A DNA stretch of 64,000 bases, from positions 35,322,292-35,386,291 of the forward strand of contig OW121740.1 in assembly GCA_933228675.1 (NCBI GenBank), given 5' to 3'. The notes under the pieces are model-generated. The model made no database searches, had not been told where the DNA came from, and saw nothing but the letters and a program-made list of their open reading frames with translations. The stretch comes from Stomorhina lunata (lineage: Eukaryota > Arthropoda > Insecta > Diptera > Rhiniidae). Below, in pieces: positions 1-64,000 of the stretch; the stretch's first letter is position 1; every line of letters begins with the position of its first letter. The position numbers and the translations under genes were made by a program.

Positions 1-655
1 GAAATGTTCTACGAATTTTGCACATAGAGTCAAAGCTTATGCTGGACTGAAGACATATAAAGTCCAAAAGGTTCCAGATCGCAATGCTATAAAGAACTTA
101 GAAGCAAAAAAAAAAGAGCGAAAAAATTGAAGTCTGATTTTATAAAAACATACACCTGTTGTGTGATGGATGATGAAACATACGTACTGGCAGACTTTTC
201 TCAACTTCCTGGTCAAGATTTTTATGTTGCTGATAAACGGGGCAATGTTCGGCAAGAGTTTCGCACAAAAAAACAAACAAAATTCCCTAAGAAGTTTCTC
301 GTGTGGCAAGCTATTTACAGTTGTGGCAAAAGAAGTAAAGTATTTGTGGCATCTGGCACAATAAACACAGAAATTTATATAAAGGAGTGCCTACAAAAAC
401 GGTTGTTACACTTTTTAAGAGAGCACATAGTGACTACATTTTTGTGGCCCGATTTGGCATCATGCCATTATGGAAAAAAGGCACTTGAGTGGTACTCAAA
501 GAATAATGTCATTTTTGTACCACGAGAGGCAAATTCACCTAACTGTCCAGAACTTCGGCCTGTGGAAAGGTATTGGGCTCTGGTAAAAAAGGAATTGAAG
601 AACACAGGAAAGATTTCCAAGAACATTGTTGAATTAGTTTGTCGAAAGTAGCAAA
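1..655 (+). pseudogene. Tc1/mariner-superfamily transposase remnant (DD37E-like), cut by window start
   Basis: This is a DNA transposase fragment. The frame from 127 to 651 reads through a catalytic-domain pattern: MDDETYV near the start (first Asp), WPDLASCHYG (second Asp), then NCPELRPVERYW, whose Glu lies 37 residues after the second Asp. That spacing differs from the classical DD34E of Tc1. The upstream coding part (about 48-126, TYKVQKVPDRNAIKNLEAKK) is in another frame, broken at a poly-A run near 110-120. No ATG precedes the long frame, so it is an old copy and not a start of a gene. The N-terminal half and left terminal repeat are outside the window. I saw no right terminal repeat. 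It could be a different IS630/Tc1 branch; the transposase identity is firm, the subfamily is not. Confidence 0.75.
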
Positions 656-769
656 CTAACAAAGAACAAAAATTTTATGCACCAAAACATTCCCCCTTTT
701 TTGATTAATTAAGATTTTTTGTCGTTTACGATCAATATTTTTCCTGTCGCTTGCGATCTTTTAATCTAA

Positions 770-1330
770 GGACTCGATATTGTGGAATCAAAATCACTTG
801 ATGTTTTAGACATGAAAATACGGTGCGATAAGCCGAATACATTTACGAGTGTTCGAAAGACACATTTAAGTGTCTCGGCTTTTTAAAACAGTCCAGGATG
901 TACTTCATCTTCTTCTGTTATCCTTGACTGCCAGTGGAGCATAGGGCCTCATCTGATGTCTTAATATTTATACCACCTACGTTCGTCCTAAAATGGTGCT
1001 TATATGAGACAGTTCTAGCAATATGGGCTGTGTTTCACAGTTCTATCGCGCATATTCCTACATAGTAGATTTGTCAGTTGATCGCACAGTACGGCGGTGG
1101 AATAAACTCCCAGCAAAATCTTTCCTCCAAATTATACTGCTTCGGTGGCACGAACGGGTCACACCGATCTGTCTTACTTGACTCAACCACTTAACCTAGA
1201 TATCTCGATTTCGATCGGCCGGAACTAGAGATAACAGTGACCTTATGTTCCGAATACCAATCGATGGAGACGTCCGCTATGGCCTGAGTGGCTTCAGTGG
1301 TATAAAATGAGTCTAGACCATCCAAAAGCC
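770..1330 (+). pseudogene. 3' fragment of a jockey-like non-LTR retrotransposon (family LINE-D)
   Basis: Frames around 835-1120 read pieces like CLGFLK and a segment resembling the YTTYIRPKMEYNSH block found after the reverse transcriptase domain of jockey/CR1-like LINEs, later a VDRTVRRWNKLPAK-like stretch. The same block recurs at 28740-28850 and near 61200, so the three belong to one family here. Stops and frame changes are frequent. A 44-bp SINE-B fragment interrupts it at 905-952. Downstream to 1330 the sequence fades into unrecognisable DNA. Confidence 0.5.
905..952 (-). repeat. SINE-B, extreme 3' fragment
   Basis: On the minus strand this reads GAGGCCCTATGCTCCACT...AAGGATAACAGAAGAAG, the same 3' terminus as the longer copies at 3008-3472 and 60614-61102. 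It interrupts LINE-D coding sequence: the uninterrupted relative near 61195 reads cttcatctgat where this copy has the insert flanked on both sides by CATC. This is what a heavily 5'-truncated retroposon would look like. Confidence 0.6.
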
Positions 1331-1339
1331 CCTCGGTTT

Positions 1340-1985
1340 CCTTATTTACATACGTCACTAAGGTTCAGTTCGTCTAGGTCCTCCCTCACTGTTATGTCCT
1401 GTCTTACCCTGAAACTTTCATCCAAGTTTGTACTGTCAGATTTATTTTTGTTTTGTTTAATTTTTTGGTTGAAATCATGACTTGTTCCCACGAGTACAGA
1501 GAAAATAACACACTCTGACCGAAAAGCCCTAGGCACGGTTTTGCAATGACACCGGTACTTGGGGGTTAGTTTAAAGTAGCAACCCACTTATACCTGTTTG
1601 GTCCGCGAGGAATATATTTTTTTTTTTTTTTTTTTCTTTACCATCCACTCATGGAAAGTGGTTCCTCGCCACCTATATACTACAACTTTCCAAAAGGAGC
1701 TGTAACAGATTTTGTTTCAGATTTGATTATTTCTGTGTCTACTAAGAACATTTATACCCACCATCAAAAAGTATGAGAGGCTTTAGAACCAAAACGGATA
1801 ATATGAAATTATACATATTTCTTTTCGAAATAACAAAACACACCAAGGATAGTTTAAACTGCCGTGCAAGTGCCCATGATTCAGCACCATATAATAACAC
1901 GGGTAGTTAAAGCGTTTTATAGGGCGTAATTTTAGTTCTTACGGAGAGGACTTTCCCTAGGACTTTAACCCTAGAGTTAGGTTTA
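1340..1985. other. No gene seen; decayed repeat DNA with a poly-T run
   Basis: Includes a T run at about 1616-1636. Some short stretches may be the N-terminal part of the Tc1-like fossil that becomes recognisable at 1990, but no continuous frame survives. Confidence 0.4.
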
Positions 1986-1989
1986 GGAA

Positions 1990-2210
1990 AATGCAAAATA
2001 AGAGAGAATCAGAGAGACTTTGCCCAACACTGCTCTTAAACACTTATCGAAGTTGGTCAAAGAATGGTTTTAAACACTCTGAATTCTAACCGCAAATCTT
2101 GGACTAACCATTCCATTCTAATCTCCAGATTTAAATCCCATTGAGAATTGTTTCAGAAATAAAGAATACCACACAAAATATTGAAAGTTGATTAAGTTTC
2201 ATACAGCAAC
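1990..2210 (+). pseudogene. Tc1-like transposase fossil (C-terminal part)
   Basis: Across changing frames the segment reads like the Tc1 sequence around its second and third catalytic residues: a KLVKEWF-like piece, an LDWPFHS-like piece, then PDLNPIEN with the catalytic Glu. Several frameshifts and stops separate them. PDLNPIEN is the diagnostic Tc1 motif. No terminal inverted repeat was found nearby. Confidence 0.5.
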
Positions 2211-2219
2211 ATTTGTATG

Positions 2220-2742
2220 TAGTTAGTTTGGTTTTTGTTTTAATAGTAAAGAAATGCAATGAAATTGTTGTTTATTCAAATAAAGATACTTTAAAAAAAA
2301 AAAATTTAAGTTTCTTCGGTTTCAAACAATATGTACTACAAAAAGGAGTTAAATCTTTTTTGGTATAACTTGGAAACGGAGTTGAACTTATCTGGGCCTT
2401 AATCTAAAAGTCTTTCGGTGTGGAAAAAGGCATTATTGATGAAATATCTTCTTAATGATACGCAAATACTTAAACTGAAAAAAATGTTCAGATATGAAGT
2501 GATCAGAGAAGGTACGTTTGGCAAAAGGCTGTTGAAAATGGCGGAGGACCAAATGTGAAACATAAATTTAGTGCCAATGACAACACAGTTCAAAGCATAA
2601 GAGCTTTTTCGAACAATGAAATTCCCGTAAAACTATTCTTCACATTTGTTTATAATATAGGAATCAATTTACAATGAAAAATTAAATCACGGGGAATTGA
2701 ACTTATCAGAATGTTTAAAATGATATTTGAAAATAAGTCTAT
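2220..2742. other. No gene seen
   Basis: AT-rich sequence with an A run at 2294-2304. No long coding frame with recognisable content and no clear repeat relation within the window. Confidence 0.4.
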
Positions 2743-2973
2743 CAGGTATGTGATGGACATTTTTCGTTTTCAAATCGATCGATTTCAGACATATTTTTTT
2801 AGCTAATTTTCGGTTATTTCCCCCAAAAAAATGAAAATTTTGGTTTTAATCCTTTTGACTGATATTTTATCTTTGATTTGGTTTGAATTTTTTGGAAAAA
2901 TAACCAAAAATTATCTCAAAAATATATCTAAAATCGATCGATTTGAAAACGATCGTTTTCTATCACATACCTG
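2743..2973. mobile_element. MITE-1, palindromic element with ATCGATCGAT motif
   Basis: The two ends are inverted repeats: CAGGTATGTGATGG at the left, and its complement (CTATCACATACCTG) at the right. Inside each arm sits AAATCGATCGATTT, then an AT-rich spacer with TAATTTTCGGTTATTT mirrored by AAATAACCAAAAATTA. The whole is a near-palindrome of about 230 bp with no coding capacity, typical of a MITE. Related copies are at 16246-16479 and, as a half, at about 8572-8650. Flanks TAT/TAT suggest a 2-3 bp target duplication. Confidence 0.75.
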
Positions 2974-3007
2974 TATAATTTATTTCGCAAACGTTACCAA
3001 ACAGTTG

Positions 3008-3472
3008 TTCTTCTTCTGTTATCCTTGACTCTCAGTGGAGCATAGGGCCTCAAATGGATGCAAATAGGATGCAGTTGCTGCCTGGGGTTCCGGCAAACAG
3101 GTGATACATCCTGGAAACCTGAGCAACCTAGTTGAAGATGCGGTAAACAATCCGAGTGAGATTCTAGGTCAGGGCTAACGTGAGGGGGAGTTATCCGACA
3201 TATTTGGTCTAAGAGTCTAAAATAATTGTTTTTGGTAAAGTACGAAACTGTTGCGTCTGTTCAACATGTAAGTTGCGGCTCGCTTTACAAACGTGGCTCT
3301 CGTCTTTAGACTCATCATCCATCGACTTAGCACTTACGATGTTTTAAGCATGGAAAGAAGAGCATACTACTCCAAGGGGTAATCAAGCGAGAAATCCCCC
3401 TGCTACGGTAGCTGGCACTAGGATTTTGGAGGTGCCTAATATATGCAAGAACATCCGGATGAATGAAACCAG
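3008..3472 (-). mobile_element. SINE-B copy with inverted 5' part
   Basis: The minus strand ends with the SINE-B 3' terminus (GAGGCCCTATGCTCCACTG...AACAGAAGAAGAA, at 3008-3053). The remaining 420 bp are the same body as in the copy at 60614-61102 but in the opposite orientation relative to that terminus. The body carries a tRNA B-box-like sequence (GAGTTTGATTC in the better copy). Inversion of the 5' part while the 3' end stays in place is the hallmark of twin-primed LINE-driven retroposition. Confidence 0.65.
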
Positions 3473-3479
3473 ACAACTA

Positions 3480-4975
3480 TACTGACATAATATATTAAAT
3501 ACCTGTTGCAAATGGATGGTGGAACCACTTAAAAACTCACCTATTCTCAACTCAAAATTGAATTTAATTTTGGTTAAATGTCAAACGCCTTTGATCTTTG
3601 TAATGAGTTCATTACAATATAACAAAGTTAAGAAATGATCAAAACGTGTTTTTCAAATCGAATAAAATTGCAATTAAGAACAAAACGAAGTTCAATAACA
3701 TTTGAGTAAATAGAATGTGAAAATTAAAATGTGAACCTTTTTTCTTCACTGCCACAACAGAAACTCAATTCAATTGTTTGATATTTACATGCATATATGC
3801 ATTTTTTCTTTTGACAAACAAAGAATGTAAATTTAAATTCAAGTAAATATTCAAAAAAATTATTAAATTTTGATTTTGAAAATAAAAACTAATGGCAACA
3901 TTGTGGTAGATTCATTAATAAAATTGAAACTAGAGAAATGGCGCAAAACAAAAACTATTGACACACACTGTAAATTAATGCAAAGCTTTTGTTGGCAAAG
4001 GCATTCCCTAATAATATATTTATTGTATAAACAAATTTCCTCGTAGTAAACAAATATATTAACATATAATTATGCATTTTTATACAATAAAAGTACTTGA
4101 AGCAAAAAATAAATAAAACAAGCCACAGACAAGTTCATTCAACTTAAATATTAAATACACAAAATAAAAAAGAAACGAGTATCAAGTCCGTAGACACAAT
4201 CATCATCATCGTTATGTATTTGCAAATAAATTTCGGCCTGGTGCATTTTTTGCTTTTATAATGCACACAAAAGTTGCCAATAGATTCCCACTTTTAATTC
4301 CACAATAAACTCCATAATGTTAAGATGACCGGTCTTAATGCAAAAAAAAAAACATTTAACTTACCTTGGTTAACAAGTTTTATAGTTTTGCTTTTTAAGA
4401 ATTCTTTTAATAAATATGCAAATTAAATTTTATACTTTTCTTCTGACAATTCACTTTTTACTTCAACTGTATTCACAAAATGTTTGCAACGGAATATGCG
4501 TTTATTGCGAATTTTTTCTTTCTTTGCAAAAAAAAGAAAAAACTAATGAAATGTGCCGCAATTTTTTTATCAAAACAATATAACACAGTTTTCTCTTTTC
4601 CTCTTACCTGTTTGCAGCTTTCTTGTGTTTGTGTGGAAGAGATAGTTATAGGAACTGTGAAATAAGCGCGCAACGCGAACGTACGTCAAGATGACGTGCT
4701 TGAGTAACAACAAAATTTCATGTAAAATCCATCATGCCTGCAAGCTAAACGAATTTGATAGTCAAATATAAATATCAAGCCTATTTGATAGCGTCAAAAT
4801 AATAAAACAGGGATGTTAAATGATTACTTCTTGATAATTTAATGATGCCGGACTAGACAGTTTGCAGAAAAATTGTATATCATTTTACATTTTTTTTTAA
4901 AGTTCATATACATAATTTGGTATGAATAATTGACGTATATCTAGTATTTATTGTTTTTACAGTTGTTGTAACAGC
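3480..4975. other. No gene seen; AT-rich intergenic DNA
   Basis: Many A/T runs. A GC-richer spot at 4664-4710 (GCGCGCAACGCGAACGTACG) could be part of a promoter but nothing downstream is recognised. No family-level hit in any frame. Confidence 0.4.
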
Positions 4976-4979
4976 TCTA

Positions 4980-6040
4980 ACATTTACAATTTTATAATTT
5001 TGTTTTTATCTGTTTGGAAATCAAGGCCAAAAAATTGTTCTACTTCTACTGGATGAGTCCACAAATCCTCAGGACTAACTGAAGTTGGGTTGGCGGTACA
5101 GTTGAAAATGTGGGGGAATCATGAGGACCCCGACCACAAGCTGGGCATATGTTCGGGACGGCACGGTCTATGCGGGACCAAAAGATATTTAATCTGTTGC
5201 TCCATCCCGATCTTTGTTGAGCCAGAACGACTCTTATTTTCCGCGACAGGTTCTTTTCTTCTCTGATATGGGCGACCTCCTAGTGCAACATTCATGCTAT
5301 AACCTGAAATCGCGGAGTTGGTGGCGTCTTTACTCTCATAGCTAAATTGAACACATCTGTGTTTTAGATCACACCATTCGGGGTCAATAGTGAATTAAAA
5401 CCGTATGTTTACAAATTGAAATCGAATGTTTTCAATATTGCAACACAAAAAGTGTACCGCATTTGTACCAGTTTAATACCGAAGGAAATTGAATTGGAAA
5501 CGCTTCTTTTTCAAATTGTAAACATACGGTGATGATATGAAAAAAAGAAGAAGAAATCCTATAAGTAATAAGCCATGACATATTTCTATATGAATTATTC
5601 TACATCAATATTTTACCTTTGACAAAATAACATATGAGTGAGAGAAGACTTTTCATTACCATTAAACCCTTCTTGTTCTTTTGATGGAAGAGACATTTCA
5701 TATTCAGAAACATAAGTTGTGTTGGATAAAATCATTAAACTTACCTTTGACTTTTTGCAAACATGGTGGCACAGCTCCGTTAAGTCCTCCTTTTTAAGTA
5801 CCTCAATTACTCCTGCTTCTAATTATTAATAACTTGACGTCGTCCACTAACTTCTTGTTCTCCAACTCCTCGTTCACCAAAACTTTATTTGGCTATGACT
5901 TTAGAGACACGTGTCGGTAAATGACTAAGTAACATATGTTTTCTGTTGTAAACGCACGTTTTCAATTATAAAACCGGCGGTATCAAAAATCGATATACCA
6001 TTTGTTTTCAATTTGACAACGACCAGTGACGATTTTGCAA
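4980..6040. other. No intact gene; degraded interspersed repeats
   Basis: The 5030-5330 part is less AT-rich and has the look of a decayed retroelement coding region on the minus strand, but I could not read a family motif with confidence. The 5400-5980 part is AT-rich with two spots echoing each other (ACCGTATGTTTACAATT-type at 5400 and 5520, inverted). Confidence 0.3.
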
Positions 6041-6042
6041 CG

Positions 6043-6700
6043 TCATTTTTCTATGAGTGTGTGAATGTTGTTTAATGCCGCCATGTACGAGGTATGATCT
6101 AAAGGATCAAGTACGTATCTTCGTATGCTATCCTTATACACGCAAAGATCTTTCCTGCCATGAACCGGTGAAGATGCCAACTGTGTGATGTTAAAGTTTG
6201 GATGATTTCTCCGATGACATCTCAAAAGGAACTGCTGAGATAGCATAATGTTGTGTTCTTTTACTTTAGGGATCTATGTTTCCTCATTAAGATGATGTGG
6301 TGAAGTAATTTGTAGGCAGCATGTTATAGTTGTTAGGATTTTGCATTTTGGCAGCATTGAATATTTCTCCACTTTGCGACGCTGACCGAACAATCGCTTT
6401 ATAGATAGACTCTTTGTCCATTTCCCAAGTACTGCCGGCTTGTGCTTTAAGGATCTTGTTTCTATATCGCAATTTATGCACGACAGTTGTGGCATGTGCT
6501 GACGAAGTAAAAAGGCTGTCGAGTGTGACTGCCATAATTTTTGGAATTGGTACACCATCGATCTCGACGCCAACATGTTGGCTTACCTCTTTTGTCCATG
6601 TGGTAAATAGGGTAGCTAAGGATTTAATTGGTTGTATCTTCAGGTTACGTTCAGTGAAGAAATTGTGGATGATACCGAGATAACGATTCACCTTACCGCA
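6043..6700 (-). pseudogene. jockey-like LINE, region after reverse transcriptase
   Basis: Minus-strand frames read a conserved post-RT region of jockey-clade elements: MNRYLGIIHNFFTERNLKIQ, then SLATLFTTWTKEVS, VEIDGVPIPK, VTLDSLFTSSAH, LRYRNKILKAQAGSTW, and, after frame shifts, QQFLLRCHRRNHPN and DPLDH. The same ATLFTTWT block recurs at about 43990-44040 and near 44240 on the plus strand. Frames are broken at least twice, so it is a 5'-truncated dead copy. Confidence 0.75.
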
Positions 6701-6748
6701 AAGGTTTTACACATTATGGCCGGTTGCCATTATTGTGAAGCATATCGT

Positions 6749-7045
6749 CGTTAGAACAGATAATTTTTTTGATAGTGGGACCATGGCTATTGAAATTCGT
6801 CAAAATCGATCCATTATTTATGGTACCTCCCATAGGTCTTACTTCCAGGAATTGATATTTTGGCCACAAATATCCATATTTTTACATGAAATTTAAAACA
6901 AATACTGCTTATGCAAACTAAAATCACTGCACTAAATTTCGTTGAAATCGGTCCACATTTGGACATAGCTCCCATACAAACTCTTATATGAAGGATATCT
7001 GGGGCTTGACCGACTATAAAACTTTCCTACATGTTTTCCTCATAA
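6749..7045 (+). repeat. Repeat-E fragment
   Basis: Closely matches the middle of the dispersed repeat at 52285-53070: AGTGGGACCATGGCTATTGA and GGTACCTCCCATAGGTC occur in both, with the same spacing. Non-coding. It ends with the TTGACCGACTATA piece of the element's right end. It lies about 190 bp upstream of the mRpL40 start codon, so it borders that promoter. Confidence 0.7.
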
Positions 7046-7235
7046 AAAATACGCTAATATGAAAATCGCTGACATTTAAAAAAAATATTTCAATTGTCAA
7101 CACACTGCAAGTCAACAGCTGACCTGTGTTATGCAAACGGTTGTCAAATTTGACAATACTTTTTTAATATAACTTATGTTCAGAATTCTGAAAAAAATAT
7201 TTTTTTCTCTGATAAACTAAAAGTTATTAACAAAA

Positions 7236-7931
7236 ATGTCATTATTAAATGCTTTCTCAAGGTAAGAAATAAAGGAAATTAAGTCGTATGAATTAATACA
7301 AAATTGCATGTCCATTTAGATTAAGCCTTCAAACAACATCAGTGCTGAGACAACCCAATGCCTGGCTGCACTCCACACCGGTCTTGTGTGCTGAACCTCT
7401 TAAGAAAAAGAAGAAATTGGATCCTCAAGTCGTTAAACAACGAGAGGACAGACGTAAAAAGAAAATAGAAAAACAAATTAGACGTTTGGAAAAGAATGCC
7501 CGGCAATTGAAGCCTGTCGAAGAGTTGGAAGTTCCCTTGGATTTGTTAGATGAACAAAAGTGTGTAACATGTCTTAAAAATGTAACAAACGCATAACAAA
7601 GATGATATTTTATTTCAGACAACGTGCCCGCAAGTTGGCACCCTTAAGCGAAACTGAATTGGAGCATAGAGTCCAGTTGAATAAACAATGGGCCCGTTAT
7701 AGACACGAGCAAAAAATACAAGACTTTCAAATTATTGACCGCGTATTGCAATCGCAACGTAAAGCCCTACAAGAATTGCGTTTGGAATCCGAAGAACTCT
7801 ATCAAGAAGCTATACAACCAGATATGTCCCTTTTACCGGTGACGTTGAAGGGTCCCGTAGCTACTCCACCTATTAAGGATTATGCATCACCAGATGGTGA
7901 ATACATTTTAGAAACTAAGAAATGGGATTAA
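7236..7931 (+). CDS. mRpL40: Mitochondrial large-subunit ribosomal protein L40
   Basis: A structural protein of the mitochondrial 39S ribosomal subunit, made in the cytosol and imported. Three exons: 7236-7261, 7320-7559 and 7619-7931, joined by GT-AG introns of 58 and 59 nt; the product is 192 aa, near the family's usual length. The start MSLLNAFSR is chosen because the donor GTAAGA and acceptor TTTAG restore the frame into LSLQTTSVLRQPNAW, giving a short Arg/Ser-rich mitochondrial presequence ending near WLHSTPVLCA. Next comes a basic KKKKK and KKKIEKQIRRLEK segment, then a coiled-coil-like RARKLAPLSETELEHR...RYRHEQ region and the C-terminal PPIKDY...GEY block typical of L40. Repeat-E debris lies upstream and a satellite downstream. 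No defects seen. Confidence 0.9.
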
Positions 7932-8005
7932 TGTTGATTGTTAGTTGAAGAAATTTCTCGTTTAATAGGAATTAAAAGGTACTACAATTATTACAATATT
8001 ATTAC

Positions 8006-8011
8006 AATAAA
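8006..8011 (+). promoter_or_regulatory. Probable polyadenylation signal of mRpL40
   Basis: AATAAA 75 nt after the mRpL40 stop codon, in AT-rich DNA. Position fits a short 3' UTR ending before the satellite. Confidence 0.5.
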
Positions 8012-8084
8012 ATAGAAATGTTATATCATAATTCCAATTAAAATATGTTATCAAATTTAAAAAATATTGTTCAAATTTAATAGC

Positions 8085-9565
8085 CCTGCAAAAACAAAAA
8101 AGTATAGACATTTTTTTCACTATAAAAACTTTTCTATAGAAAATTTTCTCATATTTTTTTGTAGAAAATAGCCCTGCAAAAACAAAAAAGTATAGAAAAT
8201 TTTTTCACTATAAAAACTTTTCTATAGAAAACTTTCTCATTACAAAAATTTTTTTTATAGAAAATTTTTGTAATAAAACATTTTTCTATAGAAAATTTTT
8301 TTATTAAAAAAAATTTTCTATAGAAAATTTTTTCATAATAAATTTTTCTATAGATAATTTTTTCATTATAAACATTTTTCTACAGAAAATTTTTTCAATA
8401 TAAAAATTTTTCTACAGAAAATTCTTTCATTATAAAATTTTTTCTATAGAAAATTTTTTAATTATGAAAATTTTTGTATAGAAAATTGTTTATGAAAATA
8501 ATGTTTTTTATTATAAAAACTGTAGTTTTGAGATTTTCTTAAAGGTTTTATGATTTACTAAAAGTATTAATCGGGTATGTGATAGAAATCGATCGATTTC
8601 GCATATTTTTGAGATAATTTGTCCCATTTTCACAAAAAAAATCAAACCACATTTTATAGTTACTATTTTCTATAGAAAATTTTTCATTATAAAAATTTCT
8701 CTATAGAAAATTTTTCATTGTAGATTTTTCTAGAAAATTTTTTATTATAAAAATTTTTTTATAGAAAATTTTTTATTATAAAAATTTTTCTATAGAAAAT
8801 TTTTTTATAAAAATTTTTCTATAGAAAATTTTTTATTATAAAAATTTTTCTATAAAAAATTTTTTATTATAAAAATTTTTCTATAGAAAATTTTTTATTA
8901 TAAAAATTTTTCTATATAAAAATTTTTATTATAAAAATTTTTCTATATAAAAATTTTTCTATATAAAAATTTTTCTATTGAAAATTTTTTCATTATAAAA
9001 GTTTTGCCACAGAAAATTTTTTCATTATAAAAATTTTTCTATAGAAATTATTTTAATTATGAAAATTTTTCTATAGAAGTTTTTTTTATCATAAAATTTT
9101 TTCTATAGAAAATTTTGTTATACAAATTTTTCTATAAGACAAATTTTTCTCTAAAAAATGTGTTCCTTATAAAATTTTATTTTTCTATAAAAAAAAATTT
9201 CATTATAAAATTGTATTTTTCTATAGAAAATTTTTTTCATTATAAAAATTTTCTATTAAAAATTTTTTCATTATAAAAATTTTCTATTAAAAATTTTTTC
9301 ATTATAAAAATTTTTCTATTGAAAATTTCTTCAATTTAAAAGATTTGCTACAGAAAATTTTTTCATTATAAAAACTTTTCTATAGAAAATTTTTTAATTA
9401 TGAAAATTTTTGTGTAGAAGTTTTTTTTTATCATTAAAATTTTTTTATAGAAAATTTTTCTATAATACAAATTTTTCTCTAAAAAATTGTTTCCTTATAA
9501 AATTTTATTTTTCTATAAAAAAAATTCATTATAAAATTTTATTTTTTTATTATAAACTTTTCTGT
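8085..9565. repeat. AT-rich satellite, about 30-32 bp unit (CTATAGAAAA type)
   Basis: A tandem array of variants of TTTTTCTATAGAAAATTTTTT followed by CATTATAAAAA. The TTTTCTATAGAAAA core is palindromic. The array also has a near-perfect local duplication of AATAGCCCTGCAAAAACAAA at about 8079 and 8168. Units differ by point changes and small indels, so the array is not young. A half MITE-1 interrupts it near 8572-8650. Confidence 0.85.
8572..8650. repeat. MITE-1 half copy inside satellite
   Basis: GGTATGTGATAGAAATCGATCGATTTC followed by TTTTTGAGATAATTT matches one arm of the elements at 2743 and 16246. The second arm is missing. Its presence inside the array means the satellite existed before this insertion or expanded around it. 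Confidence 0.6.
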
Positions 9566-9982
9566 AGAAAATATTTAAATTAACTCTGATATCCTTGGAA
9601 CTACGATATGAATGATGAATCAGACAACTTTTCATTTTCATTGCATTTATGAATGAATTTATTTGTCTTCTTATATCATGCATTTGCTTGCAAGTATGAA
9701 AATACTTGTCTCATGGAACAACTTAATAACCAATGTCAATGCCTTCTTCAATTGCTGTTCATTCAAGGTAACATCACTTAAATGTATACCTACAATTTTT
9801 GAAACGTCTGTAAAGAGATTTTGTTAACAAAACGATAGACATTTTATGAAAGTGATAGGAAATGTGCAATACTTAAAAGTATGAATGCAGTGTATTTCCT
9901 ACACCATTTACAATGTATTGAACTATAATCCTTAAAAATATTTCAGTTCTATAAAAAAATATACAAAATTGTCGGGATAGTA

Positions 9983-10290
9983 AATATTTATTCAAAAGAA
10001 AAATTATTCGCATTTTATCCTAGTCTACTGCATTTATTTATTAATGTAATAGATAATTTATTGATAAAAGCCAAAAAAATAAAATATTTAATAATGCGAG
10101 ATTTTTGCTCTGTCTAAAAGTAAAGATACTTCTCCTGTAGATGATGGCCTAACCAACCATAGAAACGGTCGAGATATTGGTTGTCTCCACAAACATTCGT
10201 TGGCTTTAACAATAAATTGTCTATTACATTGATAAATAAATGTAATATACTGGGATTAAGTGCAAATAATTTTTCTTTTGAATAAATATT
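9983..10290. mobile_element. MITE-F, long inverted-repeat element
   Basis: The left arm starts AATATTTATTCAAAAGAAAA and continues for about 75 bp (CATTTATTTATTAATGTAAT). The right arm is its reverse complement with a few mismatches, ending TTTTGAATAAATATT at 10290. The middle carries GGCCTAACCAACCATAGAAAC. The right-hand half recurs at 15117-15240. No coding capacity. Confidence 0.65.
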
Positions 10291-10734
10291 CCTTCCTGTT
10301 CTTTAATAATTATATTAGCCCAGTTCAATCCGTTGCAAATAGTCTAATATCTAATATTTGTAGATCTAATATTTGCAATGGTGTAACTTAGACCTCATAA
10401 AAAACTACTGCATGATGAATATCTTGGACAAATGTTCTATTGTTCTTTCCGTCTTTATTGTTTTTTCCATTGACCCTTTTACAAGTACATACATATCATA
10501 TATTTATCAATATTTAAAAATCTTCTTCAAAACCTTATGCCTTAGATATGCAGAAAAATATGAAAACTAAAACTATAAACAATTTTCTAGTTGCTCTTTT
10601 AAACCATTTTCCACCATAGACAAAAAAAATCCTAAACACCAAAAGAGCATATTTATAAAGACCCCAGATTAGTTCTCTAGCAACGGTCATTTGAAACACA
10701 ACGATAACATTCATAATTTTAAGTATTCGATATT

Positions 10735-11071
10735 ATGTCACTCCAATTAACAATTGATAAACTTAAGGGCTTAGACAATTACAAGGCCTGGTCAATGACA
10801 GTGCGAGCCTATCTGGAAGTCGAAGATTTGTGGAGTGTTGTCGAAACGGGCCCGGATGGTAGTGAAGAAGTTGGTTTTTTTGTTCAAAATATCTTTAAGA
10901 TTTTGTTTTACTTTCTATATTTCTCATCGATTTTAGAGTCTTCAAAAAGATAAACGTGCAAAATTTATAATTTTGTGTTTAATTGAGCAGAAATTGTGTC
11001 AATTTATGGTCAGCATACGCACAGCTAAGGATCTATGGGCCTATTTGAAGAAACAACATTCCCTGCGGTGA
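10735..11071 (+). CDS. Gag-like mini-gene A (Copia-type Gag N-terminal domain), 89 aa
   Basis: Two exons, 10735-10869 (exactly 45 codons) and 10937-11071, with a 67-nt phase-0 intron ending TTTTAG. The donor reads GTTGGT, weaker than in its relatives. The protein begins MSLQLTIDKLKGLDNYKAWS, then VRAYLEVEDLWSVV; exon 2 reads KDKRAKFIILCLIEQKL and later AKDLWAYLKKQH. The pattern (K-L-x-G-x-NY-x-W, YL-x-x-LW-x-V, K-x-x-A-x-x-I-x-L-x-L, A-x-x-W-x-x-L) is that of the N-terminal region of Copia-type Gag polyproteins. No zinc knuckle, protease or integrase follows, and no LTR flanks it. It is the first of three tandem genes with identical exon-1 length. Function unknown; a domesticated capsid-like protein is an inference. 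Confidence 0.7.
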
Positions 11072-11079
11072 ATTTTTTT

Positions 11080-12000
11080 AATTATTATGTTTTATTTTTT
11101 TTATAGATGATTAATTAACTAAATAAAATCTAATGTTTTATTAAAAATATTTTAAAAATTAGTTTTTATTATGAAACAAAGTGTAAGGTTTAAAATGGGT
11201 TCATTGATATTATCAGTAAAATATTTTAGTAAAATTGAAGTCGGCCGATTGATTAGATTAAGTTTGAAAAGTGGTACCAAATGGCACCTTGGAAGCCCTT
11301 GGGTTTAAAATGATAAATTATAGAAAGAAAAAAGTAATCATATTAATACTTTTGAAGGTAGCGCTATCTAGAAAAGTAATGGCTTATTTAAACCATCTGA
11401 GTCCAGTTATAAAACAATTTTTCACTGCTGTATGTCGCGAAGTTCATTATGGCATCTATTATCTAAATGTGTAAGCCTCTGATTCTGGAGCATCGGACAG
11501 TGACAGAGGATGTGCTCCAAACACAGTCGGAAAAAGTCCGAAATGCTCCCATACCACCTGTTTAGTCTAGAGTTTAGGGCATAGTGGCCTGAGGGGTAAC
11601 TATGTAACTCGAATCGAAAATAAATTTGTTCGAATTTGTATGCTTAAACAATTTCGAAAATATTTTCTTTCGAAACGAGGTACGGAGTAATCCTCCTTTT
11701 AGTATGCCTACTCATCTTCCTAAATTTATCCTATTAAGACCAAGAAGAGTTTTGGTTCCGCCTTTATTCGGCTTAGACCATAAAGCCCTAGATGTTTCGC
11801 TGCAGATCCGAGACTTGATGTCCATAAAAAAAGTGACAGATAGGGAAGCTATGTCTGTTACTTTTTGGCACAAATTTCGGATTCGTCAGCAAATTCGTTG
11901 CCTTCGATGTCGCAAAGACCCGAAACCCATTACAGTTTAATCCTATATCTGAGTGATAAATAGTTCTATTAGGGCCAATACTGGCGCTGAAAGGCCTCAA
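11080..12000. other. No gene seen; degraded retroelement DNA
   Basis: AT-rich to 11470, then a less AT-rich part (GGAGCATCGGACAGTGACAG, 11488-11507) of the type found in decayed LINE sequence. A frame at 11626-11940 is open but has no recognisable domain and no ATG context, so I do not call it. Lies between mini-genes A and B. Confidence 0.35.
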
Positions 12001-12004
12001 ATTC

Positions 12005-12225
12005 AGCCTCTATATCGGCATATATAGTCACCTTAAATAATCAATTTTCGAAAAACTTCCAACTAGTCAATTTTCGAAAAAGTTATTATAAAAAGTAAAT
12101 TTTCGAAAGATTTCCTATAAATAGTCAATTTTCGAAAAATTTCCTATAAATATTCAATTTTTGAAAAATTTTCATAAAATTGACTATTTTCGAAAAATTT
12201 CCTATAAATAGAAAATTGACTTAAT
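12005..12225. repeat. Short tandem array, about 30-bp unit (TCAATTTTCGAAAAATTTCC)
   Basis: About six to seven units of ATAAATAGTCAATTTTCGAA followed by AAATTTCCT, with variation. The GAAAAATTTCCTATAAA part is shared with the large satellite at 33090-36140, so both may come from one satellite family. Confidence 0.7.
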
Positions 12226-12546
12226 AGTCAGACCATGGTAAGCCCGACTCCAAGACATGGGGATCCATAAAGCTCAGTAATCTGGTGTGAGTTGATAATT
12301 CTCTTGGTTAGATTTTCTTGGTCGTCCTTACAGGAGATGTGTTTAAGTTTTTGGTAAAATTTACGCATTTTATTTTGGTTCTACACATCTTAACTTCCTC
12401 ATATACACGGGATGTAACACTTAGTTGCATGACGCTAAAGCGTGTCTGAAATATATAGGCACTTTGAGATGTCTCAGAAACGGCACTCCGTGATATAAAT
12501 TTCTGTGTTTATCTTAGCCGATGCCTTTTTTTTGCCGTAAATATAA

Positions 12547-12762
12547 TTGTCTTCGCGAAATCTTCCTAATCATGATCTCGTTCATCGGCAACATCAAAAC
12601 CTTGACCCGAAAGTTGTCAAAAGACTGCTATTACATACGATTCACAATCAAATAAAGAACTTTTTAAAGCACCCTCGTTGCCTTCTGATTTCTTTGATAT
12701 TTTCCATATTTTTCATCATTTTACTACTTGTTGTCATGATTTTAATGGTTTCTTTTAGTTGA
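12547..12762 (+). other. Possible small membrane-protein exon, unproven
   Basis: An open frame of about 70 codons ends in a strongly hydrophobic run (LLISLIFSIFFIILLLVVMI) preceded by basic residues (KNFLKHPR), the shape of a single-pass tail-anchored protein. There is no ATG at its start (the frame opens at TTG), so if real it would be a last exon with an upstream part not found. It lies 65 bp before mini-gene B. AT-rich DNA readily makes hydrophobic frames (TTT, ATT), so the odds are against it. Confidence 0.2.
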
Positions 12763-12826
12763 TATTTCCAACGAATAACAATAAGTTTATAATTTTCTTT
12801 TGTTTAATTTAAATTGTTAAAGAAAA

Positions 12827-13163
12827 ATGTCCCTTATAATTAAAATTGACAAATTGAGGGGACGAGAAAATTACAATGGTTGGTCGAAAAAGGTGCGTTT
12901 GTATTTGATATCGGAAGGTCTATGGACTTCGGTATCGTCCATAAATTCTCTAAACGAAAGGGTAATTAAAAGTTCAAAATTTGGATGTAAAAATTAAAGA
13001 TTTATTAAAGTTTTTTTTGTTATAGAAAAATAAACGTGTTAAATTTATACTTTTGTGCTTAATTGATTATGGATTATTTGAATTTATTGAACCGGATGCA
13101 ACACCACACACAATTTGGACAACATTGCAAAAGCAATGCAGTGAAACGGAAGCAACGAAATAG
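12827..13163 (+). CDS. Gag-like mini-gene B, 90 aa
   Basis: Two exons, 12827-12961 (45 codons) and 13026-13163, with a 64-nt phase-0 intron bounded by GTAATT and TTATAG. The product starts MSLIIKIDKLRGRENYNGWS, continues VRLYLISEGLWTSV, and exon 2 reads KNKRVKFILLCLIDYGLFEF then PHTIWTTLQKQC. It aligns without gaps in exon 1 to genes A and C and shares the splice position. The ATG context is AGAAAAATGT. It carries only the first part of a Copia-type Gag, about 90 residues compared with several hundred in the parental polyprotein, and stops before any zinc knuckle. The open frame across an intact intron argues for selection. No function can be assigned. Confidence 0.75.
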
Positions 13164-13372
13164 GAATTAATTTAGAATTGAAATAAAATTTAAGAAATTA
13201 TAATATTTAAAAACAAAAAATCTTTAAAATGTCTGCAATTGAAGGAACTAATAAGAGGTTACAAAGATTTAATCTGACCTGTTTTAATGGCACTTTCTTT
13301 TGAGTATCAAATCTAAAAAATCAATCAATTCTTTTATCACTTGAAATTTTTTTATACTATACGAAATTATAT

Positions 13373-13417
13373 ACGAAAGATAGGGGAGAATGAAATGTAT
13401 TCTCCCCTATCTTTCGT
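13373..13417. other. Perfect 19-bp inverted repeat, 7-nt loop
   Basis: ACGAAAGATAGGGGAGAAT, loop GAAATGT, then the exact complement. It lies between mini-genes B and C, 100 bp before the ATG of C. The stem is GC-richer than its surroundings. It is too short for a usual fly pre-miRNA, and could be an RNA hairpin in a 3' or 5' UTR or the relic of a foldback insertion. Confidence 0.8.
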
Positions 13418-13520
13418 GTTCTATTCAGGTCTTTTGCATTTTGCTTTAACTCTTGCATTTCTTTTTAAAAACGTCATTACATCTAACAGACCAACCTAAT
13501 AGACAAGAAATCTTAATAAA

Positions 13521-13840
13521 ATGTCTTTTGATTTTCAAATCGACACTTTAAAGGGACGACAAAATTATAATGAATGGTCCAGAAAGTTGAGATATTATCT
13601 AGTAGCTGAAGGTTTATGGCAAATAGTGCGTACTGCCAGTTCATCGGATGTAGCGGTAATAAAGTTTTTAAACAAATAATAATTACTTAAAACATTAAAT
13701 CATTTTAGAAAATTAAACGTACAAGATACATAATAATTTGTTCAATTGAAGACGATATACTGGAATCGATTGACGCCGATGCAATGCCTAATGTCATTTG
13801 GACAAGCGTACAAAAAAAGTGCACTTCACAAGCAACATGA
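13521..13840 (+). CDS. Gag-like mini-gene C, 88 aa
   Basis: Two exons, 13521-13655 (45 codons) and 13709-13840, with a 53-nt phase-0 intron (GTAATA...TTTTAG). The product starts MSFDFQIDTLKGRQNYNEWS, then LRYYLVAEGLWQIV; exon 2 reads KIKRTRYIIICSIEDDILES and PNVIWTSVQKKC. It is closest to B (shared KGR-NYN-WS, EGLW, IWT-x-x-QK-C). It is convergent with Rpb4, whose stop codon lies 134 bp away. Three copies with the same exon lengths, intron phase and spacing mean duplication at the DNA level after the intron was present. The Copia-type Gag origin is by motif pattern only. Confidence 0.75.
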
Positions 13841-13889
13841 AATGTAATTGATAACTTCTGAGTATTTGTTCTACAAATTTCTTTAATTA

Positions 13890-13895
13890 TTTATT
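13890..13895 (-). promoter_or_regulatory. Probable polyadenylation signal of Rpb4
   Basis: AATAAA on the minus strand, 80 nt after the Rpb4 stop codon, leaving about 50 bp to the stop of mini-gene C. Confidence 0.45.
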
Positions 13896-13974
13896 TTTAA
13901 AAAAATGTCAAATCGTCAATCGTTTTGTGGGTTAATTGTTGTAAAAAAATGTTATAATTTAAACTTAATAGAAA

Positions 13975-18912
<4,938 letters not shown>

Positions 18913-19502
18913 TGTGTTTAATTAAGCAAAGCAAAGTTTGAAAAAAATATAATTAATTTATTGTTTTTTTTTTTTTTAATTTTATTAAAATTTTCACTTT
19001 TTCTACGAAAACGAGAAAAACAAAAAGCGGCTTTTGTTGTTGGTACAAATTCAATGAAGTCGACTGATGCATATTATAAAAACGCTAAAATCTAATAATA
19101 ACAATATGTTTGTTCCTGTACAGGATCAAACATAATATGTAAATTATTTCCAAATTTGTAAATGTTTTTGTAATTTATACAAATATATTAACTTATTTTA
19201 TAATAATAATTGTTTATTAAAACAACCAATATTTTGCTAATCTTAAAGTAAATAAATATAACATTCTTTATAATAATTGATAATAACATCAGCTAAAATG
19301 GCTACACTGTTTCTTTCAATGTTATCGATTACTGTTAGATGCTGAACAGTTGTATTAAGAGTTACTACTTTTAATACATCAGCTGTTTATAACTATTGTG
19401 AATAATAATTCGTCAATCACAGTCAGAAATTAAACCCTAAAAGCCGCGTTTTGTTTATTACCCAGAAAATAAAGTAAAAGATTAATTATTTGATTTAAAC
19501 AA
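18913..19502. promoter_or_regulatory. Divergent promoter interval of Rpb4/Ada2a and moi/Tgs1
   Basis: 590 bp between the start codons of two divergent transcription units, both with housekeeping-type products. It is very AT-rich with T runs at 18961-18978. I see no TATA box that is clearly placed, and no transcription start can be fixed from sequence. Confidence 0.5.
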
Positions 19503-21428
19503 ATGTCTTTGGACTTGTTCCAGACTGAAGAACGTGAAGCTGCCGAAGTTGATTTGAAGAATTTACCGAAGTACTGCGATTTTTGTAAGTTTCTGTTGGT
19601 TGAGGAATTGTGCTTGGAAGACGACTACCGCCAGTTGCATTATGGTAAATGCACTGTAATTGGAAAGATTTTTATAACTGCAGAAGGTGATGTTTTATTA
19701 GAAAATGTACGAATAACTAATTTACCAAAGTAAGTCATTTATTAGCCTAATCATAAATGTGGTAATACATATTAGTTAGACCTTAAACTTGATAAAGTGT
19801 GTCCTTTACTCCCAGTGGAGTATAGGTCTCCATAGTCCGATAGCTTCGGATAGAATTGGTTTCATTTATCAGAATGTTTTCGCATGGATTAGGCGCCCCC
19901 AAAATCCAGCTGCCATAGAAGGGGGATTTCTCGCATGATTACACCTTGGAGTAGTATATTCTGTAATGTTGTTTCCTTTCATGTTTAGTACATTGTAAGT
20001 GCTAAGCGTAACTAACAATTTGAACAGACGCTGCAGTTTCGTACTTTAGCAAGTACAATTATCATAGACCAAATACATTGGATTGGCTCCAAGACAACTC
20101 CCTTTCTCAATAGCCCCGACTTAGAATCCCATACGGGTAGTTTACCGCCTCTTCAAGTAGGTAACTCAGGTTACCAGGATATACCACGATGAGGTTAGAC
20201 TAGGAATTGGATACAATTCTTACCTAGTAGCTGGAGACTTCAGGCAACAACTACATCCCATTACATACCACGAAAGCAATAAAGGCACACGTAATATAAC
20301 ATTTTTTGATCGGAGAGACTTTGCCTATTAACAACAGAATAGGCAAAGTCTCACTGAGAAACATGTAAATCCTAGAGAAAGTCAACCTTATCGTATGTAC
20401 AAAAAATATAAAAACTACATTCTACCTATTGTGGGAAGTAAAGTTATCTAAAGAACTATATTACGTCAGTCGTAGAGGGAAAACAAATATTTTCTGAAAA
20501 AAAACAAAATTAAGTAGAATAGATAGGACACACTAGGATTCAAAACCTAATAGGTCTTCGGCTTCTACTTAGTTAAGAAAATGATTTTTAATTCAGAACC
20601 AAAAATGGTTATGATTGATAAATGAGTTAATGACGATGAGCTGCTCTTAAAGCAAAGTGTGGGTGGATTAAAAAAAGATATTAGAACTGGATTTGATTTG
20701 TAAAAGAAATCGTGTTTAGTGACTACCTATATCGATCTAAGGCTTTACAAGCATAATAACTAGCTCCAATGGGCCTATCGGTCAAGTACGGAGTTAGACT
20801 GCTGGGGTCTTGATCATGAAGTTGTCATTGAAGCAGCTAGGCAGGGTTCTATCCTAATCCTGAACCATATGGTGCCAAATAGAAAGACTCTTTCTACAAT
20901 AAATGATAATTAGGTCCTAGATTAAGGAGGAAACCAAGAAGTCTTGGTACAATATTGAGGCCTATCCTCAGCCTGAGTAGAATCAATTCAAGGGAATGAA
21001 TGAGCAGGTTGACCGGCCATGTTTGTATTTAAAAATTTTGCAACAACATCAAGACTAACTTTAAAATATTTTTCCTATCTACTTTTAGCGAATTTTCCCT
21101 ACCCGAAGGTACCCTGAGTATACGTCTCTTGACCTCTCAATATTTTGGAACAAAATTACAAAATAATAAATTCGTTGAAATTACCGGAGAAATAGTACTT
21201 TTTAATATTAAAAATCCTCAAGAGAATCATCGTACTTTCTTAACATCCAGAGGCATCATAGAACAATTAAGTTTTACTAAAAATGACGAGGAGCTCAAGA
21301 AGCTGTTAAAATATTTTAAAAGCCACTACAAACCAGCCATAAAAGTTTGGTTAGTGCAGCCAATAACAAGGGCCGGCGATTTAATGCAACGTAATTTGGA
21401 ACTAAGAATGTTACAAGAGGAATTATAG
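19503..21428 (+). CDS. moi: Modigliani-like telomere-capping protein, first cistron of moi-Tgs1
   Basis: Two exons, 19503-19729 and 21089-21428, joined through a 1359-nt intron (GTAAGT...TTTTAG) with frame kept across an AA/C junction; 188 aa, about 21 kDa. In Drosophila, Moi is the roughly 20-kDa first product of the bicistronic locus that also encodes Tgs1, and it works with HOAP in the telomere-capping terminin complex. The assignment rests on position and size, plus an OB-like strand pattern (GKCTVIGKIFITAEGDVLLE, then FVEITGEIVLFNI); Moi evolves fast, so sequence similarity alone is weak evidence here. The stop TAG is 7 nt before the Tgs1 ATG, in a different frame. The C-terminus (ITRAGDLMQRNLELRMLQEEL region) is charged and probably helical. 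The intron holds a SINE-B copy. Confidence 0.75.
19797..20270 (-). mobile_element. SINE-B copy in moi intron
   Basis: Same body and same relative orientation as the copy at 60614-61102: GGAGTAGTATATTCTGTAAT, GTTTCATTTATCAGAAT and AACAACTACATCCCATTACA are shared with changes. The 3' terminus (TGGAGACCTATACTCCACTG on the minus strand) is diverged. Older than the other two long copies by eye. Confidence 0.6.
20315..20352. other. Perfect 15-bp hairpin in moi intron
   Basis: GAGACTTTGCCTATT, loop AACAACAG, then AATAGGCAAAGTCTC. It directly follows the SINE-B copy. No family or function recognised. Confidence 0.7.
20360..21060. other. Remaining moi intron, no feature recognised
   Basis: Non-coding, moderately AT-rich, with the look of old repeat DNA. 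The 3' end holds the polypyrimidine tract and acceptor TTTTAG at 21083-21088. Confidence 0.4.
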
Positions 21429-21435
21429 CGATAAG

Positions 21436-22920
21436 ATGAACCAATATTTTATAGAATCCAAAGAGCCCACATTTTTTAACTTTAAAAGAATTTTGGAAAA
21501 CATAGAAACGAATATAGATTATAACTTGTTAATTAAAGAGTTTCAAGAAAATTTTGAAATAGAACAGCAGCATAATTGGATAGGATATTGGGATAAACAA
21601 GGCGAGGAACTAGTGCTAAAGACCTGGAATGGAAAATATAAAGACTATTTAAGAGAAGAACAAAATCTGGAACAGGAAGAAGAGGATTGTAAAGAGATTG
21701 ATCTAAAATCTAAAAACTTTGATGTACCTGAAGATAATATATCGGCTGAAACAGAAACTAAAACCTTAAAAATATCAGTAGGATCAAACGAATTAAGTGA
21801 TATATTGCCTGAAAAATCTTGGGAAGATTTGTGGCATGAACACAGAGAAGAAATCTATTGTGAGCAATATTTGATATTTTCAAACATTTTTTACAATTAT
21901 TTTTTGGATTTTAAAAAATCTTGTGAAACTCCTGAAACTATTATAGAAACTTTTGAAGAAGACGACAGCCTAAAACTAACCGAAGACTTAGAACAAATGA
22001 AAATTTTGGGTTTACCTACATCATTTGCTGCAAGGCCAAAAAATTCTAGCAAAAAATCGAAAAATTTGAAGGAATCCATACACTATAGTGATTTCTTCTC
22101 GGACTCCGAAATGGAAAATGAATCGAATGATAGTGATGTGGAGGATTGTGACCAGGAATTAGCTTGCAAAACTTTGGAAACAGAAGATCCTTTACACAAT
22201 TTACAAGAAAAATTAATTAGTAAAACAAAAAAGAGAAAAAGAAATCGTAAACTTAAAAATGTACCCACTTTTATAATGGAAGAAAAAGGACTTTTAAAAT
22301 ATTGGCGTAAACGTTTTAGTCTATTTTCCCGTTTTGATGAGGGCATACGACTGGATCGTGAAAGTTGGTTCTCTGTAACACCGGAAAAAGTGGCCAAACA
22401 CTTAGCCGAACGTCTTAAAAGCAGTATAATTGTCGATGGTTTTTGTGGCAGTGGCGGTAATGTTATACAATTTGCCTTAACATGCGATAAAGTCATAGCC
22501 ATTGATATTGATCCAGTGAAACTGGAAATGGCCAAACATAATGCTAAAATTTATAATGTTTCTCACAAAATCGAATTTATTTTGGGTGATTTTCTTCAGC
22601 TAGCTGCTAGCGGTAAACTTAAGGCGGATATTGTCTTTTTAAGTCCTCCTTGGGGAGGTCCCAAATATAAAAATAAAAAAGAATTTGATATTGAGAAATA
22701 CTTATTGCCCGTAAAGGCATCACAATTGGTGGAGGCATCTAGAAATATATCACAAAATATTGCTTTATTTTTACCACGTAATTCGAGTGTTAAGCAAATA
22801 GTCAAACTGGCCGGCATTGGGAACCGATGCGAAATTGAACATAATTACTTGGATTCACGTTTGGTAGCCATAACAGCTTTGTACGGAGAAGATATATTAA
22901 GCAAGAAGGCAGAAAATTAA
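21436..22920 (+). CDS. Tgs1: Trimethylguanosine synthase, second cistron of moi-Tgs1
   Basis: Methylates the m7G cap of snRNAs and snoRNAs to 2,2,7-trimethylguanosine, using S-adenosylmethionine, in the nucleus. 494 aa, no intron. Residues 1-270 are acidic and low in conserved motifs, with a WEDLWHEHREEIYCEQY segment near 130 and a basic KTKKRKRNRKLK stretch near 255. The catalytic domain follows: KYWRKRFSLFSRFDEGI, motif I VDGFCGSGGNVIQFAL, IAIDIDPVKLEMAKHNAKIY, then IEFILGDF and the active-site motif FLSPPWGGPKY. All key residues expected for Tgs1 are present. Translation probably follows termination of the upstream Moi cistron 7 nt away, or leaky scanning. The gene is convergent with the HAD phosphatase at 23474. 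Confidence 0.93.
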   Translation: MNQYFIESKEPTFFNFKRILENIETNIDYNLLIKEFQENFEIEQQHNWIGYWDKQGEELVLKTWNGKYKDYLREEQNLEQEEEDCKEIDLKSKNFDVPEDNISAETETKTLKISVGSNELSDILPEKSWEDLWHEHREEIYCEQYLIFSNIFYNYFLDFKKSCETPETIIETFEEDDSLKLTEDLEQMKILGLPTSFAARPKNSSKKSKNLKESIHYSDFFSDSEMENESNDSDVEDCDQELACKTLETEDPLHNLQEKLISKTKKRKRNRKLKNVPTFIMEEKGLLKYWRKRFSLFSRFDEGIRLDRESWFSVTPEKVAKHLAERLKSSIIVDGFCGSGGNVIQFALTCDKVIAIDIDPVKLEMAKHNAKIYNVSHKIEFILGDFLQLAASGKLKADIVFLSPPWGGPKYKNKKEFDIEKYLLPVKASQLVEASRNISQNIALFLPRNSSVKQIVKLAGIGNRCEIEHNYLDSRLVAITALYGEDILSKKAEN

Positions 22921-23473
22921 GTGCATTATAATTCGTTTTAATCTTATTTGCTAAGTTTAATCATTAGGAGATAAGGTACTTATTAATTTTATTAACTAAC
23001 ATGAATTTATGCAAAGTTAATTTATATTTTTTTATTTTTCTTCTATTTTCAGATATAAATAGTCGAAATGTTATAAATACTAATAACTTAGGGATTTGCT
23101 GAAATTGAAAAATACTTTTATCCGAAGTAAGTAAATTAAAAAAACCTATTTTAATTTTTAAATAAGGTAAAAAGAAATAAAAAGAAAAAATTACATACAA
23201 ATTTAAAAGGAAATGAAAAAGATTCGAAAGAAAACATTTTGAAGCATATAAATTCAAAGAGTTTTGTTTTCCATTGAAAATTGTGCTAGTCGCAATGACT
23301 GCAGCATCTTGCACGATATTCTCCAACAAAATGTTAGAGAACATTTGTCTAATAGGCTATAATAATGGATAGAATAGATTTATTCAAATATCTAATAAAA
23401 GTTAAACAACTTTTTTTGTTAATTAAATCAATTAAGACATCACTAAATTGTTAAATAATTCTTGTATAAAGAA
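22921..23473. other. Convergent intergenic region, no gene seen
   Basis: 553 bp of AT-rich DNA between the stop codons of Tgs1 and the HAD phosphatase. A minus-strand open frame at 22964-23344 is rich in Phe/Leu/Ile/Lys codons as expected by chance in such DNA, and shows no domain. Confidence 0.45.
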
Positions 23474-24420
23474 TTATTTATTTTTCAAAATCCAATCAAC
23501 AGCTTCTGAAAAATTTTCTACCAACACAGTGGGTGCTGGATCCGACACCACATCTGGCAAATATTTCCCAGTTTTAACCTGAATACCTTTCAGACCTACT
23601 TTCATACCACCAACAATATCATCCTTAGGATCCTGGAAATTCAGAAATAATTAATGTCCATAATGTATGTTTAATCCATTTTTACATTAAAGCAATACTT
23701 ACATCACCTATCATTACACAATCTTCCAAACTAATACCATCAGCCAAGGCACTTTTGAAAAAATACTCATTTGGTTTACCAATTAATATTGACTTTGCTC
23801 CAGTGGCATATTCTAAACCTTTGACAAAACAACCAGGACCTAAAGCAAGTCCATCTTTTCGTTTGTAGTATTTACCCTCGTGTATGGCAATCAATTTGTG
23901 GTCCTTGTTGGCCAACAGAATACTGTAAAGTTTTATTAGCAAGATTACTCAAAAGTTAAGTAAAATTACCTAAATTACTCACTTAAAAGCTTTGTTAAGA
24001 TTTTCATAATTAAACTCGTCTGGTGCCAAACCCACAGCCACTGAATCGTATGGCTTTTCCTCAACATTTGGTGGAAAATCTGTACGCGCATCTTTACTAA
24101 CCAAATAGAAGGGATTTAAGTTTTCCCTTTTAACAAATTCCACAGCTGCACTCAAAGAACTGTGTATTTCCTCTTTATCCATTTCAAAGCCAATTGCTTG
24201 TAGGCGGTTTAGTAAAGTTTGTCGTGATTCCTTGGTAGTGTTAGTAACAAACTTAATGAAGACTCCAGACTCACGTAATCTGGGGAGAAAGAAATTAAAT
24301 ATTTTTAGTTTAAAGGAAACTAAAATCTTACCTTTTAAGGGCATTAACTGCGTCTGGTGTTGGTTGGTCTTCTACATGCAAAGTACCACTTAAATCAATC
24401 AGTGCTCCTTTAATAGGCAT
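23474..24420 (-). CDS. HAD-superfamily phosphatase, HDHD2-like
   Basis: Predicted hydrolase of the haloacid dehalogenase superfamily, NagD/HDHD2 group; substrate unknown. Four exons: 24420-24332, 24279-23983, 23922-23703, 23632-23474; 765 nt, 254 aa, close to the length of vertebrate HDHD2. Starts [21 protein letters not shown] motif I, where the second Asp of the usual DxD is replaced by Ser, as in HDHD2 itself. Motif II is [10 protein letters not shown]; the C2-type cap follows; [15 protein letters not shown] is motif III (Lys) and [15 protein letters not shown] is motif IV, across an intron. An in-frame ATG at 24528 would add 36 residues without family support, so the internal ATG is chosen; the longer start stays possible as a targeting extension. 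Confidence 0.88.
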
Positions 24421-24539
24421 TTCACCTTTTATTTTAAAATTGCTAAAATTTTTATAACAATAATTTGTTAGGTATTGTTTATGATAATGCTGGAACCGGC
24501 AATAGGCCGTCAAATATTTTGTGTACATTATTGTGATTG

Positions 24540-24729
24540 ATTATGAATAGAAACTTAACCCTATAACCGATAATAGGGTCACATCGACTATGGGGTTTAT
24601 TTATTTCGAAACTCATATGGGTCAAAATTCATTAAGGCAAATCCGCTTGCTCCGCGTGATTAGATTTTTTTAAAATAAGAGCGCTCAAAAATTGATTTCT
24701 GAGACTATTTAGGCATTGTATTATAATGA
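24540..24729. other. Upstream region of the HAD phosphatase, no feature
   Basis: AT-rich, no recognisable element. Probable promoter by position only. Confidence 0.3.
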
Positions 24730-25500
24730 TAGGTTAGGTTAAAACTTTAATCGTGTACTTAAACCAGCGACAGCTTGTTATCTACACTTTTTTAGGTGGA
24801 AGGTTTGTAACGCACAGAGAAGTTTGTTTTGGAAACCACCTTTAATCATATCGATCGACTGAGAAAGTGATTTAAGCAAACCCATCTCATTGGTTTCATA
24901 TATGTTAGGTTTGAAAAGCGGTGTCGAAAACGTCACCTTCACCCTGATTATATCTTTAAAAACAAGTTTCTACGATTTATTTATCTAGGAATATTCCATA
25001 ATAGGTTAAGTTGAAACTTTTATAATTTCGTTTTACAGCTTTCTTAACCCTACTTTAACATAGGTGGAAAGGGAATATGTATTAGATTTGTGCTGATTTT
25101 TGTAAGGCACAGAAATATTGGTATAAGGCCTTTAAGTATACCAATCAACTCAGAATCAATTTCAGAGTGTAATCAAATTATGCGTAAAATGATTTCGGAT
25201 ACCTTTCATACAAATAAATATGGCCAATATTTAATGAGATATTCCATATAATACCAACTCACAAAAGCTACGAAAAGTACAAAAATGCTTATAAATCTGG
25301 AGATAATCGTTGTTTCTGTCACGTTAAAGTTCGATATAATTGGTCCACATGTTACCCTTGGTCCTTTATTAGACCAAAATGACTTAAATATAAATATAAT
25401 TGGAAAAAATGTTCTTGTTATTATAAATAAAATTAAACAAGTATTTCTAAAGTATTTGTTTATGCACGGATTGTTTTACAAGTGTGCAACACTGTAATTT
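24730..25500 (+). repeat. Repeat-E, two diverged copies
   Basis: AGGTGGAAGG...GTAACGCACAGAGAAGTTTG (24790 on) and AGGTGGAAAGGG...GTAAGGCACAGAAATATTGG (25065 on) both echo the left end of the copy at 52285 (GTGGAAAGGGTATTATAAG, GTAACGCATAGAAATATTTG), each followed by the ATACCAATCAACTCAGAATC-type segment. They are older than the right-hand copies. Confidence 0.5.
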
Positions 25501-26480
25501 AAGTCTCTCTTTTCTTTCGTTAAGTAGGGTGAGTAAGGAGCAAAAGCTCCTCTTTAGTTATACGTTTTAAGGTTGTTGAAAATCAAGCCACAGAATCTGT
25601 CTCAGTACTCGTTGAACTCTCAACCAACCAAAAGGTGATTATAACCCCCGTGCTATACTTCAAAATAAAATAGCGAATTTTAAATCTTTTGTGTTAATTT
25701 TTTATTCCCGGTACCTTGCGTCAAAATCCTCCCCGAATTAATCATTTGTTGGTCCTTCCGAATAACCCCCGAAAAACTGCATTAAAAAATAATTTTGGTA
25801 AGGAATTTTGTACTGCCTGGAGAATATTGGAAAGAGTCCAACATTAAACCCACGTAAAACCCGTAAAAACTTCTTGGATTGGAAAAAATTTTGGAGAAAA
25901 AGCTAGTAAAAATTATTATAACAAGTAGAAATGAAATTTATATGGTGGAAATAAATGTAAAAAAGGTCAAAAGACCATCATACATTATTGCATCGCAACA
26001 ATAAGAAAGCACCAAATAAAAGGAGCAAAAATACAGTTGACCGCAACAAGAAGAAGAATTCAACGTCAACCAATAAATTCTTGCCAAACGACAACTTAGT
26101 TGTAGCACATAATCATTCTCCAACTATGATTCCTACTTCTAGTGATGCACCAACTATAGTGATCAATGTAACACCAAAAGCATGATCCAGAACTCATCAA
26201 TTTTCGTAATAACTTTTTTCCTATCAAACTAATGAATTTTTAAAACTATATTATTCAAATTTTACTGTATTTATTCCTCCTAATTTATATCAAATACAAA
26301 TTAAATCAATGAATTCAAATCTCTCTACTATACTATAACTTCATCCCCCTATTAATTTTTGATGTTGCATATACCGCAAGGGGCGGAATATTTATGCACG
26401 GTTTGTTTAAACCCCGTCCTTTTTTACAAATGTGCAACACTTTAATTTAAGCCTATCTTTTCTTTCGTTAAGTAGGTAGT
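25500..26480. other. No gene seen; scattered pieces of the 25690/26490 repeat
   Basis: TTTTATTCCCGGTACCTTGC at about 25705 recurs at 26505 and, with changes, at 26810. AAGTGTGCAACACTGTAAT at 25480 recurs at 26425. A frame at 25988-26185 (Lys/Asn-rich then SSDAPTIVINVTPKA) is open but lacks an ATG at its start and any known domain. Confidence 0.4.
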
Positions 26481-26486
26481 AGGTAG

Positions 26487-27100
26487 GTATCTTTTGTGTT
26501 AATTTTTTATTCCCGGTACCTTGCGCCAAAATCCTCCCCAAATTAATCAGTATTAGTAAATGTTGTCGCTAAGGATTTTCAGGTTGTTGTTTCTATGGAC
26601 GGATAACGATTCACTTTTCCGTAAGGGTCATCTATAATTGAGATCTATTGCGGAATAAGTTAAATAGGAGTGGCGACAGAATTCCGCCCTATAAGAAGCT
26701 TTAAATATTGTTCTCTAAACTCCACGAATGACTTGAGATCACACAGATAATTAAGGATATAGCACTAAAAAAACATTATATGCTAGATGTCTTCTTTTGT
26801 GTTAATTTTTTGTTCCCGGTACCTTGCGTCATAATCCTCCCCGAATTAATCAGTATTAGTAAATGTTGTCGCTAAGGATTTTTCAGGTTGTTGTTTCTAT
26901 GGACGGATAACGATTCACTTTTCCGTAAGGGTCATCTGTATTGAGATCTATTGCGGTAGAAGTTAAATAGGAGTGGCGACAGAATTCCACCATATGCGAA
27001 GTTTTAAATATTGTTCTCTAAACTCCACGAATTTCTTGGGATCACGCAAATAATTAAGGATATAGCACCAAAAAAAAAAAACATTATATGCTAGATGTCT
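26487..27100. repeat. Tandem duplication, about 306-bp unit
   Basis: The segment starting CTTTTGTGTTAATTTTTTATTCC, running through TCAGTATTAGTAAATGTTGT, ATGGACGGATAACGATTCAC and CTCCACGAAT to TATGCTAGATGTCTT, is present twice in a row at about 95 percent identity by eye. Each unit has the look of decayed LINE sequence (GATAACGATTCACTTTTCCG also resembles a spot near 6680). Confidence 0.7.
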
Positions 27101-27619
27101 TAAAAGAGGAAGGCATGGCTAACGAATGCCTTCTACTGGTTAAACGCCCTTAGGACCTTTAATTTTAAAAGGTTTACCTTGTACAATATGAGCTTTATTG
27201 GCGGTAAATAAGTAGTATTGCTATGCATTTTGCGGAATTCAACTACCGGCAGTTGATCCTTTATTAGTGGGATTTCCAGGTTTTACTATCGGTATTATTG
27301 TATTGGTATTTATAGAATTTAAGTTATTACATACATGTCATGAACAACTGATTTCCGCCATTTTTAAAATAAAACCTTTGGATGCAGTTTAAATGATATC
27401 TTCAGACTTCAAAAATCTCCGTACGATCGGCGTTTTCGTACTAAAATTTTTGCTGCTCCTTGGGGCAGTAAGAGTTTCTATTCATTCGTTAAACGAGTTA
27501 AGAATAATGCTAGTTCTACACTTCTCTTTTTAAGTATCACAATCTGCCCCTGGGGTCTCCGAGTGAAGGTGTCGCTTGACACTACCTTTATAACCTAACC
27601 TAAGAATGACCAAACATTT

Positions 27620-28870
27620 TTTGACCCGGTTTATAAAGCTAACCTTTTAGATGAATTATTTGTAAGTAATTCCTGCTTCCCGGAAAGCTCTTAGCCTCTG
27701 CCCGAGCCCTAAAGTGTATCTGTAACTATGACAAAGATATTCTATTGTGCTCCTGCCGGGTTCTGGCGGATCTATACATAAACAAGTCTCCAGAACCATA
27801 TTACATTCCAGCGCTGGTTTTAAAGCAGTCTTGTTTGACGCTTGCGCGTCCATTAGCTAATCTTTTCAGCACATTGCACAATACAAGTAAATTGTCTCGG
27901 CGTTGAAAGGTTGCTAATGTAACGCTAACCCCTAAAAAGGGTAAGGCTACCTACCTACCCTGAAAATTATCGCCCAAAAGTAATTTGTTCTGCACTCTCC
28001 AAACTTTTGGAAAGTACGTTAAACCACCATCTTGCCAAATATCTGAAATCTAAGAAGCTACTAAGATGATTTTCGAAGGAGACGCTCTTCATAAGACCTT
28101 TCTTTTAAAAAAATGGTGTCATTCAATATAGCGTTTTGGTGAAAGTAAAGTTGTGGCTCTGGATATGTTCAAGGCGTTTGATAGAGTGTGGCACGGTACA
28201 CTTCGATTAAAACTTATTGCTTTTGGTGTCGCCAATAACTTTTCTAGATTTATAAAGAGCTTTTTTAGTGCTCTTACCAAAAGCGTTGTTAAGATAGCAT
28301 TTTATCAAACGAGTTCAAAATTAATTCAGGGGTAGCACAAGGCTATGTTCTTTCTCCCACTCTATTTCTTAAATTTATACGGTCTTCTTTCTCAAACTTC
28401 CAATCCTATCTATTTATTTGCAATTCGTATTCATTTAATCAAAGGGAAAACCTTCTAGAGATTGGGACTATGAGGCAAAACATAAATGAATCATTGAATC
28501 GCTATTTAAAAACAATCTCAGAAATTGGTCGTGCGAATAAAGTCGATTTTAATGCGGGAAAAATTAAATGTTGTATACTTACGCATAAAAGCTCGACGGA
28601 TCATGTTACTTCGTTTGTATTATGGGTGGTAAAAATATTGATGAATCAGATACTCTTGCAATTATTGACAAGAAATTTAATGTGATGTCCTTTGGTCTGA
28701 CCACATTTTTCAATTGTTGAAAGAAGCATTCAAGTGCCTCGGTTTATTAAAGGATGATCTTCTTACTATTTACACCACCTTTATTCTACCTAAAATGCAA
28801 TACAACTATCATGTATTTGCCGGAGCTTCAAATATATCTTGAAGGTCATCGGCAGGAGAAAGAAGCTTTC
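27620..28870 (+). pseudogene. LINE-D reverse transcriptase remnant
   Basis: Plus-strand frames, broken many times, read a jockey/CR1-like polymerase: INKSP...YIPALVLKQ, TLARPLANLFS, then FGESKVVALDMFKAFDRVWHG (the RT motif with catalytic Asp; LD-x-x-KAFDRVWH), KLIAFGVANNFSRFIKSF, SQTSNPIY, then LLTIYTTFILPKMQYNYH. The GVPQGS block is damaged and the FADD active-site box is lost (FAIRI-like). Related copies are at 770 and 59600. Dead. Confidence 0.8.
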
Positions 28871-28879
28871 AAGTGCCTT

Positions 28880-30238
28880 TCAGCCTGGAAGCGAATTATT
28901 TCTGTATATCCAATAAAGTTGTTTTTTTAAAATATTGTCAGTCTTTCTTTGAACTAAAAGTAACAATAAAATAGGTATCGTACCTACCACTTTTTTACAA
29001 TTGCTTAAAATTCTTTCATGCTAAATAGCGCTACTCGTTTAACCCTTTATAAATGTTAATTTAAACCCAACTATTTAAAAAATGAGATTTAAACTCGTTT
29101 GATGTTATAATTTGGGCCCTAATACATAGAAAAGGGTTTATTTAAAGGACGATACACATTTATACTTCCTACGTTCATAATATAACTTCTAGCAATGGAA
29201 ATTCCAAACATTTGAATCCTATAACGCTGTAACATTTAATTTAAAATAGGGCGAAGCTAATGATGATGACATGTTAAGGCAGCAAAGGCATCCACAACCC
29301 TTTCACTTTACATTTTCATGGTACATTCCTTTAATTATAATGTTTTCAACTTAAATAACTTATGTCATGTTTATCTGAACTAATGATAGTATAATTATTT
29401 AACTCCTACCAAAATAAATTGAGTTATAGTAAATTTACGTTTTTCTAAAAATAAGACATTTTAAAGTTAATAACAAAAAATTGCAAAAAAAAAGTGTCTT
29501 TATTAGCATTTGGGGGATTCAAAAGATATTAGGTTGTATTGTTGCAAAGTTACTTTTATTAATGGTAGTTCTACATAAAAGTAAATTGTTAAATTCGTTA
29601 GAGGCTACTACTGAAAGGCATGGATGTATATCTCATTATCGTCGATATAATGAGATCATCTCTGAATGGTAGTTCTGGTATACAATGGAAATCCCTTAAA
29701 CAACTCGAGAACTTGGAATCTAACGATGACATACGTATGTCTTCTAAGCCACAGTTCAGGTCACATTTAAGAAAATATTGACGCTTTTACTGTTCTATTT
29801 CGGAAAGCTGGGTTGTAATCCATATTTCCAAGACAAAGACTATGCTCGATTATACCCTTAATAATATGGGCTGTGTGGTATCTACAAAAGGTGTCTCGAG
29901 GACATTGAAAACCGTATTAATAAGGCAAAATCTGAATTCGTCATTCTTTGATCCATTTGAAAATCTCGGCAAATATAAACAGCGACTAAGTTATGGATAT
30001 ACAACTTGAATGTCACGTCCACTATTGCGAAACTTTTGAAAGCAGAAATACCATCGATGTATGTAAGTCTGTAGACCTTTGCAATCAAATGGTGGATGGG
30101 TCACGCTCTTCGATGGAATCCCCTTATAATTTCCAATAGACATCTGAAAATAAATGGTTATATTAACCATTCTACAATTGACGATTACGACACGTCCAGT
30201 TCTTATTTTTGTAATTAATAACTCGTACAGCATTAACA
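28880..30238. other. No gene seen
   Basis: Mixed AT-rich DNA. A short hairpin ATCTCATTAT...ATAATGAGAT lies near 29630-29656. Open frames here have no recognisable domain. Confidence 0.4.
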
Positions 30239-30243
30239 CGCCG

Positions 30244-32231
30244 CACGGTGGTTCAGAATCAAATTTCATTGGCCAAAACCTATATTTTTTGTTGACATAG
30301 ATTTTTCAAATTTTTATACCATCAGAAAGAAAACATATCAACTGCTAAAGACAAGGAATGGAAATGGAAACAAAAATCGAAACCACCCAAAGAAAGCCAA
30401 GAGTGTTCCCTTTAAGCCTATATATACTTTTGTACCCGCCCGTAGAACACTTTTTTTTATTTTAATGAAAATACTCAACATTTTTACAAGCAAAATTCTA
30501 TCAAAATTGCTAGTAAATTTACTTTAGAAATCATTCACTGTCATAAATACAAATTGCAGATAGTTATTTCAATAAGAGGAAAGTTATTAGTGGTTTAAAT
30601 TTTTATTCAAATGGTTGGTATCTTAAAAAAAACTTCCCTGAATTTTTCAGGGAATGTTTCAAAGAATTTTGAAAAAATTGCATTTTGCACAGATGTTTCA
30701 ATTACCTGCTAAAAATTATAGGGAAGTACTGCAGACCAATAAAATTTGAATTTAAAAAGGAAACTCATGATACCATTAAAAATGAAATAAGTGACATCAG
30801 AGCTCAAATTTCAACACTAAAGCCATTAGAGTTAGAGATAGATGAACATACTATTAAATTGAATTATCAATTAATACTTTCAATGATAGACGGAAAAACT
30901 GCCCAGGCTTTGACTGATACAAAAGCTTCATCCAGCTGTATTATATGTAAAGCAACATCAAGTCAGTTAAACCAAGAACCAACAAAGTCACTAGATAGTA
31001 TTGATGCATTTGAATTTGGATTATCACCGCTACATACGAGAATAAGATTTATGGAACACATACTGAAAATTAGCTATGATTTGGACTTCGGGTCTTCAGG
31101 ATCAGTAAGAAATAATGACACCAACAAAGAGAAAAGAAAATTGAAAAAGAAACAAGTTCATGATGCATTTCTCAAACAAGGGTTAATTATAGATCAACCA
31201 AAACAAGGATCAGGCAATACAAACGATGGAAATACCACAAGAAGATTCTTTTTGGATCCCGAAACTACATCTGATATAACAGGTCTTGATATTATAAAAA
31301 ATTTGGTGATTATGCCAAGGAAACTGTTGCTATATATATATCTAAATACAATTATAGAAATATGTCAGCAACAGTGCACAAAGTTCTTTATCATGGAGAA
31401 GATGTCATTAAACACCATTTATTACCAATTGGAGATTTATCAGAGGAAGCCCAGGAAAAAAGAAATAAGGATTACAGATTTTACAGACAACATAATACCA
31501 GAAAAACGTCACGAAGTTCTACAAATGAAGACTTATTTCACATATTATTAGCAAAGATCCATTCATCTCTAGCATTCGAAATCAATGGAAAGTAAATCTT
31601 CTCACCTAAGTGCCGAAGTTAAAGCACTGCCACGGGACAGCAGTAATACAGAGCAGAATATAAAATATTTACAAGCCAAATAAACAATAATTTGAATTTA
31701 ACATTTGAGTGCAATAAAGGATACAAATATTAATATTAAATATTATTTTATTTATCTACAATCTATGACTACAAATAAATATATATTTAAAGAAAAATTA
31801 AGTTACACTCTTTTATTAAAAAAAAAAAAAACTAGGTAATATGTAAGTATTATTAAGCATAAATTAAAATTTGGGCCACCCTAATAAAAATACTGTAAAT
31901 ACCTGAACGAGAAAGGGGGCACCCTAAGGATAACAAAATATTAAATTGCTATCCAAGGTCGACTTGTGGCCCAAATTTGAGCCAAATCGGTTAAGAGGAA
32001 GATGGTCAAAAATGAGTTGGCAGATTTGAAACAAAATAAAAAAGAAAAACACCGAAAATTGAATTTCAAGCTTAAATTTCTTAAGATCCACTGTACCGAT
32101 CTTAATAAAACCTACACTCGAAAAAGCTAAAGATGTTATCTATTGATTAAAAAAAAGAACTACTAAAAAATCTTTAATAGTTAAAAAGTTACAGAGTTTT
32201 GGCCAATGAAAAATGATTCTGAACCACTGTG
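30244..32231 (+). mobile_element. Transib (RAG1-type) transposon with both ends and 5-bp target duplication
   Basis: The left end starts CACGGTGGTTCAGAATC and the right end, read inward, CACAGTGGTTCAGAATC; both continue with TTTCATTGGCCAAAAC, giving inverted repeats of about 35 bp. Both sides are flanked by CGCCG (30239-30243 and 32232-32236). A 5-bp GC-rich target duplication of the CGNCG kind and a CACNRTG start are the published hallmarks of Transib. The element is 1988 bp, shorter than the roughly 3 kb of autonomous copies, and keeps only the 3' part of the transposase gene. Confidence 0.9.
30685..31682 (+). pseudogene. Transib transposase, C-terminal half, frameshifted
   Basis: The first frame (to about 31350) reads a zinc-type CIICKATSSQLN, SPLHTRIRFMEHILKISYDL and GSGNTNDGNTTRRFF, the conserved core seen in Transib transposases. 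After a frameshift near 31340-31370, the second frame reads HKVLYHGEDVI, LLPIGDLSEEAQEKRNKDYR and STNEDLFHILL, which corresponds to the segment of RAG1 that carries its catalytic Glu. The part that should hold the two catalytic Asp residues is not found upstream, so this copy lacks the N-terminal half and cannot be autonomous. Confidence 0.85.
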
Positions 32232-32239
32232 CGCCGTCG

Positions 32240-33085
32240 ATGTAAGAAAAATAAAAATTGAGTAGTAGAACCGATTGAAGTTAAAAACGACAGAAGGTGA
32301 TACCCAGAAATATTAAAATTCTGCGAATACAAATTTTTAGACACATATTCGATAACGGATAAGGAATGATTTCAGCAAACGGGACATTAAAACCCTGATT
32401 TATCATTGTGATAGAGATTGCCCATAGTTCGGGAAAATGTCTTTTTAAAAAATACATTTTTATTTATGACAACATGACTTGTTATCCAAAAAACTGAATA
32501 CTTGTTATCCAAAAACCTGAATATATTCAATTCCAAAAATTGAATACCCAATTATATTTAATTTAAATTGTCGCTTTTTCATATATTCATAAGAAGATTT
32601 AGTACCATTACTTATTGCAGTACGTTTTAATATTGTTGAGATTTTTGTCAATTAAAAATAGATAACATTATTTTTTTTATCTAAAGTATCTGTCTAATGG
32701 TCACTCTTGTTAACCTTTAGTTGCAAAAAAAAATTTGTTCATTTGTTCCTGAAATTTCTGCTACATTTTTTTAAAACTTAATTCATGCTTTTACAAACGT
32801 TTTTAATCTCTTTAAATTGGATTAAGTACTTTTTAAATGGTGCTTCTTTGTTTGCAACAAAAATATTATTTTAGTACAAACACAAAATTTGCTTTGTCTC
32901 TATTTTGCATAAAAATCACAGACATCATGGAAAAGGATTTATATGAATGACCATTTTGTTGGCTCCTCATGCCAAAGTATCATCATCATTGTTATGGGAA
33001 ATTAAATCAGTGGTCTCCCTTTTAGCTATTTTAAAAGCTTCATTTGTTACTTTTTTAGCAGAGATGTAAAGGATTTAAATATTTT
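32240..33085. other. No gene seen
   Basis: AT-rich flank between the Transib element and the satellite. A 20-bp local repeat (CTTGTTATCCAAAAA) occurs twice at about 32478 and 32504. Confidence 0.4.
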
Positions 33086-33089
33086 GTTT

Positions 33090-36000
33090 ACAAAAAAAAA
33101 AATTCCTATAAAAATAAGAAATTTCTTTAAAAATTTCCTGTAAAAATAAGAAATTTTTGAAAAAAATTCCTATAAAGCTATGAAATTTTTAAAAAATTCC
33201 AATAAAAATAAGAAATTTTTGAAAATTTCCTATAAAAATAAGAAATTTTTGAAAAATTTCCCATAAAAATAAGAAATTTTTGAAAAATTTCCTATAAAAA
33301 AAAGAAATTTTTGAAAATTTTCCTGGAAAAATAAAAAATTTTTGAGAAATTTCCAATAAAAATAAGAATTTTTTTGAAAAAAATCTAATAAAAATAAATA
33401 ATTTTTTAAAAATTTCCTATAAAAACAATAAATTTTTGAAAAATTTCTTATAAAAATAAGACATTTTTGAAAAGTTTCATATAAAAATAAGAAACTTTTG
33501 AAAAATTTCCTTAAAAGATAAGAAATTTTTGAAATATTTTCTGTAAAAAAGAAATTTTTGAAAAATTTCCTATAAAAATAAAAAATTAAAAAAAAATCCT
33601 ATAAAAATAAGAAATTTTTGAAAAATTTCCTATAAAAATAAGAAATTAAAAAAAAATCCTATAAAAATAAGAAATTTTTGAAAAATTTCTTGTGAAAATA
33701 AGAAATTTTTGAAAAATTTCTTATAAAAATATGAAAATTTTTGTAAAATTTCCTATAAAAAAAAGAAATTTTTGAAAAATTTCCTATAAAAATAAAAAAT
33801 TTTTGAATTTTTTTTATAAAAATATGAAAATTTTTGAAAATTTTCCTATAAATATAAGAATTTTTTTTAAATTTCCTATAAAAAGAAGAAATTTTTGAAA
33901 AAATTCCTAAAGAAATAAGACATTATGAAAAATTTCCTATAAAAATAAGAAAATTTTGAAAAATAAGAAGATTTTGAAAAATAAGCAATTTTTGAAAAAT
34001 TTCCTATAAAACAAGAAATTTTTGAAAAATTTCCTATAAAAATAGGAAATTATTGAAAAAATTCCTATAAAAATAAGAAATTTTTGAAAAATTTCCTATA
34101 AAAATAAGAAATTTTTGAAAAATTTCCTATAAAAATAAGACATTTTTGAAAAATTTCATATAAAAATAAGAAATTGTTGAAAAATTTCCTATAAAAATAT
34201 AAATTAAAAAAAAATGCTATAAAAATAAGACATTTTTAAAAATTTTCCTATAAAAATAAGAAATTTTTGAAAAATTTCCTATAAAAATAAGAAATTTTTG
34301 AAAATTTTCCTATTGAAATAAGAAATTTTTGAAAAATTTCCGATAAAAACAAGAAATTTTTGAAAAATTTCCGATAAAAATAAGAAATTTTTGAAAAATT
34401 TTCTATAAAAGTAAAAAAAATTTTGATAAATTTTCCATAAAAATAAGAAATTATTGGAAAACTTCCTATAAAAATAGGAAATTTTTGAAAAATTTCCTAT
34501 AAAAATAAGAAATTATTGAAAAACTTCCTATAAAAATAGGAAATTTTTGAAAAATTTCCTATAAAAATAAGAAATTTTTGAAAAATTTCCTATAAAAATA
34601 AGAAATTTTTGAAAAATTTCCTATAAAAATAAGAAAATTTTTGAAAAATTTCCTATAAAAATAAGAAATTTTTGAAAAATTTCCTATAAAAATAAGAAAT
34701 TTTTGAAAAATTTCCTATAAAAATAAGAAATTTTTGAAAAATTTCCTATAAAAATAAGAAATTTTTGAAAAATTTCCTATAAAAATAAGAAATTTTTGAA
34801 AAATTTCCTATAAAAATAAGAAATTTTTGAACAATTTCCTATAAAAATAAGAAATTTTTGAAAAATTTCCAATAAAAATAAGAAATTTTTGAAAAATTTC
34901 CTATAAAAATAAGAAATTTTTGAAAAATTTCCTATAAAAATAAGAAATTTTTGTAAAATTTCTTATAAAAATAAGAAATTTTTGTAAAATTTCTTATAAA
35001 AATAAGAAAATTTTGAAAAATTTCCCATAAAAATAATAAATTTTTGAAAAATTTCCTATAAAAATAAGAAATTTTTGAAAAATTTCATATAAAAAAAATT
35101 TTTTGAAAAAGAAATAATAAATGTTTGAAAAATGTCTTATAAAAATAAGAAATTTTACAAAAACTTCCTATAAAAATAAGAAATTTTTGAAAAATTTCCT
35201 ATAAAAATAAGAAATTTTTGAAAAATGTCCTATAAAAATAAGAAATTTTTGAAAAAAAAAACCTAAAAAAATAAGACATTTAAAAAAAAATCCTGTAAAA
35301 ATAAAAAAATTTGATAAATTTCCTATAAAAAAATAAATTTTTGAAGAATTTCCTATGAAAATAAGAAAACAAATTTCCTATAAAAATAAAAAATTTCCTA
35401 TTTTAAAAAAAATTCCTATAAAAATAAGAAATTTTTTAAAAATTTTCTCTAAAAATAAGAATTAAAATTAAGAAATTTTTTAAAAATTTCCTATAAAAAT
35501 AAGAAATTTTTGAAAAATTTCCTATAAAAATAAGAAATTTTTGTAAAATTTCTTATAAAAATAAGAAATTTTTGTAAAATTTCTTATAAAAATAAGAAAA
35601 TTTTGAAAAATTTCCCATAAAAATAATAAATTTTTGAAAAATTTCCTATAAAAATAAGAAATTTTTGAAAAATTTCATATAAAAAAAATTTTTTGAAAAA
35701 GAAATAATAAATGTTTGAAAAATGTCTTATAAAAATAAGAAATTTTACAAAAACTTCCTATAAAAATAAGAAATTTTTGAAAAATTTCCTATAAAAATAA
35801 GAAATTTTTGAAAAATGTCCTATAAAAATAAGAAATTTTTGAAAAAAAAAACCTAAAAAAATAAGACATTTAAAAAAAAATCCTGTAAAAATAAAAAAAT
35901 TTGATAAATTTCCTATAAAAAAATAAATTTTTGAAGAATTTCCTATGAAAATAAGAAAACAAATTTCCTATAAAAATAAAAAATTTCCTATTTTAAAAAA

Positions 36001-36140
36001 AATTCCTATAAAAATAAGAAATTTTTTAAAAATTTTCTCTAAAAATAAGAAATAAAATTAAGAAATTTTTTAAAAATTTCCTAGAAAAATAAGAAATTTT
36101 TGAAAATTTTCCTATAAAAATAAGAATTTCCTACAAAACT
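33090..36140. repeat. 31-bp satellite array, about 3 kb
   Basis: About one hundred head-to-tail copies of a 31-bp unit, AAGAAATTTTTGAAAAATTT plus CCTATAAAAAT. Units between 34560 and 34940 are almost identical, while the flanks are more variable, which is usual for unequal exchange acting most in the centre. No coding content. Confidence 0.95.
34900..36079. repeat. 590-bp higher-order tandem duplication in the satellite
   Basis: Irregular landmarks recur exactly 590 bp apart: the TTGTAAAATTTCTTATAAAA unit (34951 and 35541), GAAATAATAAATG (35111 and 35701) and AATTTTCTCTAAAAATAAGA (35441 and 36031). The two halves look nearly identical, so this duplication is recent. Confidence 0.9.
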
Positions 36141-36775
36141 AATACCATCTTCCTGAAAGCCTTTTCATACCCAAGTGATCATTTAAAATTAATATCAATG
36201 ACAGATGCCTATGGCATCCACAATCCCTCTCACTTTGTATCCCCTGTCGGCTAAAGCCATGTTGTGAATTTTTTTCAATTGTTTCTGTAAGTCAGTACCT
36301 CACCTGGGCGTACAGAACCTTCATCATATTTCGTGCTTGTGCGGTCACATTGAAATTCAAAACCCCACTTCTTTACCTTAAAAGTGGATAATGCTGAGAC
36401 CCCATTATAATTATCGATCATAGACTTGTTTTGAGTGATGAAAATTCAATTTTGCTTCTTTTGTATCTTGACCCACCCACCACATAAAACAATACATCAT
36501 TTTAAAGTTCTGCTCTAGTTTTTAAATGAAAACTCATGATTCTGAAAAAACATTCATTTAGTTTCTGCTTAGTTACTGTTGCTAGATACTTTGGGACATA
36601 TTAAAATGACCAAAGGTTTCTAAGCTTTAAAGCTTATTTATGGTTTATTAAAATGTATTTACTGTTTACTTTGCATTTTTAAATATGCAGGTTTTTAATT
36701 ATTCTCGGACAAATGTTTAGTTATTTTTAATAACAAGGACAAATTTGTTAAAAGGGGAATTTATTTCAAATACTT
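36140..36775. other. No intact gene; retroelement debris
   Basis: Contains fragments with LINE-like look (GGCATCCACAATCCCTCTCA, also near 29290), no clear frame. Confidence 0.3.
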
Positions 36776-36779
36776 CTGA

Positions 36780-36890
36780 TAATGAGCGTCTACAAGTTTA
36801 CATAGATGGATCTAAGTCGGAGGAAGGAGTGGAGTTCCTCCTCTTTATAAGTCAATTTGGTCCACAGAAACCACATGTTCAGTCTTAAAA
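36780..36890 (+). pseudogene. LINE RNase H fragment
   Basis: Reads RLQVYIDGSKSEEGVEF, the first catalytic motif (Y-x-DGS) of the RNase H domain found in some LINE clades. Only this motif survives. Confidence 0.5.
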
Positions 36891-37109
36891 CAAACATGAT
36901 AATAAACGTCCAACTAGTCTTTGTGTTTCCTCCGCTCCAGAGTGGAGGAAACATCAGTGAAGCTTTTGGGTGGATCTAAAGCAGTGATGCCCAATGCAAA
37001 AACAAGTATAGCAATAACAAATCTTACCGCAAGTTGTTGGAAAACAGTATTGGTGGATATTTCTGCTCTAAATAGCGGAAGTGTGTTTTTTAGTTCATGG
37101 CAAAGAAAG

Positions 37110-37400
37110 AGTCAATAAGTCCGTGACTTTTTGAATGAAATGGAGTTTTTTTTACAAAAAGTTATTAAATTTTTAACATGGTCTTCTTAATCTCAGGTTT
37201 CTCCAATTTTTGGATTCCTTCTGAAAAATATGATTTGTCGAGGCATTTTTGGGAGATCAATCTCACTCCGCCGAGTCATTTCTTTAAGTTTGGGAACAAG
37301 AAATAGTCACTTGGGCCTAAATCTGGAGTATATGGCAGATGAGGGGGCAATTCGTAGCCTAATTCATGAATATTTTTTTTTATTGTTGCAAGCATTAACA
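37110..37400 (-). pseudogene. mariner transposase C-terminal remnant
   Basis: Minus strand reads IHELGYELPPHLPYTPDLGP, SDYFLFPNLKK, then a stop, then DKSYFSEGIQKLEK in another frame. These are the third catalytic Asp region (YTPDL, normally YSPDL) and the C-terminal end of mariner transposases. It is different from the other mariners in this window. No terminal repeats found. Confidence 0.7.
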
Positions 37401-37464
37401 AATTTATAGTTATTATTTATGATCAGATTTCGTAGATTCAACATTTCAACGAAATCACCAATGG

Positions 37465-37815
37465 ATAATCCTAAAACTGTTGAGTTATAATAAACTGCTT
37501 AATCATCCTAAACTGCTTAATTATACTAAAACCGCTGAGTCATCCTTAAACTGCTAAGTCATCTCATAACTAGTGAGTTATACTGAATCTGCTGAGTCAT
37601 CCTTAAACTGCTGAGTGATCATACTAAAATTGTTGGCTCATACTAAAACTGCTGGCTAATCCTAAAACTGCTAATACATCCTAAAACTGCTGGCTCATCC
37701 TAAAACTGCTAAATCATCTTAAAACTGCTGACTCATCCCAAAATTGTTGGCTCACAGTAAAATTGCTTAGTCATTCTAAAACTGCTGAGTCTTCTAAAAC
37801 TGCTGAGTCATCCTA
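37465..37815. repeat. Minisatellite of about 19-20 bp units (AAACTGCTGAGTCATCCT)
   Basis: Around 17 variants of CTGCTGAGTCATCCTAAAA in tandem. Many units contain TGAGTCAT. Three related units in the opposite orientation occur at 56970-57025 (GATGACTCAGCAGTTTTGG). Confidence 0.85.
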
Positions 37816-37839
37816 AAGTCTTTCTAAAAAGTGAAAACT

Positions 37840-38813
37840 TAATAAACTTCCTTTAAAAAAGTGAATTTTAAAAAGCAAATTTTTTTTTTAAGAATTTTTT
37901 TTTTTAAATAATTTTATAAGTAAATTTTTGAAAAAATGCCTCTTATAACTAAATTTTTGAAAAAATCCCTTAAAGATGTAAATTTTTGAAATATTTCCTT
38001 AAAAAATATTTTGTTTTTAATTCCTTTTGAATAGTGATTTTTAAAAAAATTCCTTAAAAAAATTTTAATTTCCTATAAAAGTGAATTTTTTAATTTCCTA
38101 AAAAAGTGAAATTTAAAAAAAATCCCTATAAAAGTGAAATTCTCTTTAAAAAGTATTTTTTTTTTAATTTCCTTTAAGAAGTGAAAACTTGAAAAATTTC
38201 TTTAAAATTTTTATCAAAATTTCCTTTGAAAAGTGAATATTTCCCTAAAACTATTTTTTTTTAAGTATTTTATTTTAAGTGAAATTTTCTTTTAAAAATA
38301 CATTTTTCAAAAATTGCCTTTAGAAAGTGGAAACTAAAAAAATGTTCTTTAAAAAGTAAATTTGTTAAAAATTACCAAAAAAATTTACTTCTTTTTTAAA
38401 AAAAAAAATTTGAAAAAATACCTTTATAACTAATTTTTTTAAATATTTGCTTAAAAAGTAAATTTTTTAAATATTTCCTTAAAAAGTGATTTTTTTTAAA
38501 TTCCCTCAAAATTTTTGAAAAAAGTTCCATTTCAAAGATAAATTTTTTAAAAAGATAAAGTGAAATTAAAATATTTAATTTAATAAGTAAATTTTTGAAA
38601 AAATACCTTTTATAACTAATTTTTTCAAAAATTTTCTTTAAAAAGGTGAATTTTTCAAAAATTCCCTATAAAAAGTGAAATTCTCTTTAAAAAGTATTTT
38701 TTTTTTTAAATTGTCTTTAAAAAGTGAATACTGAAAAATTTCCATCAAAAAAGTGAAAAATTTCCTATAAAAAGTAAATTTTTGTAAAAATTTAATTTTT
38801 CCCTTTCATTTTT
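37840..38813. repeat. About 30-bp satellite, left part (AAAAAGTGAATTTTTGAAAA)
   Basis: Diverged tandem units of AAAAAGTGAATTTTTGAAAA plus AATTCCCTTT. Continues at 41030 after a 2.2-kb insertion. Similar in style to the 31-bp array at 33090. Confidence 0.8.
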
Positions 38814-40850
38814 GAAACAAGTAAGAGTGGTATATTCGGCTTTGCCGAATCTTGGATACCCTTCACCAATGGCGTTGCAAAAGTACTTAATGTAATTCCT
38901 AGCAAAATTTGGTTATACTAGTATTATATGCAAAGAGTCTTTAAAATTAAGAGTCGGAAAAAGAAAAGCTTTTCGGTGGCGTCATCATCTAGAATAGTTA
39001 TGCACCCAAAGGTTAGGTTGGGCAGGTTGGGCTTTAACAATGATAAGCCTTAGAATTATAGGGTATACACTCTTAGTTTTAGATACATACGTGAAATATA
39101 TAGCTTTTGAATGGATGGATAACAGCTTTGTCGGAAAAGTTATTAAAGATTTACTTATTAATCTGAAGTTAGTTAATTAATTAAAATGAACACTTCATCA
39201 ATAATATTTGGGATGTATTGTTCTTTCGATCTGTCCGATGGATGTTTGGAAAGTTTTTCTCAAGTTCCTTGTGCAATTTTAATGATTTAATTTATCAGCA
39301 TTAAATCGATTCCCGGTCGGGGTTATATGGGAGATTTCACTAAATGTGAATAGAGCTCGCCCATTTTCAATATTGAACTTTTCAAGAGATCAGAAATACT
39401 TTTGTCAAATGTTGTCCCTCTAGAAAGTTTATTTTAGGCGCTATCGCCCTGAATATCAATATTGTACAACGTCTTAATACTAAATGTCATCATCGTATCT
39501 TAGGCGAAGTTATAAGGGATCAATTGTCAAACGTGAACGGATTTCTCCCAATTGCAATTAAAAAATTTAAATTTTTGTTGATATGTGAGATACTTACATA
39601 CATATGTAGGTTTTGAACGGATATCATGTAGTTAGCTGCATTTTTGTACTTCCTAGGAAGATTACCTATAATTTGATATATAATACATTCTCAAATGTTA
39701 TCATAGTGTTCAAAAGTCAGACACAAAATTAAGATTATTGCTAAAATCAGATTTGTGGAGCTCCTGGATTTTACACAAAATTTTAGGATATTGTCCCACC
39801 CTGAATTTTATCATTGTCGATTAAAACACCATCGCTTAAACGCTAAATTATATCTACCACAAATTACCGAATGCATCAGGATTTAGGTAATCCCCTGCGA
39901 AGGACGCTATTAAATTTCATCAAAATAAACACCTGAGATATCGACAAATCAGGAGCTCCAAAAACTTGACTACAACTGAAAAAATTACATACAGGTAGAC
40001 GGACGGACAAAAAAACAGACGGACGGACAAACAAACAGACGGACGGACAGACAGACAAACAGACGGACGGACGGAGGTCGCGAAATCGATTCTCCTGCCG
40101 ATTCTGAGTTGATCGGTACAATTTGAATGGTATTGGTAATCAGATTTGTGGAGTATTTTAGAAAATCCTCACACAAAGAACGATGTCAAATTTCATCACA
40201 ATCGGTCCATAAACACCTGAGATATCGCTGAAACAATACTTACAAAATGTAAACAAAATTTCTTTGACACGTACTTTGGGCAATTTGCTGTACATCAAAT
40301 GTAGTGTTATGGCGATATCTCAATTGTTTATGGACCGCTTCTGATAAAATTTAATAACGTGCTTGGCGGGGGAATTTCCTAAAATCTGATATGAAATTTA
40401 TGCAGGTCCGTGCTAAAGGAGGATGGTTTTTCCTATTTCTACATTTCATTTTTTCAACAAACATTCTCTAATGCGAACTTTGGGCAATTTGCGATACATT
40501 AAATTCAGTGTTTTGGCGATATCTCAGTTGTTTATGGACCGATTTTGATAAAATTTTACAGAGTGCTTTGGGAAACTATTTCCTACAATCTGATATATAA
40601 CATATTATCACATGTACACCAGGAGTATCATTTTTATCTTGTTATTTAAAAGTGTGTTTCAATCAAAAATTTTAAAATTTTCGTCTAATTTTTGGTATTT
40701 TTTCGATATTTTCGGTGTTTATAAATCGATTTTAATGAAATTTAATAGCGTTCATTGCGGGAGAATTTCCTAAAATCTGATATATAATTTATTTAAGTCC
40801 ATCCTCCAGGGGCTTCAGAAACTTGATTTCAACAGACAGACAGACAGACG

Positions 40851-40882
<32 letters not shown>

Positions 40883-41027
40883 GACATCGCTTAATCGATT
40901 CTCCTCCCGATTCTGAGTCGATCGGTATAATTTTTATGGGGTCTACGATCACTAATAAAAAAATTACAAACGGAATCACAAACTTATAATACCCTTTCAC
41001 CTATTGGTGAAGGGTATAAAAATATGT
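38814..41027. mobile_element. 2.2-kb non-coding repeat inserted in satellite (Repeat-H)
   Basis: The left end AACAAGTAAGAGTGGTATAT is followed by the hairpin ATTCGGCTTTGCCGAAT; the right end has the hairpin CCCTTTCACCTATTGGTGAAGGG. Inside are two (ACAGACGGACGG)n arrays at about 40000-40075 and 40835-40885, each followed by TCGATTCTCC...CCGATTCTGAGT, and a repeated TGGACCGATTTTGATAAAAT segment, so it has an internal duplication of about 800 bp. No coding frame. The same satellite resumes on the right, so it inserted into the array. Confidence 0.7.
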
Positions 41028-41029
41028 AC

Positions 41030-41535
41030 ATTTTATAACTAAATTTTTGAAAAATCCTCTTTAAAGTAAATTTTTAAAATATTTCTTTAAAAAGTGATTT
41101 TTTTTAAATTCCCTTTGAATTTTTTTTAAATACCCTTTAAAAATTGAATTTTTGAAAAAAATTTCTTTAACAAGTTAATTTTGAAAAAATTCCCTATAAA
41201 AAGTGAAATTTCTTTAAAAAGTATTTCTTTTAAATTCCTCTAAAAATTGAAAACCTGAAAAATTTTCTTTCAAAAGTGAATTTGTGGAAAAATTCCTTTT
41301 AAAAAGTAAATTTTTGAAAATACTCTTTAAAAAGTAAATTTTGTAAAAAATTGTCTATTAAAAGTGAAAACTAGAAAAATTTCCAATAAAAAATTGAATT
41401 TCTGAAAAATTCGCCCTAAAAGGATTTTTCTTTGAATGAAAAAACTCTCTTTAAAGAACGAATTTTTTAAAAAAAAACTCAATTTAAAAGGTGATTTTTC
41501 AAAAATTCCCTTTGAAAGTAAATTTTCAAAATGTA
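41030..41535. repeat. About 30-bp satellite, right part
   Basis: The same AAGTGAATTTTTGAAAAATT type units as at 37840-38813, ending in an ATATTTTAATATATTAATAT stretch. Confidence 0.75.
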
Positions 41536-41539
41536 ATAT

Positions 41540-42815
41540 ATTTTAATATATTAATATATTTAATATAATATTAGTAATATTTTTAAATCTAAATAATAGT
41601 GTAACCACCAAGTTCAACCTCTTAAATCAAATCCTGTTAAGAATATTGAACTCAAATCCATAGGCTATACAAACCCCTTAAATTTATCTTGTATATTGTA
41701 TTTAGGTTTTAATATAAAATCCGATAATTTGAAAAACAAATCATCATATTCATGGTTAATTTATGACAATTAATTCCACTTAACTGCATCAAATAAATTA
41801 CAAACAATAAATTCAGGCGAACTATTTTTCTAAGCAGTCAGAGAGACAGACAGACAGGCAGCGGACAGACAAAAGAATCAGAGTCATAAATCTGGCATAA
41901 CGATTCGACAAAAATTAGCCAAAAAAAAAAGAAGGAAAGGACGGACACCTGTGCCGGAACAAATTTCAAAGTAAACTTATTGAAAATAACCAACAAAATC
42001 ATTTAAAGCCAACAAAATAAACCACCCTTCAAATTAGGACAACCTTCCTTCATCCATTTACGTAGTACATGCCGACAGCAACTGGTAAAGATGAACAATT
42101 GTACACTAAGAGAAATTTGTATAGATAAATATGAAATTCAACTAATTTGGCTTAAAATTTTTCAGAAAAGCTTAAAATTTCTGACTAGATCTACTTAAGC
42201 GTTTTAAGAACATAAGTAAACTTCCATCCATTTTAAACTAAACCTCTCCCAGTTTTTTTCCAGTGTATTTCCTTCTTTCAAAGAATTTCACATAAAAATA
42301 ACTGCCATAGGAAGGGGGGAAAATGTGTAAAAATGAGATCAAACGAATTGTTAAGATGAGTTGAGCAAATAAGTTGATAAACAAGAATTGCCTCTTGGAA
42401 TACTCGTCGCAGACATGCTTTGGTACATAAGCTTTTAATAGGCCTATAAGTTATAGCCAAAAAAACAAGGCAAGAAATGTAATAACCAAATAAGAGTAAA
42501 GGTCGTAAAACAAGTGAAATGATGAAATTTATTATCTTTCTGTGTAGGAAATGTTCTACTTTCTCATTAAGCCACTAAAGTTGTCATTAACAGAACATTA
42601 TGTCGGTGATATTAACAACCTGTAATATGGAGTTTTTCCAGAAAATGTCAATAATCCGTTTTGTTTAATTTAATTTGATTGGAATATTACAAATCCGAAA
42701 GGATTTTAGGTAAAATTCAACGAATTTTAGTGAAGTTTTTTGGGTTTAATTCAAGTAATTGTTAATAAAACTCCTTCTTTTATATATTCTATATACATTC
42801 TTAGCAATTAAAGAT
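41540..42815. other. No gene seen
   Basis: AT-rich DNA with a short (ACAGACAGAC) tract at 41842-41872. The rest shows no motif. Confidence 0.4.
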
Positions 42816-42819
42816 TGGC

Positions 42820-44560
42820 TTCAGATAATTGACCGACCTTAACTTCACAGATATCCAACTACCCTTTTACGTGCTAGACGCAGAGAGGAAATTTCGCGTA
42901 ACCATCAACGCGTCAGCTCCTCGATTCATCCATCATCAGAATACCCGTAGTGAGGACGCACTTCCCAGAAGCATATTTTGGTGATGCCATCGGCTGTACC
43001 AACCCTGATGATGCTAGATCCATAATATCTGCAGGTAAGAACCATTGGCTTGAATTGCAACCATGACAAAGATATTATTAGGTTGTGTCACACAGTTCGA
43101 TTTAATTCAAACCCTGTGAAAAAGGATGATCGGATAACGATAAAGTTTGCCGACAACACCCGGAGAACTACGCTAATGTAGTGAGTATATTAAATCGGAG
43201 AATATGCGCTTAAAATCGAAGTGCACGGAATTCTAAAATATGCTCGGCCTTTAACCTTTGCAGGTTGTAAATAAATAAGAAAGTAAGACAGAAAGTAAGA
43301 AAATTATTATTAACATCACCTTACAAACTTAAAAACGGCTTCAGAGAATTCACCGACCGCCACTTTACAGATCTCCAACTACTCTCTTACATGCTCGACG
43401 AAGAGAGGAAGTTTCGCGTAACCATCAACGCAGCAGCCACTCGCTTCATCCCTACCAGAAGAAGCTGTGTGATTAGTAAACAAGCGTGACGCCATCCGCA
43501 GTACCAACTCTGATGATTCTAGATCCGTAATATCAGCAGCTTGGAACCGTTGGCTTGATCATTTGAAGAACTGCAACCATGGCAAAGAAATTAGTAAGTT
43601 GTGATACACAGTTCGATCTCTCTCTTGAACACTATGAAAAAGGATGATATTCGGCCTAAAGTGTGTTCGCCACGATTATTTATTGAGAAGCCCTAGAGAG
43701 ACAGGCCAATTGACCCTGACGGAATTTCCAAGGTGTTGTTAAAACACTAAGGCGCCATGCAATCTACAATGCTAATAAATTTGAAAAGTTGGATAGTAAA
43801 TTACCTTCAATTGTTAGTAGAGTTTAGAGACCAACGCTCAAGGCACCGTAGAGTCAAGCAGGGAGTACGTTAAAGTGGAGTCCTGTCTCCACTCATATTT
43901 AACTTCTAGCTCTCTAAACGCAAGGTGTTGAAGTGATATGAATGCGGACGAACGCACGGTAATGTCGACTGGTCATTGTGTGGAGATACAACCAACTAAA
44001 TCCTCAGCGACCCTATTTACCACCTGGACAACAGAAGTAAGTCTACAGCTAGGCGTTGTTGTTGTGACTGCCATATTATTGTTAATATCGCAGAAGTGGG
44101 AGTCTAAGATTTCCGAGTCGGGATTCTAAGATTTCCGAGTCGTTCCGGTACGAAGCACCGACTGCCATGGAAAGAACCGACTGTTAGGCGTCGAGATCGA
44201 TGGTGTACCGATTCCGACCGTGAACTATGAAGATAAAACTAACTAATTTAGCGACCCTTTTTACCATTACAGCTTGGCGTCGATATCGATTGTGAACCGT
44301 CACACTCGACAGCCTTTTTACTTCGTTAGCACATGCCACAACTGTCGCACAAAAATTGCAATGTAAGAAACAATAACAGGCTGCCTACAAATTTCCTCAC
44401 CACATCATCTTCATGAGGAAACAAAGATCCCTCCAGTAAAGGAACACAACATCATGCTCATCTCAGCAGTCCCTTTTGTCATCGGAGAAATCATGCAAAA
44501 GACTCCGACAGCAACATACTGCTACCGTGGTTTCCCTGTATCTTTATGTCTAAGACAATA
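42820..44560 (+). pseudogene. jockey-like LINE remnant
   Basis: Frames read EFTDRHFTDLQLLSYMLDEE and FRVTINAAATRFIPT at 43340-43460, with a diverged duplicate of the same part at 42830-42960 (VTINASAPRFIH). This region normally precedes the RT domain. Then the post-RT block QPTKSSATLFTTWTTEVS at about 43990, seen again as ATLFT and VTLDSLFTSLAHATTVAQKL at 44240-44350. The same family as 6043-6700. Heavily frameshifted and partly duplicated. Confidence 0.65.
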
Positions 44561-44599
44561 CCAGGTTGCTCAATACCAGGTTTCTTATTTCCTATCGCT

Positions 44600-45900
44600 T
44601 TCATCAGCTCAACCATGGGCACTGCTACAATCTACAAGGTAGCATGTTGAGGGACTCCACAAGGAGGCATACTATCCCCTCTCCTGTGGAACCTTGCTAT
44701 AAATAAACTGCTCACTGAACTAGATTCTCTGAGATTTAACACCATCGCATACGCAGATGGTGTCGCTATAGCGGTATAAGGGAAATTTCTCAACACATAT
44801 TCTACCGTTGGAGTGTCTCTAATGGCATGGGAGTCAATCTCAATAAAACGGAACTTGTACTTTTCTCGCGGAAATACAAGAATAATACATAAATACAAAC
44901 TTTTACACTTCCAAAATTGAATAAGGTAGAAAGCATCCATTGCACTCTACTCATGTAGAGGGGCCATAGGCAAAACCTGGGGGCTTAATCTTACCAACAC
45001 TGTCTCTTTGACATGGTTGTCAAGCCTATATTAATGTATGGTGCGCTGGTTTGTTTGCCAGCACTCACCAAGTCAAAATTTTAAGATAGTCCCGTTTTTA
45101 GGGAAGGAAATTTGCTTTAGGCTTCCTAAACTTTGTAGTATCCTTCAATCCGAAATATCGGGCATACAAAAAGCAGTCAAATGGTTAAGATACCACAGAA
45201 TATACAACAGGGATATATGCCCTGTATTGACAGTCAGACTGCAATAAAATCCCTGTCTAATGTCCGGATGTCGAGAGAACATGTCCTCTCGACATCTGTT
45301 CTTCCTCGCAAATGCCGGGCATCTCTTAACGAGATGGCGAGACATTGCAATATCGAACGTTTCTGGGTACAACAACATACCTGGAAAGTCCATGGCCGAC
45401 AAACTAAATCCGGTGCTCTCCTGTGTCAGGATAACATCGACCAATTTACGGGCTTACCGCTATCCGCCTGCAAATCAGTAGTTAGGCATTCCCTTTATGG
45501 CTCAGCGCAGAACACCTGGTCTATTGAAACTACTTGTTCGATATCCATTCAAACATGGCCCACTTATGACATTAAACGCTCAAAATGTTTGGTATCTCTA
45601 CCTCGCCATCGTCTCCGCAACGTAATCTCGATCTTAACAGGTTACTGCGTTTTTAGGTTGCATGCCAGAAGACTTAAACTTCAACACTATCACTAGTATC
45701 GAAATTGTCACAACATCGAAGAGGAGGAGACAGTAAGTCATCTCCTCGGCCACTTTCCCGATCTTTCTATTTTGAGGGCTTTAAATCTGGGGGCACTTTA
45801 TCTGCATGATTTATCTGATCTTGTGAGTATTGATATTCGAAAAATAGACTTATTTATGAAGGCTTCAGGCTGGCTTGAATATTTAAGCCTCTAACTGATG
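44600..45900 (+). pseudogene. LINE with RNase H domain, remnant
   Basis: Reads GGILSPLLWNLAINKLLTEL then FNTIAYADGVAIAV, the RT active-site box with Gly for the second Asp of YADD. Next comes a segment with FRLPKLCSILQSEISGIQKA and CIDSQTAIKSLSNVRMS, an RNase H domain (DSQ with catalytic Asp), then EEETVSHLLGHFPDLS and IRKIDLFMKASGWLEYL near the C-terminus. Frameshifted several times and with the RT active site altered, so inactive. A different family from LINE-D. Confidence 0.75.
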
Positions 45901-45909
45901 GTCTGGAAT

Positions 45910-47150
45910 AGAGTACTTTGTGTTTTGCTTTTCCAGTCTATCCCTTGCAAGTACCACAAAGGGACTGCTTTTAGGACCCAAGTGACGCTGAGTTATCATG
46001 GGCTGTTTGCTAAACCTAACCTATACAAATAAATCAAAATTATTTATCATTTTCAAAGCTACATTCATTCAAAATAAATCGCACCTACAAAATTGTTTCA
46101 CTCAAAACAAAATCTGCACGTGTGAGCACACAATTCTGTATTTAAAATATTAGAAACCTGCTTTAACAACTTTGCAGCTGATTTACTGTCAACATAACAC
46201 TTGACAATTGTTTTTATCCTTGTGTTGTTTATTTTTATATGACAATGATGATCCCTTTCCCTTTTATTTCTTTACATTTGTCAAACATTAATGTTACGCC
46301 GATTACACCCAAAAGTTTCCAAAATTAAATACTAGCATCGTAAAGGGTGACTTTATACGGATTTTTTTTCGTTGCTACAAATTATCCTTTACAGATACGA
46401 TTTAAACGATTACGAGGTAAACGAAAAGAATTGACAAAATCACAATTCGTTTGTACAAATAAGGTGTGGAAAATTCAAAAATTAGGGTGGAAAAAGGGAA
46501 ACGAAGCAGTTTTCTACTGCTTCTTTGAGGAGGAACACGTGTTTGCTTTTTAATAAAATACAAATAAATAAAAATTGAAATCATTATCATCAACCATATA
46601 CTTACTTACACACTTACTCTGATATTTGAATTTATAACAAATTACCACTTTATCCCTAGTATTTTATTGTTCATTAAAGGATTTTTGAGCAAATAAAATG
46701 TCAATTACCCGACAATAAGGTTGACATTAGCGAGCTGCTAACAATGGCAACACAGCGATGACAACGACGATAATGATGATGATAATGACGCCGCTGCTCA
46801 TGAGCTGGTTAAAGTGCTTTCGATGATATCTTTGGCGACAAGTATTTTTAAATAAGTTGTCAAAATTTATTTCTTTATTATTTTTTATTTTGATTTTTTA
46901 TTGTTTTTTTACGTTTAACTTCTTTCGTAATATTGAAAACATATTTAAAAGATTACAACTGATAGAGTAGAAACACGTGACTTTTGTAATAATAAACTGA
47001 TTAGCCATCTTTCTCTGTTACAAGTTGTATTGATGGGAAATTGGGTGGTTCTCGATTTAATCACACAAAGTAGGCGTTGATCTTTTTGTAATAAAACAAA
47101 TTTTAATCAAATATGAGTCTTTTTTGACTTCACTGCACGATTAAAATGAT
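45910..47150. other. No gene seen
   Basis: Includes a (GATGAC/GATAAT)-rich stretch at 46755-46795. No domain in any frame. This is one of the few segments here with the look of single-copy intergenic DNA. Confidence 0.35.
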
Positions 47151-47154
47151 CAGT

Positions 47155-47940
47155 ACCTGGTTGACCGAGCTTTGCTCGGAGCTTTATGATAAGCATTTTG
47201 AGGCAAATTTGAAAATTTTTATATATTTTATTTTATAAAGTTAATTTTGAATTATTTTATTTATTTTGTCCGACCAACACATAGTTTGCATAGTTTACAG
47301 TTTAACTCATTTTAATAATTTTGCAAATTGGTCATACCAACAGAAACCTCCGTCGACTCATGCGCAACAACTTTGCTAAAGGTTATAGTCTGATCAAATG
47401 CACAGTTTATGATTTATTTCATTTTAAGTAGTTTTCAGTGGCGCCACCTGATGTTGTTCATACCAACCAAGAAACCTTCGTTTGCTTATGCGTAACAACT
47501 TTGCTTATGATTATAACATGATCAAATTCACAGTTTACGATTTAATTCACTTTTCTGTGGCGCCACCTGTCGGACGTTGCTCATTCCAATTCATAAACCT
47601 TCGTCGGCTTATCCGCAACAACTTTGCTGAAGATATAATGTACAGTTTACGATTAAATTGACTTTGAGTAAATTTCAGTAGCGCCACCTGTCGAAATTTC
47701 TTCATACCAACTAAGAAACCTTCGTCGGCTCATGTGCAACAACTTTGCTAAAGATTGTAGCATGATCAAATGTACAGTTTACGATTTAATTAATTTTTAG
47801 TAATTTTCAGTGACGCCATCTATCGGAAATTAGTCTTATCAACTTTAAAACCTTCGCCGGCTTATCCGCAACATCTTCGCTAAAGAGCATAACATGATCA
47901 AATGCACAGTTTACTATTCTATAAAGAACATACATACAGA
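47155..47940. repeat. Tandem array of about 120-bp units with hairpin head (Repeat-G)
   Basis: Begins with the hairpin CCGAGCTTTGCTCGG (47166-47180). Then five units of about 120 bp carry CATACCAA...AAACCTTCGTCGGCTTAT, CAACAACTTTGCTAAAG, ATGATCAAATG and ACAGTTTACGATTTAATT, separated by TTTCAGTGGCGCCACCTGTC. The unit is too regular to be chance and has no coding frame. Confidence 0.8.
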
Positions 47941-47989
47941 CAAACATTCATTTGTTTAAAAGTTATAACATTACTAATTTTTTCCCCCT

Positions 47990-48600
47990 TTTTATCCTCT
48001 AATTTCAAAAAAGTTCTATATGCATATTTAGTACTTCTTTGGTACCAATTATTGAATTATTGAATTCGGTACATTTTATTAAAACGCAGTTAACATAATG
48101 TTTCTATTCATATTACTTTTTGAGATGTTAAGTTATCATTTTATCCCTTTTTACCCATTTTGGCCCCAAAACCAAAAAAGCACCAAATACATATTTAAAG
48201 TTTCTTTTACATCTATTGATTGCAGTACAAAGTTTCTTTCTATATTCCTTAGTTTAAAATATAAGAGTGGGTTAAAAAGGTACCAAAAACACTATTTTCA
48301 CCCTTTTTTACCCCTTATCGGACATAGTTTCAAAAAAGTACCAAACACCTGTCCGTTTGCTGTTTAAAACATAATTTAAATTTTGTTTCTATACCTATTA
48401 CTTAAGGAGATATAGCGTTTTCGATTTTTTCCCCTTTTTACCCGTTTTTTCCCTCTTAGAGGCAAAGGTTCCAAAAGTCCCTTCTTCTTCGACCTATACA
48501 TAAAAAAAGATACCCACTGTCCAAATTTTATTAAAATCGTTAGAGCCGTTTTCGAGATAGATATATATATATAAATATATACATACAATTATTGCTCGTT
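47990..48600. repeat. Repeat-G right part (CCCTTTTTACCC type)
   Basis: Repeated variants of CCCTTTTTACCCATTTT followed by CAAAAAAGTACCAAA, three times, ending with ATTAAAATCGTTAGAGCCGT and a short (AT) tract. Pieces of the same family are at 57080-57180 and 59490-59600. Confidence 0.65.
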
Positions 48601-49400
48601 TAAGAATATAAGATATATGATATCACTTAAGAGTCCAAAATGATCTTTTGGTGAGAAAATGGTACCCTTCATGCGACTCTACAAAAAGAGCCTCTAATGA
48701 CTCGTTTTGCTGATTAGAACACATTTTGCTAGATTTGTTAAAAAAAAAGAATAAATCTTTTTATTACTCAACACAGTATATCTTTTAGAATACGCGTCAT
48801 ATCTAGTTTTAGAATAGTGAAGTTACATTAATAATTAAAGAAATTGATGTTGCCGAGACCGAGGATCGAACCTAGGCTGCTGAATATGATATGTTACGCT
48901 TAGTAGTCGAAGTGCTAACCAACTAAGCCACATCACCCATACGAGTAATGAGACACGAGTCTTTTAGTGGCATTTTTTTTTATCACCTAAAAATGGTTAT
49001 ATAACTCACATTTTACAAGATTTTTTTGTGCTATTTTTAACTAGTCGCTTACTAAGCGTCTATGAGTCTTTTTGTACACATTTTTGATCACCAAGCTGAT
49101 TGCACACATTCTGCTTTCAAGGTATTTTCTGAGTCTTTTTGTAGTCTTTTTTGATCACCAAACTGATTAAAATAACATAAAAAAACAGTCGTATAGAATC
49201 GTTTGCACGATAAAATTTTGATGCACACATTCTGCAAGAATTGTTTGTGCTTTTGTAAACTAGTCGTTTTCTAAGGAGTCTTTTTGGAATCTTTTTTAGA
49301 TCACCAAGCTGATTAATCAGCTTTTATACGAATCCCAAAAGAATCATTTTGCTGATATTATCATCAACAATCACCAAATTGCTAGCTGGGAATTGAACAA
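48600..49400. repeat. Repeat with GAGTCTTTTTG / GATCACCAA(G/A)CTGATT units
   Basis: GAGTCTTTTTGTAGTCTTTTTT-like and GATCACCAAGCTGATT pieces recur three to four times (49070, 49130, 49265, 49300). A tRNA-like segment lies inside at 48846-48934. Confidence 0.55.
48846..48934 (-). other. tRNA-like sequence, probably SINE head or tRNA relic
   Basis: The minus strand gives GATGTGGCTTAGTTGGTTAG (A box) and GGTTCGATCC (B box); the ends GATGTGG and CAACATC pair at six of seven positions, and the total is 89 nt. The D arm forms, but the anticodon arm is irregular and the variable part is too long, so it is unlikely to be a working tRNA. Confidence 0.4.
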
Positions 49401-49728
49401 TTTCAAAAAAATGGGTAAACCTATACCAATGGAAACCATGCGACTCTGAAGTACTACAATTTATGAGCCGACTCCTATTTCAAGACATTAAGTATTTAAG
49501 CATTACCCGCCAACGAGAGAAAATTATAAAATAACCCTCTAATTCATAAACGAAAAGTAATAATATGACAAGCTTTATAAACTTGTTATGTCATTAAATC
49601 AAAATTTCCATCCAAATTTTCTACTATAAAGCTTTGATTATTTTACTATTCGTTTATGGATTTGTCGGTAATTCTGTATTTGTTAGTATAACATCACACA
49701 TGTAATTTTTCAAAAACAACGTCTTATA

Positions 49729-51032
49729 ATGGGTGTTTTTTTTAGAGGTATAGAACTTCGAATTGAAATAAAACACAAGAAAATCGTTTTAATGTCCATC
49801 AATTTGGCTTTATTGGAAGGATAATTTTATGCCATTAATGTTTAAATATGATTTCGGGCATGTGGCCGCCACGGCTGGCTCGAATAAAGCCAATTCTACA
49901 GGTCCAATTTCCAACTACTTTTTCGAGCATATGGGGCCGTATGTTGGCAATAACGCCACGAATGTTGGCTTCCAAGTCCCCTAACGTTTCTGGTTTGTTG
50001 GCGTAGACGAGCGACTTCACATATCCCCAAAGAAAATAATCCAGTAGTGTCAAATCGCACGATCTTGGTGGCCAATTGACAGGTCCATTCCGCGAAATTA
50101 TGCGCTCATCGAATGTTTCCTTCAATAAATCAATTGTGACGTGCGCTGTGTGGCATGTAGCGCCGTCTTGTTGGAACCACAACTCATCCACATTCATGCC
50201 ATCCAATTGGGGAACAAAATAGTCGGTTATCATGGCTCTATACCGGTCTCCATTTATGGTAACTGACTCTCCAGCATTATTTCGGAAGAAGTATGGCCCA
50301 ATGACTCCACCAGCCCATAGAGCACACCAAACAGTCAGTTTTTGTGGATGTAATGGCGTCTCAAGGGTCTCATGTGGATTCTCTTCACTCCAAATGCGGC
50401 AATTTTGCTTGTTGACGTAGCCATTCAACCAAAAATGAGCCTCATCACTGAACAAAATTTTGCGATGAAAATCAGCATCGAGATCAATCTCATTTTCGGC
50501 CCATACACCAAAATCACGACGCATTGCATGATCTCGCGGCTTTAATTCTTGCACAAGCTGGATCTTGTAAGGTCGCAAGCCAAGATCTTTGCGCAAAATC
50601 TTCCATAAAGTTGATGGACAAAGCTCCAATTGCTGTGCACGGTGGCGAATCGATTCATTCGGGTCCTCTTCAACACTTTGCTCTACAGCGGCAATTGTTT
50701 CTTCGGTGCGCACTGTTTGACGTCGCTGCGGATGCGAATTATCACATAGAGTAAACGTAGTGCGAAAACGATCCATGGTTAACCGAATTAATTGCTCTGA
50801 TGGACGATTATGTCGACCATAAAATGGACGGAGCTTGCGGTAAACTTCGCGAACTGAACCATTATTTTCGAAATAAATTTGCACGATTTGCAAGCGTTGT
50901 TCTTTTGTCAACCTGTTCATGATGAAATGGCAAACCAAACTAAATATTAATCACTTGACAGCTGACAAAATGGCCGCCAGTTAAAAAAGTGATGCCAACT
51001 TAAAGTTCTATACCTCAATAAAAAACACCCGA
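49729..51032 (-). mobile_element. Mariner-type transposon, copy 1 (1304 bp)
   Basis: The ends are inverted repeats: GGGTGTTTTTTTTAGAGGTA at the left and, read inward, GGGTGTTTTTTATTGAGGTA at the right, both continuing TAGAACTT. TA flanks both sides (49727-49728, 51033-51034). It encodes one transposase. An 18-bp-shorter sister lies at 57890-59175 in the same orientation. Confidence 0.9.
49835..50938 (-). CDS. Mariner-type transposase, copy 1, 367 aa
   Basis: Cuts and pastes its own element at TA sites. The frame is open from ATG to stop. N-terminal helix-turn-helix region: TKEQRLQIVQIYFENNGSVR, then a second region around SIRHRAQQLELCPSTLWKIL. Catalytic domain: D165 in ILFSDEAHFWLNG, D258 in LWFQQDGATCH, D295 in PPRSCDLTLLDYFLWG, with 36 residues between the last two, unlike the DD34D of Mos1. 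One residue in that last motif differs from copy 2 (LTLLDY here, LTPLDY there), so this copy may be impaired. The start may be the internal ATG at MNRLTKEQR, 6 residues in. Confidence 0.9.
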   Translation of the reverse strand: MVCHFIMNRLTKEQRLQIVQIYFENNGSVREVYRKLRPFYGRHNRPSEQLIRLTMDRFRTTFTLCDNSHPQRRQTVRTEETIAAVEQSVEEDPNESIRHRAQQLELCPSTLWKILRKDLGLRPYKIQLVQELKPRDHAMRRDFGVWAENEIDLDADFHRKILFSDEAHFWLNGYVNKQNCRIWSEENPHETLETPLHPQKLTVWCALWAGGVIGPYFFRNNAGESVTINGDRYRAMITDYFVPQLDGMNVDELWFQQDGATCHTAHVTIDLLKETFDERIISRNGPVNWPPRSCDLTLLDYFLWGYVKSLVYANKPETLGDLEANIRGVIANIRPHMLEKVVGNWTCRIGFIRASRGGHMPEIIFKH

Positions 51033-51199
51033 TACATAAGAATCTTCTGCAGCGTTGCCAATAAACTGTTAATCGATTAATACATCAGAAGAAGCACTCT
51101 CATTATAGCTACCCAATAGACTTAGTTGGTAAACTTGGTAAACCCAAACTTATCTTGCTTATTCAACTCAACTCAACTGTGCACACTGACCTCCTCATA

Positions 51200-51810
51200 G
51201 TATCACCATCTTAGCTTAAGCCCGTTATTATTAGTTGTTGAATAGAGAGTTCAAGCAGACGAGCTAGGAACTCTAATGCACCGAGTTTCTTCAACATTAA
51301 CATAGAGATGCCGTCTGGCCCGAGCATTTTTGATGGTTTAGGTTTGGAGATAATATTTTCAACTTCAATTGTGGTGAAAGAATGAACCTAAGAATCTCTT
51401 ACCAGATTCCTAGTTCTTCGGATGATGGCTCGTATGGACCGGTCCCGAAAGGTGTTCTACAAATTTTAGGATAACATTGTTGCGCACTGTATTGAGTCTT
51501 CGGCTCCAAGCAGTATGGACTGCCTATCTTATCTAAGCCAGGGATTATAAGTTGTTGAAAAGAGATTTCAAGTAGACGAGCTAGGAACTATAATGCTACT
51601 GCACCGAGTTTCTTCAAAATTAACATAGAGTTGCCGTCTGGTCCGAACGCTTTTGATGGTTTAGGTTTGGAGGTAATATTTTCAACTTCAAATGTGGTGA
51701 AAGAATGAGCCTGGGAATCTCTTACCAGATTCCTAGTTCTTCGGATGATGGCTCGTTTGGACCGGTTCTGAGAGGTGGGGTGTTCGACAAATTGTAGGCA
51801 GAACATTATT
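51200..51810 (-). pseudogene. LINE pre-RT fragment, tandemly duplicated
   Basis: Minus-strand frames read RAIIRRTRNLVRDSQAHSFT, TFEVENITSKPKPSKAFGPD and NSMLILKKLG, the segment just before RT motif 1 in many LINEs (SKA-GPDG-x-x-x-x-x-LK). The piece at 51235-51490 and that at 51548-51800 are the same region repeated, about 310 bp apart. No full domain. Confidence 0.65.
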
Positions 51811-51814
51811 GCGC

Positions 51815-52280
51815 ACTGTTTTGCATCTATGTATTGGGTATTGTTGAAGTCTATAGTGGCGAAATTAGGTGTCTTATTGGCACAAGATAGACTCCTAATA
51901 ATAGACCAGAGCTTTTTTGCGCCAGGAGTACAATGGTTAACGTGTTTGTTTGTATTTGTTGTTCAACCTGCTTCATTAGAACGACTAAAAGACTAAGTAA
52001 AAATCATTGCTTTTCACTCTTATTGTTTTGAATTCCATTGCAATTCGTGTTCTGTATGTAAATATATGGGACCAAAATCCGTTTGGAACACGGTTCTTGA
52101 GTGCAATGAAAGATTTGCTCGCTTTTAAAGCAGTGATTGACAGCACAATAACAAATTGTATGTATGACATAAACAGCTCCTACCGCTGGTTATAGAAAAA
52201 TAGAAATGGTGCTCTTCACTGTTTTAAAGTCACTAAATCACACCTGATCCCAGTAGGGTGTTAAATTTTTTCTAAAGATG
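51815..52280. other. No gene seen
   Basis: Moderately AT-rich; open frames without domain. Confidence 0.35.
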
Positions 52281-52284
52281 TATT

Positions 52285-53070
52285 TTATACCCTTCACCAC
52301 CATATGTGGAAAGGGTATTATAAGTTTTTGCTGATGTATGTAACGCATAGAAATATTTGTCTTAGACCCACCTTTTAGTATACCAATAGGCTTAGAATCA
52401 CTTTCTGAGTCGATTTAGCGATGTCAGTCCGTCCGTCTGGCGTGACGGCTGGCTCCATGTAAACCATGTAATCAAAGTACAGGTCACAATTCTTAAGATA
52501 ATTTGATGAAATTTGGTACAGATCATTTTTTTGATAGTGGGACCATGGCTATTGAAGTTCGTCAAAATCGGTTCATTATTTATGGTACCTCCCATAGGTC
52601 CCACTTCCCGGAATTGATATATTGGCCACAAACATCAATATTTTTTCATGAAATTGAAAACAAATACTGCTTAAGTAAATCAAAATCACTGTACCAAATC
52701 GGTTCACATTTGACCACAGCTCCCATACTAACTCTTCTGTCAAAAAGCACTAAATGACACAAAAATCACTAAAACGCTTGTAAATCTGTAGATAATGCGA
52801 AATTTAAGTTTATTTTTTGCATTAATAATTTTTGTAAAAACTGTAATCAATTTGCCAAATCGAAATAATCGATCCACATTTGTCCCTAGCTCTCATATAA
52901 GTCCAAATGACGGAAACATCTTAAATAATTGAGAAAATATTTGTATTATGGCAAAATTTTTCAAAAATTTGTCTTTAAACAGGAAAAAGAACACTTTTGA
53001 CCTTAGTGGTGGAGGGTACGTACGGTGGGGCTTGACCAACTATAGTACCTTCTTACTTGTTTTTATATAC
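52285..53070 (+). repeat. Repeat-E, near-complete copy
   Basis: From ATACCCTTCACCACCATATG at the left to GGGCTTGACCAACTATAG...CTTACTTGTTTTTA at the right, about 785 bp, no coding frame. Contains the landmarks GTAACGCATAGAAATATTTG, GAATCACTTTCTGAGTCGAT, AGTGGGACCATGGCTATTGA and GCTCCCATACTAACTCTTC. Other copies: 6749, 24730, 56785, 57265 and 63850. Confidence 0.8.
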
Positions 53071-53274
53071 CTTCGCATATGCGAAACAGGAATTGAAGTT
53101 ATTAGAGATGAAAGAGGATCATGCTTTTCAGATATAATAGAAAAATATCTGACACCCAACTTTTGGAAGAATGACTTTCCGAGTGATTCAATTCAGGTAA
53201 AAGGTTAGCTTTATTAAGTTGGTCTGTAAATGTTTGGCTTTGTTTTTAAACGAGAAGAACTTGTAAAACTAATA

Positions 53275-53650
<376 letters not shown>

Positions 53651-54076
53651 ACTCTCTACTCGAACAATTGCAAACACGTTCATCTTACAGAGCTATTTCA
53701 CGTCATTTTTTATACCCTTGGCCGACATATACCTGATAAATCTGACAAATGTCAAATTGAAGTGGACAATGAAAAACACATAAACTTACAAACATACATT
53801 TTATGAGCACTTGTGTGTGACTTAGCTTTCTCTCATTAAGTTGTTTCCGAATTAGAGTAAAAACGGTATACTTTTTTACGAAGTTTTCAAAACGACCATA
53901 CGGCAAATCAATGTATGAAAGTGCAGCATCTTATATATTTTAAAATCGGCTATAGTTTCACGTTAAAAGTGATCTTCTCGATAAAAAATTGTTTCTATGG
54001 AACATTTTTCGATAACACAATGGGGCAGTATTAAAATGCAATCCCCATTAATTACTGCAGTATTTAGTCTATTCTA

Positions 54077-55335
54077 CGAGGGCGGTTCGGAAACTTCTTA
54101 GCCTACCAATGAAAGAGAATAGTTAGTTTTTCAAAAATATTTTTATTTTTCAATATAGTCTCCTGAAACTTCAATACACTTAGTTCAACGCTTTTCTAGC
54201 AATTCTCAAGGTCTTCAAAACAGTGGTTTACAGCTGTAATTGCATCTTCATTTGGGGTAAAACGCTTGCCAGCAAGGAATTTTTTAAGATTTGGGAACAG
54301 GTAAAAGTCACTGGGAGCTAAATCAGGAGAATAAGGTGGGTGGTCAAGCAACTCGTTCTTTAATTCGTTGATTTTAGCCATCGTTAAAACACTCTTGTGC
54401 GCTGGTGCGTTATCTTGATGAAAAATTATTTTTTTGTGTTGTAAGCCAGGACGTTTTTCTCGAATTTGTACATTTAATTGATCCGAAAGGTTGCAATAAT
54501 ACTCTTAATTTATTGTTTTACCCTTTTGCAGATAGTCAATCAATAAAATACCTTTGAAGTCCCAAAAAACCGTTGCCATAACCTTACCAGCCGATTGAAT
54601 TGCTTTTGCCTTCTTTGGGGCACTTCCTCCAGCTTCAGTCTATTGTTTTGTCTCTGGAGTATAGTGGTGGATCCATGTCTCATCAAAAGTTATAAAACGA
54701 CGCTTAAAATCCATTTTATTTCGCTTAAAACGATCCAAACAAGCTTGAGAAATGTTCATTCTTATGCGTTTTTGGTCGACTGTTAACAAATGCGGCACCC
54801 ATCTTGCAGAAAGCTTTTTTATCTGTAGTTCTTCATGCAAAATGAAATGGACTCGATCATTTGAGATGCCCATGATATTAGCTATTTCACGCACTTTTAT
54901 TCGTCGATCATTTAACACCATATCATGCACTTTGGCTACAATTTCTGTTGTAGTTGCAGTTTTTGGACGTCCACTACGTGGTTCATCTTTAATGCTTGTA
55001 CGTCCACGTTTAAATTCAGCAACCTAATTTTTTACTGTTGCATATGAAGGAGCACTTTCACCTAACACATTTACCATATCATTATGAATTTCTTGTCCCG
55101 ATAAACCTTTTTTATGTAAATATTTAATGACACCACGTATTTCTAATTTTTCCATTGTAAAAAAAATAGCGGGTGCGTCTTTTGTGAACACCTGTTTCTA
55201 TATGAAGGAGTTACCAGATCGAAACAAAATTTAACATGTGTTTAAAGCAGAGATGGAAGTTTCTAAAACACTTAACTTTTTTCTGTTTGTACCACGCTTT
55301 TTGTGCTAGGCTAAGGAGTTTCCGAACCGCCCTCG
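54077..55335 (-). mobile_element. Irritans-like mariner, decayed (1259 bp)
   Basis: Terminal repeats CGAGGGCGGTTCGGAAACTT at the left and CGAGGGCGGTTCGGAAACTC at the right read inward, both continuing with a CTTAGCCTA. TA duplicated on both sides (54075-54076, 55336-55337). The internal gene is dead. Confidence 0.9.
54143..55155 (-). pseudogene. Mariner transposase pseudogene
   Basis: From an ATG at 55155 the frame reads KLEIRGVIKYLHKKGLSGQE, FKRGRTSIKDEPRSGRPKTA, MHDMVLNDRRIKVREIANIM, FITFDETWIHHYTPETKQ (first Asp), then later MAKINELKNELLDHPPYSPD with the third Asp. In-frame stops interrupt it; three of them fall where mariner has Trp (after VKN, after ETKQ and in EKR-TKC near the end), all explained by G-to-A change of TGG. 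A frameshift lies near the C-terminus. Closest in style to the irritans subfamily (HHYTPE motif). Confidence 0.85.
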
Positions 55336-55624
55336 TATTGCGACATTAAGAATTTTTTAAAATAAAATAATACAAATTTATGCAGTTTTAATAACGACCA
55401 TATGATAAATCAATGTATGAAAGTGCAGCATCTTACATATTTTAGAGTCTTTGGTCTAACCCTTTTAAAATCGGCTAAAGTGATCTTCTCGATAAAAAAA
55501 GTTTCTATGGAACATTTTTCGATAACACAATGGGGCAGTATTAAAATGCGATCCCCATTAATTACTGCAGTATTTAGTCTATTCTATTGCGACTTTAAGA
55601 ATTTCAAAATTAAATAATATATTC

Positions 55625-56780
55625 ATAGTTTCCTAAGCAAAACCAATGCCACAAATCCTAACTATCCTTATATAAGTATAAAAAGTGACCAGTCAAAATC
55701 CAAAGTGGAAATCTGCATAATCCAATTATTATCATTGATAACAAGTTTTAATTAAAAGCCAATTACGCGGATAAAAAGGGCTAAAAATATAATTGCAACA
55801 ATCACAAACATGTTACCATAACAAAACTCATCTAATTGCCAACAATTTGGAAATGGAAAAATCATACATAAATGAATGAATGAATGAATGAATGGATGAG
55901 TAGAAGGACGAAAGGATATTTTGATGATTGGACAAATGTATCAACCAGGTTCTAAACCAACAACAATTAAAAAACCATTTAAACTGAACAACACTCCACT
56001 TATTGTTATATAAATGAAAATTTTGGTTGCTGCATTTATTTATTGTGTTGCAAGAACACCAAACAACCAACTGTCCGTCCTTCTGTCTGTCCGTTCGTCA
56101 GCAGCAGCAACAACAATTAAAAACAATATTTGCAAATTAATTCTGTTGCTGGCCACTTGACTACATAAATATTTTTAGTACCTTTTAGCTCGACATTACC
56201 AAATAATTGTTGTTGCAGCTGCAAAGCTTGAGGTTTTTTGAAACATCGAAAAAAAAAAAAAACAATTTCTAAAACTAATTTGAAAATTATTTGTTGTTTC
56301 TCAAATCATTTATTCATTCATTCATTTTGTAACTGATTTAATTGAAAAATATTATTGGCCACCACTTCTTCACCCCCAATAAACCCCAAAACGGTTTCAA
56401 ATTAGATTTTAAAATAGCAAAACAATTATAATAAAATCTGAGGATTGGTTTCAAATGAAAAACTAATTTGTTGCATATTTCATTAGCGAATATCCAACAC
56501 TTTTTTGTTGTTGTTCTTGTACTTGGTAATTGGTAAAAATTTATAAAATTTAAAAAAAATTTTAATTAAAAACTAAAAATTTCGAATACGATTTCTATAT
56601 GTTAAGGGTGATAAATAGTTTTAGAAATTTTTTCGTAGAGTCCGATATTTTAGTAGATAATAACAGAAATATTAAAGTTTTGAAAGTCATCAAACTTACG
56701 GAAGAGAATATATCGAGAGCCTATTTTCAATACCATCTATGAATTACATAAAATATTTTTAAGAAGGGGCAAAAAACTGT
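55625..56780. other. No gene seen
   Basis: AT-rich DNA with a (TGAA)n stretch at 55870-55892, poly-A at 56252-56264, and CA/GT-poor. Looks like ordinary intergenic DNA. Confidence 0.4.
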
Positions 56781-56784
56781 TGTA

Positions 56785-57831
56785 AACATGTAAGAAAGTG
56801 CTATAGACGGTCAAGCCCGACCATACGACCCTTCACCACTAAGGTCAAAGATGTTCTTTTTCCTGTATAAAGACAAATATTTGCTAAATTTTGGCATCAT
56901 ACACAAATTTTGTTAAAACTTATATATTTAAGCTGTTTCCGTAATAGTTTTGTGATGCATCAGCAGTTAAAGATGACTCAGTAGTTTTGGGATGACTCAG
57001 CAGTTTTGGAATGAGTCATCAGTTTGTTTATTGATACATTGGTTATAAAAATACATAACAAAAATTAGTTTTTACACATTTTTTGTCTCCTTTAAAAAAA
57101 AGTACTATGTATACGTGTCCCCTTTATAGGTGATCTTAACCTATTTTTATTTTTGCTGCTTTTACTTTCTTACTAAATTGTCTTATATTCACAACCTGTT
57201 AAGGTCATGAATTCCATGCGATTCGATCTTCTGGTATAAATTTAGGTTTTTAGGGTAAACAAGTAAGAAACTGCTATAGTCGGTCAAGCCCGACCAAACG
57301 ATATCCTTCACCACTAAGTTTAAAGGTGTTCTTTTTCCTGTATATAGACAAATATTTGCTGTTTTCTTCATTTCGACTTATATGAGAGCCACAGTCAAAT
57401 TTGGACCGATTATCTCGAAATTTGGCAAATTGGTACGTTTTTAGAGAAGAGTTTGTATGGAAGCTATGGTCAAATGTGAACCGATTTCAACGAAATTTCG
57501 TACAGTGATTTTGGTTTACTTAAGCAATATTTGTTTTAAATTTCATGAAAAATATTAATATTTGTGGCCAAAATATAAATTCCGGGAAGTAGGACCTATG
57601 GGAGATACCATAAGTAGCCATGGTCCCACTATTAAATCATCTATGCCAAAATTTCTCAAATTATCTTTAGAATTGCGGCCTGTACTTTGATTACATGGTT
57701 TACGTGGGGGTCCAGGCAGCCAGACGGACGGACTTTCGACTCAGAAAGTGATTCAAAGCCTATTGGTATACTAAAACGAAGATCTAAGACAAATATTTCT
57801 ATGCGTTATATACAACAGCACAGCTATGGTG

Positions 57832-57838
<7 letters not shown>
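56785..57838 (-). repeat. Repeat-E, one partial and one larger copy
   Basis: Two right ends in a row, CATGTAAGAAAGTGCTATAG (56787) and AACAAGTAAGAAACTGCTAT (57258), each followed by CGGTCAAGCCCGACCA and TTCACCACTAAG. Between them lie three minisatellite units (GATGACTCAGCAGTTTTGG) and a fragment of Repeat-G (57080-57180). The second copy runs to the (TA) tract at 57836. Confidence 0.7.

Positions 57839-57889
<51 letters not shown>
57836..57889. repeat. (TA)n tract, SINE-A tail interrupted by mariner
   Basis: About 26 TA units directly left of the mariner end. On the other side of the mariner, GATATATATAATTCCCC continues into the SINE-A body, so tail and body were one element before the insertion. 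Confidence 0.8.
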
Positions 57890-57891
<2 letters not shown>

Positions 57892-59175
57892 GGGTGTTTT
57901 TTTTAGAGGTATAGAACTTCGAATTGAAATAAAACACAAGAAAATCGTTTTAATGTCCATCAATTTGGCTTTATTGGAAGGATAATTTTATGCCATTAAT
58001 GTTTAAATATGATTTCGGGCATGTGGCCGCCGTGGCTGGCTCGAATAAAGCCAATTCTACAGGTCCAATTTTCAACTACTTTTTCGAGCATATGGGGCCG
58101 TATGTTGGCAATAACGCCACGAATGTTGGTTTCTGGTTTGTTGGCGTAGACGAGCGACTTCACATATCCGCAAAAAAAATAATCCAGTGGTGTCAAATCG
58201 CACGATCTTGGTGGACAATTGACAGGTCCATTCCGCGAAATTATGCGCTCATCGAATGTTTCCTTCAATAAATCAATTGTGACGAGCGCTGTGTGGCATG
58301 TAGCGCCGTCTTGTTGGAACCACAACTCATCCACATTCATGCCATCCAATTGGGGAACAAAATAGTCGGTTATCATGGTTCCATACCAGTCACCATTTAT
58401 GGTAACTGACTCTCCAGCATTATTTCGGAAGAAGTATGGCCCAATGACTCCACCAGCCCATAGAGCACACCAAACAGTCAGTTTTTGTGGATGTAATGGC
58501 GTCTCAAGGGTCTCATGTGGATTCTCTTCACTCCAAATGCGGCAATTTTGCTTGTTGACGTAGCCATTCAACCAAAAATGAGCCTCATCACTGAACAAAA
58601 TTTTGCGATGAAAATCAGCATCGAGATCAATCTCATTTTCGGCCCATACACCAAAATCACGACGCATTGCATGGTCTCGCGGCTTTAATTCTTGCACAAG
58701 CTGGATCTTGAAAGGTCGCAAGACAAGATCTTTGCGCAAAATCTTCCATAAAGTTGATGGACAAAGCTCCAATTGCTGTGCACGGTGGCGAATCGATTTA
58801 TTCGGGTCCTCTTCAACACTTTGCTCTACAGCGGCAATTGTTTCTTCGGTGCGCACTGTTCGACGTCGCTGCAGATGCGTATTATCACATAGAGTAAACG
58901 TAGTGCGAAAACGATCCATGGTTAACCGAATTAATTGCTCTGATGGACGATTATGTCGACCATAAAATGGACGGAGCTTGCGGTAAACTTCGCGAACTGA
59001 ACCATTATTTTCGAAATAAATTTGCACGATTTGCAAGCGTTGTTCTTTTGTCAACCTGTTCATGATGAAATGGCAAACCAAACTAAATATTAATCACTTG
59101 ACAGCTGACAAAATGGCCGCCAGTTAAAAAAGTGATGCCAACTTAAAGTTCTATACCTCAATAAAAAACACCCGA
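57890..59175 (-). mobile_element. Mariner-type transposon, copy 2 (1286 bp)
   Basis: The same terminal repeats as copy 1 and almost the same sequence, with one 18-bp deletion. Flanked by TA within a (TA)n tract, which gives many possible target sites. Confidence 0.9.
57996..59081 (-). CDS. Mariner-type transposase, copy 2, 361 aa
   Basis: Open from ATG to stop. The same domains as copy 1, with about 15 amino-acid differences by eye and an in-frame loss of six residues after KPET (GDLEAN region of copy 1). The first two catalytic motifs are intact (FSDEAHFW, QQDGATCH). The third reads RSCDLTPLDYFFCGYVK, with Phe-Cys where copy 1 has Leu-Trp, so activity is doubtful. Neither copy has a stop or frameshift. 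Confidence 0.88.
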   Translation of the reverse strand: MVCHFIMNRLTKEQRLQIVQIYFENNGSVREVYRKLRPFYGRHNRPSEQLIRLTMDRFRTTFTLCDNTHLQRRRTVRTEETIAAVEQSVEEDPNKSIRHRAQQLELCPSTLWKILRKDLVLRPFKIQLVQELKPRDHAMRRDFGVWAENEIDLDADFHRKILFSDEAHFWLNGYVNKQNCRIWSEENPHETLETPLHPQKLTVWCALWAGGVIGPYFFRNNAGESVTINGDWYGTMITDYFVPQLDGMNVDELWFQQDGATCHTALVTIDLLKETFDERIISRNGPVNCPPRSCDLTPLDYFFCGYVKSLVYANKPETNIRGVIANIRPHMLEKVVENWTCRIGFIRASHGGHMPEIIFKH

Positions 59176-59468
59176 TATATATAATTCCCCAACAACATTC
59201 CAATTGGAACAAGGGGTACTTCTCTCAGACAATGAGCTGCATCCGATTCTATTTTTAGACTCATTGAAAGGAACCTACGTTTTAACGCCGGCTCCGAACG
59301 GCAAATGCATTAGTTAGAGAAGTTTTACATAGCCTAATACTCAATAATATGAGGTGAACCGCCGCTTTTTTGAAAATGTATTTTTTTCAAGTGAGTCTGG
59401 TCAGGGATCGAACTTGGGCCTCTGGTATGCTAGGTGGATGACTAACCTGCTATACCGCAGCGGTTCGG
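59176..59468 (-). mobile_element. SINE-A copy, tail split off by mariner copy 2
   Basis: Same body as the other two (TTCCAATTGGAACAAGGGG, AATGAGCTGCATCCGATTCT, GGCAAATGCATTAGTTAGAG) and the same tRNA-like head on the minus strand ending CCGCTGCGGTATAGCAGGTT. The head has CGCTGCGG where the others have CGCCGTAG, so its outer stem is a little weaker. Confidence 0.75.
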
Positions 59469-59489
59469 GGTATAGGGTATAAAAAAAAG

Positions 59490-59600
59490 GAACCAAAAAA
59501 TATTTTTTCCCCTTTTTACCCATTTTGTGTCTCATTCTCAAAAAAGTACTGCGCGTGTTCCCTTTATAGGTGATTTAAACTCAATTTAATTTTTGTTTCT
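59490..59600. repeat. Repeat-G fragment
   Basis: CCCCTTTTTACCCATTTTGT and CAAAAAAGTACTGCGCGTGTT match the 47990-48600 type and the piece at 57080. Confidence 0.5.
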
Positions 59601-61250
59601 ACTGCTTTCACTTACTTACTTAATTGGCCCATATCAACAAAGTTCACCAACAAAACTCCCTTTAGCTTTTTTTCTGATTGCACGCCCTAACAAGTATGAA
59701 GTCAAGGTTCTTGCACCTCTTGAAAATTCCGATCATTGTAGCATTTCCTCCTTTTTTTCGTTTACCGGACTTTGTAATGTTTCACAAACAACAACAAAAC
59801 GATTAACTTTCTTATACGAAAAAGGTCGTTGGGCTGAGCTCAACGAATTTTACAGGAATTTCAACTGAAAACTCTGTTTCCTCGGCAATAATGTCTGTGC
59901 CTCGACGGAAATGGTCTCCAATGTTATTAAGCTAGGAATGAAAATGTTTATCCCAGTGAAAAATATTTCGATTAAGCCTAAATTGAAAACTTGGTTCAAT
60001 ATGACGTGCAAACATGCAGTCATATCGTAATAACCAAAATCCAGTTACAGATTTCCAACGCAAACGCGCAAGACGTACATGTACAAAAGTGTTAAGTCGG
60101 AAAAAAACTCTGTACGAGCCAGTGCTGTAAAACGGGTTTTAGCGGATCTCAAGATAAACAAGCCTCCAGGGCCGGATGATATTCCAGCACTGGTCTTAAT
60201 GTAGTGCTGTTCTACGCTTGCGCGTCCATTAGCTAACATCTTCAGCGCTTTGTACCATGCCGGTAAATTTCCTCAGTGTTAGAAGGTTGCTTATGTTACG
60301 CCAATTCCCAAAAAGGGTGAGGCTTACAACCCTGAAAATTACCGTGGATTTCGTAGGGGACGCTCTACGGGAGACCTGCTAGCATTCCTATCGGAAAAAT
60401 GGTGTCAATCAATACATATTTCCAAGACGTTTGATAGAGTATGGCAAGGAACACTCCTATAAAAACTTATTGCTTTTGATGCCGGTAATAACTTTTCTTG
60501 ATTAATATCAAGCTTCCTCAAAGATCGTACTATACGAGTCTTTATAGATGGGATCTCATCAAACGAGGTCAATATTAATTTAGTCGTACCGCAAGGCTCT
60601 GTTCTTTATCCTTCTTTTTCTTCTGTTATCTTTGACTCTCCGTGGATCATAGGGCCTCAGAATTGGTTTCATTCATCAGGATGTTCTTGCATAAATAAGG
60701 CACCTCTAAAATCCTTGTGCCAGCTGCCGTAGCAGGGGGATTTCTCTCTTGATTACCCCTTGGAGTAGTATATTCTGTAATGTTGCTTCTTTCCATGCTT
60801 AAAACATCGTAAGTGCTAAGTCGATGGATGCTGAGTCCAAAGACAAGAGCCACGTTTATAGAGCGTGCTCGATCCGAGACATATGCCCCGCTTGTAGCCG
60901 CAAATACGCCGAAATGGCTCCTAGATAACTCCCCCTCACGTTAACCCTGACCTAGAATCAAACTCGGGTTGTTTACCGCATCTTCAACTAGGTTACTCAG
61001 GTTTCCAGGATGTACCACGAGAAGGTGGAATTGAATACAGTTATAACCTCTTAGCTGGAAACCCAGGCAACAACTGTATCCCATTTGCATCCCTGTTCTT
61101 TCTCCTATACTATTTCTATTATTTATATATGACCTACGTCAGACTTCCAATCCTATCTACTCCTTTGTAGATGATAGTAACATTCAAGTACTTCGCTTCA
61201 TCTGATCTCTGTACTATTTACACCACCTATATTGAAGCCGGTGCTTCAAA
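59600..61250 (+). pseudogene. LINE-D remnant with a SINE-B inserted in the RT domain
   Basis: Plus strand: the end of the endonuclease (KVLAPLENSDHCSISSFFSF, with the SDH motif), TTKRLTFLYEKGRWAELNEF, then LADLKINKPPGPDDIPALVL, CCSTLARPLANIFSALYHAG, ENYRGFRRGRSTGDLLAFLS, KTFDRVW. A SINE-B at 60614-61102 splits VPQGSVL from SPILFLLFIYDL. After it come SNPIYSFVDDSNIQ (active-site box with VDD for ADD) and CTIYTTYIEA. Many indels and a large deletion between ENYR and the RRGRST block; dead. Confidence 0.8.
60614..61102 (-). mobile_element. SINE-B, best full copy
   Basis: Minus strand from GGATGCAAATGGGATACAGT through GGAAACCTGAGTAACCTAGT, GAGTTTGATTCTAGGTCAGG (B-box-like), GGGGGAGTTATCTAGGAGC, to GAGGCCCTATGATCCACGGA and the tail AACAGAAGAAAAAG. 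Flanked by TGTTCTTTATCCT on one side and TGTTCTTTCTCCT on the other, a 13-bp target duplication with one mismatch. It interrupts the LINE-D RT between two codons of a known motif, which fixes both ends. Confidence 0.8.
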
Positions 61251-61254
61251 GCCT

Positions 61255-62790
61255 GTTTTGGAGCTTCTCGACTACTGATTGTAGAGTTGACCCGTAGGCT
61301 GCATTTTTCTCAGCGGTGGCATTGAGGCACTCCTCGTCATATCAAGAGTAATAGGTCGAAATTAAATAAGATTGTAGCTTGGTGACGTTAAACTTCATCC
61401 TAGCTCTAACAAGGTAATGATCGAAGTCCATATTGGCTCCTCGAATTTTACATACATCCAATAAACTTGATGAGTGCCTACCTTCAACTACAATATGGTC
61501 TAAATATCTGATTTTTTGAAATTAGATCGTTAGACGCCAACGTCGCTTTGTGGATTTCAAGGTGTTATTACCTAGTACTACTCACTAGCATATAGCGAGC
61601 CGCCACAAAGGAGATTAACCTCAAACCATTGTTAGATGTTACGCTGTATACCAAAGCCATTTTTCGCCTAATCTCTGCGTTAAAATCACCCAAGATTATT
61701 TTAACATCATGACGGGGGCAGCTATCGTAAACTTCCTCATGTTTATCGTAAAGGGCTTCTTTTATATCATCACCTATCTCCTCTGTGGGAGCGTGTGCAA
61801 AAATCAGATTTGACTCGTATTGTCGCTATCCTTTCGTTTACTATGTATAATCATAGATGAGCATTTTGCAGTACCAGTACTTTTTTAGTATTTATTTTCT
61901 TTTACTGATTACTGAAAGAAAAAATCAGTATTCAGTAATTGTTACTGATTACTTAAAAAAAATTTCAGTATTCAGTAAATTTTACTGATTATTGAAAAAA
62001 AAATTTCAGTAATCAGTAAATTTTACTGATTACTGCAAAAAATTCAGTATTCAGTAAATTTTACTGATTACGTAGTAGTTCGTAGTTCAGTATATTAGCT
62101 GTTTATTTTATAACTTGGTAATCAAAAGTTTTGCTGGGTTATTTTACTCCCTATTTGTAATTTAATAAGGCAAGTACCATAGATGGGCTTTTTGAAGTAC
62201 TATTACTTACTAAGTACATGACTACAATGACATTTCTGTCTAAAAATAAAAAAGTTTTTTTTTTGTAATTTTTGCTGAATAACTCTAGATATTGCAATCT
62301 AATCATTAAACAGTAAAATATACTGATTACTGAATTTATTTGCAGTATTTAGTAAAATTTACTGAATACTGAATTTTTTTCCAGTAATCAGTAAATTTTA
62401 CTGAATACTGCTATTGTTTTTCAGTATTCAGTAAAATTTACTGAATACTGATTTATTTTTTCAGTAATCAGTAAACATTTACTGATTACTGAAACGCTTA
62501 CTGCAGTAAAAAAGTAATGCAGTATGCCCATCTAATAGATGGCATCTATGACTATAATGAACCCGGAGACTACATTCCGTATTTTTTTTGCTGATCATGA
62601 ATCCGCAACCAAATTCATGCCTACTCTCATGGCAGCTATAATACTGGTCACCTTTTGGTTCACGAGGAGATCAATGTCCACAATTGAGATTAAGGAAGTA
62701 CCAATTAAGTCTCTTCATACCAAGTTAAGACCAATCAGAGCGGTTGCTTGGTATCCAACATCCCCTATATCACCCAAATACCCTAATTAT
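61255..62790 (-). pseudogene. LINE endonuclease domain remnant, split by a palindromic element
   Basis: Minus strand, right part (62560-62640): HEFGCGFMISKK and following. Left part (about 61530-61810): LIFAHAPTEEIGDDIKEALY, VKIILGDFNAEI, IRRKMALVYSVTSNNGLRLI. Then about 61380-61440: a DHYLVRARMKF-like piece in another frame. These are the endonuclease motifs of the CFDP2-like LINE type (HAPTE, GDFNA, DHYLV). The element at 61855-62534 separates the two parts. Confidence 0.75.
61855..62534. mobile_element. Palindrome-rich element of TACTGATTACTGAA units
   Basis: The ends TAGATGAGCATTTTGCAGTA and, read inward from the right, TAGATGGGCATACTGCATTA are imperfect inverted repeats. A third TAGATGGGCTTTTTGAAGTA lies in the middle (62183), so two units may be joined. 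The interior is alternating TACTGATTACTGAA and AATTTACTGAATACTG, able to form many short hairpins. Non-coding. Its ends resemble those of hAT-type MITEs, but no 8-bp duplication was confirmed. Confidence 0.6.
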
Positions 62791-62799
62791 ATTCTTTGT

Positions 62800-63845
62800 C
62801 ATTTTTAAGTTACATTCACATTCATATCCTTTGTTAATTAAATATGCAACTAATTAAATATTTTATATACAAGAGCGACAGGCAGTACATTAATGCTCTG
62901 GTCTCTGATCGTTGCAAATTAAAAAATTAACTGAAAAAAGTTAAAATTTTGCAATTTTTTTTCCCCTCCTTTGCTTTCCAATACACCTGCAAAACGATCA
63001 ACATATTCATTGATAGGGATAAAATGATTACCCACCAGCATCATAAATAACCATAATTTAATATTTTGACTCTTTTTAGCCTTATAATGGATTATTTTAT
63101 GGTTTATTGATTCCATACAAAACACCAACACATACTCGCCCTCAAGGGAAAACTTAACTTTGTTGCTTTAACACCCTTTCAACAGCAAAAGGGCAAACCG
63201 ACTGAAGTTACAACAAATACAACAAAGATTTTATGTACTGTATGCGAATAAGTATTGGTTATATACCCTTGTAACATACACACTTATCCGGACTTGCATA
63301 AAAACATCAGGATTTTTTATTAATAAATAAATATGAAAAATATATTTTTTTTTGGTGGTTGAATACAAACTTTTTTTTATATCCTTCAAGCATAAATATA
63401 AATCCATGTAAAATGTTGTATAACAAAATATTTGTGTGTGTGGTCTAAGGGCAAAAGCACTTAAGTCAATTTTTTAGAAAAGTTTAAAGATTAATTCATA
63501 AGACAAACAATGAACGTCCGTAAAAGTTATGAAGATGGAAGGAAGTTATTCGAACTCTTTAACAAAACAAACCAGAAGCCAATTAAACGTCAAATAATTA
63601 GAAAAAATTGGAACTAGATAGGCCACATACTATGTACTTCACAAGGGCCCCGACAGCATCACCAAAACTGCCCTAGACTGGAATCAGAAGACCTGGTCGT
63701 TCTAAAAACACATGGCGCAAAACCGTTTTTTAAGAAATGACCAATTTAATAAATCATAGAAGAAGTTAATCAATTTGTAATAATATAATGAGATGTAATT
63801 CTCCTGTAAAGGTCCTATGATCCCACGTAGAATGAGTAAAGAATT
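62800..63845. other. No gene seen
   Basis: AT-rich intergenic-type DNA. Open frame at 62919-63131 on the minus strand has no recognisable domain. Confidence 0.4.
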
Positions 63846-63849
63846 AAAA

Positions 63850-64000
63850 CAAGTAAGAAAGTGCTAAAATCGGTCAAGCCCGACCAAAGGTGTTATTTTT
63901 TCTGTAATCGAATAAAGACAAATAATTGCTAAATTTTGCCATCATACAAACATTTTCTCAAAACTTATATATTTAAGCTGTTTCCGTCATTTGGACTTAT
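63850..64000 (-). repeat. Repeat-E right end, cut by window end
   Basis: AACAAGTAAGAAAGTGCTAA, CGGTCAAGCCCGACCA, then AACTTATATATTTAAGCTGT match the copies at 56785 and 57258. It continues beyond the window. Confidence 0.75.

What the first reader, a model, noticed from the sequence alone, without database searches (positions are those of the whole stretch)
10735..13840. Three tandem, spliced Copia-Gag-like mini-genes beside Rpb4
Three small genes (89, 90, 88 aa) in the same orientation each have a first exon of exactly 45 codons, a phase-0 intron of 53-67 nt at the same place, and a second exon of 132-138 nt. All read like the N-terminal domain of Copia-type Gag (NYxxWS, YLxxExLW, KxKRxxxIxxCxI, xxWxxxxKxC) and all stop before any zinc knuckle. 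No LTR, protease, RT or integrase is near. Equal exon length with diverged sequence suggests duplication followed by selection to keep the frame. This looks like a small domesticated capsid-derived family, possibly acting as restriction or assembly factors; that last step is inference. The splice donor of gene A (GTTGGT) is weak.
Basis: partly seen in the sequence, partly recalled or inferred. Interest (0 to 1): 0.9.

Follow-up and report, generated by a model that had tools for sequence, protein, structure and literature searches.

The report
Fly genes from Copia capsid half
Three small neighbouring fly genes each encode only the first half of the shell protein of the jumping gene Copia, and relatives in several other flies, fruit flies included, suggest that flies took this piece over long ago for a job that is still unknown.

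Summary
Three same-strand, two-exon genes (89, 90, 88 aa) lie at 10735-13840; each has a 45-codon first exon, a short phase-0 intron and a stop at nearly the same alignment point. They derive from Copia Gag: Pfam matches A and C above cut-off (B below), and the only PDB sequence matches are Copia capsid chains (weak, E 0.37 and 0.7). Predicted folds of an A and a B orthologue align to Copia capsid residues 3-90 and 3-93: one N-terminal lobe, without C-terminal lobe or zinc knuckle. Orthologues occur in Drosophila, Eurosta, Teleopsis, Glossina, Musca, Stomoxys, Calliphora, Lucilia and Sarcophaga. Codon 46 is GTN, the intron donor, in 23 of 24 intron read-through records. In one tree the mini-genes form one side of a branch (99/96) against 13 Copia Gags of the same genome, where 58 of 149 matches lie in open frames of 1,200 aa or more. 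No Copia sequence behind the lobe was found in the window. This is best read as one old domestication followed by duplication. Function is unproven; the nearest working model is mammalian RTL8, an N-lobe-only protein that enters PEG10 particles and lowers their number. Expression and binding were not tested.

The parts
10735..10869 (+). gene A, exon 1 (45 codons)
   Evidence: Pfam DUF4219 2e-8 and Retrotran_gag_2 2.1e-7 on the spliced protein
10870..10936 (+). gene A, phase-0 intron, 67 nt, weak donor GTTGGT
   Evidence: same junction in Calliphora and Drosophila proteins
10937..11071 (+). gene A, exon 2 with stop
   Evidence: 100% match in own genome
10654..10660 (+). TATA-like box upstream of A (pattern match only)
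12827..12961 (+). gene B, exon 1 (45 codons)
   Evidence: Sarcophaga and Lucilia relatives 90% identical
12962..13025 (+). gene B, phase-0 intron, 64 nt
13026..13163 (+). gene B, exon 2 with stop
13521..13655 (+). gene C, exon 1 (45 codons)
   Evidence: Pfam DUF4219 1.2e-8
13656..13708 (+). gene C, phase-0 intron, 53 nt
13709..13840 (+). gene C, exon 2 with stop
   Evidence: 77% identical to the C-like part of Lucilia P0001 over 77 columns
13975..14208 (-). neighbour, not part of the family: last coding stretch of Rpb4 (convergent; its stop is 134 bases from the stop of C)
   Evidence: Pfam RNA_pol_Rpb4 6.9e-15 on 13978-14208

Best explanation
A, B and C are host genes made from one old capture of the start of a Copia-type gag gene. 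Each encodes a free-standing capsid N-terminal lobe of about 90 residues: it starts where Copia Gag starts and stops near the point where Gag goes on into the C-terminal lobe. After capture the gene probably gained an intron at codon 45/46 and duplicated. Supported by results here: homology, fold (of orthologues), intron conservation, common origin in the tree, conservation beyond a simple neutral expectation. Most likely way of working (inferred, not shown): the lobe keeps the lobe-lobe contact surface used inside capsomers but lacks the C-terminal lobe and the RNA-binding tail, so it binds full-length Gag, of Copia or of another capsid-like protein, and caps or spoils its assembly, as RTL8 does with PEG10. 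A, highly conserved, would serve a fixed partner; B and C, which look less conserved in the few records at hand, are the better candidates for acting on mobile Copia. Confidence in domestication alone is about 0.93; the figure below is for domestication plus this mechanism.
Confidence: 0.4

Rival explanations
1. Domesticated lobe with a purely cellular job: the small helical domain binds a conserved host protein as an adaptor, and no capsid, Copia or other, is involved any more.
For: A is very conserved from Drosophila to Calliphora (81-96% to window A for P0004, P0006, P0007). No member has the lobe or tail needed for assembly. A mammalian survey says a full-length capsid is not needed for the host function of some domesticated genes (PMC11011659, passage).
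Against: No partner is known. The whole lobe and its ends are kept, which would also fit capsid contact. C looks less conserved (77% to Lucilia).
Confidence: 0.42
2. Scaffold: the lobes form rings or small assemblies of their own (N-lobe rosettes without a shell) and work as an oligomer.
For: Copia N-lobes form the central spokes of capsomers (PMC11835246, section 9); the fold is kept.
Against: Copia capsid formation needs RNA and the NC part (same section), which these proteins lack; RTL8 alone forms no particles (PMC11684626, abstract passage). No oligomer could be modelled here.
Confidence: 0.1
3. Decayed Copia pieces without function, split by chance into open frames.
For: Copia copies are common in this genome, and many are short or broken.
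Against: Same intron place in other flies, orthologues of the same length, no LTR-like pair, nothing behind the lobe in the window, 0 of 2000 simulated neutral copies at 80% identity for each of the divergences 0.2 to 0.5 (591 of 2000 at 0.1).
Confidence: 0.02

Closest known systems
RTL8A/B/C (mammalian, with LDOC1 and RTL6 other truncated-capsid genes)
   Same: Short host proteins (RTL8 113 aa) with a truncated capsid domain homologous to the N-lobe and no zinc finger; three paralogues (PMC11684626, passages; PMC11011659, passages).
   Different: RTL8 comes from a Ty3-type (Metaviridae) element, its three copies are over 92% alike, and its binding to PEG10 was shown; here the source is Copia-type (Pseudoviridae), the copies are 34-47% alike, the genes carry a coding intron, and no binding is known.
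Yeast Ty1 p22/p18 and DRT2
   Same: Pieces of Pseudoviridae capsid, DRT2 domesticated, that act against the same element (PMC8458377, passages; PMC10951436, abstract).
   Different: They hold the C-terminal capsid lobe; the fly proteins match the N-terminal lobe.
Copia Gag of Drosophila and of this genome
   Same: Pfam families, fold of residues 3-90, start of the frame.
   Different: No C-lobe, no zinc knuckle, no protease or integrase, an intron at codon 45/46, fixed place in flies.
dArc1
   Different: Metaviridae origin, full capsid, forms shells (PMC11011659, passage; PMC11835246, section 9).

Membership tests
Derived from Copia-type Gag | matches Pfam Copia Gag families above cut-off | tested here: met
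   A (DUF4219, Retrotran_gag_2) and C (DUF4219) above; B below, 21.3 of 27 bits
Derived from Copia-type Gag | Copia capsid N-lobe fold | tested here: met
   models of P0004 and P0003, Copia first in both lists; C not modelled
Copia retrotransposon (as a member) | C-terminal capsid lobe, zinc knuckle, protease, integrase behind the N-lobe | tested here: not met
   the part behind residue 110 of ten Copia frames: best window match E 0.71, far away; reverse transcriptase not itself tested
Copia retrotransposon (as a member) | flanking LTRs | tested here: not met
   no LTR-like direct pair in 9500-15500 at 40 nt or in 1-30000 at 100 nt; only tandem arrays and one 137-nt pair at 26637-27076
Domesticated host gene | orthologues kept in other species with the same structure | tested here: met
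Domesticated host gene | codon-level purifying selection between species | not testable with these tools
   no DNA of orthologues; paralogue NG86 only: A-B 0.52/2.46, B-C 0.42/1.50, A-C saturated
Domesticated host gene | transcription and splicing | not testable with these tools
   no reads held; spliced gene models of other species and one contiguous spliced record P0008 are suggestive only
RTL8-like N-lobe inhibitor | capsid N-lobe only | tested here: met
RTL8-like N-lobe inhibitor | Metaviridae (Mart/SIRH) origin | tested here: not met
   Copia families and folds instead; so works-like at most, not a member
RTL8-like N-lobe inhibitor | binds a full capsid protein and lowers particles | not testable with these tools
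   needs protein experiments
Ty1 p22/p18, DRT2 | capsid C-lobe | tested here: not met

The most novel reading that the evidence does not exclude
Flies independently arrived at the RTL8 strategy: a Copia capsid N-lobe, freed from the rest of Gag and kept in the sampled Schizophora, enters Copia or other capsid rosettes and caps them, with a slow copy (A) for a fixed host target and less conserved copies (B, C) against mobile Copia. The nine answered literature searches listed no paper on an N-lobe-only host gene family from Pseudoviridae.
Probability: 0.3. Interest if true: 0.87.

Novelty: new variant of a known kind. Interest (0 to 1): 0.7.

Why it matters
The domesticated capsid genes of animals that I know of (Arc, PNMA, RTL; partly recalled, partly PMC11011659 passages) come from Ty3-type elements. 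A Copia-derived, N-lobe-only family with relatives in Drosophila would show that the bare lobe was taken over more than once, from two families of elements. It puts the question of what a capsid lobe does without a capsid into a genetic model in which Copia itself forms particles and transfers between cells (PMC11835246, abstract passage). Removing the Drosophila gene would be a direct test.

Tried and rejected
Rejected or empty. (1) Decayed element: see rivals. (2) More mini-genes in the genome: queries B, A and C gave 121, 149 and 33 rows (6, 5 and 5 of them the window's own exons); outside the window no row is above 45% identity. Of the short-frame places I fetched 29, not all: 25 of 29 carry Copia sequence behind the lobe at E 1e-3 or better. 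L035, L038, L056 and L063 did not; by eye L035 and L056 still show such text, L063 has a stop inside the lobe, L038 lacks part of it. (3) Another splice of A from the GT at 10858: would need an acceptor without pyrimidine tract; the orthologue junction argues against it. (4) DNA relatives: 52 and 31 pattern matches in genome contigs and viral contigs, none confirmed. (5) The third protein search added no new record. (6) Rfam: 0 matches in the window. (7) The bacterial promoter scan does not apply to a fly; only its hairpin is noted. (8) Not done: neighbours of the orthologues in other genomes, the D. melanogaster orthologue by name, site-wise selection tests, modelling of C.

Weak points. The tree uses 13 Copia rows picked from more than 100 and leaves out P0008, P0032, P0033 and partial rows; its root is a midpoint; the tool warned of long Copia branches. 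In the tree 3 of 13 inner branches are starred. The nearest Copia family differs by gene (A and C: L009; B: L014 and L003 tied, at 27-31% identity), so the donor lineage is unknown. In one search, of six LWL85 and YN00 estimates four gave a math domain error, one a division by zero, one a value (B-C 0.37/1.29).

Full report
What is there. The window lies in a genome of 728 Mb in 104 contigs. By protein identity (A 96% to Calliphora; B 90% to Sarcophaga and to Lucilia) it is probably a fly near blowflies and flesh flies; the species is not known. On the + strand three genes follow each other: A 10735-11071, B 12827-13163, C 13521-13840. Each has a first exon of exactly 45 codons, a phase-0 intron (67, 64, 53 nt) and a second exon of 135, 138 or 132 nt, giving 89, 90 and 88 aa. 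C ends 134 bases from the stop of Rpb4, which runs on the other strand. Upstream is a mitochondrial ribosomal gene (Pfam MRP-L28); beyond Rpb4 lie Ada2-type and cap-methyltransferase-type exons. Coding G+C is 34-40%, intron G+C 13-22%; a TATA-like match lies at 10654; A and B have polyadenylation-type matches within 300 bases after the stop, C has none.

One lobe and no more. Aligned with Gag starts of Copia copies of the same genome, the mini-proteins begin at or within a few residues of the Gag start and end near the D-S-G-L-T-R-R-type segment with which Copia Gag goes on. The part behind residue 110 of ten Copia frames (rest of Gag and what follows, up to 591 residues in all) has no match in the window better than E 0.71, and that one is far from the genes; with the whole pieces as queries the mini-gene exons are the only matches below E 0.1. 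No LTR-like direct repeat pair was found. Copia Gags of the genome match across the junction in one frame, so the intron was probably gained after capture (inference).

Age and conservation. Three protein searches gave relatives named from Drosophila (P0006, a cluster of 31 sequences; P0007; P0013), Glossina (two), Musca autumnalis (two), Stomoxys, Calliphora, Lucilia, Sarcophaga, Eurosta and Teleopsis. Eurosta and Teleopsis are Schizophora by look-up; the others by general knowledge. No named record outside that group appeared, but these searches reach only relatives that share short words and are of like length. Of 24 records that read on past exon 1, 23 have GTN as codon 46 (exception P0024). 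Window A is 83% identical to D. persimilis. In a simple simulation 0 of 2000 neutral copies kept 80% identity at nucleotide divergence 0.2, 0.3, 0.4 or 0.5, but 591 of 2000 at 0.1; that neutral divergence between these fly families exceeds 0.2 is general knowledge. Between paralogues NG86 gives dN/dS 0.52/2.46 (A-B) and 0.42/1.50 (B-C); A-C is saturated, and five of six further estimates failed, so these are rough.

Family history. With 14 mini-proteins and 13 Copia Gag starts of this genome the mini-proteins lie on one side of a branch, support 99/96, in 98% of 200 bootstrap trees. Within them an A-type group (86/82) and a B/C-type group (97/89) separate, and C pairs with the Lucilia C-like piece (100/96). 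P0001 of Lucilia is a gene model that begins as B exon 1 and ends as C, which suggests the two lie side by side there too (read by eye). Named B/C-type records came only from Lucilia and Sarcophaga; whether they arose there or were lost elsewhere is open. Whether A lies beside Rpb4 in other flies is untested.

Possible targets. Query A gave 149 rows in the own genome; by hand count 58 of 149 lie in open frames of 1,200 aa or more, and five rows are the window's exons (the tool says counts are lower bounds). So this genome holds many Copia copies with long frames.

How it may work. Copia N-lobes form the spokes at the centre of capsomers and C-lobes the edges; the authors suspect that C-lobe contacts stabilise the capsid; Gag without NC does not assemble alone but co-assembles with whole Gag (PMC11835246, section 9 read). 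RTL8 in mammals resembles the N-lobe, binds the PEG10 N-lobe, is found in its particles and lowers their number (PMC11684626, passages). Yeast DRT2 and p22/p18 act with the C-lobe (PMC10951436, abstract; PMC8458377, passages); the latter paper raises the possibility of exapted CA-NTD factors. On this pattern the fly proteins would enter capsid rosettes and stop growth. Supported by results here: homology, fold, conservation, intron, common origin. Inferred: binding, inhibition, target. Against: A's slow change does not look like an arms race, so a fixed cellular partner is an equal rival.

Print. Nine answered searches of the open library listed no paper on this family by title or abstract; DUF4219 occurs in six papers, none of them on flies by title or abstract. 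A mammalian survey found no Pseudoviridae capsid sequences in the human genome and describes N-lobe-only genes from Ty3-type elements (PMC11011659, passages). Subscription papers and preprints are not held, so an earlier report is not excluded.

Verdict. Its function remains to be tested.

Noticed in passing
window 13372-13418, between B and C: A near-perfect 20-bp hairpin with a 7-base loop, unusual in this A+T-rich spacer; origin unknown.
   Followed up: no
window 8191-9540: Long A+T-rich tandem array, about 16/31-32-bp units of the type TATAGAAAATTTTT.
   Followed up: no
window 9983-10290: Inverted repeat with 86-nt arms, 88% complementary, 136 nt apart, upstream of A; perhaps a foldback or MITE-like element.
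   Followed up: no
window 12034-12211, between A and B: 29-bp tandem repeat, about six copies.
   Followed up: no
window 49835-50950 and 57996-59093, - strand: Two nearly identical transposase-like open frames (371 and 365 aa, Pfam DUF4817 at 5.7e-12 and 6.6e-12).
   Followed up: partly
window 61-651 (+) and 54196-55023 (-): Frames with weak DDE_3 matches below cut-off, probably remains of DNA transposons.
   Followed up: partly
protein P0001 (Lucilia cuprina FF38_10770): Public gene model that appears to fuse B exon 1 with C; probably a misannotation.
   Followed up: partly
proteins P0009/P0033 (Glossina) and P0010/P0032 (Musca): Each species has two A-type copies whose records show the same longest-contig length, so separate A duplications are likely; the second copies have the longer branches in the tree.
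   Followed up: partly
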